In this document: positions 1 to 64,000 of the stretch, one piece after another
Layout: each line of letters starts with the position of its first letter
Numbering within the stretch: position 1 is the first letter of the stretch
Assembly: GCA_944321345.1 (NCBI GenBank)
Contig: CALUKY010000002.1
Span: forward strand, 1-64,000
Source of the DNA: an uncultured Paraprevotella sp.
GTDB lineage: Bacteria; Bacteroidota; Bacteroidia; Bacteroidales; Bacteroidaceae
Direction: 5' to 3'
Length of the DNA: 64,000 nt
The notes under the pieces: model-generated
The model's database searches: none
The model's input: the letters and a program-made list of their open reading frames with translations, nothing else
Told to the model about the DNA's origin: nothing
Program-made: the position numbers and the translations under genes

Positions 1-198
1 GGTATTGTCCGCATTGACTATATCATCACACAGGAACCGGATCAGGACGGAACCCTGCACGAACAGATCAACATGCTTGAAATCAATACTACTCCGGGAA
101 TGACCGCCACCAGCTTCATTCCACAGCAGGTACGCGCCGCAGGCCTTGATATCAAGGATGTACTGACAGACATCATAGAAGATCAGCTCAAATGCTGA
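1..198 (+). CDS. ddl: D-alanine--D-alanine ligase, C-terminal end (5' truncated by window)
   Basis: Frame 1 is open from the first base to a TGA at 196-198, giving 65 residues. The stretch LEINTTPGMT followed by SFIPQQ is the conserved C-terminal Mg/ATP-binding loop of D-Ala-D-Ala ligases (ATP-grasp fold), with the E and N that ligate magnesium. The enzyme makes the D-Ala-D-Ala dipeptide for peptidoglycan in the cytoplasm. The N-terminal two thirds lie outside the window. It is followed after 46 bases by an acyltransferase gene on the same strand, so the two may be co-transcribed. Confidence 0.9.
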   Translation, partial: GIVRIDYIITQEPDQDGTLHEQINMLEINTTPGMTATSFIPQQVRAAGLDIKDVLTDIIEDQLKC

Positions 199-244
199 CC
201 CGAGAACCTATAACCATTGAATCACTCACAAAAGACTAAGAATT

Positions 245-1405
245 ATGCGTACACCCGAAGAATTTGACGAAATAAGACCTTACGATCCAGAAGAACTGCC
301 TCAGGTGTTCTCTGAATTGGTAAGCGATCCGGAATTTCAGGAGGTAATCAAACAGATTTTGCCGGACAAGCCTTTAGATGTGGTCTGCGCCATGCTCTCC
401 CAATGTCATAACAGTCTGGAACTGCAGAAAATGTTCTTTTATCCGCTGCTGAAACAATTGGCAGAAACATGTGGAAAAGGACTCACACTGGACTGTACGA
501 CCATATCAGACAAAAAGCATCCGCATACTTTCATCACGAACCATCGGGATATTGTACTGGATTCTGCTTTCTTATCTATCGCATTGTTGGACAATGACTT
601 TCCTACTACGGTAGAAATTGCCATCGGCGACAATCTGCTGATCAAACCGTGGATACGCAAGCTGGTACGCGCCAACAAGTCCTTCATCGTACAACGTAGT
701 GTCAACATCAAACAGATGCTGGAATCAAGCAAACGCCTGAGCCGATACATGCACTATGCCATCACTCAAAAGAACGAGAATATCTGGATAGCACAACGCG
801 AAGGCAGAGCCAAGGACTCAAATGACCGTACCCAGGAGTCTGTACTGAAAATGATTGCGATGGGCGGAGAAGGCAGCCTGATCGAACGCCTGAAAGAAAT
901 GAATCTGACTCCCACAGCGCTGTCTTACGAATACGACCCCTGTGACTATCTCAAGGCACAGGAATTCCAGCAGAAACGTGATTTTGCCGGATTCAAGAAA
1001 TCTCCGCAAGATGATCTGCTGAACATGCAGACCGGAATTTTCGGATATAAAGGAAGAATATTCTTCAAGACCGGCAATTGCCTGAATGACTGGCTGGACA
1101 CCCTTGACCCGAATATGCCTAAGGGAGATCTGTTCAAGGCTGTAGCTCATAAGATTGATCAGGAAATATTCCGTTCTTATAGGCTTTACCCGGGCAATTA
1201 CATTGCAGCCGACCTTCTGAAGGGTACTCAGGAGCACCAAAACTTCTATACTCAGGAAGAGGTAGTGGCTTTTGAAAGCTATATCGGCAAGCAACTGGAG
1301 AAAGTGACCTTGAAACGACCGGATCCGGCATTCCTGCGGGAACGCATCCTGACCATGTATGCCAATCCGGTATTCAATCAAGAACAAGCCTTACAAGAAG
1401 CATAA
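245..1405 (+). CDS. PlsC/LPLAT-family acyltransferase
   Basis: 386 residues. A lysophospholipid-acyltransferase-like domain is visible: NHRDIVLD carries His100 with acidic residues at 102 and 106 (block I, normally HX4D), KSFIVQR at about 145-151 resembles block II, and QREGRAKD with Glu186-Gly187-Arg188 is the block III phosphate-binding motif. Such enzymes transfer an acyl chain to a glycerol phosphate or amino-lipid acceptor at the inner membrane; the acceptor cannot be read from sequence. The protein is longer than typical PlsC (about 240 aa), with about 80 extra residues at the N-terminus and a long C-terminal part. No clear transmembrane segment is seen. The spacing of block I is HX5D rather than HX4D unless Asp102 is used. 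The downstream lipoprotein gene starts 2 bases after the stop, which indicates an operon. Confidence 0.8.
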   Translation: MRTPEEFDEIRPYDPEELPQVFSELVSDPEFQEVIKQILPDKPLDVVCAMLSQCHNSLELQKMFFYPLLKQLAETCGKGLTLDCTTISDKKHPHTFITNHRDIVLDSAFLSIALLDNDFPTTVEIAIGDNLLIKPWIRKLVRANKSFIVQRSVNIKQMLESSKRLSRYMHYAITQKNENIWIAQREGRAKDSNDRTQESVLKMIAMGGEGSLIERLKEMNLTPTALSYEYDPCDYLKAQEFQQKRDFAGFKKSPQDDLLNMQTGIFGYKGRIFFKTGNCLNDWLDTLDPNMPKGDLFKAVAHKIDQEIFRSYRLYPGNYIAADLLKGTQEHQNFYTQEEVVAFESYIGKQLEKVTLKRPDPAFLRERILTMYANPVFNQEQALQEA

Positions 1406-1407
1406 CA

Positions 1408-2049
1408 ATGCACAAAGTCTTCATTCTGATCTTATCCCTTTTATTCGTCTGTCTGGGGCATTCATGCTCTCAGACAGACGAATCGTCATTTTACCCCTCA
1501 CTCATAACCGAATTCGCAGAAATATATGCAGACGCAAACGGAAGTCTTTATAAAATCCGTCCGGACCGCAAACCTGCCTACTATCTGACTTCTCCCCTTC
1601 CCGGCTATCATCCGAATACCGAATACCGTGCAGCCTGCACCTATTCGTTTCCAGAAACAGATTCGTCTGCCGTAAAACTTTACAGACTGGAACGGGTCGT
1701 CATCTTACAGGATTCCACCGAACAGACATATCCGGGAACAGATCCACTTCAGCTGATCAGTATTTGGGATGGAGGGGAGTTTATCAATCTTCATTTACAG
1801 GTAAAGACGCAGAACGCGATCCATTATTTAGGCTACCGGATGGATTCCGTCCGTATTGACGTCCATAAAAAAAGGACAGTTTACCTTTCCCTCTATCACA
1901 ACCGGAACAATAACCCGCAATTCTATAGCCAGAAGCTTTATGCCAGTTTATCCAAAAGCTACCTTAAAGCTGTTATAGAACCCGGCGACAGTATCTGTCT
2001 GTACATCCCGACTGTTGAGGGAAAACGATCCTGGAAATTCATTTATTAA
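1408..2049 (+). CDS. Putative lipoprotein of unknown function
   Basis: 213 residues. The N-terminus is a hydrophobic signal peptide (about residues 4-16) ending in a Cys at position 20 in the context LGHSC. This is a loose lipobox, followed by acidic D24-E25 that may act as a Bacteroidetes lipoprotein-export signal. The rest is a soluble, Tyr- and Ser-rich beta-type sequence without a motif I recognise. It starts 2 bases after the acyltransferase and is followed 14 bases later by another lipoprotein gene, so all three are probably one transcript. The function is unknown; a periplasmic or outer-membrane-anchored location is inferred from the signal. Confidence 0.7.
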   Translation: MHKVFILILSLLFVCLGHSCSQTDESSFYPSLITEFAEIYADANGSLYKIRPDRKPAYYLTSPLPGYHPNTEYRAACTYSFPETDSSAVKLYRLERVVILQDSTEQTYPGTDPLQLISIWDGGEFINLHLQVKTQNAIHYLGYRMDSVRIDVHKKRTVYLSLYHNRNNNPQFYSQKLYASLSKSYLKAVIEPGDSICLYIPTVEGKRSWKFIY

Positions 2050-2063
2050 AATATAAAGATACG

Positions 2064-2456
2064 ATGAAACATAAAAGTTTATTAGGAATTCTTTTTGGAG
2101 GCTTGCTCGGTTGCGGATGCCATAGCAGTGACAACACAATACGCACCGTAAATGCCACAGAGTTCCGTCAATTAATAGAAACGACCGAATCCATCCAGTT
2201 GGTCGATGTACGTACTTCGGAAGAATTTCAGGCCGGCCATATCCCCGGAGCTCTTCTGATTGATGTAAAAGGTACAGATTTCAATCATCAGGCCGAAGAG
2301 AAATTGAAAAAAGACTTGCCGGTAGCCGTTTATTGTCGAAGCGGCATGCGCAGCCTTAAAGCAGCCGGCCTGTTAAAGGACAAAGGTTTTAAAACAATCT
2401 ACAACCTGAAAGGCGGCTTTTTGGAATGGCAGGACAACGGTCTGGCCACAGAGTAA
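2064..2456 (+). CDS. Rhodanese-like domain lipoprotein
   Basis: 130 residues. A type II signal peptide ends in a good lipobox, LLGC with Cys17. A single rhodanese domain follows: VDVRTSEEFQAGHIPGA is the CH2A-type region, and CRSGMR (residues 91-96) is the six-residue active-site loop with catalytic Cys91. Single-domain rhodaneses transfer or bind sulfane sulfur. A lipid-anchored periplasmic form may deal with thiols or persulfides there, but the substrate is not evident. It is the last gene before a strong hairpin terminator at 2477-2536. Confidence 0.85.
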   Translation: MKHKSLLGILFGGLLGCGCHSSDNTIRTVNATEFRQLIETTESIQLVDVRTSEEFQAGHIPGALLIDVKGTDFNHQAEEKLKKDLPVAVYCRSGMRSLKAAGLLKDKGFKTIYNLKGGFLEWQDNGLATE

Positions 2457-2476
2457 AGAGTGATGTATAAAAAGAA

Positions 2477-2536
2477 ATAGAAAGAAGCGTATCAAGATTC
2501 TTAATGCTTAATAGAACTTGATACGCTTCTTTCTAT
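2477..2536. terminator. Bidirectional hairpin terminator
   Basis: Perfect 20-bp inverted repeat: arms 2477-2496 and 2517-2536, loop 20 nt. It sits between the rhodanese gene (+) and argF' (-), which converge here, so it can serve both transcripts. The 3' side on each strand is only modestly T-rich. Confidence 0.75.
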
Positions 2537-2638
2537 CTTATCGTCCATATTCGAAAATTTCGGAAAGGACTATCAAAGAGTTGAATCCTCTTCTTTTCAG
2601 GCCATGACCTGATATCGGTTTGACCCGTCTACAGCTCA

Positions 2639-3601
2639 TTACAGAGCTTCCAGCATACGCTTCAGCACCACAGTTGCCGAAATCTCACGGTTGGCGGCTT
2701 CCGGTATAACCAATGACTGCGGGCTCTCAATGACATCATCCGTAACGATCATATTACGACGTACCGGCAGACAGTGCATGAAATAGGCATTATTGGTCAC
2801 AGCCATGTGCGCCTCATCTACCGTCCAGCTCATGTCCTTAAACAAAACCTTACCATAATCTTCCGGACGGGTCACTCCCGGACAACTCCAGTTCTTGGCA
2901 TAGATAAAGTCTGCTCCTTCAAAAGCTTTCATCTGGTCGTACTCCACCTTCGCATCGCCTACGAACATCGGATCCAGTTCATATCCTTCCGGGTGTGTAA
3001 TGACAAAATCTACATCCGCCGCATTCATCCACTGCGCAAAACTGTTGGGAACTGCCTGCGGCAATGCCTTTGGATGCGGAGCCCAAGTCAGCACCACTTT
3101 CGGACGGGCAGTTTTCTTATACTCTTCGATAGTGATCAGGTCGGCAAAACTCTGCAGCGGATGCACCGTAGCACTCTCCATGAAGAATACCGGTTTGCCG
3201 GAATATTTAATGAACTGATTCAGAATCTTCTCTTCATAGTCATCCTTGCGGCTCTCAAAAGTGGCAAACGAACGCACACCGATAATGTCACAATAAGAAC
3301 CCATTACCGGAATAGCCTCCAGCAAATGTTCGCTCTTATCGCTATCCATAATCACTCCACGCTCAGTTTCCAACTTCCACGCTCCCTGATTCACATCCAG
3401 TACGATCACATTCATACCCAGATTCATAGCTGCCTTCTGGGTGCTCAAACGGGTACGCAGACTGTTATTGAAGAAAATCAGCAACGCTGTCTTGTTCTTT
3501 CCCAAGTGCTGAAACTGGAAACGGTCTTTCTTAATCTCAAAAGCCTCCTTCAAGGCCAACTTCAGATCTCCCAAATCTGATACATTCTGAAATACTCTCA
3601 T
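2639..3601 (-). CDS. argF': N-succinylornithine carbamoyltransferase
   Basis: 320 residues, close to the Bacteroides fragilis enzyme. The carbamoyl-phosphate loop SLRTR is at 47-51 and HCLPVRR lies near the C-terminus. It transfers the carbamoyl group from carbamoyl phosphate to N2-succinyl-L-ornithine, giving N-succinylcitrulline in the acylated arginine pathway of Bacteroidetes. The family's specificity residue (Glu92 in Xanthomonas acetylornithine transcarbamylase, Pro90 in B. fragilis) is Ser90 here. Ser at this site gives succinylornithine preference in published mutants, so I call the succinyl form. It is the last gene of the block; proC lies 27 bases upstream on the same strand. Confidence 0.92.
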   Translation of the reverse strand: MRVFQNVSDLGDLKLALKEAFEIKKDRFQFQHLGKNKTALLIFFNNSLRTRLSTQKAAMNLGMNVIVLDVNQGAWKLETERGVIMDSDKSEHLLEAIPVMGSYCDIIGVRSFATFESRKDDYEEKILNQFIKYSGKPVFFMESATVHPLQSFADLITIEEYKKTARPKVVLTWAPHPKALPQAVPNSFAQWMNAADVDFVITHPEGYELDPMFVGDAKVEYDQMKAFEGADFIYAKNWSCPGVTRPEDYGKVLFKDMSWTVDEAHMAVTNNAYFMHCLPVRRNMIVTDDVIESPQSLVIPEAANREISATVVLKRMLEAL

Positions 3602-3628
3602 TATGCTTGTTTTTTTAGTTCTTTAATC

Positions 3629-4429
3629 TTATTTCTTCAAAGGGCGTGCAGCTCGCAATCCCCGGATCACGCTGTCGGTAAAGCCGGCATGCTCCATCTC
3701 GTTCAGTCCACGAATAGTAATGCCTCCCGGCGTCGTTACCCGGTCGATCTCTGCTTCCGGATGATTTCCGGTGCTTCGCAGCAGTTCCACAGCACCGCTG
3801 AGGGTCTGCATCACAATCTGCTTGGCCTCATCGGGATAGAAGCCCAGCTCGACTCCTCCTTCCATAGCAGCACGGATATAACGCATGGCAAAAGCAATGC
3901 CACAGGAAGCCAAAGCCATCCCCCCATCCATCAGGCGCTCTTCGACCAGCATGGCCTCACCCAAAAGACGGAACAAATTCACCACCGTAGCGGTCTGTTC
4001 TTCGGAAGCTCCCTGGGCTGCCACAAAAGTCATGCTTTGGCGCACAGCAACAGCCGTATTGGGCATGATATAAAACAAAGGTGGCAACAGTTCGTTGTGG
4101 CAAAACAGAGCCGACAAATCGGCCAATCCCACTCCTCCGGCCACAGAAGCCACCATTTGGGCGCGATAGTCCAAAACCGGTTTCAACTCACGGGCCACCT
4201 CTTCCATCTTCCAGGGTTTTACAGCCAACAGTAGCAAATCCGCATCACGTACAGCCTCGACATTACTTTGCGTAATCCGGATAAAGGAGTATTCTGCCTG
4301 CAAGGCCTCCAACTTGTGTCGTGAGGGATTGGCTACCACCAATCCGTTTTTGGCCATCTGTCCGCTCTGTGCCAGTCCGCGAGCAATGGCACCGCCCATA
4401 TTTCCAGCGCCGATAATTGCAATTCTCAT
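3629..4429 (-). CDS. proC: Pyrroline-5-carboxylate reductase
   Basis: 266 residues, normal for the family. The N-terminal Rossmann motif GAGNMGGAI (Gly7-x-Gly9-x-x-Gly12) binds NAD(P)H. The C-terminal dimerisation part carries the signature TPGGITIRGLNEME. It reduces 1-pyrroline-5-carboxylate to proline. It lies between argD and argF' but behind a terminator (4446-4499), so it may be expressed together with argF' by read-through or from its own promoter. Proline and arginine synthesis both draw on glutamate, which fits the grouping. Confidence 0.95.
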   Translation of the reverse strand: MRIAIIGAGNMGGAIARGLAQSGQMAKNGLVVANPSRHKLEALQAEYSFIRITQSNVEAVRDADLLLLAVKPWKMEEVARELKPVLDYRAQMVASVAGGVGLADLSALFCHNELLPPLFYIMPNTAVAVRQSMTFVAAQGASEEQTATVVNLFRLLGEAMLVEERLMDGGMALASCGIAFAMRYIRAAMEGGVELGFYPDEAKQIVMQTLSGAVELLRSTGNHPEAEIDRVTTPGGITIRGLNEMEHAGFTDSVIRGLRAARPLKK

Positions 4430-4445
4430 CCCTTTAATTCTTTTC

Positions 4446-4499
4446 TAAAAAACGAATAGAGCCAGAAACGCATCCACAATCCGTTTTCTGGCTCTATTC
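4446..4499 (-). terminator. Rho-independent terminator after argD
   Basis: Inverted repeat with arms 4482-4499 and 4454-4470 (17-18 bp, one bulge, 11-nt loop). Read on the minus strand it is followed directly by a run of six T (4447-4452). It lies in the 88-base argD-proC gap, so argR-to-argD transcripts should at least partly end here. Confidence 0.8.
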
Positions 4500-4517
4500 T
4501 CATATCTTGCAAATCCG

Positions 4518-5657
4518 TTAGTTTGTAGCCTGAGCCGCACGCTGCAAGCGCTGCAGGAAGTCTGCTGCCTGCTCCTGAGTGAGTGACAAAGGAGGAAGCA
4601 GACGAAGCACATTCGTGCCGCTGCAACCGGTGAAGCAGTGTTCTTCAAACAACAAATGATTTCTCAGTTCTTTATAAGGAACATCCAGCTCGATTCCGAT
4701 CATCAGACCTTCACCACGAACATCTACCACATGAGGCAGGTTGAGCGCCTTGATTCCCTGAATCAGGAATTCACCCACACGGGCCGCGTTCTCCACCAGA
4801 TTTTCCTGTTCGATGACATCGAGCACTGCCAAAGCAGCAGCACAAGCCAGATGATTTCCACCGAAAGTGGTACCCAACTGACCGTAAACCGGTTTGAACT
4901 TCGGAGAAATCAGCACGCCGCCCATCGGCAGACCGTTGGCAATACCTTTTGCTACGGTAATCATATCCGGACGCACGCCCAGATGCTGATGCGCGAAGAA
5001 CTTACCGCTACGGCCATAACCGCACTGGATTTCATCACAGATGAGCACGGTGTCGTATTCATCACAGGCGGCACGCAGTCCCTGCATGAATTCCGGAGTC
5101 ACCATACGGATACCGCCTACTCCCTGAATACACTCGATAATCACGGCGCAGACATCACCCTTGGCCAACTCACGACGGAAGGCCTCCAAGTCGTTCAACG
5201 GCAGGTAAGTGACATGACCGTTATCGTTGATCGGAGCAATGATCTTCGGATTATTGGTTACCTCTACAGCCAGTGAAGTACGTCCGTGGAAGGCTTTCTC
5301 GAAAGAAAGCACACGGGTGCGTCCGTTGTAGAAGCTGGCCAGCTTCAGCGCGTTTTCGTTGGCCTCGGCTCCCGAATTGATCAGGAACAGCTGATAGTCG
5401 TCATAACCGCTGGCCTTACCCAAGCGCTCGGCCAACTCCACCTGCAACTTGTTAATTACTGAATTGCTGTAAAATCCCAATGTGGCCACCTGCTTGCTTA
5501 CAGCCTCCACATAGTGAGGATGCGCATGGCCGATGCTGATCACGGCGTGACCGCCATAGAGGTCCAGATATTCCTGGCCTTTGTCGTCCCACACATGACA
5601 GCCTGATCCCTTTACGATATTGACATCAAATAAAGGATATACATCAAATAATTTCAT
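4518..5657 (-). CDS. argD: Acetylornithine/succinylornithine aminotransferase
   Basis: 379 residues, class III PLP aminotransferase. NSGAEAN (94-100) binds the PLP phosphate, ICDEIQCG carries the PLP-pyridine Asp (208), and VAKGIANGLP has the Schiff-base Lys237. It interconverts N-acyl-glutamate semialdehyde and N-acyl-ornithine using glutamate. Here the acyl group is probably succinyl, judging from the argF' gene nearby. It is the last gene before the 4446-4499 terminator and lies 99 bases downstream of argC on the same strand. Confidence 0.94.
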   Translation of the reverse strand: MKLFDVYPLFDVNIVKGSGCHVWDDKGQEYLDLYGGHAVISIGHAHPHYVEAVSKQVATLGFYSNSVINKLQVELAERLGKASGYDDYQLFLINSGAEANENALKLASFYNGRTRVLSFEKAFHGRTSLAVEVTNNPKIIAPINDNGHVTYLPLNDLEAFRRELAKGDVCAVIIECIQGVGGIRMVTPEFMQGLRAACDEYDTVLICDEIQCGYGRSGKFFAHQHLGVRPDMITVAKGIANGLPMGGVLISPKFKPVYGQLGTTFGGNHLACAAALAVLDVIEQENLVENAARVGEFLIQGIKALNLPHVVDVRGEGLMIGIELDVPYKELRNHLLFEEHCFTGCSGTNVLRLLPPLSLTQEQAADFLQRLQRAAQATN

Positions 5658-5756
5658 GATTCTTTCTTTTTTAAGAAGGGAAGATAATCCCCGACGATGA
5701 AGAGCAAAGTCCTCAATGATGCCGGGATAAATCTCCGGTGATGAAGGGAGAGATTC

Positions 5757-6731
5757 TTAGAAGGCTGAAGGTTTGAGTTTCAGTCCGGCAGTTTCTTCCA
5801 GTCCGAACATCAGATTCATATTCTGCACAGCCTGTCCGCTAGCTCCCTTGAGCAGATTATCGATGGTAGAAGTAATCAACAGTTTGTCGCCGAAACAGTC
5901 TACGTGCACCAGCGCCTTGTTGGTATTGACCACCTGCTTCATGTCGATGCCCTTCTCTACATAATGGGTAAAGGCCGCATCCTTGTAGTAGTCGCGATAA
6001 GCCTCAACAACCGCCTCAGCCGTCATGCCCTCCTGCATGCGTACCACCAAAGTGGCAAAGATGCCGCGCGCAAAGTCACCGCGATAAGGGATAAAGTCCA
6101 CCGCTCCATCGAAATCCGGCTGCAACTGTTTGAGCGACTGACGGATTTCGGGCACATGCTGATGGTTGAAGGCCTTGTAGATGCTCATGTTGTTGTTACG
6201 CCAGCTGAAGTGTGTGGTGGCTCCCGGTTTCACTCCGGCACCGGTGCTTCCGGTGATGGCATTCACGGCGATGTCGCCCTTGAGCCAGCCGTTGGCCGCC
6301 AGAGGGAGCAGTCCCAACTGGATGCAAGTGGCAAAGCAGCCCGGATTGGCCACATGCTGCGCACTCTGCACGGCCTCCTTGTTCAGTTCCGGCAGACCGT
6401 AAACATAGTCATTGCCCGGAGCCGCCAGACGGAAGTCCTGAGCCAGGTCAATGATTTTCACGTGAGCCGGGATGGCGTGTTCCTTCAGGAACTCTTCGCT
6501 CTTGCCGTGACCGAAGCAGAAGAAAATCACATCCACCTCGTCGAGCGGCAGCCGGTCGGTAAATACCAGATCCGTTTCGCCATAAAGTCCCTCATGCACA
6601 TCCGTAATCTTGTTTCCGGCATTACTCGAGCTGTTGATAAACGCGATCTCTGCCTGCGGATGGTTCAATAATATGCGGCAGAGTTCGCCGGCCGTATAAC
6701 CGGCGCCTCCGATAATTCCTACTTTTATCAT
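5757..6731 (-). CDS. argC: N-acetyl(succinyl)-gamma-glutamyl-phosphate reductase
   Basis: 324 residues. The N-terminal NADP-binding motif GGAGYTAGEL is typical of ArgC, and NPGCFAT holds the catalytic Cys132. It reduces N-acyl-glutamyl phosphate to the semialdehyde, the step before ArgD. Its start overlaps the stop of the pspC-like gene by 4 bases (ATGA), so the two are translationally coupled. The preceding step (acylglutamate kinase, argB) is not encoded in this window. Confidence 0.95.
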   Translation of the reverse strand: MIKVGIIGGAGYTAGELCRILLNHPQAEIAFINSSSNAGNKITDVHEGLYGETDLVFTDRLPLDEVDVIFFCFGHGKSEEFLKEHAIPAHVKIIDLAQDFRLAAPGNDYVYGLPELNKEAVQSAQHVANPGCFATCIQLGLLPLAANGWLKGDIAVNAITGSTGAGVKPGATTHFSWRNNNMSIYKAFNHQHVPEIRQSLKQLQPDFDGAVDFIPYRGDFARGIFATLVVRMQEGMTAEAVVEAYRDYYKDAAFTHYVEKGIDMKQVVNTNKALVHVDCFGDKLLITSTIDNLLKGASGQAVQNMNLMFGLEETAGLKLKPSAF

Positions 6732-6943
6732 CTTCCAAAAAATCTGTTCGGTTCCTCAGGAATAATCAGAAGCAGGATAAAATAAATGATAATTCCCGAA
6801 AAAGCCGTAAACACCGTGAGCAAAGCATATACGATACGCACCAGTGTGGGATCCCAGCCAAAGTAATTCGCTATGGCGGCACACACGCCTGCCAGCATGC
6901 GTTCTTTGCGGGGTCGTTCCATTCTCCGTCTTTCCTGTTCCAT
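6728..6943 (-). CDS. PspC-domain small membrane protein
   Basis: 71 residues. PRKERMLAGVCAAIANYF is the PspC-domain opening, and a long hydrophobic segment (about residues 38-62) predicts one membrane span. In other bacteria PspC-domain proteins take part in membrane-stress responses. Here the gene is embedded between argG and argC and overlaps argC by 4 bases, so it is probably only a passenger of the arginine transcript. A second Met at position 8 (MERPRKER) could be the true start. Confidence 0.8.
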   Translation of the reverse strand: MEQERRRMERPRKERMLAGVCAAIANYFGWDPTLVRIVYALLTVFTAFSGIIIYFILLLIIPEEPNRFFGR

Positions 6944-7041
6944 TTTCTGTTCCTTTTTTCGTTTTTTGTTTTGTCAGTCCGCCCGGCCGGAAACCGGATG
7001 AAAGCCCGACATTGCTTCTGTTCCCGAAACCCGATTTGTTT

Positions 7042-8247
7042 TTATTTAATACGTTCCTCGTCCTTGTGGTTTGCGTAGTACAGACGCAGCGGAGTGGAAG
7101 TCACCTTGATGAAGCCCTTGGCGTCGTCGGCAGTCCACCCCTTCTGAGTCTCACCATACTCTCCGAACTTGTTCTTCACCAGATCATCGGCAGAGTCTAC
7201 ACCCACAGTGCTGAATCCGTAAGGACGCAGCTCGAGAGTAACCACACCGTTCACGTTACGCTGCGAGCTGGTCAGCATGGCCTCGATATCCGGCATCACC
7301 GGCTCCAGATACTGGCTCTCATGCAGGAACATGCCATACCAGTTGGCCACCTGCTCTTTCCAGTACTGCTGCCATTTGCTCAGCGTGTATTTCTCCAGGA
7401 AGCGGTGCGCGCCGATGATCAGCATCGGAGCGGCAGCCTCGAAGCCTACACGTCCCTTGATACCGATAATCGTATCCCCTACGTGGCAGTCACGACCGAT
7501 GGCATAAGCCGCACCAATCTCCTCGATCTTCTGGATGGCTTTCACCTTGTCGTCATATTCCACACCGTTTACGCTGCAGATCTCGCCCTTCTTGAATCCG
7601 ATCTTCAGCAGTTCGGTTCCCTCTTTGGTTGGATGCTTCAGGAAAGCGCTTTCCGGCAGTCCCTGATTGCTGTCAAGCAGCTCACCACCACAGATAGAAG
7701 TACCCCAGATACCTACGTTATAAGAATATTTCAGTTTGGTAAAGTCGGCGAAGTAGCCATGACTGTTCAGATAATCCACCTCTTCCTGACGACTCAGGTT
7801 GTTGTCGCGGGTGAGTGTGATGATTTCCATATCCGGAGCCATCACCATGAAAGTCATGTCAAAACGGATCTGGTCGTTACCCGCACCGGTTGAACCGTGC
7901 GCAATGGCCTCGGCACCGATTTCCTTGGCATAACGGGCGATGGCAATAGCCTGGAAGATACGCTCCGAAGATACGGAAATAGGATAACAGTTGTTGCGCA
8001 ACACATTTCCGTAAATCATATAGCGCAAACTCTTCTCATAATATTCCTTGGTTACGTCGAGCGTAACATACTCCTTGGCACCTAACTTATAAGCGTTCTC
8101 TTCGTTTGCCTTGAGCTGCTCGGCGCTGAATCCTCCGGTATTGGCACAGGCTGCATATACTTCATAACCCTTTTCCTTAGCCAGATACATCACGGTGTAT
8201 GAAGTATCCAGACCACCGCTAAATGCGACTACTACTTTCTTTGCCAT
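7042..8247 (-). CDS. argG: Argininosuccinate synthase
   Basis: 401 residues, the usual length. The N-terminal ATP-pyrophosphatase loop SGGLDTS is at 10-16. STGAGNDQIRFD and the SICGGELLDS region bind citrulline and aspartate. It joins citrulline and aspartate at the expense of ATP to give argininosuccinate. It lies 41 bases downstream of the GNAT gene and 98 bases upstream of the pspC-like gene in the argR-led operon. argH is not in this window. Confidence 0.96.
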   Translation of the reverse strand: MAKKVVVAFSGGLDTSYTVMYLAKEKGYEVYAACANTGGFSAEQLKANEENAYKLGAKEYVTLDVTKEYYEKSLRYMIYGNVLRNNCYPISVSSERIFQAIAIARYAKEIGAEAIAHGSTGAGNDQIRFDMTFMVMAPDMEIITLTRDNNLSRQEEVDYLNSHGYFADFTKLKYSYNVGIWGTSICGGELLDSNQGLPESAFLKHPTKEGTELLKIGFKKGEICSVNGVEYDDKVKAIQKIEEIGAAYAIGRDCHVGDTIIGIKGRVGFEAAAPMLIIGAHRFLEKYTLSKWQQYWKEQVANWYGMFLHESQYLEPVMPDIEAMLTSSQRNVNGVVTLELRPYGFSTVGVDSADDLVKNKFGEYGETQKGWTADDAKGFIKVTSTPLRLYYANHKDEERIK

Positions 8248-8288
8248 ATTCTTAGTTTGTTTTTTTGTTCTTGTTTGTTCTTCGTTTT

Positions 8289-8948
8289 TTATCTCATGTC
8301 TTTCTCAGCCGCCTCACGTGCCATCTTGACCACATCTTCAGGCAGTTCTACCGGCAATACCTCGTTCGGATGATCAGCCGGATCATACAACATGGCTGTA
8401 CATACACAATATTTACGTCCGGTACGGGCCAAAATATCGCAGTTCACACAGCAAGGTTCTTCCGGAGTACCGCATCCCTTCCAGTAAGCATCGTCATCGG
8501 TCAGCTCGGCAAAGGTTACCGGCACATATCCCAGTTCGGTATTGATTTTCATCACCGCACGCTGGCTGGTCAGTCCGAACAGTTTGGCATGAGGCCAACG
8601 CAGACGTGACAGGGTAAAGGCTGTACGCTTGATTCTCGTTGCCAGATGGTGGCGACGGAATTTCTCGACAACAATCAGTCCGGAATTGGCTACATACTGC
8701 TTGTTACCCCAGCTTTCGATGTAACAGAAACCGGCAAATTCCTCGTTTTCTCCCTCTCCGGCCAATGCGATGACAGCCTTGCGCTCCTTCATCTTGGTAG
8801 CCAGATATTCGTGAGTACGCGAAGCGATACCCGAGCCTCTCTTCTTGGCAGCGTCGGTAATCGTTGCCAAAATTGTGTCTACATACTTTTCGTGGCATGC
8901 GTCCGCAACCACTACTCTAATACCATCATTGTATTCGTCCTTTTCCAT
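8289..8948 (-). CDS. GNAT acyltransferase of the arg operon, probable N-acylglutamate synthase
   Basis: 219 residues from the Met at 8948; the in-frame Met at 8972 would overlap argR by 20 bases and is less likely. A GNAT core is visible: a beta4-like segment ending in SGLIVVEKF, then RRHHLATRIKR as the acetyl-CoA pyrophosphate loop region. The C-terminal part has several Cys (CGTPEEPCCVNC and CVCTAM), suggesting a metal site or disulfides. No classical argA or argJ is seen. From memory, the Bacteroides thetaiotaomicron gene at this operon position was assigned by fitness data as the missing N-succinyl/acetylglutamate synthase, so I infer the first step of arginine synthesis. It lies between argR and argG on one transcript. 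Confidence 0.75.
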   Translation of the reverse strand: MEKDEYNDGIRVVVADACHEKYVDTILATITDAAKKRGSGIASRTHEYLATKMKERKAVIALAGEGENEEFAGFCYIESWGNKQYVANSGLIVVEKFRRHHLATRIKRTAFTLSRLRWPHAKLFGLTSQRAVMKINTELGYVPVTFAELTDDDAYWKGCGTPEEPCCVNCDILARTGRKYCVCTAMLYDPADHPNEVLPVELPEDVVKMAREAAEKDMR

Positions 8949-8952
8949 TTCT

Positions 8953-9429
8953 TTACTTAATATTTGGAACAACCTCGGCCAGGCGTTTCAAAGCCGCCTT
9001 GCGCTCCACATTTTCTGCCATAACCAGAAATATGGTGTCGTCGCCTGCTATTGTTCCTATAAACTCATCTATTTTGGCGTTATCTATATCATAAGCTATG
9101 TGACTGGCATGTCCGGGCAATGTGTGCATCACCAGAATGTTTCCTGAAAATTTCACAGACAACAGTCCGGCCCGGTTGCTTTCAGTCATGGTCAGATGCG
9201 AATCAGACACCCGCCGGTAAGTCTGGTTTCCCGGAAGCATATACGCATAGTCACCGGATGCCGTGGTAGCCTTCACCACCTTGAGCTGTTTCAAGTCGCG
9301 CGACAGTGTGGCCTGCGTCAGCTTAAAGCCAGCTTTATCCAATTCTATCAGAAGAGCCTCCTGACTGGAAATTTCCTGACTGGAAAGGATCATTTTGATT
9401 ACTTCCAAACGACTGTTTTTATTCTTCAT
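8953..9429 (-). CDS. argR: Arginine repressor
   Basis: 158 residues, the standard ArgR size. The N-terminal winged helix includes the recognition segment TQATLSRDLKQL. The C-terminal oligomerisation domain has GTIAGDDTIFLV, whose paired Asp residues bind L-arginine in E. coli ArgR. Arginine-bound hexamers bind ARG boxes and repress biosynthesis. It is the first gene of the arginine operon, and ARG-box-like sequences lie just upstream (9482-9593), so it probably controls itself and the downstream genes. Confidence 0.96.
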   Translation of the reverse strand: MKNKNSRLEVIKMILSSQEISSQEALLIELDKAGFKLTQATLSRDLKQLKVVKATTASGDYAYMLPGNQTYRRVSDSHLTMTESNRAGLLSVKFSGNILVMHTLPGHASHIAYDIDNAKIDEFIGTIAGDDTIFLVMAENVERKAALKRLAEVVPNIK

Positions 9430-9454
9430 CTTAAAACCATTTCTTTTTCTGCGA

Positions 9455-9462
9455 CAAAATTA
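9455..9462 (-). promoter_or_regulatory. argR operon promoter (-7 element)
   Basis: Read on the minus strand the bases are TAATTTTG, a full match to the Bacteroidetes TAnnTTTG -7 box, 26 bases upstream of argR. The -33 region near 9474-9477 reads TTTC, an imperfect TTTG. The first ARG-box candidate (9482-9495) would sit immediately upstream of or over the -33 region. Confidence 0.6.
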
Positions 9463-9481
9463 CATATTTATTCCGAAATAC

Positions 9482-9593
9482 AGTATTTTTATGCATTATT
9501 TCTTTTGAATATTTTTTATGCATCAAATTAAATTACTAATTTTCAAGAATATGAATACAACACTGCATATGCACATCTTGAATATTTATGCAA
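9482..9593. promoter_or_regulatory. Cluster of ARG-box-like operators
   Basis: The best site is at 9578-9593 and reads TTGAATATTTATGCAA: half-sites TGAAT and ATGCA separated by 4 A/T bases, the exact architecture of an ArgR box. Weaker sites with the same right half are at 9482-9495 (AGTATTTTTATGCA) and 9509-9522. They lie between argR and the divergent gene at 9695, so ArgR could control both directions. The assignment is by motif only. Confidence 0.55.
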
Positions 9594-9642
9594 CAATCAT
9601 AGACTTTTCTGATAAAGAAGCAAGCGAAACGACGAAACACGC

Positions 9643-9674
9643 TTGCAAATATTCCGATAAATCCATTATATTTG
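9643..9674 (+). promoter_or_regulatory. Promoter of the DUF2007/zinc-ribbon gene
   Basis: A -33 TTG at 9643-9645 and a -7 TATATTTG at 9667-9674 match the Bacteroidetes consensus, with about 21 bases between box starts. The start codon follows at 9695. Confidence 0.55.
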
Positions 9675-9694
9675 CGAAAAAACAAAGTCCAAAG

Positions 9695-10111
9695 ATGAAA
9701 CAGGAAGAGTATAATATGGTCACGGTATTCCAAAGTCAGGATCTGGGGAAAATATACTTGGCACACAACCAGCTCCAGAATTCCGGCATTGACTCATTTA
9801 TAAAAAACGAGTTTCGTGCCTATAACATAGGATACATCGAATTACAGGTTCATCAAAGGGACACCCAACAGGCCTTGCATCTGCTGGGCGAGCTCTTCCC
9901 GGAAGAATTTGCCCGGAAAATCATCTGTCCGCACTGCGGTTCGGAGCAGGTGCACATATCTTCAACGGCACACAACCGTTTTTTGAAAAAAATACAGATT
10001 GGAATACAACAGTTAAAGTACCAGCTCCTGCGCGAATTGCCGAAGGGCACTTATCAATGCGGAAATTGCCAGAAGCTATTTTCCTATCCCCATCCTTCCA
10101 AAAACAAATAA
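9695..10111 (+). CDS. DUF2007-like / zinc-ribbon protein
   Basis: 138 residues from the Met at 9695. The frame is open from 9518, but that upstream part overlaps the promoter and ARG-box region and is AT-rich, so I reject it as coding. The N-terminal about 65 residues (VTVFQSQDLGKIYLAHNQL ...) resemble the DUF2007 'putative signal transducing' fold. The C-terminal part has a zinc-ribbon pair, CPHCGS and CGNC. The function is unknown. It is cytoplasmic by lack of a signal, and monocistronic, ending before a terminator at 10179-10217. Confidence 0.75.
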   Translation: MKQEEYNMVTVFQSQDLGKIYLAHNQLQNSGIDSFIKNEFRAYNIGYIELQVHQRDTQQALHLLGELFPEEFARKIICPHCGSEQVHISSTAHNRFLKKIQIGIQQLKYQLLRELPKGTYQCGNCQKLFSYPHPSKNK

Positions 10112-10178
10112 TACTTTACGGCACATAAAAACAAACTTCGGGACCATGTTTCAAACGATCCCGATCATTCCAGAAAAT

Positions 10179-10217
10179 GGCCTTGATGGTTTTACAAAAT
10201 CATCAAGACCTTTTTTT
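10179..10217 (+). terminator. Rho-independent terminator after the DUF2007 gene
   Basis: Arms 10179-10194 and 10197-10210 pair over about 14 bp with one mismatch and are followed by seven T (10211-10217). Confidence 0.8.
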
Positions 10218-10297
10218 AAAAGTGTCCGCTCTAGCTTCACAACGCAGACACAAACATAAATTATCATCATTATCCATCATAAACAACAACAGACAAC

Positions 10298-11761
10298 ATG
10301 CAAGAGATCAAGAAAAATCCGCCCTTGTGGCTTTCCATTATTCCCTTAGTCATTTTAACGGTGATGCTTGTCAGCGTCGTACTGGCATTTGGCAGCGACT
10401 CTCTGTCCGGAGCCAGCCAGATAGCTCTTCTGGTAGCCTCCGCCTCATGCATCACCCTCGGCCTGCTGTTCAAAACCATGAAATGGAGCGATTTTGAATA
10501 TGAGATAAACCGACACATCGGTGATTTGGGACAAGCCATTCTGATTCTTCTGCTCATCGGAGCCGTGGCCGGCTCCTGGATGATCAGCGGAGTGGTGCCC
10601 ACCATGATCTACTACGGGATGCAGATCATCAGTCCGCAATGGTTCCTGGTGTCCACCTGTGTGATTTGCGCCATCGTATCGGTCATGACCGGCAGTTCGT
10701 GGACCACCGTAGCCACTATCGGAATCGCCCTATTAGGTATCGGCAAGGCCCAAGGCTTTCACGAAGGCTGGATTGCCGGCGCCATCATCTCGGGAGCTTA
10801 TTTCGGCGACAAGATGTCGCCCTTGAGCGATACCACCGTTCTGGCAGCCTCAACGACCAATACTCCCCTCTTTGAACACATCCGATACATGCTCTACACC
10901 ACGGTGCCCGCCTTCATCCTGACCATCATCATCTTTGTCTTCATGGGACTGAACCACGGCGGCGAACTGACCAATCAGATCGGAGATTTCTCTAAGGGAC
11001 TGAGCCAGGTGTTCCGCATCACCCCTTGGCTGTTGCTGGTTCCGGTGGTAACCCTGCTGATGATTATCCGCCGCCTGCCGGCCATCATCATTCTTTTTCT
11101 GGCCACACTGATGGCCTGCATCACAGCCATCTTCGTACAGATCAATCTGGTGGACGAGATTGCCGGAGGGGATGCCGGCTCGCTGATGAACCGCTTCCGG
11201 GGCGTGATGATTCTGCTCTACGGCAGTACCAGTCTGGACACCGGAGTGCCGGAACTGAACAGTCTGGTGGCCACACGAGGCATGTCGGGCATGATGGGAA
11301 CCATCTGGCTGATTCTCTGTGCCATGACCTTCGGCGCTTCGATGAAGGCCTCCGGCATGCTGCGCAGCATCATGCATATCTTTGTGTCCTTCACCCAGAA
11401 AACCTTCTCCATCGTGGCTTCGACAGCCGGAGTGGGCTTTTTCTCTACGGTAGTCTGTGCCGACCAGTATCTGGGCATCATCCTGACGGGAAACATGTTC
11501 CGCGACATTTATAAACAGCGGGGCTATGAAAGCCGCCTGCTAAGCCGTACCATAGAAGACTCGGTGACCGTGACTTCGGCTCTGATTCCGTGGAGCACGT
11601 GCGGTATGACGCAGTCTATGGTATTGGGCGTGTCTACCTTTGTTTATTTCCCCTTCTGTTTCTTTAACTATCTGAGCCCACTGATGACGCTGCTGCTGGC
11701 CGCGCTGGGTTATAAGATCAAACGCTGCGTGAAGCCCTCAACCTCAACAGAAGCCGCTTAA
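10298..11761 (+). CDS. nhaC: Na+/H+ antiporter, NhaC family
   Basis: 487 residues with about 11-12 hydrophobic segments. Family hallmarks are GSSWTTVATIGIALLGIG and, following it, SGAYFGDKMSPLSDTT, whose Asp residues lie in the transport core; a repeat-related segment, SLIPWSTCGM-like (ALIPWSTCGMTQ), is near the C-terminus. It is an inner-membrane exchanger of sodium for protons, used in pH and salt homeostasis. The sequence from 10218 to 10297 between the upstream terminator and this start shows no clear promoter match. The PNPOx-like gene follows after 31 bases. Confidence 0.93.
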   Translation: MQEIKKNPPLWLSIIPLVILTVMLVSVVLAFGSDSLSGASQIALLVASASCITLGLLFKTMKWSDFEYEINRHIGDLGQAILILLLIGAVAGSWMISGVVPTMIYYGMQIISPQWFLVSTCVICAIVSVMTGSSWTTVATIGIALLGIGKAQGFHEGWIAGAIISGAYFGDKMSPLSDTTVLAASTTNTPLFEHIRYMLYTTVPAFILTIIIFVFMGLNHGGELTNQIGDFSKGLSQVFRITPWLLLVPVVTLLMIIRRLPAIIILFLATLMACITAIFVQINLVDEIAGGDAGSLMNRFRGVMILLYGSTSLDTGVPELNSLVATRGMSGMMGTIWLILCAMTFGASMKASGMLRSIMHIFVSFTQKTFSIVASTAGVGFFSTVVCADQYLGIILTGNMFRDIYKQRGYESRLLSRTIEDSVTVTSALIPWSTCGMTQSMVLGVSTFVYFPFCFFNYLSPLMTLLLAALGYKIKRCVKPSTSTEAA

Positions 11762-11792
11762 AACCACTCGCATCTTATACATTATTATACAT

Positions 11793-12194
11793 ATGGAAAA
11801 AGCACTGGCATTCTTAAAAGAACATATAAATGTGGCCTTGGCCACAGTGGAAAACGATTGTCCGAAAATCCGTGTTTTTCAGATCATGAAACAGGAAGGG
11901 GCGGTGTTCTATTTCGCGACCAACCCAAATAAGGAGATCTACAGCCAACTACAGCAGAACAGACATGTGGAGTTCCTGGCGATGGACGGAAATATTTCCG
12001 TTCGGGTGGCTGGTGAAGCCAGCCTTCAGGTGCCGGATAGTGTGGCACAGGAAATCTATCGCAACAACCCGGTGTTGCACCGTTTTCACGACACCTATCG
12101 CACAATCGCGTACTTCAGCATAGCTGCCCAAAAAGTAGACTATTATGACTTAGGAACCTCACCGATCACCTTTGAGAGCTACTCATTAATATAG
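11793..12194 (+). CDS. Pyridoxamine 5'-phosphate oxidase-related FMN-binding protein
   Basis: 133 residues, one split-barrel domain. LATVENDCPKIRVFQIMKQ, then YFATNPNKEIYSQLQQNRHVEFLA is the typical pattern of small FMN-binding PNPOx-like proteins. These bind flavin and reduce or shield small substrates; the actual substrate is not evident. It lies downstream of nhaC on the same strand and ends before a hairpin at 12220-12263. Confidence 0.85.
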   Translation: MEKALAFLKEHINVALATVENDCPKIRVFQIMKQEGAVFYFATNPNKEIYSQLQQNRHVEFLAMDGNISVRVAGEASLQVPDSVAQEIYRNNPVLHRFHDTYRTIAYFSIAAQKVDYYDLGTSPITFESYSLI

Positions 12195-12219
12195 GGAATT
12201 ATCTTCTGAAGCTATAAAA

Positions 12220-12263
12220 ATCAGCCGGAATCCAACCTTATTCAGGATTGGATTCCGGCTGAT
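12220..12263 (+). terminator. Hairpin terminator after the PNPOx-like gene
   Basis: Perfect 16-bp inverted repeat, arms 12220-12235 and 12248-12263, loop 12 nt, followed by a T/A-rich stretch without a clean T run. About 60 bases here, including the loop and the AT-rich tail, resemble the hairpin at 15398-15455. Confidence 0.65.
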
Positions 12264-12298
12264 ATCCTTATATAAACATAAAGAATTATGTCCACTTT

Positions 12299-12337
12299 TG
12301 TGTCCGGAAATGGACAGTGTGTCCATTTCCGGACACA
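12299..12337. promoter_or_regulatory. Perfect inverted repeat, candidate activator (UAS) site
   Basis: Arms 12299-12316 and 12320-12337 are perfectly complementary over 18 bp around a 3-base spacer; each contains the core GTCCGGAAATGGAC. The centre is about 88 bases upstream of the predicted start of transcription from the sigma-54-type promoter at 12380. That is where NtrC-family enhancer-binding proteins usually bind. It is not followed by a T run on either strand, so it is not an obvious terminator. Confidence 0.6.
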
Positions 12338-12379
12338 ACATTTTTCACTAAACTACTGATATTCAATCAAATAACATTT

Positions 12380-12394
12380 TGGCATGGTTTTTGT
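12380..12394 (+). promoter_or_regulatory. Sigma-54-type promoter of the outer-membrane gene
   Basis: TGGCAT, 5 bases, TTGT matches the RpoN consensus TGGCAC-N5-TTGC at all key positions except the final C of the -12 GC. Transcription would start near 12406, leaving a leader of about 35 bases before the ATG at 12441. I see no TAnnTTTG box in the same interval. Confidence 0.6.
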
Positions 12395-12440
12395 TTTTTA
12401 GAGTATAGACAGATTAAATACAATATAAAAAATAAATGCC

Positions 12441-15245
12441 ATGAGAAAACTTAAAAGAATCATCACCTCACTTTTGACACTTGTTTTCGCCTTGAATGCG
12501 TTCTCACAAAGCTTCATTTTAGGCTGTGTACAGGACGCCTTCCTGAAATACCCGTTGCCGGAAGCCAAGGTGTCGGTACTTCTTGCCGCAGACAGCACTG
12601 TGGTTATAGATTCCATTCCCATTTCAAAAAGCCGCCGAAGTGACGGGACTCTTCAGGCGGCGGAGTTTGTATTCCGGCCGGAGCGCAAGACCTGCAAATA
12701 CCTGCTTCGGGCCAGGCTTGCCGGCTATGAAGACGCATACCAGTTATTGTCTATCTACGAAAACGACAAAAGTGCCATAAAGCTTGACGATCCGCTCGAA
12801 TTGCACAAGATAAAGCAAATGAGTTTGGATGGAGTAACGGTAACGGCTACCAAAGTAAAGATGTATTATAAGGGCGATACTATCGTCTATGATGCCACGG
12901 CATTTAAGCTGCCCGACGGTTCGATGCTGGATGACCTCATACGCCAGATGCCCGGTGTGACGATGAACAACAACGGCGAAATCTTCGTAAACGGCCGCAA
13001 GATAGACGAACTGCAACTCGGTTCGCGCTCGTTTATGCGCGGCAACTCAAAGGTCCTGCTGGAAAACCTGCCTTACTACACGGTAAAGAACATAAAGGTA
13101 TATGAGCAGGACACAGACTTAAACCGCGCCTTAAATGCGCAGATTGAAAAGAAAAAGTTCGTTATGGACGTGAATCTGAAGCCTGAGTACCAAAGAGGAT
13201 ATATAGCCAATGTAGAGACTGCCGGAGGTACGGAAGAACGCTGGTTGGGACGTGCGTTCCTGCTCAGTTTTACTAAAAATACCCGTTACACCCTGTCGAT
13301 CAACTCAAACAACGTGAATGAGAGCCGCCACATAGGCAGCTCGGATCAGTGGACTCCCCAATCCATGCCGAACTCCTTATTGACAACCCATAGCGTTAAG
13401 GGCGAAATAGACTATCAGTCAACTGACAAGAATGTAAAGGAAAACCTGAACGTGGATTTCACGTCCAGCAGCAACGAGGTGGAAATGGTCCAACGCAACG
13501 AGTTGTTCCTTCCAGACAATCCATTGCAGACAACCCGCCAGAATTCGTTGAACAAGGAGAATCGGTTGAGTTTAGGCAATAAATTCACATACACCAAGCC
13601 CGAACGCTTCATGCTCACCACAGACCTGGCAATAAATCACAGATCATACAGCGGTAACTCTTCCATGCTGTCTGAGCAATATGCCGACACACTCATCGTA
13701 CGTCAACGTAATGCCGGCTTCAATGACGGCAAATCATGGAAGACTCATTTCTACGCACGCACACAACCCTATTTGAAGAATCTCGGGAATTGGAATCAAT
13801 ATTTCGTATTCATGACGGAGTTAGACCATGCGTCCGATGAGAACCAACAGGCCCAACGTTTCCATATAAACGATTTGGTCAAGCCTTCCGATAGCAAGTC
13901 GTACAACAGCAATGATTACTCGAACCGCAATTTGGCTGTGCATACTCCCATTTTCTATGGTTTGAAGAGGAACAGATATTACATGAATATAACAGTAGAT
14001 CCATCATACAGCCGGAACAAAACGAAAGACTGGTTGTATCATCCGGACACGCTTCTGCTTCCATCCCAGCTGGACATGCTTCAAGCCATAACCGACCGTT
14101 CGAACTCTTACGACAGCGAATTGCAAAATTTCAAAGGAGACGTTACGCTTCATTTTGACCGTAAGCAAATTGTTTACAGTAAAGATTCTGATTGGCCACG
14201 TGAACTTCTGGAGTTTGACCTGAAGCTGACGTCCGAACACGAACGATTGGGCTATCAGCGTGGAATTCTTGATACTGTGGCAACACGTAATTCCATGCTC
14301 CTGGACGGATCCATGAAAATGCATTTCTATGTAAAGAAGCACGTGAATCGTCCTGTGCACTTGGTTTTTGGCTACAGAGAATACAACTCACCGCTGCTGA
14401 ACCAGATTGGTTTTCGGGATGATGCCACCCCTCTTGTGGTCCGTCTCGGAAATCCGGACTTGAAGTCCTATAACTCCATGGCTTATTTTGAAATAGGACA
14501 CCAAGACAGAAGTACTTCCGGATACTCACTCTTTACGTACGCCCAATTCTCCTATGACCTGAACAGTATCTCCCAGTCCGTAAGTTTCAATCCTACCTCG
14601 GGTGTTTATACGTATCGGCCGGAGAATATAAAAGGCTCTTATCGGGCCTTGGCAATGGCAAAAGTCTTTCATACTCTTGATAAAGACAGACATTGGAGCA
14701 TGGAGAGTAGCTCTAACGGCTCATTCTTCCACAGTCTTGATCACACCCTGCTCGCCGGCGAGACCGAAAGTCGTGTGAATGCGGTCAATACCCTGACTCT
14801 GAATGAAGGTGTATATGTGCAATATGACAAGGGCGCGTTTAACATCCGTGCCACAGGCGACATAACCTGGCGGCACAGCGAGGGCAAGATGCGCGATTTC
14901 GAGACCCTGAATGTCACGGACTTCAAGTATGGTTTGTCTGCCCGTTACACGATTCCGAAACTGAAAACGACAATTTCTGCCGACGGAAACATGTATTCCC
15001 GCCGTGGCTACGGCAGTGCGGAACTGAATACGGATGACTTTGTGCTGAACGCTTCCATCTCCCAGCCTTTCCTGAAAGGGAAACTGATAGCCCGCATTGA
15101 AGCATTTGACATCCTGCACCAACTCTCGTCTACACAATATCAGGTAAATGCCCAGGGACGCATCGAAACATGGTATCGCTCGCTTCCGCATTATTTCATG
15201 GCGCATCTCGTTTATCATTTCAATAAGAATCCAGGAAAGAAATAG
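12441..15245 (+). CDS. Outer-membrane beta-barrel protein (TonB-dependent-receptor-like, OMP_b-brl_3 type)
   Basis: 934 residues. Signal peptide 1-22 (ends NAFSQ). A carboxypeptidase-regulatory-like beta domain comes next (about 25-110). A plug-like region, with GVTVTATKVKMYYKGDTIVYDA and then DLIRQMPGVTMNNNGEIFVNGRKI, is at about 130-200. A long barrel of alternating polar and hydrophobic strands reaches the C-terminus. I see no SusD partner, no TonB box and no FecI/FecR pair nearby, so the ligand is unknown. The gene stands alone behind a sigma-54-type promoter and perfect inverted repeat, and ends before a strong terminator. GC-richer codons distinguish it from the AT-rich araC/ribB pair that follows. 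Confidence 0.85.
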   Translation: MRKLKRIITSLLTLVFALNAFSQSFILGCVQDAFLKYPLPEAKVSVLLAADSTVVIDSIPISKSRRSDGTLQAAEFVFRPERKTCKYLLRARLAGYEDAYQLLSIYENDKSAIKLDDPLELHKIKQMSLDGVTVTATKVKMYYKGDTIVYDATAFKLPDGSMLDDLIRQMPGVTMNNNGEIFVNGRKIDELQLGSRSFMRGNSKVLLENLPYYTVKNIKVYEQDTDLNRALNAQIEKKKFVMDVNLKPEYQRGYIANVETAGGTEERWLGRAFLLSFTKNTRYTLSINSNNVNESRHIGSSDQWTPQSMPNSLLTTHSVKGEIDYQSTDKNVKENLNVDFTSSSNEVEMVQRNELFLPDNPLQTTRQNSLNKENRLSLGNKFTYTKPERFMLTTDLAINHRSYSGNSSMLSEQYADTLIVRQRNAGFNDGKSWKTHFYARTQPYLKNLGNWNQYFVFMTELDHASDENQQAQRFHINDLVKPSDSKSYNSNDYSNRNLAVHTPIFYGLKRNRYYMNITVDPSYSRNKTKDWLYHPDTLLLPSQLDMLQAITDRSNSYDSELQNFKGDVTLHFDRKQIVYSKDSDWPRELLEFDLKLTSEHERLGYQRGILDTVATRNSMLLDGSMKMHFYVKKHVNRPVHLVFGYREYNSPLLNQIGFRDDATPLVVRLGNPDLKSYNSMAYFEIGHQDRSTSGYSLFTYAQFSYDLNSISQSVSFNPTSGVYTYRPENIKGSYRALAMAKVFHTLDKDRHWSMESSSNGSFFHSLDHTLLAGETESRVNAVNTLTLNEGVYVQYDKGAFNIRATGDITWRHSEGKMRDFETLNVTDFKYGLSARYTIPKLKTTISADGNMYSRRGYGSAELNTDDFVLNASISQPFLKGKLIARIEAFDILHQLSSTQYQVNAQGRIETWYRSLPHYFMAHLVYHFNKNPGKK

Positions 15246-15284
15246 GAAAAACGAAATAGGCCAAAACATTCTTATATCTAAAAA

Positions 15285-15328
15285 CAGAAAAGGGGAGCGC
15301 CCGCTTGTTGGGCCGCTCCCCTTTTCTG
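15285..15328 (+). terminator. Terminator after the outer-membrane protein gene
   Basis: Perfect 15-bp inverted repeat, arms 15285-15299 and 15314-15328, with a G/C-rich core and the four T inside the arm. The loop is 14 nt. Confidence 0.8.
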
Positions 15329-15343
15329 ATGAATGCAAAATGT

Positions 15344-15391
15344 GTGTGTGTAAAAACGTCTGGCTTTAGTGTTCTGCTCATTTGAATCAAC
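15344..15391 (-). pseudogene. Fragment of a GNAT acetyltransferase gene
   Basis: On the minus strand the bases encode VDSNEQNTKARRFYTH. This matches VDVNEQNPKARRFYTH in the C-terminal GNAT domain of the gene at 17201-18091, and the DNA is nearly the same too. No complete GNAT domain surrounds it: the frame is closed off by the terminator hairpin on one side and the AraC gene on the other. I take it as a remnant left by deletion or by a duplication of the nearby gene. Confidence 0.55.
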
Positions 15392-15397
15392 AGAAAG

Positions 15398-15437
15398 CAG
15401 CTTGAATCCGACCTTGTCTATTGTTGGATTCTGGCTG
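15398..15437 (-). terminator. Imperfect hairpin after the AraC gene
   Basis: Arms 15398-15412 and 15423-15437 pair with a few mismatches. The hairpin lies just beyond the AraC stop (15464) on the minus strand. Its sequence is related to the perfect hairpin at 12220-12263. Confidence 0.45.
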
Positions 15438-15463
15438 TTGTATTTATATAAATAGTAACTCAA

Positions 15464-16345
15464 TTAGAATCTTTTATTTTCAGGTTTAACAGTCAAATTT
15501 CTTCTGTACTCAGAAGGTGTATGCTGGGTTATCATTCTAAAAACCCGATTAAAATAGGACAGATTATTAAAACCACATTCATAAGCAATCTGTCCGCTTG
15601 ACAAATCTGAAACAGAAAGTAATCTACAAGCATGCTCAATCCGAATTTCATTAAGTACGGAGAAAATAGTCTTTCCCGTCTTTTTTTTAAAAAAACGACA
15701 TACTGAAGTAGTCGTACGCCCAACATACGCCGCAACCTTATTCAGCTCGATCGGTTTATTAAAATTAGTCCGTAAATAAGCATAGATTTTTTCTATAGGC
15801 TCATTTATACACAATGCAGATAAATCATTATGAAGTGAAGAAGCAATTTTCCTATAGGGACATTCACTCAGGACCTCCAGAACTCTATATAACAAAATGA
15901 CTCTTTCAACCCCCTTTACACACTCAAAACAATCTAGTAGTTCTAAAACTTGATTTATCTTCTCCTTTGAATCAAACCTTATCCCCAACAAACTATCTTC
16001 TAACAAGAAGGCAATACGACTCAACTCGGGTGTGCTTGACAAGTTAGCAGGAAAAAGGCTTATCGGAAACTGCAAAATACGACAAGAGCTTCTTATTTTA
16101 TCATTGCAAATGTAAGAATTACACAAATGAAAATGAGGCACGTTTCTACCTATCAGAGTAAGATCTCCAGAATTATAATCTAAAACCATATCTCCTATAT
16201 ATTCTTTCCCATTTCCTGAAACAAAATAAATCAATTCATACTCTTCGTGCGCATGTAGTGGCATTGTAAAAGGTATATTATGATTGTAACAAAAAGACTC
16301 CCCGACCTTATAAGTAATTTTACGATATAAAATTGACGTTTTCAT
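15464..16345 (-). CDS. AraC-family transcriptional regulator
   Basis: 293 residues. The N-terminal cupin-like sensor domain has MPLHAHEEYELIYF, then DYNSGDLTLIGRNVPHFH (His pairs typical of AraC sensor cupins). The C-terminal double HTH begins near residue 190, with IELNKVAAYVGRTTTSVCRFFKKKTGK and, after it, SSGQIAYECGFNNLSYFNRVFR as the second helix pair. The ligand is unknown. It is divergent from ribB across 97 bases that hold both promoters and a palindrome, so ribB is its likely target. The gene is clearly AT-richer than the surrounding genes, a sign of possible transfer. Confidence 0.9.
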   Translation of the reverse strand: MKTSILYRKITYKVGESFCYNHNIPFTMPLHAHEEYELIYFVSGNGKEYIGDMVLDYNSGDLTLIGRNVPHFHLCNSYICNDKIRSSCRILQFPISLFPANLSSTPELSRIAFLLEDSLLGIRFDSKEKINQVLELLDCFECVKGVERVILLYRVLEVLSECPYRKIASSLHNDLSALCINEPIEKIYAYLRTNFNKPIELNKVAAYVGRTTTSVCRFFKKKTGKTIFSVLNEIRIEHACRLLSVSDLSSGQIAYECGFNNLSYFNRVFRMITQHTPSEYRRNLTVKPENKRF

Positions 16346-16365
16346 ATTAATGAAAAAATGGTACT

Positions 16366-16385
16366 ATACTATGCAAATATAGTAT
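16366..16385. promoter_or_regulatory. Palindromic operator candidate between araC-type gene and ribB
   Basis: ATACTAT at 16366-16372 and ATAGTAT at 16379-16385 form a 7-bp inverted repeat around 6 bases. It overlaps the predicted -7 box of the AraC gene, which fits autoregulation. Confidence 0.4.
16374..16381 (-). promoter_or_regulatory. Promoter (-7) of the AraC gene
   Basis: The minus strand reads TATATTTG, a full TAnnTTTG match, 29 bases upstream of the ATG at 16345. Confidence 0.55.
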
Positions 16386-16408
16386 TAATAACTTCTATTC
16401 CTTTACCC

Positions 16409-16416
16409 TACCTTTG
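16409..16416 (+). promoter_or_regulatory. Promoter (-7) of ribB
   Basis: TACCTTTG is a full match to the Bacteroidetes -7 box, 27 bases upstream of the ribB ATG. The -33 region is a poor match, which suits an activator-dependent promoter. Confidence 0.5.
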
Positions 16417-16442
16417 CAAAAGAGAATTTTAATTATAAAATC

Positions 16443-17090
16443 ATGGAAAAGAAAGATCTAACAGAAGCAAAACAAGGCTCAATCCAGAAAGTGGAAATAG
16501 CCTTAAAATCTCTCAGAGAAGGAAAAGGCATACTGCTTACTGACAATGAAAACAGAGAAAATGAAGGAGATCTAATCTATTCGGCTGAAAAAATGACAAA
16601 AGAACAAATGGCTCTAATGATCAGAGAATGCAGTGGAATTGTCTGTTTATGTCTTACTTCTCAAAAAGCATCCGAACTACACCTGAAACTAATGACTGAA
16701 AACAATATGTCAAATTATGGCACAAACTTCACTGTTTCAATAGAAGCGGCACAAGGCGTAACAACCGGGGTATCAGCTTCAGACAGAATCACCACAATAA
16801 AAGCGGTTATACAACCTAATGCCCAACCTACTGATATAGTTTCACCAGGCCATGTCTTTCCTTTAATAGCCAAAGACAATGGCGTTTTTGAACGTGACGG
16901 TCATACAGAAGGGAGCGTAGATCTGATGAAATTAGCTGGTTTATCTCCTTTCGCCGTTCTTTGTGAACTTACAAATATTGATGGTACAATGGCAAAGTTA
17001 CCTGAAATAAAAGCATTTTCCAAAACCTATCATTATCCTATTGTTTCCATCCTTGATATTATAGAGTATCGTAAACATTTTGGTCTATAA
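16443..17090 (+). CDS. ribB: 3,4-dihydroxy-2-butanone 4-phosphate synthase, stand-alone form
   Basis: 215 residues, the length of E. coli RibB (217), without the C-terminal GTP cyclohydrolase II domain of RibBA fusions common in Bacteroidetes. RENEGD at 38-43 is the metal and substrate loop; GHVFP (His137), DGHTEGS (His154) and LCELTN (Glu175) are also kept, with His154 and Glu175 matching the catalytic pair. It converts ribulose 5-phosphate to dihydroxybutanone phosphate and formate for riboflavin synthesis. It is AT-rich and divergent from an AraC regulator. No FMN riboswitch is seen in its 27-base leader. A second, housekeeping riboflavin set is presumably elsewhere. Confidence 0.92.
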
Positions 17091-17099
17091 AACTTGAAT

Positions 17100-17148
17100 G
17101 AAATAATATATACCCATAGACACAACATTGATGGGTATATATTATTTC
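17100..17148. terminator. Bidirectional terminator after ribB
   Basis: Perfect 18-bp inverted repeat, arms 17100-17117 and 17131-17148, loop 13 nt, A/T-rich. It lies between the convergent ribB (+) and double-GNAT gene (-). Confidence 0.75.
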
Positions 17149-17200
17149 CCCAAATTCGTGAGCCATAAAGAATAAAGAAGGAAAACATCAGTCTATAATC

Positions 17201-18091
17201 CTACAGCCTCATCCTGATTATCGGAAAAGGATTTCCCTGTTCGTCAGTTTCTGTTCTTTCGTATTCCCGGAACCCCATATGCGTATAGAAACGTCTGGCT
17301 TTAGGATTCTGCTCATTTACATCCACAAACACGCATCCATAATCCTTGATTGCCATGTTTATAAGAAGCGTTCCCAAACCGTATCCCCAATATTCGGGGG
17401 CAAGAAACAACATTTCCACCTTACGGTCTTCCATCCCGATAAATCCGACAGGATCATCACCGTGATATAATACAACAAGATTAGCGATCATTTCCAAAGC
17501 CTCACGTACAGCCGGAATCAACTTCTGAATATCCTCTTCCGAAAGAAAGTCATGGCTTGCTCTCACAGAACTTTCCCATACCTCGGTCAATGATGAAATA
17601 AGAATATCTGTTCTCTTATCTCTGTGTACCACATTCGGGCATACCAAAGGTTTCTTGAAATAAAGCATATCCTTTAGGCGCTTTCCATCTTCGATGATGG
17701 GATGATCATAATGAAGCGTGAAAAAATCGGAAACCAAATGTGAATAACGAAAGCCACAAGACTGATAAAAGGAAACAGTCATTTGACTCTCACCGGTACC
17801 CACAATGATAAGCTGGAACCGACGCGCATAATGAGTACACAGGAAACGGACCATCTCGCTACCGTACCCCTTCCTTTGATATTGTGGGGCAACCGCCAAA
17901 CTTTTCAATTCGCAGATTCCATCTCCCTCTTCCGTAACAACCGCAGAACAGACCGGTTCATTTTCTGAATGATACATCACAAACAAATCCCCTCTTTCCA
18001 AATACCGGTCTATCATGGACTCTTGTTCATCGGCCAACAACAGAAGTTCCAGATATCTTTTCTTATCCACATCAATCTTGCTTATTCTCAT
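17201..18091 (-). CDS. Tandem-GNAT N-acetyltransferase
   Basis: 296 residues, with two GNAT domains in a row. Domain 1 (about 1-140) has VAPQYQRKGYGSEMVRFLC as the acetyl-CoA loop. Domain 2 (about 160-296) has LAPEYWGYGLGTLLINMAI and ends with DVNEQNPKARRFYTHMGF, the typical C-terminal strand-helix. Such proteins acetylate small amines, peptides or antibiotics; the substrate cannot be told. It is monocistronic, with a predicted promoter at 18118-18125. A fragment of a related gene lies at 15344-15391. Confidence 0.88.
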   Translation of the reverse strand: MRISKIDVDKKRYLELLLLADEQESMIDRYLERGDLFVMYHSENEPVCSAVVTEEGDGICELKSLAVAPQYQRKGYGSEMVRFLCTHYARRFQLIIVGTGESQMTVSFYQSCGFRYSHLVSDFFTLHYDHPIIEDGKRLKDMLYFKKPLVCPNVVHRDKRTDILISSLTEVWESSVRASHDFLSEEDIQKLIPAVREALEMIANLVVLYHGDDPVGFIGMEDRKVEMLFLAPEYWGYGLGTLLINMAIKDYGCVFVDVNEQNPKARRFYTHMGFREYERTETDEQGNPFPIIRMRL

Positions 18092-18117
18092 AATCTGAAT
18101 TAAACTACGCTATGAAA

Positions 18118-18125
18118 CAAAGATA
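18118..18125 (-). promoter_or_regulatory. Promoter (-7) of the double-GNAT gene
   Basis: The minus strand reads TATCTTTG, a full TAnnTTTG match, 27 bases upstream of the start. Confidence 0.5.
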
Positions 18126-18167
18126 CATCATTAGAAATATTCATGAAAAACACGATGATATAAAAAA

Positions 18168-20219
18168 TTAATCAGCATCGAGCCAATTCAATATTTTGGT
18201 TACCATAGGCAATTCATAAAGGAAAATCCAGTCGCTATTCAGGGATTTGACAGACAAATGGTTGTGATGATTCATATCTTCCACATACCCCTCTGGTTGC
18301 TCCATAAACCGGGTTTCTGAGTAGACCTCTTCCAAAGACTTTTGCAAATGAGGAAGACTATGGCAGATATCTTTCAGTTGCATGGCAGCCTGCTCGATCT
18401 GCTGATCGTCTTTCGCCTGGTCATAATGATACAATGCCAATAACAGCTTAACCGGAAAGTTTTGCAGATTATTGTTTTGCTCATAGACATTCAAGGTATA
18501 ACGGTTGCGCAAGGCTTCTGCCTTTGCTTCCGCCAGTCCTTTCTTTATCTCCTCATAGCGTATGTCCTCTTCCTGGGCACGCTTGATCTTGTCGCTGTAT
18601 TTTTCACTCCACAAACCACGATGATTCTTATCAGGAAGATCAATCAGTGTGAAAGCTGTAACTCCCCAGGCCGGATTTCTTCTGCCAGACTTGACGAGAG
18701 CCCCGTCAAAAAAGAAAAAGGATTTTTCCAGCTCCTGCAAGAAATTCATTTTCCCCTTTCCTGCCTCAAAGCCGAACTCTCTTTGTCCATGGGCCTCAAT
18801 AAAGTCTGGTATCTCACGTCCGTCAGGATTCCATGAAAACTCATCCAGTGCAATCAATCCCCGCCAGACTGTTTCCAAATGAGGCGAACCGTCGTCCCAG
18901 GCTGTAGCAAGAACACCCTGAAGCTTGTTTTCAGCGGTAAGCTGACAGAAGCTTTTAATATAACCGCTTTTTGTATGCTCACGGGGCATGAATGGGGAGT
19001 CGCCGGAACTGGCCGCAGTGGCCGCCATAACCGGAAGTCCTTTTTCCTGATACCAGCTTAACAGCCTTTTGTGGGCCGGCTTGGTGGGGTCGCCATAGTT
19101 CCATCTCATATAGATACAGTTCTTCGGAAACAGACCTATAGCGCGGTCCAGTTTCTCGGTATTCCAGACCTTATCCAATTCTTCTTCTGTTTTATCACTT
19201 AAAATCGTAGTCCACAAGCCCGCATATTTCAAAGGCATGTCATCCCAGAAAATAGGAATACGTCCGTTCTCGCGGGCATACTGACAAACCTTGTCGAGCC
19301 AATCCATCTGCAGTTCAAACGCCGACTTTCCGGTTGCACGACACCGCTCATCAATGCCTATTGCTGTAATTTCATCTCCACCTATATGCAGATATTTCCC
19401 ATAGGGCATGGCTTTAATGGCCTCTCCATACAAATCGAACAATAACTCATAAGTTTTGGGATTTGAAGGGCAGAGTTCCCAGTCGCTTTCCGGATTCTCG
19501 CGCAAGTCCCGGTGATGCTTCAGAATATAGCTTGCATGCCCCAAACCTTGAACCAGAGGAGAGATTTCGATATTCCGCTCCTTGGCGTAACGACACAGAG
19601 CCTGCATTTCCTGTTTGCTGACCGCATTCGATGCAGCCAACTCAGGATGACCGGAGTATCGGAATTTGTCTTCGAGCTCCCAAATCACTGCGTTGATCTT
19701 GTATTTGGACAGTTTGTCCATCATCCGATAATAATATTCCATTCTGTCTAAGTGATGCTTGGTGTCCAGATGAACAGCCCGATAGGAAACAGCCGGATAA
19801 TCGGTTATTTTCATATATGGAATCGGTGCTTGAAAATCCCTGCTGTCTTCCATCAACTGTTCCAAAGTCTGGCATCCATAAAAAAGCCCTGCCGAACTTT
19901 TTGACGAAATATGTATTCCGTCTCTCTGTACGGTTAAAACATATCCTTCGGGAGAGTCAGGCACATTTTCCGTACGGATATGAAGAAAGACACCTTTACC
20001 CGGTTTTTCCGTTCGTGGCAGGGCATCCAGAAAGAAACCTAAAACGGGATATTGAGTTTGTGATTTATTGAGTATAAAACGAATTTCATTATAGTTTATC
20101 CCCCTGCCTTTGTGCATTTCTACATGTTGCGGCTGGGGAATGATCTGGAACTTTAGATTCTTTGCCTGAATAGAAAAAGAACACAAATACAAAGCGAGAA
20201 GCAAAAACAGCTGTTTCAT
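18168..20219 (-). CDS. Beta-N-acetylhexosaminidase, GH20 family
   Basis: 683 residues. Signal peptide 1-19 (cut near IQA-K). An N-terminal GH20b-type alpha/beta domain (about 25-140) carries IPQPQHVE. The TIM-barrel follows from AVHLDTKHH, with the catalytic pair Asp282-Glu283 in HIGGDEI. Substrate-assisted enzymes of this family release terminal GlcNAc or GalNAc, typically from host glycans in gut Bacteroidetes. There is no SusC/SusD pair or sulfatase next to it, so it is not part of a visible polysaccharide locus. The C-terminal 150 residues are helical and probably dimerise or cap the barrel. Confidence 0.9.
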   Translation of the reverse strand: MKQLFLLLALYLCSFSIQAKNLKFQIIPQPQHVEMHKGRGINYNEIRFILNKSQTQYPVLGFFLDALPRTEKPGKGVFLHIRTENVPDSPEGYVLTVQRDGIHISSKSSAGLFYGCQTLEQLMEDSRDFQAPIPYMKITDYPAVSYRAVHLDTKHHLDRMEYYYRMMDKLSKYKINAVIWELEDKFRYSGHPELAASNAVSKQEMQALCRYAKERNIEISPLVQGLGHASYILKHHRDLRENPESDWELCPSNPKTYELLFDLYGEAIKAMPYGKYLHIGGDEITAIGIDERCRATGKSAFELQMDWLDKVCQYARENGRIPIFWDDMPLKYAGLWTTILSDKTEEELDKVWNTEKLDRAIGLFPKNCIYMRWNYGDPTKPAHKRLLSWYQEKGLPVMAATAASSGDSPFMPREHTKSGYIKSFCQLTAENKLQGVLATAWDDGSPHLETVWRGLIALDEFSWNPDGREIPDFIEAHGQREFGFEAGKGKMNFLQELEKSFFFFDGALVKSGRRNPAWGVTAFTLIDLPDKNHRGLWSEKYSDKIKRAQEEDIRYEEIKKGLAEAKAEALRNRYTLNVYEQNNNLQNFPVKLLLALYHYDQAKDDQQIEQAAMQLKDICHSLPHLQKSLEEVYSETRFMEQPEGYVEDMNHHNHLSVKSLNSDWIFLYELPMVTKILNWLDAD

Positions 20220-20268
20220 GTTATTGATGTTTTAGTGTCAACTGGGATACTTAATGAGAATCAACAGA

Positions 20269-20276
20269 CAAACATA
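20269..20276 (-). promoter_or_regulatory. Promoter (-7) of the GH20 gene
   Basis: The minus strand reads TATGTTTG (TAnnTTTG), 50 bases upstream of the GH20 start. A + strand TAACTTTG overlaps at 20274-20281, but no gene follows it. Confidence 0.45.
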
Positions 20277-20289
20277 ACTTTGTCGCCCA

Positions 20290-20727
20290 TGAGTTCCGAA
20301 CCGTTTCAAAGCTATATGCATGATGAAAAATGAAAAGAACCATAAAGGCAACTAGAAGACAAGATACAGTTCATCTGATCATTACTGAAATGAATGGTAA
20401 CAAACTTTGTGTACTAAAAGAATGGCACCTGGTTTTATCATTGTCAGATTTATCAGGTTATCACAAAAATACAGATAAAATCTAGAATGCATAAATGATA
20501 ACCCGATTTTTTGTATCCGCATACCGGCCATAAGGAATATACAAAATGGTCTGCTGCCATTAAAGCTATTCGTAAAAGAAACGGAGGAGGTTTTCTTAAT
20601 ACGCAAAACATTACAGATCAGCGAGAAAGATTCTGGTTCGGTGGAGATTTCTGCTCCACCTTTTATCTCCACCTTTTGCTCCACCTCGAACGGTAATATT
20701 CTGCCGTTTTTTGCGTGTCGGGGGAAA
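20290..20727. other. About 440 bases without a convincing gene
   Basis: The stretch between the GH20 promoter and the tRNA-Phe terminator carries no ORF with recognisable homology. An open frame of 100 codons on the minus strand (20382-20684) begins with a Lys/Glu-rich start but turns into hydrophobic low-quality sequence. Three copies of GGTGGAG (seen as CTCCACC on +) within 20653-20688 are the only repeat; a T-run hairpin (20687-20712) could end a + strand transcript. It may be a decayed mobile element beside the tRNA genes. Confidence 0.4.
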
Positions 20728-20731
20728 ACAA

Positions 20732-20764
20732 AAAATCCCGATTTCGCTTGGAAATCAGGATTTT
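20732..20764 (-). terminator. Terminator after tRNA-Phe
   Basis: Arms 20732-20745 and 20751-20764 (13 of 14 pairs); on the minus strand a T-rich run follows. Confidence 0.7.
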
Positions 20765-20788
20765 ACTGTCTTTTGCTTTTCTTCAAAG

Positions 20789-20861
20789 TGGTGCCACCAG
20801 GAATCGAACCGGGGACACAAGGATTTTCAGTCCTTTGCTCTACCAACTGAGCTATGGCACC
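20789..20861 (-). tRNA. tRNA-Phe (GAA)
   Basis: 73 nt. The minus strand folds into a full cloverleaf: acceptor GGTGCCA/TGGCACC, D arm GCTC/GAGC, anticodon loop with GAA, T arm with GGTTCGATTC, discriminator A. CCA is not encoded. Confidence 0.96.
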
Positions 20862-20881
20862 TTTCCTTTTCGTTTGCGTTG

Positions 20882-20905
20882 CAAAGGTAGGAATAATTTT
20901 TCAAA
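20882..20905 (-). promoter_or_regulatory. tRNA-Phe promoter
   Basis: On the minus strand a TTTG (20902-20905) lies 20 bases ahead of TACCTTTG (20882-20889), a full match to both sigma-ABfr boxes. Confidence 0.7.
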
Positions 20906-20941
20906 CTACAAAACTTTTGAAAAAAAAAGTGGGAATATTTT

Positions 20942-20969
20942 TTTGTTTCAGAAAAAAGCCTTATCTTTG
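20942..20969 (+). promoter_or_regulatory. tRNA-Pro promoter
   Basis: TTTG at 20942-20945 and TATCTTTG at 20962-20969, box starts 20 bases apart, just ahead of the tRNA at 20981. Confidence 0.7.
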
Positions 20970-20980
20970 CAGTGCAAAAA

Positions 20981-21053
20981 CGGAAAGTAGCGCAGTTGGT
21001 AGCGCACTACGTTCGGGACGTAGGGGTCGGGCGTTCGAATCGCCTCTTTCCGA
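20981..21053 (+). tRNA. tRNA-Pro (CGG)
   Basis: The acceptor CGGAAAG pairs with CTTTCCG, the anticodon stem CTACG/CGTAG encloses TTCGGGA (anticodon CGG), and the T loop is TTCGAAT. CCA is not encoded. Confidence 0.94.
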
Positions 21054-21054
21054 C

Positions 21055-21092
21055 AAAAGCGATGACGGTCTTACCGCCATCGCTTTTTTGTT
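21055..21092 (+). terminator. Terminator after tRNA-Pro
   Basis: A 15-bp hairpin with one mismatch (AAAAGCGATG...CATCGCTTTT) followed by T residues. Confidence 0.75.
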
Positions 21093-21142
21093 TGAAATAT
21101 ATCCGGTCATAATGACAAAATAGAAACTGTCACAAAGACAAA

Positions 21143-21186
21143 AAGAATCGTGTCACTTTTCAAAAAGGAAGCGTGACACGATTCTT
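21143..21186 (-). terminator. Terminator after the radical SAM gene
   Basis: Perfect 14-bp arms, 21143-21156 and 21173-21186, just beyond the stop at 21195. Read on the minus strand the last arm is followed by TTTTTGTC, a T run. Confidence 0.8.
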
Positions 21187-21194
21187 CTTATAAT

Positions 21195-22832
21195 CTATTC
21201 CGAAATAGCCTTGAATACCGGACGGGGATTCTGTACCTGACTATCGTAGCCATACCACACAGATTCCTTCGCTCCGGGAGGAGCAAAGACACAAAGACGC
21301 AGCTGTTCATGATATTCTCCAAAAACAATCTTCCAATTTTCTGGGGGCGACACATGCTTCGTCTGTACATGCTCGGCCGGTTGCTTTTTCAGAGATAAGC
21401 CTCCCTCTATCCAAGCCTGAGACACTAAGGGCGCATATTCTGGATAATCACCCTTACAGAACTCATACAGAATCACACCACGGCGATCCAATGCCATTGG
21501 CTGGTCAATCACATGCAGGACTTTTAGATGATCGAGAAAGCGAACAAGAAAATCGGACTGCTCTATAATCAACTGCCGCGTAACAGGCTGCCAGGTCTTC
21601 GCATTGTAGAAAGCATCCAGTAAACGGGACAGATAACGCGCCGTCTGCAACTCTTGCGGAGTGATGTGCGGTGTCATCAGCACCTCGTAGGGAGGATAAG
21701 GAGAATAGACCAAACCAAGTTCAGAGGCTCGCCGGCGCATATCCGTACCGGGCAACACCTTCAGCGACTCTAACTGTATCTCACCGGCGCTGTATGAGGC
21801 CAGGGTCACTACGTCGGAAAATATATCCTCCAGACGATACAGCGGTAATCCGGCAATTAAGTCGGCATGGGTCTCCATATTGGTAAGCGAACAAAGAAAC
21901 CTTAATCCGGAAAGAGCGTCTTCCAATCTTCCCTTGCGATGGCACTCTGCAAGAACATCCGCACGCAGACTTTGTATTCCGGCCTCCAAATGCAAAAGGC
22001 CTTGAGGCAACCGAAGCAGTTCCTGCTTCAGTTCATCGGTCAGCAGGGCCGGATGGATCTCCAAATGAAAACGCATCCCGGGAAACTCCTGAAACAGCTG
22101 AAGCAGCTGCCGGGCATAATGTATATTGTAATTAAAGGTACGGTCCAACAAACGTACATCCCGAATGCCGGCCTGATGGATGCGCTGCAATCGTTCACGC
22201 ACCTGCGACAAGGACAAACGACGCACGGGTTTCTCTCCCCCACTTACACAAAATGAACAGGTATTAAAACAGCCTCGTGTTGTTTCCAGCTGCACAAAAG
22301 GTTTCTCCCAATTAAAGAAACAGCTTTCCTCAGGAGAAACTAACTGATCAAAATCCAAGACTCGGGCAATTCCATTGTCATGATAAACTCCTTCCGCATC
22401 GTAGTAACACAGACCGGAAATATTCAACCAAGATTCCGGCTCGTTCCATACTCGAAGCCACTGTGAAAAGCTTTCCTCTCCTTCACCACGGAAGACTGCC
22501 GTAACAAAAGAAGATGAACGCAAGAACTCTGCATTATCTCCTAAGAACTCGGGACCGCCCAGTAGAATCATTGTTTCTGGCAAAAGCGCATGTACCCGCA
22601 CCAAGACATGTAACAGTACCTCATGGTTAAATAACCAACAGGTAGCGGCTACAACATCAGGCGCATAACTGTACACCTCAGCTGCGATCATTCCGGGATT
22701 CTCATTAATAGTAGCAGAATGCCGAAACCACTCCAAATCGTCTGACGAACCGACTACTTGAGCGTGCAATGCTGGTAATGCCAAAGACGAATGTGCATAG
22801 GAGCTATTGAGATCAAGCCATAATAGTTTCAT
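21195..22832 (-). CDS. B12-binding-type radical SAM protein (DUF4080-like C-terminus)
   Basis: 545 residues from the Met at 22832 (MKLLWLDLNSSYAHSS); an in-frame Met at 22862 is less likely because it lies in the preceding terminator. The N-terminal about 140 residues look like a cobalamin-binding Rossmann domain (ILLGGPEF). The radical SAM cluster CFNTCSFC (Cys188, 192, 195) follows, with the TIM-barrel partial. The C-terminal about 150 residues fit the DUF4080 region. Proteins of this group are usually annotated as methyltransferases or cyclases of unknown substrate. The gene follows the rplQ terminator by 24 bases, so read-through may be its only promoter. Confidence 0.85.
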   Translation of the reverse strand: MKLLWLDLNSSYAHSSLALPALHAQVVGSSDDLEWFRHSATINENPGMIAAEVYSYAPDVVAATCWLFNHEVLLHVLVRVHALLPETMILLGGPEFLGDNAEFLRSSSFVTAVFRGEGEESFSQWLRVWNEPESWLNISGLCYYDAEGVYHDNGIARVLDFDQLVSPEESCFFNWEKPFVQLETTRGCFNTCSFCVSGGEKPVRRLSLSQVRERLQRIHQAGIRDVRLLDRTFNYNIHYARQLLQLFQEFPGMRFHLEIHPALLTDELKQELLRLPQGLLHLEAGIQSLRADVLAECHRKGRLEDALSGLRFLCSLTNMETHADLIAGLPLYRLEDIFSDVVTLASYSAGEIQLESLKVLPGTDMRRRASELGLVYSPYPPYEVLMTPHITPQELQTARYLSRLLDAFYNAKTWQPVTRQLIIEQSDFLVRFLDHLKVLHVIDQPMALDRRGVILYEFCKGDYPEYAPLVSQAWIEGGLSLKKQPAEHVQTKHVSPPENWKIVFGEYHEQLRLCVFAPPGAKESVWYGYDSQVQNPRPVFKAISE

Positions 22833-22855
22833 TGTAAATAAAGTTGAAAGGTTAT

Positions 22856-22891
22856 GAAACAAAAAGAGGATGCATCATGGATGCATCCTCT
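22856..22891 (-). terminator. Terminator of the ribosomal-protein operon after rplQ
   Basis: Perfect 12-bp arms, 22865-22876 and 22880-22891, with a 3-nt loop, followed on the minus strand by five T and a TTTC. Confidence 0.85.
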
Positions 22892-22910
22892 GACTTTAGT
22901 ATATAGCAAA

Positions 22911-23384
22911 TTATTCTGCTGCATTCTCTGTTGCAGGAGCTTCAACAGCCGGTGTCTCAGCAGCCGCAGCTTTCTTAGAACGACGTGTACGAGTGGCCTT
23001 CTTGGCAGCTTTCTTAGCCATATTTTCGTTGTAGTCTACCAACTCGATAAAACACATCTGCGCATTATCACTTGCACGGAAACCAGTCTTGATGATTCTG
23101 GTATAACCACCCGGACGGTCAGCTACCTTTACTGAGATCTCCTTGAACAACTCAGTAACCGCATACTTGTTCTGCAAATAGCTGAACACTACACGACGAG
23201 AGTTTGTAGTATCTTCCTTAGACTTAGTGATCAAAGGCTCAACATATTTCTTCAGCGCCTTAGCCTTTGCCAGGGTCGTAGTGATTCTTTTGTGCATAAT
23301 CAGAGAGATAGCCATGTTAGCCAACATAGCATTTCTGTGAGATGCAGTACGGCCCAAATGATTGAATTTTTTATTATGTCTCAT
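22911..23384 (-). CDS. rplQ: 50S ribosomal protein L17 (bL17)
   Basis: 157 residues. The L17 core is at about 1-118 ([21 protein letters not shown]). A C-terminal Lys/Ala/Glu/Pro-rich tail of about 40 residues, longer than in E. coli L17 (127 aa), is a usual Bacteroidetes feature and is probably flexible. It binds domain III of 23S rRNA near the exit tunnel. It is the last gene of the alpha operon, 6 bases after rpoA. Confidence 0.97.
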
Positions 23385-23390
23385 GTTTAA

Positions 23391-24383
23391 TTATTCTTTG
23401 TCTAATTTATATTTAGAAATATCAGTTCCAAACGACAGATTCAGACCCTCTAGCAAATCATCAAGCTCAGTGAGCGATTTCTTACCGAAGTTTCTGAACT
23501 TAAGCAGATCAGTTTTATTAAACTGTACCAGATCTCCCAATGTTTCCACATCTGCTGCCTTCAGACAGTTCAGTGCACGTACAGAAAGATCCATGTCAAC
23601 CAGCTTAGTCTTCAGAAGCTGACGCATATGCAATACTTCCTCATCAAACTCTTCATTGCCCTCACTGTCGGAATTCTCCAACGTGATCTTCTCGTCTGAG
23701 AACAACATGAAGTGATAGATCAGAATTTTTGCAGCCTCTTTCAGGGCGTCCTTCGGGTGAATGGAACCGTCAGTAGAAATTTCAAGAACGAGTTTCTCGT
23801 AGTCAGTTTTCTGCTCTACACGATAATTTTCAACAGCGTACTTAACATTTCTAATTGGAGTGTAAATTGAATCGATTGGAATCACATTAACGTCGGTGCA
23901 GTACTCACGGTTCTCGTCAGCGGGAACATAGCCTCTACCCTTGTTAATGGACAAATCGATCTGCATTGTTGCTTTGGCATCTAAATGGCAAATAACTAAT
24001 TCAGGGTTTAACACTTCAAATCCAGTCAGATACTTGTTCAGATCACCTGCCTTGAATTCAGTGGTGTTCTCAACGGTGATGCTCACTTTCTCATTCTCGA
24101 ACTCTTCTACTCTTTGTTTGAATCGAACTTGCTTCAGATTCAGGATAATGTTGGTGACATCCTCTTTAACACCTGGTACAGAAGCAAATTCATGCTCTAC
24201 ACCGGCAATACGCATCGTATTGATGGCATAACCCTCAAGTGAAGAAAGAAGAATACGGCGTAAAGCATTACCAACAGTAATACCGAAACCGGGTTCCAAC
24301 GGACGAAATTCGAACTTGCCGAATTTGTCATCCGCCTCCAACATTAATACTTTATCAGGTTTTTGAAATGCTAATATCGCCAT
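23391..24383 (-). CDS. rpoA: DNA-directed RNA polymerase alpha subunit
   Basis: 330 residues, the normal length. The alpha-NTD dimerisation core includes [21 protein letters not shown]; an acidic linker ([12 protein letters not shown]) follows; the alpha-CTD (about 260-325), with [15 protein letters not shown] and then [16 protein letters not shown], binds UP elements and activators. It is the scaffold for beta and beta' assembly. It sits between rpsD and rplQ in the alpha operon, 10 bases from rpsD. Confidence 0.98.
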
Positions 24384-24393
24384 TCTTTAATTA

Positions 24394-24999
24394 TTATTTA
24401 GAGTACAACTCAACGATCAACTGCTCCTTAATGTTCTCTGGAATATCTGCGCGCTCCGGCTTGTGCAGGAACTTTCCAGACTTGGTGTTCTCATCCCACT
24501 CGATCCATGGATACTTGCTGTGGTTGAAACCAGCCAGTGCATCAGCGATTACTTCGAGAGACTTAGACTTCTCGCGAACACCGATAATCTGACCCGGTTT
24601 AACAGCATAAGAAGGAATATTAACAACCTTTCCGTCTACGACAATGTGCTTGTGACCTACCAACTGACGGGCAGCTGCACGTGTAGGAGCAATACCCAAG
24701 CGGTAAACTACATTATCCAAACGGCACTCCAGGTTCTGCAAAAGGATCTCACCGGTAATACCGTTTGTGCGAGCAGCCTTCTCGAACATATTGCGGAACT
24801 GTTTCTCCAATACACCGTAGGTATACTTAGCTTTCTGCTTCTCAGCTAACATGATACCATACTCAGAAGTTTTTCTTCTTCTTGAATTTCCGTGCTGACC
24901 AGGAGGAAAGTTTCTCTTAGACAAAACTTTGTCAGCACCGAAAATAGCCTCGCCGAATCTACGGGCAATTCTTGATTTTGGTCCAGTATATCTAGCCAT
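24394..24999 (-). CDS. rpsD: 30S ribosomal protein S4 (uS4)
   Basis: 201 residues. [17 protein letters not shown] at the start and the S4 RNA-binding domain with [27 protein letters not shown] are present. It nucleates 16S rRNA assembly and in other bacteria represses its own operon. The 108 bases between rpsK and this gene fold into a hairpin closed by a perfect 9-bp stem, a possible S4 binding site. The zinc-binding Cys cluster of some S4 types is absent. Confidence 0.97.
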
Positions 25000-25025
25000 C
25001 TTTATTCTGTTTTAGTTAAGTTAGG

Positions 25026-25085
25026 GCAGGATTCACTCAGATTGCAGTCGCTAACCACAAAAAGAAATGCTCCGGCGAATCCTGC
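25026..25085 (-). ncRNA. Structured leader before rpsD (possible uS4 feedback site)
   Basis: Perfect 9-bp closing stem (GCAGGATTC at 25026-25034 with GAATCCTGC at 25077-25085) around 42 bases that can form further short pairings. It is not followed by a T run, so it is not a simple terminator. Its place, in the only long gap of the operon and directly ahead of rpsD, suggests a ribosomal-protein leader; this is an inference. Confidence 0.5.
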
Positions 25086-25108
25086 TGTGTAATTAGGTTA
25101 TCTATGAA

Positions 25109-25498
25109 TTAAACTCTTCTTCTCTTAGGAGGACGACAACCATTGTGTGGCAATGGAGTAACATCGATGATCTCAGTAACCTCGATACCTGCACCGTGTA
25201 CAGTACGGATAGCTGACTCACGTCCGTTTCCTGGACCCTTTACATATGCCTTAACCTTTCTCAAACCAAGATCGTATGCAACCTTTGCACAATCCTGGGC
25301 AGCCATCTGAGCTGCATAGGGAGTGTTCTTCTTAGAACCACGGAATCCCATCTTACCAGCAGAAGACCAAGAAATGATCTGACCTTCGCTGTTTGCTAAA
25401 GATACAATAATGTTGTTGAATGAGCTATGTACATGCAACTGTCCCATAGCATCAACCTTAACATTTCTTTTCTTAGCTGCGACTGTTTTCTTTGCCAT
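25109..25498 (-). CDS. rpsK: 30S ribosomal protein S11 (uS11)
   Basis: 129 residues. [18 protein letters not shown] and the C-terminal [16 protein letters not shown] are conserved S11 features. It forms part of the 30S platform near the Shine-Dalgarno helix. It starts 9 bases after rpsM and is followed by the structured gap before rpsD. Confidence 0.98.
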
Positions 25499-25507
25499 AT
25501 CTAATTA

Positions 25508-25888
25508 TTATTTAGTAGCTTTTTTCTTATTTGCAACTGTCTTTTTCTTACCCTTACGTGTACGTGCGTTGTTCTTTGTGCTCTGGCCACGTACTGGCAG
25601 ACCAATACGGTGACGCACACCACGGTAACAACCGATATCCATCAAACGCTTGATGTTCAACTGGATTTCTGAACGCAAATCACCTTCTACTTTATATTCA
25701 GCAGCAATAATCTCACGGATCTTAGCAGCCTGATCATCAGTCCAATCCTTAACCTTCAGATCCTTGTCAACACCTGCTTTGTCCAAGATCTTAGCTGAAC
25801 TACTACGACCTATACCATAAACATAAGTCAAAGCGATTTCACCTCTTTTATTTTGGGGCAAATCAACACCAACAATTCTAATTGCCAT
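25508..25888 (-). CDS. rpsM: 30S ribosomal protein S13 (uS13)
   Basis: 126 residues. [20 protein letters not shown] opens a typical S13, with the helix-two-turns-helix and [14 protein letters not shown]. It sits in the head of the 30S and contacts 50S and tRNA. The Lys-rich C-terminal tail ([12 protein letters not shown]) is as expected. It lies 30 bases downstream of rpmJ. Confidence 0.98.
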
Positions 25889-25918
25889 ATACTAATTTAT
25901 TTCTTTTGCAACAATGAA

Positions 25919-26035
25919 TTAACCCTGACGCATTTTAAACTTAGGGTTCTTTTTGTTAATTACATACAAACGTCCTTTGCGACGTACAATCTTGCACTCT
26001 GGAGTACGTTTCTTTAAAGATGCTCTTGTCTTCAT
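25919..26035 (-). CDS. rpmJ: 50S ribosomal protein L36 (bL36), zinc-free form
   Basis: 38 residues: [19 protein letters not shown] and, after it, [18 protein letters not shown]. Only one Cys (position 14) of the usual CxxC...C...H zinc set remains, so this is a C-minus L36. It binds 23S rRNA near helices 42 and 89. It lies between infA and rpsM in the alpha operon. It is too short for most ORF calling. Confidence 0.95.
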
Positions 26036-26045
26036 ATTTAGCTTT

Positions 26046-26264
26046 TTATTTATATCTAAAAACGATACGTCCTTTTGACAAATCATAAGGACTCATCTCT
26101 ACCCTCACTTTATCTCCGGGCAGAATTTTAATATAATGCATTCTCATCTTGCCTGAAATATGCGCCGTGATTTCATGACCATTTTCAAGTTCTACACGGA
26201 ACATAGCATTTGAGAGTGCTTCTACTATAACTCCATCTTGTTCAATCGCGGATTGTTTTGCCAT
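26046..26264 (-). CDS. infA: Translation initiation factor IF-1
   Basis: 72 residues, the exact family length, one OB-fold S1-like domain: [19 protein letters not shown] and, C-terminal, [20 protein letters not shown]. It binds the 30S A site during initiation. It is located just after map (2 bases), as in other Bacteroidetes. Confidence 0.98.
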
Positions 26265-26266
26265 AC

Positions 26267-27061
26267 TTAATATAATTTTCCTTCTATTTTTTCAATTTCT
26301 TCAAACGAAGAGAGTATCTCCGCCTTTCCATGATGAACAGCAATAGTATGCTCAAAATGAGCTGCACATTTACCATCCAAGGTTTTGATAGTCCAACGAT
26401 CCGGCATCATTCCAATTTTTGGTGATCCCAAAGTAATCATCGGCTCGATTGCCAGACACAGACCATTCTTGATCAGCGGACCATTTCCGGCTCTACCATA
26501 ATTCGGAACTTGAGGTTCTTCATGCATCTCTTTACCGATTCCATGTCCTACAAATTCACGAACAACACCATAACCATACTTTTCGCAGTGTGACTGCACA
26601 GCGTGGCTGATATCACCGATTCTTTTACCGGTCAAAGCCGCTTCAATTCCCAAATAAAGCGATTCTTTTGTAACCTTCAAAAGCTGTTTGACTTCTTCAG
26701 CAACCTCGCCGACACAAAATGTGTAACAAGAATCACCACAAAAGCCATTAAGCAAGGTTCCACAATCGATTGAAACAATATCACCGTCCTTCAACGGTTC
26801 ATCATTTGGAACTCCGTGAACCACCTGATCGTTTACAGAGGCACATATCGAAGCGGGAAAAGGACCGCCGTATGGGTTTGGAAACCCTTTGAAAGTTGGA
26901 ATCGCTCCATGGTCCCGAATAAACTCTTCAGCCAGCTTGTCCAGCTGTGCCGTTGTGATACCCGGTCTGATCACTTTTGCGATCTCAGCATGGGTCAGAG
27001 AAACCAACTGATTGGCAGACCTTAACAGGTCAATTTCATCTTCAGTCTTAAGAAATATCAT
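26267..27061 (-). CDS. map: Methionine aminopeptidase, type I
   Basis: 264 residues of M24 fold. Metal ligands: Asp in IVSIDCGT, Asp in [10 protein letters not shown], His in [14 protein letters not shown], Glu in AIEPM, and Glu in AHFEHTI. It removes N-terminal Met from new proteins. The gene sits 8 bases downstream of secY and overlaps nothing; infA follows 2 bases later. Confidence 0.97.
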
Positions 27062-27069
27062 AGCGGTTA

Positions 27070-28413
27070 TCAGTAAGCAGAAACATCTGAACGTCCGCGA
27101 ATTCTTCCAGAACTCAACAGACCGTCGTAGTGTCTCATCATCAAATGACTCTCAACCTGTTGCAAAGTATCGAGCACAACACCAACCAAGATCAGCAAAG
27201 AAGTACCTCCAAAGAATTGTGCAAATTCAGTACTGATTCCAAGCAAACCTGCAAATGCCGGCATACATGCAATAAAAGCCAGGAAAATTGAACCCGGCAA
27301 TGTCAGTCGAGACAACACTTGATCAATGAACTCAGCGGTATCATGACCAGGCTTGATTCCAGGAATGAAACCATTGTTTCTCTTCATGTCTTCAGCCATC
27401 TGAGTCGTATTCAATGTGATTGCAGTATAAAAATAAGTAAACGCTATAATTAATGCTGCAAAAATCAAATTGTAAAGCCAACTGGTATGATCTACCAACA
27501 TTCGCATTACAGGAGTTGCATTGTCAACAGAAGTATATCCTACCAAAGTGATCGGAATAAACATCAATGCCTGAGCAAAGATAATAGGCATTACGTTTGC
27601 CGCAAACAACTTCAAAGGAATGTACTGTCGGGCTCCGCCATACTGCTGATTACCAACCAAACGTTTTGCATACTGTACCGGAATCTTACGTGTTCCCTGT
27701 ACCAGCAAAATAGAAGCACAAACTACAGCAAGGAGCACTGCAATCTCAATCAGGAAGAATACAAGACCACCACCTGCTGCATTGGTCATTCTTGAGAAAC
27801 CTTCTTGGAAGATGGCTCTCGGCAAACGTGCGATGATACCCACCATAATCAACAGGGAGATACCATTGCCAATACCCTTATCGGTAATGCGCTCACCTAA
27901 CCACAATACAAACATGCTTCCAGCGGCAAGGATAATTGATGCAGTGAACATAAAGAGTGGCCAACTGATTGTCGGCGCCAATGCACCACCTGCCTGAGCT
28001 TTCAGGTTAAATAGATAAGAAGGTGCCTGGACTAAAAGAATCAACAAAGTCAGATAACGTGTATACTGATTCATTTTTCTTCGTCCGCTCTCGCCTTCAC
28101 GCTGCATCTTTTGGAAATAAGGAACAGCTACACCCAACAACTGAATTACAATAGAAGCTGAAATGTAAGGCATAATTCCCAATGCAAAAATGGATGCATT
28201 AGAAAACGCACCTCCTGAGAACATATTCAACAAAGACATCAAGCCTTCACTGGTCTGTTCACGCAACTGCGCCAGACTGTCAGGATTAATACCCGGCAAG
28301 ACTACAAAAGAGCCAAAGCGATAGATTGCGGTAAACAAGATGGTGATGAGGATCTTATTTCTCAGATCCTCGATCAACCATATGTTCTTTAAGGTTTCAA
28401 CAAACTTCTTCAT
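27070..28413 (-). CDS. secY: Protein translocase subunit SecY
   Basis: 447 residues with ten hydrophobic segments. Opening RNKILITILFTAIYRFGSF and, near the end, MMRHYDGLL are characteristic of SecY. It forms the inner-membrane pore for export with SecE and SecG; secE is also in this window (52878). It begins 4 bases after rplO in the spc operon. Confidence 0.97.
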   Translation of the reverse strand: MKKFVETLKNIWLIEDLRNKILITILFTAIYRFGSFVVLPGINPDSLAQLREQTSEGLMSLLNMFSGGAFSNASIFALGIMPYISASIVIQLLGVAVPYFQKMQREGESGRRKMNQYTRYLTLLILLVQAPSYLFNLKAQAGGALAPTISWPLFMFTASIILAAGSMFVLWLGERITDKGIGNGISLLIMVGIIARLPRAIFQEGFSRMTNAAGGGLVFFLIEIAVLLAVVCASILLVQGTRKIPVQYAKRLVGNQQYGGARQYIPLKLFAANVMPIIFAQALMFIPITLVGYTSVDNATPVMRMLVDHTSWLYNLIFAALIIAFTYFYTAITLNTTQMAEDMKRNNGFIPGIKPGHDTAEFIDQVLSRLTLPGSIFLAFIACMPAFAGLLGISTEFAQFFGGTSLLILVGVVLDTLQQVESHLMMRHYDGLLSSGRIRGRSDVSAY

Positions 28414-28417
28414 TTGA

Positions 28418-28864
28418 TTAAAGTTTTGTTACGGTTCCGCCTGCTGCAAGGATTGCCTCCTCGGCAGATTTTGAGAACGCATTTGCAACAACATCAACTT
28501 TTGCAGTCAAAGTTCCGTTGCCAAGCACCTTAATCAACTGTCCGTTAGATACCAGACCGTTTGCGATCAACTCTTCAACACCTACCTTAGACAAGTTCTT
28601 TGCCTCTACCAAAGCCTGAATATCGGCCAGGTTGATAGCCTTGTAAGCTACACGGTTAATGTTCTTGAAACCGAACTTAGGCAAGCGACGCTGCAAAGGC
28701 ATCTGTCCACCTTCGAAACCAATTTTCTTCTTATAACCTGATCTTGCCTTAGCACCTTTGTGACCACGAGTAGAAGTACCACCCAAACCAGATCCAGGAC
28801 CACGACCGATTCTCTTACGAGAATGAACAGAACCGCAAGCAGGCTTTAAATTATTTAATTTCAT
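28418..28864 (-). CDS. rplO: 50S ribosomal protein L15 (uL15)
   Basis: 148 residues. LKPACGSVHSRKRIGRGPGSG, a basic Gly-rich N-terminal extension, and FEGGQMPLQRRLPKFGF are L15 signatures. It is a late-assembly protein of the 50S. It lies between rpmD and secY, 31 bases after rpmD. Confidence 0.97.
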   Translation of the reverse strand: MKLNNLKPACGSVHSRKRIGRGPGSGLGGTSTRGHKGAKARSGYKKKIGFEGGQMPLQRRLPKFGFKNINRVAYKAINLADIQALVEAKNLSKVGVEELIANGLVSNGQLIKVLGNGTLTAKVDVVANAFSKSAEEAILAAGGTVTKL

Positions 28865-28895
28865 CTTTAAATCAATTTAAAAGTAATAATATAGA

Positions 28896-29072
28896 TTAGT
28901 CCACGATGGTTACCAAGTGATGCACCTTCTGAACCATACCGCGCATTGTAGGAGTATCTTCTACTTCAACTACGTGATTCAGCTTAGTCAAGCCCAATGC
29001 GTCGAGAGTTCTCTTCTGAGTAGCTGGAGCACCAATTCTGCTCTTAATCTGTTTAATCTTTATAGTTGCCAT
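28896..29072 (-). CDS. rpmD: 50S ribosomal protein L30 (uL30)
   Basis: 58 residues, MATIKIKQIKSRIGAPATQ to VHHLVTIVD, as expected for the small ferredoxin-like L30. Its start is preceded by AAGGAG at a spacing of 5 bases, one of the few clear Shine-Dalgarno sites in this operon. It lies 9 bases downstream of rpsE. Confidence 0.96.
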   Translation of the reverse strand: MATIKIKQIKSRIGAPATQKRTLDALGLTKLNHVVEVEDTPTMRGMVQKVHHLVTIVD

Positions 29073-29081
29073 AATATCTCC

Positions 29082-29594
29082 TTATCCTCTAAATACTTTT
29101 TCTAAACTTACACCACGGTTCTCAGCAACAGTTTTTGCATCACGCATTTCTGCCAGCGCATTGATTGTAGCCTTAACCAGGTTATGTGGGTTTGAAGAAC
29201 CTTTTGACTTAGCCAGACAGTCGGTTACGCCAACGCTCTCCAATACGGCACGCATAGCACCACCAGCCACTACTCCAGTACCGTGAGAAGCCGGCTTGAT
29301 AAATACCTCAGCACCACCGAACTTAGCAACCTGCTCGTGAGGAACTGTACCTTTCAATACAGGAACCTTTACCAGGTTCTTCTTAGCTGCTTCAACACCC
29401 TTCGCGATAGCGGCAGTGACTTCACCAGCTTTACCAAGTCCCCAACCGATGATACCGTTTCCATTTCCTACTACAACAATAGCAGAGAAAGTGAAAGTTC
29501 TACCACCCTTTGTAACCTTTGTAACACGATTGATAGCAACCAATCTATCTTTTAATTCGATATCGCTATTTATCTTAACTCTATTAATTGCCAT
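29082..29594 (-). CDS. rpsE: 30S ribosomal protein S5 (uS5)
   Basis: 170 residues. Double-stranded RNA-binding-like N-domain with [21 protein letters not shown], then the S5 C-domain with [19 protein letters not shown]. It shapes the mRNA entry channel and decoding accuracy. No change at the spectinomycin loop can be judged without an alignment. It starts 6 bases after rplR. Confidence 0.98.
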
Positions 29595-29600
29595 AATCTA

Positions 29601-29942
29601 TTAAAATTTAAGTCCACCGTTACGTGCTGCATCTGCAACTTCCTTCACTCTACCGTGATACAAATATCCGTTACGGTCGAAAACGACAGTTGAGATACCT
29701 GCTTCAAGGGCTTTCTTTGCGATCAGCTCACCAACCTTGGCAGCCTGCTCTTTCTTAGGCATAGCTTCCATGCCCAGAGAAGAAGCGGCAACAAGAGTTG
29801 TGCCGGTCTCATCGTTAATGATCTGTACGTAGATCTGCTTGTTGCTTCTGAACACAGACATACGTGGACGCTGAGTAGTACCAGAAATCTTATTTCGTAC
29901 TCTATACTTGATCTTAATTCGTCTTTCTAATTTTGTTGTCAT
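29601..29942 (-). CDS. rplR: 50S ribosomal protein L18 (uL18)
   Basis: 113 residues. The basic N-terminus ([19 protein letters not shown]) and the pattern [20 protein letters not shown] are L18 hallmarks; it carries 5S rRNA to the central protuberance together with L5. It lies 18 bases downstream of rplF. Confidence 0.98.
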
Positions 29943-29960
29943 AATCTTACTGTTTTAAAA

Positions 29961-30533
29961 TTACTTAGCACCAGCTGACTTACCAGACTTTCTACGAATC
30001 TGTTCACCAACAAACAAGATACCCTTACCTTTGTAAGGCTCTGGCTTACGGAAAGAACGAATTTTAGCGCAAACCTGACCTAACAGCTGTTTGTCGCAAG
30101 ATTCCAATATGATAAGAGGATTCTGATTTCTTTCAGATTTAGTCTCAACCTTGATCTCTTTTGGCAACTGCAAGAAAATGCTGTGAGTGTAACCCAAAGA
30201 GAATTCAATAATGTTACCCTGGTTTGAAGCACGGTAACCTACACCGACCAATTCCAACTTCTTCACATAACCTTCAGAAACACCTACCACCATGTTGTTA
30301 ACCAGTGAACGGTACAAACCGTGGAACGCCTGCTTCTGCTTGGTTTCAACAGCATCATTTTGTTCATCAATCTCGAATGTGATGTGTGAATCAGCGATGT
30401 TTACTTTGATTGAAGGGTCAACAGCCTGAGTCATTTCACCTTTAGGTCCCTTTACAGAAACCACATTTTCAGGACTTACTGTCACAGTTACTCCTGCAGG
30501 AATGTTAATTGGTAATTTACCTATTCTTGACAT
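29961..30533 (-). CDS. rplF: 50S ribosomal protein L6 (uL6)
   Basis: 190 residues from the Met in MSRIGKLPINIPAGV (the frame is open 10 codons further up but those are not conserved). Two similar alpha/beta domains, with the C-terminal KPEPYKGKGI signature. A GGAGG sits 8 bases before the ATG, right after the rpsH stop, so a Shine-Dalgarno may be used here. It supports the base of the L7/L12 stalk. Confidence 0.97.
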   Translation of the reverse strand: MSRIGKLPINIPAGVTVTVSPENVVSVKGPKGEMTQAVDPSIKVNIADSHITFEIDEQNDAVETKQKQAFHGLYRSLVNNMVVGVSEGYVKKLELVGVGYRASNQGNIIEFSLGYTHSIFLQLPKEIKVETKSERNQNPLIILESCDKQLLGQVCAKIRSFRKPEPYKGKGILFVGEQIRRKSGKSAGAK

Positions 30534-30547
30534 ATTATACCCTCCAA

Positions 30548-30943
30548 TTAATATACATAGCAAAGAACCTCACCACCAATCTTCAGGTCGGCAGCTTCCT
30601 TGTCTGTCATAACACCCTTAGATGTAGATATAATTGCTATACCCAATCCATTAATTACTCTCGGCATATCCTTGTAACCAGTATACTTACGCATACCCGG
30701 TGTAGATACTCTGATCAACTTCTTGATTGCGTTGACCTTGTTTACTGAATCATACTTCAAAGCAACTTTGATAGTACCCTGAGGTCCATCCTCTACGAAT
30801 TTGTAGTTCAAGATGTAACCCTTGTCGAAAAGGATCTTAGTGATCTCTTTTTTCAAATTTGACGCCGGAACTTCAACAACTCTGTGCTTAGCCTGAATCG
30901 CATTTCTCAAACGCGTCAAATAATCTGCTATTGGATCTGTCAT
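30548..30943 (-). CDS. rpsH: 30S ribosomal protein S8 (uS8)
   Basis: 131 residues. TDPIADYLTRLRNAIQAKH at the start and the C-terminal GIAIISTSKGVMTDKEA block are S8 signatures. It binds helix 21 of 16S rRNA; in E. coli it also represses the spc operon. A small 6-bp hairpin (TCGGGA/TCCCGA at 30964-30978) lies in the 58-base leader ahead of it. Confidence 0.98.
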   Translation of the reverse strand: MTDPIADYLTRLRNAIQAKHRVVEVPASNLKKEITKILFDKGYILNYKFVEDGPQGTIKVALKYDSVNKVNAIKKLIRVSTPGMRKYTGYKDMPRVINGLGIAIISTSKGVMTDKEAADLKIGGEVLCYVY

Positions 30944-31001
30944 ATTATAAATTATTTAATTAATCGGGACTCTCCCGACAATATTAAAAAAAATTCTTTG
31001 A

Positions 31002-31301
31002 TTACCAGCTTGCTTTCTTTACACCCGGGATCAAGCCGCTTGAAGCCATTTCACGGAACTGGATACGTGAAATACCGAACTGACGCATATAACCCTTTGG
31101 ACGACCAGTCAACTTGCAACGGTTGTGCAAACGGATTGGGTTAGCGTTCTTTGGTATTGCCTGCAATTTCTGAGCAGCCTCGAATGCCTCTACAGGATCA
31201 CCTGTGTTGACGATTTTCTTCAGCGCAGCTCTCTTTTCAGCATATTTGGCTACCATTTTGGCTCTCTTTACCTCACGAGCCTTCATTGATTCTTTTGCCA
31301 T
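31002..31301 (-). CDS. rpsN: 30S ribosomal protein S14 (uS14), zinc-free long form
   Basis: 99 residues, with only one Cys, so it is the longer C-minus type rather than the 61-residue zinc form. [20 protein letters not shown] and [18 protein letters not shown] are typical. It sits in the 30S head near S3 and S10. It starts 2 bases after rplE. Confidence 0.97.
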
Positions 31302-31303
31302 AT

Positions 31304-31864
31304 TTATTTCTCGTTTTTAGCGTTCTTAAAAGGTAAACCGAACTCCTTGAGCAAAGCATAACCTTCTTCGTCAGTCTTAGCTGTTGTCACGAAAGTAATG
31401 TTCATACCCAAGATACGATCAATTGAGTCGATGTTGATTTCAGGGAAAATGATCTGCTCCTGAATACCCAATGTATAGTTTCCTCGTCCATCGAACTTGC
31501 TCTCGATACCTTTGAAGTCACGGATACGTGGCAATGCTACGCGAACCAGCTTCTCCAGGAATTCGTACATTCTCTCACGACGCAAAGTTACCATAACACC
31601 GATAGGCATTTTCTTACGCAACTTGAAGTTTGCAACGTCTTTCTTTGAAACGGTTGCAACGGCCTTCTGACCTGTAATCGCAGTAATCTCGTTGATTGCT
31701 ACATCAATGATCTTCTTGTCGGCAGTAGCCATACCCAAACCCTGATTGATCACAATCTTCTTGAGCACTGGAATCTGCATGGTAGAAGTATAGTTGAACT
31801 GACTCTTCAAAGCAGGCGCGATACGCTCTGCATATTCTTTCTTAAGGCTAGCAGTATTTCCCAT
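31304..31864 (-). CDS. rplE: 50S ribosomal protein L5 (uL5)
   Basis: 186 residues. [17 protein letters not shown] and [10 protein letters not shown] are L5 signatures. It binds 5S rRNA and the P-site tRNA T loop. Its first base coincides with the last base of rplX (31864), so the two are coupled. Confidence 0.98.
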
Positions 31865-32184
31865 TACTTAATCTCCTCTCCTGATTTTTTAGCAAAACGA
31901 ACCAATTTACCGTCTTCGTTCTTCTTTCTTCCGATACGAGTCGGCTTGCCAGTTTTCGGATCAACAACATTCAAATTTGAAATGTGGATTGGAGCCTCCT
32001 GCTTAACAATTCCTCCCTGAGGATTCTTTGCACTCGGCTTCTGGCTTTTAGATACGATATTGATACCTTCAACAACGGCACGCTGCTCCTCTACGAGCAC
32101 TTTTAACACTTTACCAGTCTGGCCCTTGCAATTACCAGCATTTACGTAAACTGTATCGCCTTTTTTTATATGTAATTTACTCAT
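31864..32184 (-). CDS. rplX: 50S ribosomal protein L24 (uL24)
   Basis: 106 residues. The KOW motif is in [21 protein letters not shown], close to the N-terminus; the rest is a basic 23S rRNA-binding tail. It is an early assembly initiator near the exit tunnel. It overlaps rplE by one base and lies 18 bases downstream of rplN. Confidence 0.97.
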
Positions 32185-32202
32185 TACTTTATTCTTTACT
32201 TA

Positions 32203-32568
32203 TTAAAGTACTTCTGGTGCCAAAGAAACTACCTTCATGTTTGCTGCACGCAACTCACGAGCAACAGGGCCGAAAATACGACTTCCTCTCAACTCACCTG
32301 CATTGTTCAACAGAACGCATGCATTGTCATCAAAACGGATATAAGAACCGTCAGCACGACGAACTTCTTTCTTAGTACGTACGATCAAAGCCTTTGATAC
32401 TGCACCTTTTTTAATATCACTAGATGGGATGACGCTCTTTACTGAAACGACGATCACATCACCTACAGACGCATAACGTCTCTTTGTTCCGCCCAAAACA
32501 CGGATACAAAGAGCTTCACGTGCGCCGCTATTGTCTGCAACTACTAATCTAGATTCTGCCTGTATCAT
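32203..32568 (-). CDS. rplN: 50S ribosomal protein L14 (uL14)
   Basis: 121 residues. [19 protein letters not shown] and [13 protein letters not shown] are L14 signatures. It forms an intersubunit bridge and is the docking site of the silencing factor RsfS. It starts 2 bases after rpsQ. Confidence 0.98.
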
Positions 32569-32570
32569 AA

Positions 32571-32828
32571 TTACTTAGCTCTTTCTACGATTTCTACTAC
32601 TCTCCATCTCTTTGTTTTGCTCAAAGGACGGGTTTCCATGATCAAAACTGTATCGCCTACATGACTGTCATTCTTCTCGTCATGAGCATGGTATTTCTTC
32701 GTTTTAGAAACGAACTTACCATAAATAGGGTGTTTCTCCTTGAACTTAGCAGCAACAACAATGGTCTTATCCATCTTATCGCTGATAACAACACCTGTTC
32801 TTGTCTTTCTTAAATTTCTAGCTTCCAT
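32571..32828 (-). CDS. rpsQ: 30S ribosomal protein S17 (uS17)
   Basis: 85 residues from [12 protein letters not shown] (an upstream in-frame Met three codons earlier lies too near rpmC). OB-fold; [13 protein letters not shown] and [19 protein letters not shown] are typical. It binds 16S helix 11 early in assembly. It lies between rpmC and rplN. Confidence 0.96.
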
Positions 32829-32839
32829 GTGGACCATTA

Positions 32840-33034
32840 TTATTTGTTAAGTTCTCTCTGACGCAACTCAGTCTGGATACGAGCAATTGTTCTACGTGCA
32901 GCCTTAATCTGCGCAGGATTCTCAAGTGGTGAGACAGCGTGGTTCAGCAACATCTGAGTGTAGTTAGCCTCTTCTGTCTTCAATCTTTCAACCAAATCGC
33001 TGGTTGCAATTTCTCTAATTTCTGCGATCTTCAT
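32840..33034 (-). CDS. rpmC: 50S ribosomal protein L29 (uL29)
   Basis: 64 residues, mostly two helices: [18 protein letters not shown] and, after it, [20 protein letters not shown]. It lines the exit tunnel region where trigger factor and SRP bind. It starts 2 bases after rplP. Confidence 0.97.
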
Positions 33035-33036
33035 AA

Positions 33037-33462
33037 TTAAGCGTTTTTATCGTAATCACGTCTAACAATAAACTTAGTTGTAACCGGCAGTTTCTGAGCA
33101 GCCAGGCGCAATGCTTCCTTAGCAATCTCATAAGAAACACCTTCTACCTCGAAAATAATACGTCCCGGAGTGATAGGGAATACATATCCTACAGGATCTC
33201 CCTTACCTTTACCCATACGTACGTCTGCAGGCTTCTTGGTGATTGGTTTGTCAGGGAAAATACGGATCCAAATCTGTCCCTCACGCTGCATGTAACGTGT
33301 TACAGCGATACGAGCAGCCTCAATCTGACGACCTGTAATCCAGTGTGTATCCAAAGACTTGATTCCGAATGATCCGAAAGCCAACTGGTTACCACGCTGA
33401 GCATTTCCTTTACAACGGCCCTTTTGCGGTCTTCTATATTTTGTTCTTTTCGGTTGTAACAT
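33037..33462 (-). CDS. rplP: 50S ribosomal protein L16 (uL16)
   Basis: 141 residues. [19 protein letters not shown] and [16 protein letters not shown] are L16 signatures. It contacts A-site tRNA and is needed for late 50S assembly. It lies 17 bases downstream of rpsC. Confidence 0.98.
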
Positions 33463-33479
33463 AATTCCTAAAATTCAAA

Positions 33480-34202
33480 TTAACGATTGTTGTTCTTCTT
33501 CTTGCGGAAGTTCTTGCCGCCATTGTTACCGCGACCAGTCTCTTTTGTCTGAGTAAAGTTCGGAGTAAGCTCACGCTTTCCGTAAACCTCACCACGGCAG
33601 ATCCACACCTTGATACCCAGCAAACCAACCTTAGTCAAAGCTTCAGCCTGGCAGTAGTCGATATCAGCACGGAATGTGTGCAGTGGAGTACGACCTTCCT
33701 TATACATTTCTGAACGAGCCATTTCAGCACCGTTCAAACGACCAGAGATCAAGATCTTAATACCCTCAGCACCGCTTCTCATAGTGTTAGCGATAGCCAT
33801 CTTGATAGCGCGACGGTAAGCGATCTTTCCTTCAACCTGACGAGCGATGTTGTTAGCAACGATCACTGCATCCAACTCAGGTTTCTTGATTTCGAAGATG
33901 TTGATCTGAATATCCTTATCAGTGATCTTCTTCAACTCCTCTTTCAACTTGTCAACATCCTGACCACCTTTACCAATGACCAATCCCGGACGTGCAGTGC
34001 AAACTGTAATCGTCACGAGTTTCAGTGTACGTTCAATGACAATTCTTGAAACGCTGGCAGCCGCCAAACGTACGTTCAAGTACTTACGGATCTTGCTATC
34101 CTCGAGCAAAGAATCACCAAAGTTCTTGCCACCGTACCAGTTAGAATCCCAACCTCTAATAATACCGAGTCGGTTGCTTATCGGATTTACTTTCTGTCCC
34201 AT
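33480..34202 (-). CDS. rpsC: 30S ribosomal protein S3 (uS3)
   Basis: 240 residues. The KH domain holds [20 protein letters not shown] with the GKGG loop, and the C-domain has [21 protein letters not shown]. The Asn/Lys-rich C-terminus is short. It forms the mRNA entry and helicase site with S4 and S5. It lies 11 bases downstream of rplV. Confidence 0.98.
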
Positions 34203-34213
34203 ACTACTTCTTA

Positions 34214-34612
34214 TTAATCATTAGTTTTAGTGCCAACGAACAAAGTCACGTGATTTGAACGCTTGCGAATTCTGTAACCTCTTCCCTGTGGAGCTGGTCT
34301 CATTCTCTTCAATGTAGCACCACCATCAACAAAAACCTTTGTTACGAACAATTCGCCGTCTTCAGCCTTACGTTCGTTCTTCTGTTCCCAGTTAGCGATA
34401 GCAGAGCGCAACAATTTCTCAACTACTGCAGATGCTGCTTTAGAAGAGAACTTCAATGTTCCAAGAGCTCTATTCACCTCCATACCACGAATCATATCAA
34501 CCACATATCTCATCTTACGTGGAGAAGAAGGCACATTCTGCAATTTGGCAAAGTACTGGGTTTTAAGGGCTTCTTTTCTCTTTTCAGCCGCAATTTTTTT
34601 TCTTGCTCCCAT
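34214..34612 (-). CDS. rplV: 50S ribosomal protein L22 (uL22)
   Basis: 132 residues. The fold starts near [21 protein letters not shown], and the tunnel hairpin loop is [25 protein letters not shown], written here in part. Changes in this loop give macrolide resistance elsewhere; none can be judged without an alignment. It lies 38 bases downstream of rpsS. Confidence 0.97.
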
Positions 34613-34650
34613 TTATTTTAGTCTTTATATGTCAAATAATGCACCTGTTT

Positions 34651-34920
34651 TTATTTTTTCTTGTTACCAGCATGGCCACCGAAACGACGAGTTGGTGCAA
34701 ACTCACCCAACTTATGTCCAACCATATTCTCTGTAACATAAACAGGAATAAATTTATTACCGTTATGAACTGCAATGGTGTGTCCCACAAAATCAGGAGA
34801 AATCATTGAAGCTCTGGCCCATGTCTTAACAACACTCTTCTTGCCGCTCTCGTTCATAGCGAGAACTTTCTTTTCGAGGTTTACTTCAATATATGGACCT
34901 TTTTTTAATGAACGACTCAT
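34651..34920 (-). CDS. rpsS: 30S ribosomal protein S19 (uS19)
   Basis: 89 residues. [19 protein letters not shown] and [19 protein letters not shown] are S19 signatures. It lies at the 30S head and forms a complex with S13. It is 20 bases downstream of rplB. Confidence 0.98.
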
Positions 34921-34940
34921 ATTTTACTCAATTAACTTAA

Positions 34941-35765
34941 TTACTTATTACATCTTTCGATAATATACTTGTTAGACTGTTTCTTAGGTGCTCTAGTCTT
35001 CAAGCCCTTAGCATACAATCCCTTACGTGAACGTGGATGACCTCCTGACTGACGTCCTTCACCACCACCCATCGGATGATCATGCGGGTTCATTACCACA
35101 CCACGGTTGTGAGGACGACGGCCTAACCAGCGAGAACGTCCAGCCTTACCTGAGCTCTCCAAAGCGTGATCTGAGTTACCAACGCTACCGATAGTAGCCT
35201 TACATGCGCTCAAGATCTGGCGAGTCTCACCTGAAGGCAATTTGATCACGCAATAGCGTCCCTCACGTGAAGTTAACTGAGCAAAGTTACCTGCAGAGCG
35301 TACCAGCAAAGCACCCTGTCCCGGACGCAGCTCGATATTGTGAATTACAGTACCGACTGGAATATTCTGCAATGGAAGTGCGTTACCAATCTCAGGCGCC
35401 GCATTCTCTCCGGACATAACTGTGCTGCCTACCTGCAAGCCGTTAGGAGCAATAATATAACGTTTTTCTCCATCAGCGTAATACAACAGAGCGATACGAG
35501 CCGAACGGTTTGGATCATACTCGATTGTCTTAACAACTGCTGGAACACCATCTTTATTTCTCTTGAAGTCGATGAAACGGAATTTTCTCTTGTGACCGCC
35601 GCCATTATAGCGCATTGTCATCTTTCCGACATTGTTACGACCACCTGTTGAACGTTTTCCACTTACAAGAGACTTCTCTGGTACCGATGCAGTAATCTCT
35701 TCAAAAGTACCAATAATTTTGTGTCTCTGCCCTGGTGTTGTGGGCTTAAATTTACGTACTGCCAT
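34941..35765 (-). CDS. rplB: 50S ribosomal protein L2 (uL2)
   Basis: 274 residues. [20 protein letters not shown], the RNA-binding SH3-like core, and the C-terminal [13 protein letters not shown], with the His near the peptidyl-transferase centre, are conserved. It is needed for subunit joining. It starts 7 bases after rplW. Confidence 0.98.
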
Positions 35766-35772
35766 CTTTTAT

Positions 35773-36063
35773 TTAAATATTGCTATAAAAATCAATAGTT
35801 TCGCCCTCTTTCAGAGTTACGATTGCTTTCTTGAAAGCGTTTGTACGGCCTTTGATCAGGCCTGAACGTGTGTAGCGGTTCTTAGACTTACCTGCATAGT
35901 TAGAGGTATTTACAGCTACAACTGTAACATTATACAAAGCCTCGATTTCCTTCTTAATCTCCAGCTTGTTAGCCTCAGGACGAACGATGAAGCCGAACTT
36001 GTTCAGCTTCTCTGTTGTAGTGGTCATCTTCTCAGTGACCAAAGGTTTGATAATATATCCCAT
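35773..36063 (-). CDS. rplW: 50S ribosomal protein L23 (uL23)
   Basis: 96 residues. IIKPLVTEKMTTTTEKLNKF and RPEANKLEIKKEIEALYNV are L23 signatures. It surrounds the exit tunnel and binds trigger factor. An AGGAG lies about 12 bases upstream of the ATG, farther than ideal. It lies 16 bases downstream of rplD. Confidence 0.97.
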   Translation of the reverse strand: MGYIIKPLVTEKMTTTTEKLNKFGFIVRPEANKLEIKKEIEALYNVTVVAVNTSNYAGKSKNRYTRSGLIKGRTNAFKKAIVTLKEGETIDFYSNI

Positions 36064-36079
36064 AATTGGTTAAGTCTCC

Positions 36080-36709
36080 TTATTTTGTTAAGATTTCATC
36101 AACGACTTTCAACGATGACTCGGTTACAACCATAACATCTGCGTTCAATACAGTATATGTATTCAGCGCAGAAGCAAGTGCAACATTCACACGTTGGATG
36201 TTACGAGCTGACAAATATACGTTTTTATCAGAAGACGGCAAAACGAACAAAGCCTTCTTGTCGTTAACTTTAAGATTATTTACGATTTCAATAAACTGTT
36301 TAGTCTTTGGTGCTTCCATAGTGAAGTCTTCAACTACTACGATAGCACCTTCCTGTGCCTTGTAGCTCAGAGCTGACTTACGAGCCAAAACCTTAACTTT
36401 CTTGTTCAGTTTGAAACCGTAGTTTCTTGGTCTAGGACCGAAAACACGTCCACCACCTACTAATACTGGAGAGTTGATATCACCGCGACGAGCACCGCCA
36501 CCACCTTTCTGACGACCCAGCTTTCTGGTTGAACCGCTCACTTCGCTTCTTTCCTTTGCCTTAGCTGTTCCCTGACGCTGATTAGCCATGAACTGCTTAA
36601 CGTCCAAATAGATTGCGTGATCGTTTGGCTCAATTGCAAAGATAGAATCATTCAAGGTAACCTTTCTTCCGGTATCCTCGCCCTTAATATTCAATACACT
36701 AATTTCCAT
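36080..36709 (-). CDS. rplD: 50S ribosomal protein L4 (uL4)
   Basis: 209 residues. The tunnel loop carries [21 protein letters not shown], shown in part. A long internal loop reaches into the exit tunnel; in E. coli L4 also represses the S10 operon. Its start overlaps the last base of rplC (36709). Confidence 0.97.
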
Positions 36710-37329
36710 TATTTCTCAATTATTACGATTGAACCTTTATAACCCGGAACAGAACCCTTGATCAAGATCAGATTGTGCTCTGGAATTACTTTTAACACTT
36801 GCAAGTTGTGCGTAGTTACGCGGTCGCCACCCATCTGGCCACCCATACGCAGTCCTTTGAATACTTTTGCTGGGTAAGAACAAGCACCGATAGATCCCGG
36901 CTTGCGTGCGCGGTTGTGCTGACCGTGAGTAGTCTGACCTACACCACCGAAACCATGACGCTTAACAACTCCCTGGAAACCGTGTCCCTTTGAAGTACCG
37001 ATCACGTCTACAAAAGCTGCATCTGCGAAGATATCTACAGTTACAGTGTCACCTAAATTCAGTTCGTTCTGAAAATCTGCTGCGAACTCGGCCAAGTGTC
37101 TCTTTGGAGTAGTACCTGCTTTCTTAAAGTGTCCCATCATAGGAGCAGTAGTATTCTTTTCCTTAGCTTCCTGGAAGCCCAACTGTACTGCTGCATATCC
37201 ATCCTTTTCTACACTCTTGATCTGAGTTACTACACAAGGACCAGCTTCGATAACAGTGCATGGTACATTCTTACCATCGGCACTGAAAACGGATGTCATT
37301 CCGATTTTTTTTCCTAATAATCCTGGCAT
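36709..37329 (-). CDS. rplC: 50S ribosomal protein L3 (uL3)
   Basis: 206 residues. [20 protein letters not shown] at the start and [16 protein letters not shown] are L3 signatures; the central loop reaches the peptidyl-transferase centre. It is an early assembly initiator. It lies 24 bases downstream of rpsJ and overlaps rplD by one base. Confidence 0.98.
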
Positions 37330-37353
37330 TTCGTTTGATTTTTAATAATAGTA

Positions 37354-37659
37354 CTAAACTTTAATTTCTACTTCTACACCGCTTGGCAATTCCAACTTCA
37401 TCAAAGCGTCAACAGTCTTTGCAGTTGAGCTGTAGATGTCGATCAGTCTCTTGTAAGAAGAAAGTTCAAATTGCTCACGAGATTTCTTGTTCACGAAAGT
37501 TGAACGGTTTACAGTAAAGATACGCTTGTGAGTTGGCAATGGAATAGGACCACTAACGATAGCACCTGTTACCTTAACTGTTTTAACGATCTTCTCAGCT
37601 GACTTGTCTACCAAGTTGTGATCGTAAGATTTCAGTTTAATTCTAATTTTCTGACTCAT
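37354..37659 (-). CDS. rpsJ: 30S ribosomal protein S10 (uS10)
   Basis: 101 residues. [20 protein letters not shown] and [17 protein letters not shown] are S10 signatures. Besides its 30S role it is the NusE partner of NusB in antitermination. It starts the S10 operon proper; a structured 113-base gap separates it from fusA. Confidence 0.98.
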
Positions 37660-37703
37660 TTGTTTTTATTAATTATTTATGAATGATTAATATGACAAGT
37701 AAG

Positions 37704-37743
37704 AAGGTATGTCGGCTAAGAGTCATTCGCTAGCCGACACCTT
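37704..37743 (-). ncRNA. Structured spacer between fusA and rpsJ
   Basis: Arms 37704-37718 and 37731-37743 pair over 13 bp (AAGGT, 2-base bulge, GTCGGCTA against TAGCCGACACCTT). There is no T run after it on the minus strand, so it looks more like an mRNA leader or processing hairpin ahead of rpsJ than an intrinsic terminator. Confidence 0.5.
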
Positions 37744-37772
37744 CAAACTCTAATTATATTCTGATTTGGCGA

Positions 37773-39890
37773 TTATACCAAGTCTGTACGTCCCTTGATC
37801 TCCTCGAGTACGGCCTTAGCGATTGAGCTAGACACCGGAGCGTGGTGATCATATGTCATTGATGAAGTAGCACGACCAGAAGTGATGGTACGCAATGCAG
37901 TTACGTAACCGAACATTTCTGCCAGAGGCACCATAGCCTTAACGATACGTGCACCGCTACGGCTTGTATCCATACCTTCTACCTGACCACGACGCTTGTT
38001 CAAGTCACCGATTACGTCACCCATGTTTTCTTCCGGTGTTACCACCTCGAGCTTCATGATAGGCTCCATCAATACCGGCTTAGCCTGAGCACAAGCGCTC
38101 TTGTATGCCTGCAGGGCACAGATTTCGAATGACAACTGGTCTGAGTCAACCGGGTGGAATGAACCATCCAACAACTCAACCTTCAAGCTATCCATTGGGA
38201 AGCCTCCGAGAATACCATTCTTCATAGCGCTCTCGAATCCCTTCTGAACTGAAGGAATGAATTCCTTAGGAATGTTACCGCCAGTTACCTTATTCTCGAA
38301 CTGCAGACCACCTTCTTTGTAGTCCTCATCAACCGGACCAACGTTAACGATGATGTCTGCGAACTTACCGCGACCTCCGGACTGCTTCTTGTAAACCTCA
38401 CGCAAGTTAACTGTCTTGGTGATTGCCTCCTTATAGTTAACCTGTGGCTTACCCTGATTACACTCAACCTTGAACTCACGTTTCAGACGGTCAATGATGA
38501 TATCCAAGTGAAGCTCACCCATACCTGAGATTACAGTCTGACCAGTCTGCTCGTCAGTCTTCACAGTAAAGGTTGGATCCTCTTCAGCCAACTTAGCCAA
38601 ACCGTTAGACAGCTTGTCCAAGTCCTTCTGAGTCTTTGGCTCTACTGCGATACCGATTACTGGATCCGGGAAGTCCATAGACTCCAATACGATTGGTGCA
38701 TCCTCATCACACAGAGTATCACCAGTACGGATATCCTTGAAACCAACTCCTGCACCGATATCACCGGCACCGATTACTTCAACCGGATTCTGGTGGTTAG
38801 AGTGCATCTGGAACAAGCGAGATACGCGCTCTTTCTTTCCAGAACGTGAGTTGTAGATATATGAACCAGCTTCCAGCTTACCAGAGTATACACGAACGAA
38901 AGTCAAACGACCTACATACGGGTCTGTAGCGATCTTAAATGCCAGAGCTGAAGTCTTCTCATCTTCTGACGGCTTGCGGTCTTCCTCTTCGCCGGTATCA
39001 GGATTTGTACCGATTACGTTTGGAGTATCCAGTGGTGAAGGCAAGAAAGCACATACATAATCCAACAGAGTCTGTACACCTTTGTTCTTGAATGAAGAAC
39101 CACACAACATAGGAGTAATCTCCATTGCTACAGTTGCAGCACGCAATGCACGCAATACTTCCTCTTCAGTGATTGTTGAAGGATCGTCGAAGTACTTGGT
39201 CATCAACTCATCGTCGAATTCAGCAACCTTCTCCAACATCTTGTCACGCCATTCTTCTGCCTCAGCAACCAGATCAGCAGGGATATCGTCTACCTCGTAG
39301 TCAGCACCCATTGTCTCATCGTGCCACAGGATAGCCTTCATCTTGATCAAGTCAACAACACCCTTGAAGTTCTCCTCAGCACCGATTGGAATAACAACCG
39401 GACATGGATTAGCGCCCAAAACATCCTTCATCTGACGTACTACCTCGAAGAAGTCAGCACCTGAACGGTCCATCTTGTTTACATAACCGATTCTTGGTAC
39501 ATTGTACTTATCAGCCTGACGCCATACAGTTTCAGACTGAGGCTCAACACCACCTACTGCACAGTAAGCAGCAACAGCACCGTCCAATACACGCAAAGAA
39601 CGCTCCACCTCAGCAGTAAAGTCCACGTGTCCCGGAGTGTCAATCAAGTTAATACGATACTGCTTGCCAGCCCAGTTCCAACGTGTTGTAGTTGCAGCAG
39701 AAGTAATTGTGATACCACGCTCCTGCTCCTGAGCCATCCAGTCCATGGTTGCAGCACCATCGTGCACCTCACCGATCTTGTGAGTCAAACCTGTGTAGAA
39801 CAGAATACGCTCTGAAGTGGTAGTCTTTCCGGCATCGATGTGAGCCATGATACCGATATTACGAGTTAAATGTAAATCTTGCTTTGCCAT
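37773..39890 (-). CDS. fusA: Elongation factor G
   Basis: 705 residues of the five-domain translocase. P-loop region [18 protein letters not shown] near residue 12, [16 protein letters not shown] (G3), [10 protein letters not shown] (G4). Domain IV holds GGRGKFADI and the tip with [15 protein letters not shown]. It promotes GTP-driven translocation. It lies 20 bases downstream of rpsG in the str operon. Fusidic-acid resistance changes cannot be judged without an alignment. Confidence 0.98.
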
Positions 39891-39910
39891 TTTAAGCTAC
39901 TTTAATAAAA

Positions 39911-40387
39911 TTAGAATCTAAAGTGTGCGAATGCGCGGTTAGCTTCAGCCATACGGTGCATATCTTCCTTACGCTTGAAAGCACCACCCTGCTCGTTGAA
40001 TGCATCCATGATCTCAGCGGCCAACTTGTCAGCCATTGACTTACCACCACGTTTGCGAGCAAAGAGAATCATATTTTTCATTGAGATTGACTCCTTACGA
40101 TCCGGACGGATTTCAGTAGGAACCTGGAATGTAGCTCCACCTACACGGCGAGACTTAACCTCAACCTGCGGAGTAATATTATCCAAAGCTTTTTTCCAGA
40201 TCTCAAGAGCGCTCATTTCCTCATTTGACATCTTTGTCTTAACAGCCTCAAGAGCTGCGTAGAAGATTTCGTAAGAAATATTCTTCTTACCATCATACAT
40301 CAAATGATTTACAAACTTAGAAACCTTTACATCGTTAAATACGGGATCTGGAAGAATCACACGTTTTTTTGGTTTTGCTTTTCTCAT
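39911..40387 (-). CDS. rpsG: 30S ribosomal protein S7 (uS7)
   Basis: 158 residues. Start [17 protein letters not shown] and [20 protein letters not shown] are typical; the protein nucleates the 30S head and contacts the E site. It is preceded by a 124-base gap after rpsL with no conserved motif beyond A/T-rich sequence. Confidence 0.98.
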
Positions 40388-40511
40388 TGTTTTTTAATTT
40401 TGTTTGGCTGCAAATTTGTCTTCAAACGCTCCTCCGAGCATTTTACTCAACCTATAAATACAAACCAAAACTGCGTTAATAAGTTAAATAATACTAAAAT
40501 AAGAGTTTTAA

Positions 40512-40895
40512 TTACTTCTTACCTGCTTTTGGACGCTTAGCACCATACTTAGAACGACGCTGAGTGCGGTTTGCTACACCAGCTGTATCCAAAGTACCGC
40601 GAACTACGTGGTAACGTACACCAGGGAGGTCCTTAACACGACCGCCACGTACCAAAACGATTGAGTGCTCCTGCAAGTTGTGTCCTTCTCCCGGAATGTA
40701 AGAGTTTACTTCCTTCATGTTAGTCAAACGAACACGAGCAACCTTACGCATTGCAGAGTTAGGTTTTTTAGGAGTGGTGGTATAAACACGAACGCAGACA
40801 CCACGACGCTGCGGACAGCTGTCCAATGCTGGAGATTTACTCTTGTCTACCAGCACAGTTCTACCCTTTCTTACTAATTGTTGAATAGTAGGCAT
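40512..40895 (-). CDS. rpsL: 30S ribosomal protein S12 (uS12)
   Basis: 127 residues. The streptomycin-contact regions [18 protein letters not shown] (with both Lys of PKKP) and [18 protein letters not shown] are wild type, so no classical streptomycin-resistance substitution is present. The Asp in VKDLPGV is the residue modified by methylthiolation in other bacteria. It starts the str operon from its own promoter at 40977-41000. Confidence 0.98.
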
Positions 40896-41194
40896 TGTCT
40901 TTAAATTTTTAATTATTATATTGTTATTTTCTATTGATCAAATTCGCGCGGGTGCAGAATACACCCTTTTGGGCTACAAAGTTACGAATTATATTTCAAA
41001 TTACAATATGTTTTCTTAGCCGAAAAGAAGCATACAACGCCTAAAAGCACAAAAAGGAGAAAGATTTAAGCATATTTAACCAGCATATTTACATTTACAG
41101 CTCTCGAAAAGCAGATACACAAGCATACGGACCCACAAAAGCATCAGTACGACACCCATCAGGAAAAGCAACCACACGCACCTTGTTTATGTAT
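40896..41194. other. Gap between rpsL and the DUF3467 terminator
   Basis: About 300 bases. It holds the rpsL promoter and leader (40896-41000). The leader has a small hairpin, GGGTG/CACCC, at 40950-40966. The rest (41001-41194) is A-rich and shows no ORF or repeat. Confidence 0.6.
40977..41000 (-). promoter_or_regulatory. Promoter of the str operon (rpsL)
   Basis: On the minus strand TTTG (40997-41000) and TAACTTTG (40977-40984) are both full consensus boxes, 20 bases between starts. A leader of about 75 bases precedes rpsL. Confidence 0.75.
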
Positions 41195-41232
41195 AAAAAA
41201 TAAAATGGGCACGCCGAACGGCGCACCCACTA
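41195..41232 (-). terminator. Terminator after the DUF3467 gene
   Basis: On the minus strand a 10-bp hairpin (GGGTGCGCCG...CGGCGTGCCC, with two G-T pairs) is followed by ATTTTATTTTTT. Confidence 0.75.
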
Positions 41233-41234
41233 TA

Positions 41235-41555
41235 TTATGCATCTCCTTTGTTTACATTGAATGGAGCAACAGTTCTAGGACCATCTTCCGGCATGTGAAT
41301 AGGACCGAAATTCTGCTCATATTTTGAAATGTTGTCCTGCAATGCATACATCAAACGCTTGGCGTGTTCCGGAGCCAAGATAATGCGTGACTGTACGTTT
41401 GCCTTTGGAATACCCGGAAGGATGCGTACAAAATCAAGAATTACCTCTGAACTGGAATGTGCAATTAATGCCATGTTGGCATATACTCCCTGTGCTATCT
41501 CCGGAGTCAGCTCAATCTGGAACTGACCGCCCTGATTTTTTTCTTCGTTAGCCAT
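41235..41555 (-). CDS. DUF3467 domain protein
   Basis: 106 residues. The pattern FQIELTPEIAQGVYANMALI, then SSSEVILDFVRILPG and SRIILAPEHAKRLMYALQDNI fits DUF3467, a short conserved bacterial family of unknown function. No membrane segment or signal is present. It sits between rpoC and rpsL but has its own promoter-like box (41603-41610) and terminator, so it is an independent gene embedded in the transcription/translation cluster. Confidence 0.85.
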   Translation of the reverse strand: MANEEKNQGGQFQIELTPEIAQGVYANMALIAHSSSEVILDFVRILPGIPKANVQSRIILAPEHAKRLMYALQDNISKYEQNFGPIHMPEDGPRTVAPFNVNKGDA

Positions 41556-41602
41556 GATATGTTTTTGTAAGGTGAAAAATTAGTTTTTGATTTTCTCTTA
41601 AA

Positions 41603-41610
41603 CAAAGATA
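41603..41610 (-). promoter_or_regulatory. Promoter (-7) of the DUF3467 gene
   Basis: The minus strand reads TATCTTTG, 48 bases upstream of the start. A clear -33 TTTG is not seen. Confidence 0.5.
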
Positions 41611-41776
41611 TAATTATTTTACTAATCTCACAACATTTTGGACACATAATTCCTTCCTATTTGTATAAAAAGATGCATCCGCACATTCTGTTACGATAGG
41701 AATACGTTTTCAACATCTGGCTCACTTCACAAAGATTACGCTTCCGAAACGCAGAATTCCTCACGTACATCCGGAA

Positions 41777-41842
41777 TTACCGACAGGAAAGTAAATGATT
41801 ACCGACGGGGAAGTAAACTTTTACTGACAGGGAAGTAATTTC
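41777..41842. repeat. Three tandem 22-bp repeats
   Basis: Units 41777-41798, 41799-41820 and 41821-41842 abut exactly. Each reads TTACYGACRGGRAAGTAAnnn with a few changes. There are no spacers, so this is not a CRISPR. They lie between the rpoC terminator and the DUF3467 promoter, with A-rich flanks. The remaining bases of the 41556-41920 gap hold no gene. Confidence 0.75.
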
Positions 41843-41857
41843 ATTGCATCAAGACAA

Positions 41858-41895
41858 TAAAAAGCGGTGAGTCGGATATTCTCCGGCTCACCGCT
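41858..41895 (-). terminator. Terminator of the rpoBC operon
   Basis: Arms 41863-41876 and 41882-41895 (13 of 14 pairs, 5-nt loop). On the minus strand it is followed by TTTTTATTG. Confidence 0.85.
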
Positions 41896-41920
41896 CCACT
41901 ATTCTGAAATATCGGATTGA

Positions 41921-44900
41921 TTAATCTACATTAAAATCCAATATTGATTTTCTATTTGCAATTACTCGATCATAGTCCTCACGGCTTCCGACGATGATAC
42001 GTTCGAACTCACGCAGACCGGTTCCGGCTGGAATCAGGTGACCGCAGATTACGTTCTCCTTCATACCCTCGAGCTTATCGCTCTTACCGTTGATCGCAGC
42101 CTCATTGAGCACCTTGGTAGTTTCCTGGAAGGAAGCTGCCGACATGAAGCTTGAAGTCTGCAATGCCGCACGTGTGATACCCTGCAGGATCTGGGTAGAT
42201 GTTGCTGGAACAGCATCACGCACCTGAACCAGACGCAAGTCTTTACGCTTCAAGGTAGAGTTTTCGTCTCTCAGCTTGCGGGCTGTAACGATCATACCCG
42301 GCTGCATTACCTCTGAGTCTCCGGCGTCTACAACTACCTTCTTGCCCCAGATGCGGTCGTTCTCTTCTGCAAAGTCGAGTTTGTCTACAATCTGAAGTTC
42401 GAGGAAGCGGGTATCTCCCGGCTCGTCGATCTGTACCTTGCGCATCATCTGGCGTACAATCACCTCGAAGTGCTTGTCGTTGATCTTTACACCCTGCAGA
42501 CGGTATACATCCTGAATCTCGTTCACGATATATTCCTGAACAGCAGTAGGACCCTTGATGGCCAGAATATCTGACGGAGTAATAGCACCGTCGGACAGCG
42601 GAGTACCGGCACGCACGTAATCGTTCTCCTGTACCAGAATCTGCTTTGACAGTGGCACGAGATACTTCTTCACCTCGCCTAACTTAGAGGTTACTACGAT
42701 CTCACGGTTACCACGCTTGATCTTACCCATGGTGATCTCACCGTCAATTTCAGATACCACAGCAGGATTTGACGGGTTACGAGCCTCGAACAACTCGGTT
42801 ACTCGAGGCAAACCTCCGGTGATATCGCCAGCCTTACCTACAGCACGCGGGATCTTAACCAATACATCACCGGCCTTCACCAACTGATTGTCTTCTACAA
42901 CCAAGTGACCACCGATCGGGAAGTTATAAGTACGGATCAGCTCTCCGTTCTCATCTACGATATGAGCTGAAGGAACTTTTGTCTTGTCCTTAGACTCCGT
43001 GATGATGATTTCGCGCAAACCGGTAGTTTCATCGGCTTCAACACGATAGGTTACACCTTCGATCACGTCCTCGAAAATCAGCTTTCCCGGATTTTCGGTT
43101 ACGATTACCGCGTTAAATGGGTCCCACTTAGCGATAACCTTACCCTTCTCTACCTTGTCACCCTCGTTTACATACAGAGTTGAACCATAAGGTACGTTCT
43201 GAGTAAAGAGAACGATATTGGTGTTCAGGTCTACGAAGCGAACCTCAGCCAGACGGCCAACGACCATCTTGGCAGGATTGCCCTGCTCATCTTGAATATC
43301 TACGGTACGCAGTTCCTCAAATTCAATCTTAGAGTCGTATTTGGCCACGATTGTCGCATTGGCTGCAGCATTCGAGGCCACACCTCCGGCGTGGAATGTA
43401 CGCAGAGTCAACTGAGTACCCGGCTCACCGATAGACTGGGCTGCAATCACACCGACAGCCTCACCCTTCTGTACCATACGGCTGGTAGCCAAGTTACGTC
43501 CGTAACACTTCATACATACTCCCTTTCGGCTTTCGCAAGTCAGCACTGAACGGATTTCTACACTTTCGATTGGTGAATCCTCGATTTCCTGTGCCTTGTC
43601 TTCCGTAATTTCCTCTCCGGCAGCAACAATCAGCTTACCAGTCTGAGGATTGATTACATCATGAACTGATACACGACCCAGGATACGCTCATAAAGTGAA
43701 GAAATCACCTCATCACCATTCTTCAAGGCGGTGCAGACAAGTCCTCTCAGAGTACCGCAGTCTTCCTCGGTAATGATCACGTCGTGTGATACGTCTACCA
43801 ATCGACGAGTCAGATATCCGGCGTCGGCAGTCTTCAGCGCAGTATCCGCCAAACCTTTACGGGCACCGTGAGTAGAGATAAAGTACTCCAACACGCTCAT
43901 ACCTTCCTTAAAGTTAGAAAGGATCGGGTTCTCGATAATCTGTGCGCCTTCGGCACCGGCCTTCTGAGGCTTGGCCATCAAGCCACGCATACCTGACAAC
44001 TGACTGATCTGTCCTGCAGAACCACGGGCTCCTGAATCCAACATCATGTATACGGCGTTGAATCCCTGGTCAGCCTCCTTCATGGTCTTCATCAAGATCT
44101 TAGACAAATCGTTGTTTACGTGAGTCCAAGTATCGATAACCTGGTTGTAACGCTCCTTGTCGGTGATGAATCCCATACCGTAGTCGTTAGTGATACGCTC
44201 AACTTCTTCGTTACCGCGCTTAACGAGTTCTTCTTTCTCCTTCGGGATGATGATATCACCCAAGTTGAATGACAGACCACCGTCGTAAGCCATCTTGTAA
44301 CCCAAGTTCTTGATTCCATCCAGGAACTCACAAGCACGAGCCACACCTACAGCCTTGATTACATCGCTGATGATGCCACGCAGTGTTTTCTTAGAAATAA
44401 TATCATTGAAGAAACCTACTTCGTCAGGTACGATCTCATTAACGATTACACGACCTACAGAGGTTTCAATCATCTTCTTCACGATATTGCCATTCTCATC
44501 CAGATCGTTGGCCAACACCTTGATCGGAGCGTGAATGTCTACACGCTTCTCATTGTAGGCGATGATAGCTTCTTCCGGACCGTAGAAGGTCAAGCCCTCT
44601 CCCAGTGATCCCGGACGCAACTTGGTGATGTAGTACAATCCCAACACCATATCCTGTGAAGGAACGGTAATAGGAGCACCATTCGCCGGATTCAAGATAT
44701 TGTGTGCCTGCAACATCAGGATCTGTGCTTCCAGAATAGCCTCATTGCTCAAAGGCAAGTGTACCGCCATCTGGTCACCGTCGAAGTCGGCATTGAACGC
44801 CGTACATGCCAACGGGTGCAGCTGGATAGCCTTACCCTCGATCATCTTAGGCTGGAATGCCTGGATACCCAGACGGTGCAGAGTCGGCGCACGGTTCAGC

Positions 44901-46198
44901 AATACAGGGTGTCCCTTCATTACATGCTCCAGGATATCCCAGATCACCGGTTCCTTGCGGTCAACAATCTTCTTTGCCGATTTCACAGTCTTCACGATAC
45001 CGCGCTCGATAAGCTTACGGATGATAAATGGTTTATACAGTTCTGCAGCCATCAGTTTCGGCAAACCGCACTCACCCATCTTCAATTCCGGACCTACAAC
45101 GATTACAGAACGGGCAGAGTAGTCAACACGCTTACCCAACAAGTTCTGACGGAAACGTCCCTGCTTACCCTTCAATGAGTCTGACAATGATTTCAATGGA
45201 CGGTTGGCATCGGTCTTCACCGCACTGCTCTTGCGTGAGTTGTCGAACAAGCTGTCCACAGCTTCCTGCAACATACGTTTCTCATTACGCAAGATCACCT
45301 CTGGAGCCTTGATCTCAATAAGGCGTTTCAGACGGTTGTTACGGATAATCACGCGACGATACAGGTCGTTCAGGTCGGAAGTGGCGAAACGTCCACCATC
45401 CAGTGGAACCAACGGACGCAACTCAGGCGGAATTACCGGCAAGATCTTCATGATCATCCATTCCGGCTTGTTACGGCCACGGCTTGCACGGAATGATTCT
45501 ACTACCTGCAAGCGCTTCAAAGCCTCATTCTTGCGTTGCTGTGCTGTGTCTGAGTTGGCACGGTCACGCAGTTCGTAAGAAAGCTTGTCCAAGTCTACGC
45601 GTAACAACAGGTCGTAGATAGCCTCGGCACCCATCTTGGCAATAAACTTGTTCGGATCTGAATCCTCAAGATACTGATTCTCGATAGGCAGGCTTTCCAT
45701 CTTGTCCAGATACTCATCCTCGGTGAGCAGATCCAACTCCTGAACTTCTCCTGCCAGAGCACCCGGCTGAATGACAATATAACGTTCGTAATAAATTACA
45801 GAATCAAGTTTCTTTGTCGGAATACCCAACAGATAACCGATCTTGTTTGGCAGAGAACGGAAGTACCAGATGTGAGCAACAGGCACAACCAGCTGGATGT
45901 GACCGGAACGCTCACGGCGTACCTTCTTCTCGGTAACCTCTACACCACAACGGTCACAAACGATTCCTTTATAACGGATGCGCTTGTACTTTCCGCAATG
46001 ACACTCGTAATCCTTGGTAGGACCGAAGATACGCTCGCAGAACAGACCGTCGCGCTCTGGCTTATATGTACGGTAGTTAATGGTTTCGGGCTTCAGCACC
46101 TCACCATACGAATTTTCCAGGATTTCCTCCGGAGAGGCCAGTCCGATGGTAATTTTCGTAAAATTACTCTTTATTTTAGATTCTTTTCTAAAAGCCAT
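41921..46198 (-). CDS. rpoC: DNA-directed RNA polymerase beta' subunit
   Basis: 1425 residues, usual for Bacteroidetes. The N-terminal zinc finger has CHCGKYKR then CDRCGVE. The catalytic loop [12 protein letters not shown] lies at about residue 470, the bridge helix and trigger loop follow, and the second zinc site uses [13 protein letters not shown] (about 895-910). It is the large catalytic subunit, 37 bases downstream of rpoB, ending at the operon terminator. Confidence 0.99.
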
Positions 46199-46235
46199 GT
46201 TTCTTATTTATATATTAAAGAGTTACTTCGTAAAA

Positions 46236-50051
<3,816 letters not shown>

Positions 50052-50095
50052 CAGTTATATTATTATAATAAACCTTATATTTATAGACACAAAAA

Positions 50096-50128
50096 GGTAA
50101 AGAACCCCCTACCAGAGGATTCTTTACC
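50096..50128 (-). terminator. Attenuator-like hairpin between rplL and rpoB
   Basis: Arms 50096-50110 and 50116-50128 pair over 9 bp plus four G-C/G-T pairs; on the minus strand five T follow. It lies in the 103-base rplL-rpoB gap, where E. coli has a partial terminator that sets the ratio of ribosomal protein to polymerase. Confidence 0.65.
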
Positions 50129-50154
50129 ATATACCTGTCAGAACAGGCAAATTC

Positions 50155-50529
50155 TTACTTCAGTTCAACTTCAGCACCAGCCTCTTCCAAAGCCTTCTTC
50201 AAAGCCTCTGCATCAGCCTTAGTCATGCCTTCCTTCAATACGCTAGGAGCACCGTCTACCATATCCTTAGCTTCCTTCAAGCCCAGACCGCAAGACTCCT
50301 TAACAGCCTTTACAACCTGCAACTTAGCTGAACCAGCGCTCTTCAACACTACGTCGAAAGAGTCCTTCTCCTCAGCTGCAGCAGCACCAGCTGCAACAGG
50401 ACCAGCAACTGCAACAGCTGCAGCAGCAGGCTCGATACCATACTCATCCTTCAGGATAGTAGCCAACTCATTAACTTCCTTAACTGTCAAATTTACCAAT
50501 TCTTCAGCAATAGCTTTCAAATCTGCCAT
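50155..50529 (-). CDS. rplL: 50S ribosomal protein L7/L12 (bL12)
   Basis: 124 residues. An N-terminal dimerisation helix (about 1-30), an Ala-rich hinge ([19 protein letters not shown]) and the factor-binding C-domain with [20 protein letters not shown]. It recruits GTPase factors to the ribosome stalk. It lies 44 bases downstream of rplJ. Confidence 0.98.
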
Positions 50530-50573
50530 TTTATTCTAATTTTTTATTTGTTTGTTACTTAATTAAATATGAT

Positions 50574-51089
50574 TTATTTGCCTTCACCCAAGGTCTTCAA
50601 AACGCCATGGATAGTGTTGGCACCTGATTGAAGAGCAGAAATAACGTTCTTCGCAGGAGATTGCAGCAAAGCAACGATCTCAGCAATAACTTCATCCTTG
50701 CTCTTGATAGCTGTAAGAGCATCCAGCTGGTCTGCGCCAACATAGAATCCTTCTTCAGCATAAGCAGCCTTCAATGTAGGACCGCCATCCTTAGCCAAAT
50801 CCTTCAACAACTTTGCAGGTGCATTTGCAACATTTGTGAACAAGATTGCAGTTGTACCCTTCAAGCAGCCATATAATGGAGAGTAATCCAATTCTGCGCT
50901 TTCGAAAGCCTTGTGCAAAAGAGTGTTCTTTACCAGAACCATCTTAATCTCAGACTGGAAGCACTTTCTTCTCATTACACTGGTCTTAGCAGCGTCCATA
51001 CCGGTTGCATCAACCAAATAGAAATGAGGATACTCTTTCAGAATTTCACCAAGCTGAGCTATAATATTACCTTTATCTTCCTTTCTCAT
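50574..51089 (-). CDS. rplJ: 50S ribosomal protein L10 (uL10)
   Basis: 171 residues. The globular domain has DATGMDAAKTSVMRRKCF and KNTLLHKAFE; the C-terminal helix binds L12 dimers. It anchors the L12 stalk on L11/23S rRNA and in E. coli represses its own operon. It lies 15 bases downstream of rplA. Confidence 0.96.
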   Translation of the reverse strand: MRKEDKGNIIAQLGEILKEYPHFYLVDATGMDAAKTSVMRRKCFQSEIKMVLVKNTLLHKAFESAELDYSPLYGCLKGTTAILFTNVANAPAKLLKDLAKDGGPTLKAAYAEEGFYVGADQLDALTAIKSKDEVIAEIVALLQSPAKNVISALQSGANTIHGVLKTLGEGK

Positions 51090-51104
51090 GATTTCTTAAA
51101 ATTT

Positions 51105-51803
51105 TTAGATTTCTTCAACTGCCTTAGGGTCGATTTTAATACCACGGCTCATTGTACTTGAAAGATAAATGCTCTTTATATATGTACCTTTAGCTGATGA
51201 TGGCTTCAACTTAATAATAGTTGAAATAAACTCCTTCGCATTCTGTGCGATCTGCTCCGGAGTGAAAGAAACCTTACCGATAGAAGTGTGAACGATACCG
51301 CTCTTGTCTACCTTAAAGTCAATCTTTCCTTGCTTAACCTCTTTTACAGCCTTAGCAACATCCATTGTAACAGTACCGCTCTTTGGATTTGGCATCAATC
51401 CACGAGGACCAAGGACACGTCCGAGGGCACCAATTTTACCCATGATAGAAGGCATTGTAATGATTACATCAATGTCTGTCCATCCACCTTTGATCTTTTC
51501 GATATATTCATCAAGACCTACATAGTCAGCGCCTGCTTCCTTAGCAGCAGCTTCAGCATCCGGTGTACACAAGCAAAGAACTCGAGTCACCTTACCGGTA
51601 CCATTAGGGAGAGATACAACGCCACGAACCATCTGATTGGCCTTACGAGGATCCACACCCAAACGAACATCGATATCTACAGAAGCATCAAACTTGGTAG
51701 TAGTAATCTCCTTAACCAAAGCTGAAGCTTCTTTCAAAGAGTATGCTTTCCCTGCTTCAATTTTCTCAGCGACTAACTTCTGATTTTTTGTCAGTTTACC
51801 CAT
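51105..51803 (-). CDS. rplA: 50S ribosomal protein L1 (uL1)
   Basis: 232 residues. Two-domain protein; [20 protein letters not shown] is the L1 signature. It forms the L1 stalk that moves deacylated tRNA and in E. coli represses its operon by mRNA binding. It is 23 bases downstream of rplK. Confidence 0.98.
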
Positions 51804-51826
51804 TTTAATTGAAGATTATTAATTTA

Positions 51827-52264
51827 TTAACCCGGGAAGTCCCCTTTTACAGTGATACCCATACTTCTTGCTGTTCCTGCAACAAGTCTCATAGCAGACT
51901 CAATTGTAAAGCAGTTCAAGTCAGGCATTTTGTCCTGAGCGATAGCGCGTACCTGATCCCAGGTAATCTCAGCTACCTTCTTACGGTTAGGCTCTGCAGA
52001 ACCACCCTTTACCTTGGCAACCTCCATCAACTGTACTGCTACAGGAGGAGTCTTAACGATGAAATCGTAAGATTTGTCAGTATAATAAGTGATTACGACC
52101 GGAAGAACCTTACCAGCCTTGTCTTGCGTTCTGGCGTTGAATGCTTTACAGAAATCCATGATATTGATACCCTTGGAACCCAAAGCAGGACCTACTGGGG
52201 GTGATGGATTTGCAGCGCCTCCTTTAATCTGTAATTTGATTAATCCAGCAACTTCTTTAGCCAT
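51827..52264 (-). CDS. rplK: 50S ribosomal protein L11 (uL11)
   Basis: 145 residues. The N-domain has the Pro-rich [20 protein letters not shown] and the C-domain the rRNA-binding AGTARSMGI end. It is the L11-stalk base where thiostrepton and RelA act. It lies 57 bases downstream of nusG. Confidence 0.98.
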
Positions 52265-52321
52265 TTTTTTGTTTTTTATATTGTTATTTTAAGAAAAGAA
52301 CAACGCACGTAACAAAATGCC

Positions 52322-52867
52322 TTATTCTTTTTCAACTTGCATAAAACCTAACTCTAACGGAGTTTTACGTCCGAAGATCTTAACCATAACCTTCAGCTTC
52401 TTCTTTTCGGTATTCACCTCTTCGATTGTTGCAGAAAAACCACTGAAAGGACCTTCCGTTACCTTAACACTCTCCCCTACTTCGTAAGGAACAGGCATTT
52501 CTTCCGGAACATCTTTCAATTCATCTACAACACCCAAAAGTCGGTTTACTTCGTGTTGACGCAATGGTGTCGGATGACTGTTTGACTCACCCAAAAATCC
52601 CAAGACATTCGGCGTATTGCGCAGCAAAGGAGCAACTTCACCAACCAAGGCTGCTTCCACAAGTACATAACCGGGCAAGTGATTTCTCTCCGTAACAACG
52701 CGTTTGCCATTACGGTTAGTCACCACCTTCTCTGTTGGAATAAGCACTTGTGAGACATACTTGCCAAAGTCGCCTTTCTTAATTTCGGCATCAATATACT
52801 CCTTGACTTTGCTTTCCTTTCCACTAATAGCACGCATAACGTACCATTTCATTTCAATTTCGGCCAT
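52322..52867 (-). CDS. nusG: Transcription termination/antitermination protein NusG
   Basis: 181 residues. The NGN domain has [20 protein letters not shown]; the C-terminal KOW domain has [14 protein letters not shown]. It links RNA polymerase to Rho or to the ribosome. It is 10 bases downstream of secE. Confidence 0.97.
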
Positions 52868-52877
52868 CTCTCTTTTT

Positions 52878-53066
52878 TTAAGGATAAATAAATTCCATTA
52901 CGTTCTGAAACACGAAGTCCATAACGAAAACTACCAATGCAATGAGTAGGGAAGCAAATAATACTACGACTGCACTGTTTGTAAGTTCTGATGGACTTGG
53001 CCAAGATGTTTTATGAACAAGCTCATTGTAAGATTCCTTACAATATTTTATAATTTTCTTAAACAT
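52878..53066 (-). CDS. secE: Protein translocase subunit SecE
   Basis: 62 residues from the Met at 53066 ([16 protein letters not shown]); 15 codons upstream in frame are tRNA-derived and not conserved. One amphipathic helix and one membrane span ([19 protein letters not shown]) match minimal SecE. It clamps SecY. It stands between tRNA-Trp and nusG. Confidence 0.95.
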
Positions 53067-53081
53067 ATTCGATAATATTAG

Positions 53082-53154
53082 CACGGGAGGAGAGGCTCGA
53101 ACTCCCGACACCCGGTTTTGGAGACCGGTGCTCTACCAACTGAGCTACTCCCGT
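53082..53154 (-). tRNA. tRNA-Trp (CCA)
   Basis: 73 nt: acceptor ACGGGAG/CTCCCGT, D arm GCTC/GAGC, anticodon loop CTCCAAA (CCA), T loop TTCGAGC, discriminator G, as usual for tRNA-Trp. It lies between tuf and secE in the same transcript. Confidence 0.95.
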
Positions 53155-53157
53155 AAA

Positions 53158-53183
53158 ATAGGTCCCCGTTTTTCGGGGACCTT
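53158..53183 (-). terminator. Hairpin between tuf and tRNA-Trp
   Basis: Perfect 9-bp stem (53160-53168 with 53174-53182), 5-nt loop. ATTTTA follows on the minus strand. It could be a partial terminator or a processing site ahead of the tRNA. Confidence 0.6.
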
Positions 53184-53214
53184 AAATATTTAATTGAAGT
53201 ATTTCTCCAATTTA

Positions 53215-54396
53215 TTAGTCGAGGATCTCAGTGATCTGACCAGAACCTACAGTACGTCCACCCTCACGGATAGCGAAACGCAAACCAACGTTCAAAGCAA
53301 CTGGGTAGATCAAGTCAACCTTGATTTCTACGTTATCACCTGGCATTACCATTTCAGTACCTTCTGGCAAGTGGATCTCACCTGTACAGTCCATAGTACG
53401 CAGATAGAACTGAGGACGATACTTGTTACCGAATGGAGTGTGACGACCACCTTCCTCTTTCTTCAAAACATAGATAGAAGCCTTGAATGAAGAGTGCGGA
53501 GTGATAGTTCCCGGATGAGTGATAACCATACCACGCTTGATCTCCTTCTTGTCGATACCACGCAGCAACAAACCTACGTTGTCACCAGCTTCACCTTCAT
53601 CCAACAACTTACGGAACATCTCAACACCAGTGATAACTGACTTCTTGTCCTCACCCAAACCAAGGATCTGAACTTCGTCACCTACCTTAACAACACCAGT
53701 CTCGATACGACCAGTAGCAACAGTACCACGACCAGTGATTGAGAATACGTCCTCAACAGGCATCAAGAAAGGTTTCTCAACGTCACGAACTGGCTCCTGA
53801 ATCCAAGTGTCACAAGCATCCATCAGCTCCATAACCTTGTCTTCCCACTGTGGAACACCGTTCAATGCACCCAGAGCAGAACCACGGATGATTGGAGTAT
53901 CTTCCTCAAAGTCATAAGCTGCCAACAGCTCACGCATTTCCATTTCAACCAACTCCAACATCTCCTCATCCTCAACCATATCGCACTTGTTCAAGAATAC
54001 AACCAAGCGAGGAACGTTTACCTGACGAGCCAACAGGATGTGCTCACGAGTCTGAGGCATAGGACCATCAGTAGCAGCAACTACGATGATAGCACCGTCC
54101 ATCTGAGCAGCACCGGTAACCATGTTCTTTACATAGTCAGCGTGTCCCGGGCAGTCTACGTGTGCATAGTGACGATTTGCAGTTTCGTACTCAACGTGAG
54201 AAGTATTGATAGTAATACCACGCTCTTTCTCTTCAGGTGCGTTATCGATCTGATCGAAAGACTTTACTTCAGACAGACCCTTCTTTGCCAACACTGTAGT
54301 GATAGCAGCAGTCAAAGTAGTCTTACCGTGGTCTACGTGACCGATGGTACCAATGTTCACATGCGGTTTGGTACGCTCGAACTTTTCTTTAGCCAT
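53215..54396 (-). CDS. tuf: Elongation factor Tu
   Basis: 393 residues. P-loop [14 protein letters not shown] near 19, [12 protein letters not shown] (G3), [10 protein letters not shown] (G4), then domains II and III. It carries aminoacyl-tRNA to the ribosome. It lies 55 bases downstream of a tRNA-Thr and upstream of tRNA-Trp, secE and nusG, the classical tRNA-tufB arrangement. Confidence 0.99.
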
Positions 54397-54451
54397 AGCT
54401 TTACTTTTTTATTTTTAAAATTAATGAATAATCTTTTGCTTAAAATTAAAG

Positions 54452-54523
<72 letters not shown>

Positions 54524-54532
54524 AAAGAATGG

Positions 54533-54605
54533 AGCGGAAAACGGGGCTCAAACCCGCGACCCCCAGCTTGGAAGGCTAGTGCTCTATCAACTGAGCTATT
54601 TCCGC
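54533..54605 (-). tRNA. tRNA-Gly (TCC)
   Basis: Acceptor GCGGAAA/TTTCCGC, anticodon stem CTAGC/GCTGG with loop CTTCCAA (anticodon TCC), T loop TTTGAGC. Confidence 0.93.
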
Positions 54606-54657
54606 AAATAAAGCTTAGAACCAACAACCAAAACATCAACAAAAGTTCTAAACGTGG

Positions 54658-54740
54658 TGGGCAAAGATGGATTCGAACCACCGAAGGCGTAAGCCAGCAG
54701 ATTTACAGTCTGCCCCATTTGGCCACTCTGGTATTTGCCC
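54658..54740 (-). tRNA. tRNA-Tyr (GTA)
   Basis: 83 nt with a long variable arm (CTGGCTTACGCCTTCGG region), acceptor GGGCAAA/TTTGCCC, anticodon GTA in ACTGTAAAT, discriminator A. Confidence 0.95.
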
Positions 54741-54791
54741 GGCCAGATGAAAAATCATCTTAGTTCTAAGAAACACACTCTCGTGTTCTAG

Positions 54792-54865
54792 AGCCTCTTG
54801 TCGGATTCGAACCAACGACCCCGAGATTACAAATCACGTGCTCTGGCCAACTGAGCTAAAGAGGC
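54792..54865 (-). tRNA. tRNA-Thr (TGT)
   Basis: 74 nt, acceptor GCCTCTT/AAGAGGC, anticodon loop TTTGTAA (anticodon TGT), T loop TTCGAAT. The third pair of the anticodon stem CGTGA/TCTCG is T-T, a mismatch. It is the first gene of the tRNA-tuf operon. Confidence 0.92.
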
Positions 54866-54908
54866 AAGCTTTGCAACCGCTTTCGCAGTAGCGTTTCTTA
54901 AACGGTTG

Positions 54909-54916
54909 CAAAGTTA
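54909..54916 (-). promoter_or_regulatory. Promoter (-7) of the tRNA-tuf operon
   Basis: The minus strand reads TAACTTTG, a full match, 44 bases upstream of the first tRNA. A TTTG at 54936-54939 is 27 bases upstream of the box start, longer than usual. Confidence 0.5.
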
Positions 54917-54956
54917 GGTATTTTTTTTAGATCACCAAAACTTTCACGAAGTTTTT

Positions 54957-55256
54957 TCAGTGATTTTTCTGTTTTTCCTTTAATTTCTCCAATTGTCGTA
55001 TCAAAGCATCTACACATACATCCACAGCTTCCTCAAAAGTATCACAAACTTTCTCTGAGAAAAGCTCGGCATTAGATGCCAACACCTTTATAGAAGCCTC
55101 CTTATTTAAGGAAGTCTCAGGCTTTACGACCTTTAATGACACCTCTACCTTTCTTATTTCGTTATTGAACTTTTCCAATTTCGCAACTTTTTTCTCTATA
55201 AACTCGTGCAATTTTGCAGTAGCGTCAAAATGAATCGCTTGAATTCTAACGTCCAT
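54957..55256 (-). CDS. hpf: Ribosome hibernation-promoting factor (HPF/YfiA family)
   Basis: 99 residues from the Met in MDVRIQAIHFDATAKL, the short-form size. The fold is beta-alpha-beta-beta-beta-alpha with the basic helix KLHEFIEKKVAKLEKF. It binds the 30S mRNA/tRNA channel in stationary phase. I choose this start because GGAGGTGAT, the full complement of the 16S anti-Shine-Dalgarno, lies 5 bases before it; the in-frame ATG at 55268 contributes the G of that motif. It follows xerC by 16 bases. Confidence 0.93.
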   Translation of the reverse strand: MDVRIQAIHFDATAKLHEFIEKKVAKLEKFNNEIRKVEVSLKVVKPETSLNKEASIKVLASNAELFSEKVCDTFEEAVDVCVDALIRQLEKLKEKQKNH

Positions 55257-55268
55257 AATCACCTCCAT
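55257..55268 (-). promoter_or_regulatory. Strong Shine-Dalgarno of hpf
   Basis: Minus-strand GGAGGTGAT (nine bases complementary to the 16S 3' end AUCACCUCC) with ideal spacing to the hpf ATG at 55256. Most genes here lack such a site. Confidence 0.8.
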
Positions 55269-55272
55269 TTTT

Positions 55273-56163
55273 TTATGCTCTAGGGTGAGCTTGTTTATAA
55301 ACCTTTTTCAATTCCTCAAAAGTTGTATGGGTATAAACTTCCGTCGTAGACAGGCTTTCATGCCCCAACAACTCCTTTACGGACTCTAAATCTGCACCAT
55401 GATTCAACATAACCGTGGCAAAGGTATGCCGCAGGACATGAGGACTCCGCTTTTTAAGGGTCGTGACTTGTGCCAGATAATACCGTACTTTTTCAGCCAC
55501 CCAATTATTTGAGACTCTCACACCACGCCCGGTAACCAGAAACGCCGACACCACATCATCTTCTTTCACAATCTGACTGCGCAGATCCAGATACTGTCGT
55601 ATCAACTGATGCAGATCATTTCCAAAGGGAATCAGCCGCACCTTATTTCTTTTACCGAGAACCCGGATTTGCATTTGCGTCAGATCCACATCTTTCAGAT
55701 CAAGCCCTGTCAATTCCGACAAACGGACTCCGGTCTGATAGAACATGGACAAAATCAGGCGATCACGCACGCCGTCAAAATCCTGAGTAAAATTCTCTTC
55801 CTCAAGCAAGCGCTCCATCTCAGCCTCCCTTACAAAATAAGGTAAAGGCTTCTTCTTTTTAGGACCACTCAACAGATGAGTAGGATCTTTCTCAAGGAGG
55901 TGACGTTTTAAAGCAAACTTATAAAAAGATCTCAACGCGCTCAAACGCCTGTTTACCGAGGCCTCTTTATGCCCCTGCTCCATCATGGCCACCATCCACT
56001 GACGGATTATATCCGAGTCTACAAGTTCCCATGTCAGCGAATCGTCCAGATTCCGACAAAAATCCTCAAAGGAATTCAGATCGTCTCGATAACTGCGCAA
56101 CGTACGAAGTGAATAATTCCGCTCGTATGCCAAATAATCAAGAAAAGAATCTTTCAGAGTCAT
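55273..56163 (-). CDS. xerC: Tyrosine recombinase, XerC/XerD type
   Basis: 296 residues. N-terminal SAM-like arm-binding domain (1-95) and C-terminal catalytic domain. Catalytic set: Arg147 (GVRLSE), Lys171, His242-x-x-Arg245 (HVLRHTFA), His268 (LGHESL) and Tyr277 (EVYTH). It resolves chromosome dimers. No att-like repeats flank it, and it sits in an operon between rpsU and hpf, so it is the chromosomal Xer enzyme rather than a mobile integrase. Confidence 0.93.
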   Translation of the reverse strand: MTLKDSFLDYLAYERNYSLRTLRSYRDDLNSFEDFCRNLDDSLTWELVDSDIIRQWMVAMMEQGHKEASVNRRLSALRSFYKFALKRHLLEKDPTHLLSGPKKKKPLPYFVREAEMERLLEEENFTQDFDGVRDRLILSMFYQTGVRLSELTGLDLKDVDLTQMQIRVLGKRNKVRLIPFGNDLHQLIRQYLDLRSQIVKEDDVVSAFLVTGRGVRVSNNWVAEKVRYYLAQVTTLKKRSPHVLRHTFATVMLNHGADLESVKELLGHESLSTTEVYTHTTFEELKKVYKQAHPRA

Positions 56164-56237
56164 GGTTTATGTTCAATTACCTTACGGCAACGAATTTAAG
56201 AATAAAAAATAACAGTTGCAAGAAAAATTCAAATAAA

Positions 56238-56429
56238 TTATTCTTCTACACGCTGCATTTTCTGAACGTAAACCGCACGTTCCTTTGCAAGTCTCTTAAG
56301 CACAGAAGGTTTGTCAAACTGCTGTCTGCTTCTCAATTCCTTAACAACACCAGTTTTCTCAAATTTTCTCTTGAACTTCTTCAAAGCTCTTTCGATGTTC
56401 TCTCCTTCTTTTACAGGTACTACGATCAT
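56238..56429 (-). CDS. rpsU: 30S ribosomal protein S21 (bS21)
   Basis: 63 residues: MIVVPVKEGENIERALKKFK, with the basic C-terminal tail. bS21 sits at the 30S platform and in Bacteroidetes takes part in sequestering the anti-Shine-Dalgarno. Its own ATG is preceded by AAAGAAAAGT, with no Shine-Dalgarno. It is the first gene of the rpsU-xerC-hpf operon, behind a promoter at 56480-56487. Confidence 0.96.
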   Translation of the reverse strand: MIVVPVKEGENIERALKKFKRKFEKTGVVKELRSRQQFDKPSVLKRLAKERAVYVQKMQRVEE

Positions 56430-56479
56430 ACTTTTCTTTAATAATTAATTGGTTAATAATATTTTTGCAAAATGCGGTG

Positions 56480-56487
56480 CAAAAATA
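56480..56487 (-). promoter_or_regulatory. Promoter (-7) of the rpsU operon
   Basis: The minus strand reads TATTTTTG, a TAnnTTTG match, 51 bases upstream of rpsU. Confidence 0.5.
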
Positions 56488-56545
56488 AGCAATGTTTTCC
56501 GTACGAACAAAAAAAAGTACATTTTTCTATCATACAGCAACAAAA

Positions 56546-56573
56546 AAGGTGCATACAGCACTGTATGCACCTT
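56546..56573 (-). terminator. Terminator after mdh
   Basis: Perfect 13-bp stem (56546-56558 with 56561-56573), 2-nt loop; six T follow on the minus strand. Confidence 0.85.
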
Positions 56574-56598
56574 AATTTATCTTTCAACAAGACTTGAA

Positions 56599-57591
56599 TT
56601 ACAAGTTTGGGTTGATCTTGCTCCACTCAGAAATAGCAGGAACGATATTCAGAGTTACCAACTCATCACGCATCTTGCACAAGTGAGCGTAGCTGGCATC
56701 CAACTTAGCGACTTCTTCTTCAGTACCAGTTGGAACTGTGTAGTGACAACCAGTTGCATCCAAAGTTGTGTTCATAGCCATCATGATGTGATCATACTTG
56801 TCAGTCTGTACATAGGTTCCAGCCGGCCAACGGAATGCCTCACCACCCATAGCAGCACGAATCATTTCTACTGACAGGTAAGAAGGACTCTGGAATGAAG
56901 AGCGTCCGCGCAACTCGATGATCTTGGCACCACCCTTAGTTACATCAACCTTCATCTGCTCCCACTCTTCTGCCGAGAACTCAGGAGTACCGATCAGATC
57001 GTTCAATGGCTTGCCGTCGATAGTTACAGCTGAACCGAATACAGCCATCTGCTCACCGTGACCACCGTAAGTAGCACTACCGGCAACCTTGTACTGAGGA
57101 ACACCGAACTTCTTGGCCAAAGCGCTCTGCAAACGAGTTGAATCCAAAGCAGCCAAAGTAGTTACCTGTGATGGTTTCAAACCAGAATACAGCAAAGTAA
57201 CCAAACCTGTCAGGTCAGCAGGGTTGAAGATAATTACTACATGCTTCACATCCGGGCAGTAAGTCTTGATATCCTTACCCAACTGCTCAGCGATTTCGCA
57301 GTTACCCTTCAACAGGTCCTCACGGGTCATACCAGCCTTACGAGGAGCACCACCTGAAGAAATGATATATTTTGCATCCTTGAACGCCTCAGCTACATCA
57401 GTAGTTGCTGTGATATTCACTTTGTCGAAACCGCTCTGACGCATTTCCTCTGCAACACCTTCTGGAGAGAATACATCGTAAAGGCACAAGTTTGTAGTCA
57501 AACCCATCATCAAAGCTGTCTGTGCCATATTTGAGCCGATCATACCGGCAGCACCTACAATAACCAATTTCTCGTTTGTCAAAAATTCCAT
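56599..57591 (-). CDS. mdh: Malate dehydrogenase
   Basis: 330 residues. The NAD-binding GAAGMIGSNMAQTAL is at 13-27 and the catalytic His is in TYGGHGEQM. ARKAGMTREDLLKGN holds the substrate Arg residues of the mobile loop region. It interconverts malate and oxaloacetate, in Bacteroides mainly in the reductive branch toward fumarate and succinate. It is monocistronic, divergent from the X-Pro aminopeptidase gene. Confidence 0.93.
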   Translation of the reverse strand: MEFLTNEKLVIVGAAGMIGSNMAQTALMMGLTTNLCLYDVFSPEGVAEEMRQSGFDKVNITATTDVAEAFKDAKYIISSGGAPRKAGMTREDLLKGNCEIAEQLGKDIKTYCPDVKHVVIIFNPADLTGLVTLLYSGLKPSQVTTLAALDSTRLQSALAKKFGVPQYKVAGSATYGGHGEQMAVFGSAVTIDGKPLNDLIGTPEFSAEEWEQMKVDVTKGGAKIIELRGRSSFQSPSYLSVEMIRAAMGGEAFRWPAGTYVQTDKYDHIMMAMNTTLDATGCHYTVPTGTEEEVAKLDASYAHLCKMRDELVTLNIVPAISEWSKINPNL

Positions 57592-57641
57592 AACTCTAAA
57601 TTTTATGTTTAAACGTATTTTATAATACTTTTTTCCACAGG

Positions 57642-57649
57642 CAAATTTA
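57642..57649 (-). promoter_or_regulatory. Promoter (-7) of mdh
   Basis: The minus strand reads TAAATTTG, a full TAnnTTTG match, 51 bases upstream of the mdh start. Confidence 0.5.
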
Positions 57650-57696
57650 AAGAAAAAGGTTCAGACTAACTAATTTAAAACGCGATTATTTTCCTT

Positions 57697-57721
57697 TTTG
57701 CACAATTATAATATACTTTTG
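57697..57721 (+). promoter_or_regulatory. Promoter of the X-Pro aminopeptidase gene
   Basis: TTTG at 57697-57700 and TACTTTTG at 57714-57721; the box starts are 17 bases apart, slightly short. The start codon is 30 bases downstream. Confidence 0.5.
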
Positions 57722-57750
57722 CAAAACAGATATATCAAAAAAAAGATTCT

Positions 57751-59538
57751 ATGACGACATTAATCCATAAAAGAGTTGAGCTGCTACGCTCGTTTCTTCA
57801 GGAAAGAGGCCTGAATGCATTCATTTTTCCGAGCACAGACCCGCATCAGGGAGAATATATCCCCGATCATTGGAAAACACGCACCTGGATATCCGGATTT
57901 GACGGTTCTGCCGGAACGGCTGTAGTCACTCTCCGTGACGCGGCCTTGTGGACAGACTCCCGCTACTTTCTCGCAGCCGAAGAACAGTTGAAAGACACTC
58001 CTTTCTCTTTAATGAAAGAGCGGATCGAAGGCACACCGTCCATCACCGAATGGCTCGCGCAGATCCTGCCGGCCGGCAGCAAAGTAGGTATCGATCCCAC
58101 GGTAAATGCTTACGGTTCCTATTTGTCTTGGAAAGAGGAGCTGAAACAAAACCAGATTGAACTGGTTCTGGCTGACGATCCGGCCGAAACATTATGGGAA
58201 GAGCGTCCGGCTGCTCCCACAGACACCATCAGCATACAGCCGGAAGAGTTCTGCGGGAAAACTGTAGCCTGCAAACTGAGCAGAATCCGGAAAAAGATGA
58301 AGGACAACCGCGCCGAGTCCCTTTTACTTTCGGCCCTGGACGAAATTGCCTGGACTCTGAACTTACGCGGTACCGATATCCACTGCAATCCGGTATTCAT
58401 CTCTTATCTTCTGATCACTCCGGAACAGGCCACCTTATTTATATATGGCAGCAAACTGACTCCGGACGTATCGGCATATTTAAAGGAGAATCGCATCGAC
58501 ATCCAAGAATATTCTGATATAGAAAGATTTCTGAAGGATTTTTCGGGAAAAAGCATCATGCTTGATCTGATGAACACGAACTGTGCATTGGTAGAGGCCA
58601 CACCGTCATCCTGTTCCATTATCGACCGCCCGTCGCCGGTGGCTCTGATGAAGGCCATCAAGAACGAAGCCGAAATCAAGGGATTCCGCAACGCCATGAC
58701 ACGCGACGGAGTTGCCATGGTGCATTTTCTGAAATGGTTGGAAGACGAAATGCCGCAAAGCACCATTACCGAGGTGAGCCTCAGCAACCGTCTGGAAGCA
58801 TTCCGCCAGGAACAGTCTTTATATAAGGATATCAGTTTCGACACCATAGCTGCCTATGGACCGCACGCAGCCATCGTACACTACGAACCTACCGTAGAAA
58901 GCGACATTCCTCTGGAGCACAAAGGCCTGCTCCTGCTGGATTCGGGCGCACAATATCAGGACGGAACGACCGACCTGACCCGTACCATCGCTTTGGGACC
59001 GGTAAGCGAAGAGGAAATGCGCGACTATACACTGGTGCTCAAAGGCCATATCGCACTGAGTTCGGCCATTTTCCCCGAAGGAACAACCGGCACTCAGTTA
59101 GATATCTGTGCCCGTTATGCCATGTGGCAGGAAGGCATCAACTATCTGCACGGCACGGGTCACGGCGTAGGCTCTTATCTGAATGTGCACGAGGGGCCTC
59201 ATCAAATCAGAATGAACTTTGTGCCCACTCCCCTGCAAGCCGGAATGACCGTAACCGACGAGCCGGGTATTTACAAAGCCGGGCGCCACGGTATCCGTAT
59301 CGAGAACACCCTGCTGATCTGTGCAGACCGGGAAACCGAGTTCGGAAAATTCCTCCGCTTCGAACCGCTTACCCTCTGCCCGATTGACAAGACTCCAATC
59401 TTAGTATCTCTGCTTGACGAAAAAGAAATCAACTGGATCAACAGTTATCATCAGGAAGTATATGAGCGCCTGTCTCCGTTGCTCGACGAGACACACCGCG
59501 ACTGGCTGAAAGAAAAAACCGCACCAATCATCAAATAA
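57751..59538 (+). CDS. Xaa-Pro aminopeptidase family protein (M24B)
   Basis: 595 residues. Two creatinase-like N-terminal domains (about 1-310) precede the M24 catalytic domain. Metal ligands: Asp in LLLDSGAQYQDGTTDLTRTI (both Asp), His in HGTGHGVGSYLNVHEGP, Glu in TVTDEPGIY, and Glu in GIRIENTLLI. It cleaves the N-terminal residue before a proline. No signal peptide, so cytoplasmic. The gamma-carbonic anhydrase gene follows after 4 bases. Confidence 0.93.
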   Translation: MTTLIHKRVELLRSFLQERGLNAFIFPSTDPHQGEYIPDHWKTRTWISGFDGSAGTAVVTLRDAALWTDSRYFLAAEEQLKDTPFSLMKERIEGTPSITEWLAQILPAGSKVGIDPTVNAYGSYLSWKEELKQNQIELVLADDPAETLWEERPAAPTDTISIQPEEFCGKTVACKLSRIRKKMKDNRAESLLLSALDEIAWTLNLRGTDIHCNPVFISYLLITPEQATLFIYGSKLTPDVSAYLKENRIDIQEYSDIERFLKDFSGKSIMLDLMNTNCALVEATPSSCSIIDRPSPVALMKAIKNEAEIKGFRNAMTRDGVAMVHFLKWLEDEMPQSTITEVSLSNRLEAFRQEQSLYKDISFDTIAAYGPHAAIVHYEPTVESDIPLEHKGLLLLDSGAQYQDGTTDLTRTIALGPVSEEEMRDYTLVLKGHIALSSAIFPEGTTGTQLDICARYAMWQEGINYLHGTGHGVGSYLNVHEGPHQIRMNFVPTPLQAGMTVTDEPGIYKAGRHGIRIENTLLICADRETEFGKFLRFEPLTLCPIDKTPILVSLLDEKEINWINSYHQEVYERLSPLLDETHRDWLKEKTAPIIK

Positions 59539-59542
59539 AACA

Positions 59543-60115
59543 ATGGGAATTATCAAAACACTGAAGGGAATCACCCCGAAATTCGGAAAGAACTGCTATG
59601 TGGCCGAAGGAGCCTGCGTCATCGGCGACGTGACGATGGGCAATGATTGCAGCGTATGGTTCAATGCCGTACTGCGCGGCGACGTGCATTTCATCAAAAT
59701 AGGCAACCGTGTGAACATTCAGGACTGCTGCTGTCTGCACACACTCAGCGGCAAGGCTCCGGTCATTATTGAGGACGATGTCACTATCGGCCATCATGTC
59801 ACCCTGCACGGATGCGTGGTTCATAAAAACGCCCTGGTCGGCATGGGATCCACCGTTCTCGATTTCGCAGAAATCGGCGAAGGTGCCATTGTAGCCGCTG
59901 GAGCTCTGGTACTTAAAAACACGGTGATCGGCCCCGGAGAATTATGGGGCGGTGTACCGGCACGCTTCATCAAGCAGGTAAATCCGGAACTGGCAGCCAG
60001 CCTCAACCAGAGTTATGCGCAGCATTATGTAGACAATATTCCGGTGTACCGCGAAGCGGACAAGCATCCCGAAAATACAACACACAGCTGTTATCCGGAA
60101 GCATCGCAAGACTAA
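59543..60115 (+). CDS. Gamma-class carbonic anhydrase family protein
   Basis: 190 residues of left-handed beta-helix hexapeptide repeats, with GEGAIVAAGALVLKNTVIGPGELWGG. The zinc His candidates are in RVNIQDCCCLHT and in GHHVTLHGC. It would hydrate CO2 or bind metal; many family members are of untested activity. It lies 4 bases after the aminopeptidase gene, probably in one transcript, and ends before a bidirectional terminator. Confidence 0.88.
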   Translation: MGIIKTLKGITPKFGKNCYVAEGACVIGDVTMGNDCSVWFNAVLRGDVHFIKIGNRVNIQDCCCLHTLSGKAPVIIEDDVTIGHHVTLHGCVVHKNALVGMGSTVLDFAEIGEGAIVAAGALVLKNTVIGPGELWGGVPARFIKQVNPELAASLNQSYAQHYVDNIPVYREADKHPENTTHSCYPEASQD

Positions 60116-60157
60116 TCGGGACCGTTTTTAAGGTCACATTCCGATATGATAAAACAA

Positions 60158-60194
60158 AAATGAGTCTGACTCCCCACGGGAATCAGACTCATTT
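60158..60194. terminator. Bidirectional terminator
   Basis: Arms 60158-60174 and 60178-60194 pair over about 16 bp with one mismatch, between the convergent carbonic anhydrase (+) and gltX (-) genes. Confidence 0.75.
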
Positions 60195-60215
60195 GATTTT
60201 ATAACCTTTATCCGT

Positions 60216-61733
60216 TTATTTCAACAGTTCCAAAGCTGTTCTCATTCTCTTCAAGGTTTCTTCCTTACCTAAGAATGCAGCCAGTTCATACATATCCGGG
60301 CCCTTACCGGCACCTACCAGCACTACGCGCCATGGATTCCAAGGCTTCTTGCCGTTAGTCTCCGCCCAAGTGTCAATAGTCTGCTTCAAGGCCTCAACCG
60401 AGAAGTCTTCCTGAGCCTCCAGTATCTGCAACAGTTCTGCCATGTCCGCAGCGGCCTGCTCGTTCCAGTTCTTCTTGATGAACTTGTCTGTCTTGTCAAA
60501 CTGAGTAGGAGCGGTAAAGAAGAAATCACACAAAGGCCACAGATCCTTGATGAAATTGATTTTTTTCATCTTCATCATGCCGATCACAGCCTCCATCTGC
60601 TCCTCAGTGGCCTGAATGCCGTTCTCCTGAAGGATCTTGGCAAATGCAGGAACCAATTCCTTATTATCCTTCATCAGGATATATTCACGGTTGAACCACA
60701 TGCCCTTCACATAATCAAACTTGGCACCAGCCTTGCTACACTTGGTAATGTCAAACAGGCGGATCATCTCGTCCATCGTCATGATCTCCTGGTCATTTCC
60801 CGGATTCCAGCCCAACAGAGCCAGGAAGTTGATGACTGCCTCTGGCAGATAACCGCTCTCACGATAGCCTGATGATACCTCTCCGGTCTTCGGATCGTGC
60901 CACTCCAACGGGAACACCGGGAAGCCCAAACGGTCACCGTCTCGCTTGCTCAGCTTACCTTTGCCGTCCGGTTTGAGCAACAGAGGCAGATGGGCAAAGG
61001 CCGGCATGCTATCCGCCCAACCGAAGGCACGGTACAACAGTACATGCAACGGCGCAGAAGGCAACCACTCCTCGCCACGGATCACGTGAGTAACCTCCAT
61101 CAAATGGTCGTCCACAATATTGGCCAAGTGATAGGTTGGCAACTCATCAGCTGATTTATACAGCACCTTATCATCAAGAATGGTAGAGTTGATCACCACA
61201 TCACCACGGATCATATCATTTACATGCACATCCTCATTCGGCTCAATCTTGAAACGGACCACATACTGCTTGCCGTCAGCAATCATCTGCTCCACTTCTT
61301 CCTTGGACAAAGTCAATGAATTGCGCATCATACTACGGGTAGAGGCATCATACTGGAAGTTGGCAATCTCATTGCGCTTGGCATCCAGTTCCTCCGGAGT
61401 ATCAAAAGCGATATATGCCTTTCCTTCCTCCAACAGCTGGTTAACGTACTTCTTATAGATATCGCGGCGCTCAGACTGACGGTACGGGCCATGGTTTCCA
61501 CCAAAGCTCACTCCTTCGTCAAAATGAATGCCCAACCATTTGAACGATTCGATGATATATTCCTCCGCACCCGGTACAAAACGAGTAGAGTCTGTATCCT
61601 CGATACGGAAAATCAACTCACCGCCATGCTGACGGGCAAACAGATAATTATACAGGGCAGTACGGACACCACCGATATGTAACGCTCCCGTAGGACTCGG
61701 GGCGAAACGAACTCTTACTTTTCTTTCTGACAT
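60216..61733 (-). CDS. gltX: Glutamate--tRNA ligase
   Basis: 505 residues from [22 protein letters not shown] (an ATG directly before it is equally possible; the frame is open further but not conserved). Class I signatures: GALHIGG (HIGH) and [10 protein letters not shown] (KMSKS). It charges tRNA-Glu, and possibly tRNA-Gln, in the cytoplasm. It is single, convergent with the carbonic anhydrase gene. Confidence 0.97.
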
Positions 61734-61756
61734 CATAATTAATTGATTCTTTTGCG

Positions 61757-61764
61757 CAAAATTA
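61757..61764 (-). promoter_or_regulatory. Promoter (-7) of gltX
   Basis: The minus strand reads TAATTTTG, a full match, 24 bases upstream of the start. Confidence 0.55.
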
Positions 61765-61797
61765 GTACTTTTTTTTCTAACCCACGTAATTTTTTCG

Positions 61798-61805
61798 TAT
61801 TTTCG
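61798..61805 (+). promoter_or_regulatory. Promoter (-7) of the HD phosphohydrolase gene
   Basis: TATTTTCG, one base off TAnnTTTG, 25 bases upstream of the ATG at 61830. Confidence 0.35.
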
Positions 61806-61829
61806 CCTAGTTATCAAAAACAGAATAAA

Positions 61830-63929
61830 ATGAACAAGTTTAATAAAAAGAAGAATCTGAATGCACGAGATATTTTTTATCGCATTTGTGTAGGAATTGC
61901 AGCTATTTTACTGGTTGTCTATTTCATGCCTCGGGAAGGACGTTCTGCTTACCAGTTTGATTTGGGCCGCCCCTGGAGATACAGTCAACTGATAGCCACT
62001 TTTGATTTCCCCATTTATAAAAGTGAAGAAGTAATCAAAAAGGAACAGGATAGTGTCATGCATCTGTTCGAACCTTATTTTGAAATAAAGCAATCTGTAG
62101 AAGAAGAACAGATTGCCAGTTTCAGAAAAGACTTTGTACAAATGGAAAAATCAGGAATTCCATCCTATTACAGGGGATACATTGAACAAAAACTTCGCAC
62201 CATGTATCAAAACGGAATTGTACAACCTGAAGATTATAACCATCTCATAGAAGACAGCATCAGAGCAATCCGCATTTTTACAGCCAACCAGTCGGTAATA
62301 CGCCCTATTAAAGAGGTTTTCTCTCACAAAAGCGCCTACAAATTCTTTTTTGAAACAGAAGATACAGCGCGTTACAATCGGATGAAACTCCAAAAATGCA
62401 ACTTAAACCGCTATATTGTATCCAATCTGCTCTTTGATCAAAAAAAGTCCGAAGAACAGAAAAAGGATTTACTCAGCTCAATCTCTTATGCCAGCGGAAT
62501 GGTCATGAGTGGCCAAAAGATTATTGATCGAGGAGAAATCGTCACACAAGAAACCTATAACATATTAGCTTCCTATCTGAAGGAATCCCAGCAGCGCATT
62601 GACTCTTCAAAACAAGAAGCTTATCTTCTTGTGGGACAAATATTATGTGTGGCACTGATATTCTTGTGCATGCTTCTTTACTTTTCTCTATTCCGTAGGG
62701 ATTATCTGGAAAAAGGGAAAAGTGTGCTGCTACTGTTAACCATGGTAGTGGTCTTTCCCATTCTTTCTTCTATTCTCGTATCTGAGAACCTGTTCAGTGT
62801 ATACATTATACCTTTTACCATGGCTCCTATTTTCATTCGGGTTTTTATGGACTCGCGCACAGCATTTGTCATGCATGCCATTATCATTCTTTTATGTGCC
62901 GTTTCACTAAAATACCCTTATGAATTTGTAGCTACTCAGCTTGTTGCAGGAATGGTTGCAATATACAGCCTGAGGGAGTTGTCACAAAGAAGCCAGTTAC
63001 TCCGCACGGCCCTGATTGTCACCATCACGTCATTAGTATTCTATTTCAGCCTGGATCTGATGCACGAAAAAGAAGTGAACAATCTGGAATATAACATTTA
63101 CATCTACCTCATCATCAATGGAATATTATTGCTTTTCGCCTACCCCCTGATGTTCCTGATAGAAAAGCTCTTCGGCTTCACTTCAAATGTCACATTAGTG
63201 GAGCTGTCCAATATCAACAACGATCTGATGCGTCGTATGTCCGAAGTAGCTCCGGGCACCTTCCAACACTCTATGCAGGTAGCCAATCTGGCTACAGAGG
63301 TGGCCAACAAGATTGACGCCAAGGCTCAACTTGTACGAACAGGTGCCATGTATCACGACATTGGCAAGACCTGCAACCCGGCTTATTTTACAGAGAATCA
63401 AAACGGCGTAAACCCTCATGATCAGCTTTCATTAATCGAAAGCGCCCGTATCATCATCAACCATGTTAGTGACGGTTTAAAGCTTGCAGACAAATACAAT
63501 TTGCCCGAAGTAATCAAAGGATTTATCGCAACTCATCACGGAAAAGGGAAGACAAAATACTTCTATATCTCATACAAGAACAAATTTCCTGACGAAGAAG
63601 TCGACGAAAGTCTGTTTACTTATCCGGGACCTAACCCTCAAACAAAAGAACAGGCTATTCTGATGATGGCAGATGCCGTAGAAGCATCTTCCAGAAGTCT
63701 GAAAGATTATACCGAAGAAAGCATCAGTAATCTGGTAGACGCAATCATCGATGCCCAGATAATGGATGGCGCCTTTACCAACTGTCCGATCACCTTCCAG
63801 GATATCAGTACGGCAAAAGACGTTTTTAAGGAAAAACTTAAAACGATCTATCATACACGAATCAGTTATCCGGAGCTGAACAAAAAAGAAAAAACGAATG
63901 AATCCAACGATAAAGAAACAGCTCATTGA
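61830..63929 (+). CDS. Seven-transmembrane HD phosphohydrolase (PgpH-like)
   Basis: 699 residues from [14 protein letters not shown]; the upstream in-frame Met (61743) lies in the promoter region. One N-terminal membrane span (about 18-36), an extracytoplasmic 7TMR-HDED-like domain (about 50-265), a bundle of six or seven membrane spans (about 265-455), then the cytoplasmic HD domain: His480 in [10 protein letters not shown] and the HD of YHDIGK at about 510, with HHGKGK further on. Relatives such as PgpH hydrolyse cyclic di-AMP, so that is the likely activity. It is divergent from gltX. Confidence 0.88.
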
Positions 63930-64000
63930 ATGGGCCGGATTTTATGAATCGAAATCTTTTATCCTGAATGACCCTATACAGTTCCCTCACAGGTTTGACC
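63898..64000 (+). CDS. TIGR02757-family protein, N-terminal end (3' truncated by window)
   Basis: 34 residues from the ATG at 63898. [12 protein letters not shown] and NDPIQFPHRF match the opening of the TIGR02757 (DUF2400) family, which has no known function. It overlaps the end of the HD gene by 32 bases in another frame, which suggests coupled translation. Confidence 0.7.
   Translation, partial: MNPTIKKQLIEWAGFYESKSFILNDPIQFPHRFD

Follow-up and report, generated by a model that had tools for sequence, protein, structure and literature searches.

A predicted sigma-54 promoter with a mirrored TGTCC enhancer before a solo outer-membrane barrel gene of an uncultured Paraprevotella, and the candidate exporter regulon to which it may belong

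The window analysed here, a stretch of 64,000 nucleotides from an uncultured Paraprevotella sp. (assembly GCA_944321345.1, contig CALUKY010000002.1), carries at 12441-15245, on the plus strand, the gene of a TonB-receptor-like outer-membrane barrel of 934 aa that stands alone, with no SusD partner adjoining it at the locus. The two genes upstream are of NhaC and PNPOx type (the PNPOx-like gene at 11793-12194, plus strand) and the next gene downstream, on the minus strand, encodes an AraC-family regulator, in agreement with the original prediction of an orphan barrel without SusD. Neither Pfam nor NCBIfam assigns the protein to a family at the cut-off; in Pfam, OEP scores weakly (15.2 bits against a cut-off of 22) and no plug or receptor family is found. 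When solved structures were searched by sequence with an alignment of the barrel, from which L078 (stops in frame), L080, L083 and L084 were left out, there were no matches. An AlphaFold2 model computed on 18 sequences reached a pLDDT of 72 and a pTM of 0.59, and because parts of it are poorly placed it is kept out of the mechanism proposed below. By title, the best 50 of 709 Foldseek matches (E up to 10) are TonB-dependent transporters, with a best E of 1.9e-11 and TM-scores from 0.17 to 0.34; as these TM-scores are low, the TonB-receptor-like character of the barrel is likely rather than proven. TonB-dependent receptors fold as a plug with a barrel of 22 strands.

Upstream of the barrel gene, a perfect inverted repeat spans 12298-12338 (plus strand), with arms of 19 nt (12298-12316 and 12320-12338) that are 100% complementary around a 3-nt loop. 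It contains two TGTCC-N6-GGACA dyads, the distal one, TGTCCGGAAATGGACA, at 12301-12316 and centred at -97.5, and the proximal one, TGTCCATTTCCGGACA, at 12320-12335 and centred at -78.5, both read on the plus strand. Their cores are asymmetric, GGAAAT in the distal dyad and then ATTTCC in the proximal one, making the two mirror images of each other. The perfect repeat originally described is real, with arms one base pair longer than the 18 bp given, and the position of about -88 assigned to the palindrome GTCCGGAAATGGAC belongs to the pair of dyads as a whole, GTCCGGAAATGGAC itself being the core of the distal dyad at -97.5. Further downstream, the claimed RpoN-type box was confirmed by pattern matching as TTGGCATGGTTTTTGTT at 12379-12395 (plus strand). 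It has GG at -25/-24 and an exact ten-base spacing, but GT instead of GC at -13/-12, so that its -12 element reads TTGT, as it does in two of the three sister sites described below. The sigma-54 consensus at this position is TTGC. Taking GG as -25/-24, transcription would start at 12406 on the plus strand, giving a predicted leader of 35 nt up to the ATG at 12441. Between enhancer and box lies a weak IHF-like sequence, ATTCAATCAAATA (12361-12373, plus strand), which differs at two positions from WATCAANNNNTTR, the core of the Escherichia coli IHF site, and ends 5 nt before TTGGC. The claimed absence of a TAnnTTTG housekeeping box was upheld for 12196-12440. The PNPOx-like gene is followed by a separate terminator-like hairpin of 16 bp at 12220-12263, with its best T-run on the minus strand.

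A long perfect hairpin is not decisive on its own: elsewhere in the window there are further perfect inverted repeats, 15-20 bp long and with short loops, some of which look like terminators. No inverted-repeat arm longer than 11 appeared in 10 first-order resamples of the window. Dyads with one mismatch number three in the window against 1.6 expected, which is no clear enrichment, and 80 per strand in the genome against 95 for the reversed pattern, which is none, and dyad counts alone were dropped as evidence for this reason. For TTGGCA-N6-TTG with one mismatch, the window shows only a mild excess (30 against 21). TTGGCA-N6-TTGYW occurs 38 times in the genome against 10 in the control, and we looked at 33 of these boxes, namely 30 plus three on C33 and C34; 21 of the 30 were flagged as inside an open frame, many of these probably being due to chance, although the flag also fell on the promoter at C10:17944, where an overlapping frame can be read through the promoter. 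It is the combination of both elements that stands out. A dyad followed after 38-52 nt by TTGGC-N7-TTG was found at four sites in the window's genome against none for the reversed control pattern, and at 42 sites in 27 of the 201 genomes of a family sample against two for the reversed control, with the reservation that related genomes do not yield independent counts. This lies far outside what chance would give.

A check proposed with the original prediction was to look in the genome for rpoN and for further copies of the palindrome before sigma-54 boxes. The gene is present (C1:145441-145914, above the cut-off of NCBIfam rpoN_sigma), and the enhancer recurs at three further places, so that enhancer and -24/-12 box stand together, with near-fixed spacing, at four. 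Apart from the window barrel (C2:12301 to 12379, plus strand), these are a MacA/ABC/TolC-type exporter operon (C10:3506 to 3585, dyads at C10:3506-3540), two barrel genes beside a kinase gene (C10:17865 to 17944, dyads at C10:17865-17899) and an S41-type peptidase gene of 570 aa (C9:27953 to 27892, minus strand). The three sites with two clear dyads have a distal-dyad-to-box distance of 78 or 79; in the C9 site the distal dyad is degenerate, and the proximal dyad and its spacing are kept. Perfect dyads occur at ten places in the genome, six of them within the four sigma-54 promoters and four away from sigma-54 boxes (C1:3783, C5:5234, C15:56396 and C48:1825). Since the assembly is 91% complete and in 78 contigs, this list of sites may be short. 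Downstream of C10:3585, the genes encode, in order, an HlyD/MacA-like adaptor, FtsX/MacB-type permeases, a LolD-like ATPase, an OEP/TolC-type channel, a response regulator and a histidine kinase. The two barrels after C10:17944, of 992 and 986 aa, are related to the window barrel (best segments with 36% identity over 322 aa and 31% over 318 aa); the start of the first was chosen by us, its frame being readable also from an ATG inside the enhancer. The window barrel does not appear to be isolated, as it joins a predicted regulon with the exporter operon and two barrels of the same family.

The window site has a -24/-12 box with its proper spacing, a dyad-symmetric upstream enhancer and rpoN in the same genome, all of them features expected of a sigma-54 promoter, and it would require an activator. 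Of the nine genes with a match to the sigma-54 activator domain, five have a strong one (E below 1e-60; one gene each on C10, C33, C34, C49 and C53), and the other four score at most 32.1 bits. The C10 gene (15046-16434) encodes a response regulator with receiver, sigma-54 AAA+ and Fis-type HTH domains and adjoins the histidine kinase gene at 16403-17758; among the best 25 NCBIfam matches of regulator and kinase, no equivalog is above its cut-off. Its L1 loop reads GAFTDA, not GAFTGA, and in eight orthologues the loop is GAFTDA or GSFTDA in seven and GAFTGA in one. GAFTDA variants can be active. The regulator and its eight orthologues have in common the recognition-helix stretch SR[GA][AS]LYR[RK], which differs in the other four activators. 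The original idea of a sigma-54 promoter and enhancer served by an NtrC-family activator encoded elsewhere is thus supported by comparative evidence, with the regulator on C10 as the candidate activator. It would also be autoregulated, as the exporter operon behind the enhancer ends in the genes of regulator and kinase.

The family-wide distribution of the sites points in the same direction. Loci were retrieved for 30 of the 42 sites and, leaving out the window's own and L107, which lies inside an open frame, a homologue of the MacA, ABC or TolC genes of the C10 operon stands directly downstream in 24 of 28 loci: an adaptor in 12, an ATPase in two, a permease in five and a TolC in five. The four loci with no exporter homologue directly downstream are L090, L092, L097 and L111. 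Among ten longer stretches taken around sites, exporter genes lie at or beside the site in nine, eight of which also have regulator and kinase; in L152 the kinase is found further along, at G186:C4:49173. The tenth, L147, is without exporter gene, regulator or kinase. With orthologues of the kinase defined by scores of at least 295 bits (the next class reaches no more than 126, and at most eight candidates were scored per genome), the kinase is present in 55 of the 201 genomes and in 26 of the 27 site-bearing ones. Only G180 is without it, and there the site is within an open frame. In a genus sample of 12 genomes, the kinase was found in the window's genome, G132 and G160, and TGTCC sites occur in these three and in no others of the sample. 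Several genomes that have the kinase and not the exact dyad have TGTTC-N6-GRACA before the exporter operon instead. Searching for the TGTTC spelling with the box relaxed to TKGC yielded 43 sites, spread over 31 of the 201 genomes, against three for the reversed control; two of the matches come from genus members that lack the kinase (G022 and G103), and both are without TTGGCA. When the two spellings are pooled, 44 of the 55 kinase genomes have a match, as do 12 of the 146 others, and in the remaining 11 kinase genomes neither spelling of the dyad at a box was matched by either pattern search. Fisher values for the association with the kinase are 2e-16 for TGTCC and 5e-23 for both spellings, figures that ignore shared ancestry and are only rough. 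The pair of dyads is not universal, since a second dyad within one mismatch occurs just upstream, usually 19-24 nt away, in only 18 of 37 distinct sites. The feature is often less pronounced, and the perfect mirrored pair of the window would seem to be its strong form.

A further element recurs in the spacers. We scored 40 of the 42 for the IHF core, leaving out those of G180/L107 and G165:C38, two sites that both read TTGGCG and both lie inside open frames. The core is perfect in 19 of the 40 and within one mismatch in 32, and in 34 spacers exactly 5 nt separate the end of the best match from TTGGC, although many of these sites are orthologous and hence not independent; 1000 shuffles of the spacers gave means of 0.1 perfect matches (maximum 2) and 1.8 within one mismatch (maximum 7). 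In the window's genome the fit is perfect at C9 and at the first of the C10 sites, with one mismatch at the second and two at the window site, the weakest of the four. Six matches to the HU/IHF family occur in the genome. A site for IHF or another bending protein between enhancer and box is frequent in sigma-54 promoters but not required.

A second type of dyad, GTGCG-N4-CGCAC, precedes -24/-12 boxes in 16 of the 201 genomes, with no match for the reversed control. In the window's genome its sites stand before an OEP/TolC-type gene adjoining the C33 activator gene at C33:1197-2570 (site at C33:2663), a MacB/FtsX permease (C33:12417), another barrel, OMP_b-brl_3 (C4:112720), a 756-aa protein without a Pfam family (C1:29068) and an FtsX/MacB permease frame (C1:125643). 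That each of the two dyad types stands beside its own activator gene favours an assignment of TGTCC to the C10 regulator, and by the same reading a solo barrel would have been drawn into the predicted GTGCG regulon too. Other boxes and activator genes were observed in passing. Near the C34 activator gene, a near-consensus sigma-54 box (C34:6292-6308) is preceded by the IHF-like TATCAATGAATTA and by TGTGGA-type repeats, surroundings that suggest a third enhancer code. Another -24/-12 box, at C4:117269-117285, lies 107 nt before a gene with a DnaK-like protein start. The receiver-less sigma-54 activator gene at C53:2096-3917 stands directly before lptE (Pfam LptE), and the parts of a report on Flavobacterium psychrophilum that we consulted give the same pairing of activator gene and lptE for that organism (PMC9723704).

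Relatives of the barrel occur in all 18 genomes of the genus that were searched, the closest named one, with 71% identity, being from an uncultured Paraprevotella. None of the 29 other genus loci, which include orthologues of 72% (G160) and 62% (G048) identity, has a -24/-12 box, with several of these loci cut at the 5' end, and three have a single dyad with two mismatches. Among the named relatives, upstream DNA was available for 19 of 21, several with fewer than 500 bases; none has a -24/-12 box and four have one dyad with one or two mismatches. The notion that the promoter is conserved along with the barrel gene was dropped, since the relatives looked at are without it. Moreover, a block of about 5 kb (12234-17193) that holds promoter, barrel, AraC-family regulator and a DHBP-synthase/RibB-type gene is absent from G132, which has 136 bp in its place between flanks (8800-12233 and 17194-18152) that are 92% identical; the kinase of G132 is 99% identical to that of C10. 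The left edge of the block (12233/12234) is straddled by the hairpin at 12220-12263. The difference may reflect either an insertion in the window's genome or a deletion in G132. From the promoterless relatives together with the lack of the block in G132, the target in the window appears to be lineage-specific. The site of the longer stretch L147 (G132:C2:10555-10628) seems to be an orphan enhancer-promoter that matches the C9 site, with the peptidase gene missing, a match judged by eye from the leader sequence and one neighbouring gene.

Taken as a whole, these observations are in our view very probably explained by an enhancer-dependent sigma-54 promoter that would be activated by the C10 regulator and would make the barrel part of an exporter regulon. 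RNA polymerase bearing RpoN would form a closed complex at 12379-12395. The C10 kinase (C10:16403-17758), as the partner, would signal to the regulator (C10:15046-16434), which, once phosphorylated, would bind the mirrored dyads at -97.5 and -78.5 as two dimers. The DNA between enhancer and box would then bend, perhaps at the IHF-like sequence that is present in most family sites and weak in the window, and the AAA+ domain of the regulator would open the promoter. The barrel would in this way be made together with the exporter and the two sister barrels, in response to a signal that is perhaps envelope or antimicrobial stress. Given that the neighbourhood of the regulator carries the same enhancer twice, before the exporter operon and before two barrels, the window barrel can be regarded as a dispersed, lineage-specific member of the exporter regulon. 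The TTGT at -12, the weak IHF-like element and the GAFTDA loop speak against this explanation and call for caution, as do the barrel relatives lacking a box, the perfect dyads away from sigma-54 boxes, the sites without a second dyad and the imperfect agreement between sites and kinase.

The repeat could also be read as the terminator of the PNPOx-like gene (12298-12338 and then CATTTTTC), with TTGGCA a coincidence and the barrel transcribed from an unrecognised housekeeping promoter. As RNA the repeat does fold (-32.6 kcal/mol, z -7.6), equally strong folds are seen at two of the three sister sites (z -7.8 and -7.9), and a terminator scan includes it, other long hairpins of the window being terminator-like. 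However, the hairpin at 12220-12263 is nearer to the upstream gene, three other loci have the sequence of the repeat before a -24/-12 box, with near-fixed spacing, and in 19 of the 37 distinct family sites a second dyad within one mismatch is missing, and with it a hairpin of two good dyads. The C9 copy has no long hairpin (z -1.8) yet keeps the proximal dyad and its spacing. What the sister sites keep is dyad and spacing, not always the hairpin, and we have dropped the terminator reading as very improbable. It is likewise unlikely that the promoter and enhancer are real and served mainly by the activator encoded on C33, C34, C49 or C53. The domain is strong in all five activator genes and cross-talk among related activators is possible in principle, but the TGTCC dyads flank the gene of the C10 regulator, its partner kinase is found in nearly every site-bearing genome, the C33 gene adjoins the different GTGCG dyad, and the recognition-helix stretch of the C10 regulator and its orthologues is not that of the other four. 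Finally, enhancer and promoter might be a relic that came with the 5-kb block and no longer drives the gene, as could be imagined from the lineage-specific target, the weak IHF-like element and the persistence in G132 of a site without its peptidase gene, a sign that orphan sites do persist. Yet the dyads are two perfect mirror images, GG and TTG are retained in the box, the spacing is that of the other sites and the open frame of the barrel is intact over its 934 aa, so that we hold decay of the promoter to be extremely improbable.

With an activated sigma-54 promoter in an exporter regulon, sigma-54 control in gut Bacteroidaceae would gain concrete candidates for its activator, enhancer, promoter and targets, and uncharacterised TonB-receptor-like barrels would be connected to an exporter response. 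Such regulons could then be read from many gut genomes by their enhancer code, TGTYC-N6-GRACA in the present case and GTGCG-N4-CGCAC for the sibling activator. More speculatively, and with considerable doubt on our part, a family-wide export regulon with a conserved cassette of dyads, IHF-like site and -24/-12 box might recruit barrels lineage by lineage, genes arriving with the cassette and joining the pump response at once, and the barrels might pass the exported product or a signal through the outer membrane.

Regulation of this kind was originally described as seldom reported in Bacteroidales. Few such assignments were indeed found; the statement nevertheless needs qualifying, since a computational survey from 2025 already reports sigma-54 enrichment in Bacteroidia (PMC12316311) and sigma-54 promoters have been described in Flavobacterium (PMC9723704), as far as the consulted parts of both papers go. 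The survey predicts the enrichment for ABC antimicrobial-peptide permeases (COG0577) of the class Bacteroidia and calls its result the first evidence for this permease family (PMC12316311). Its targets resemble ours in being FtsX/MacB-type permeases of the same bacterial class; the parts consulted name no enhancer sequence, activator or barrel target, and the main text does not use the terms IHF, integration host factor, palindrome or inverted repeat (PMC12316311). In Flavobacterium psychrophilum, of the same phylum, mapped -24/-12 promoters (motif SM4) have chaperone and envelope targets and are tied to envelope and protein-quality stress, and three activator-domain proteins are noted and not tied to promoters in the sections consulted (PMC9723704). 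That regulon has a DnaK target, and the window's genome also has a -24/-12 box before a DnaK-like gene; Table 2A, a selection by the authors, contains no MacAB/TolC operon and no TonB-receptor-like barrel (PMC9723704). In the open-licence literature we found no description of the TGTCC enhancer or of an exporter/barrel regulon, which is weak evidence of novelty, and nothing on sigma-54 with MacB in Bacteroidetes or on RteB with NtrC. A link between sigma-54 and RteB is part of the general background.

The predicted exporter is of a familiar kind. With its HlyD-type adaptor, MacB_PCD/FtsX permease, ABC ATPase and OEP-family channel, the C10 operon resembles the MacA-MacB-TolC tripartite exporter, from which it differs in encoding the ATPase separately from the permeases and in its multiple permease genes. 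The proposed control is similarly close to that of NtrBC, ZraSR and AtoSC, with which it shares the domains of the regulator, paired dyads at about -80 to -100, a -24/-12 box and an adjoining kinase gene; it differs in the GAFTDA loop and in having no equivalog among the best 25 NCBIfam matches. Whereas the targets of those systems are nitrogen, zinc and acetoacetate genes, respectively, the predicted targets of the C10 system are exporter, barrel and peptidase genes. As a kind, sigma-54 two-component regulons are known, and what would be new, as far as the open-licence literature shows, is an exporter/barrel regulon with a TGTCC enhancer.
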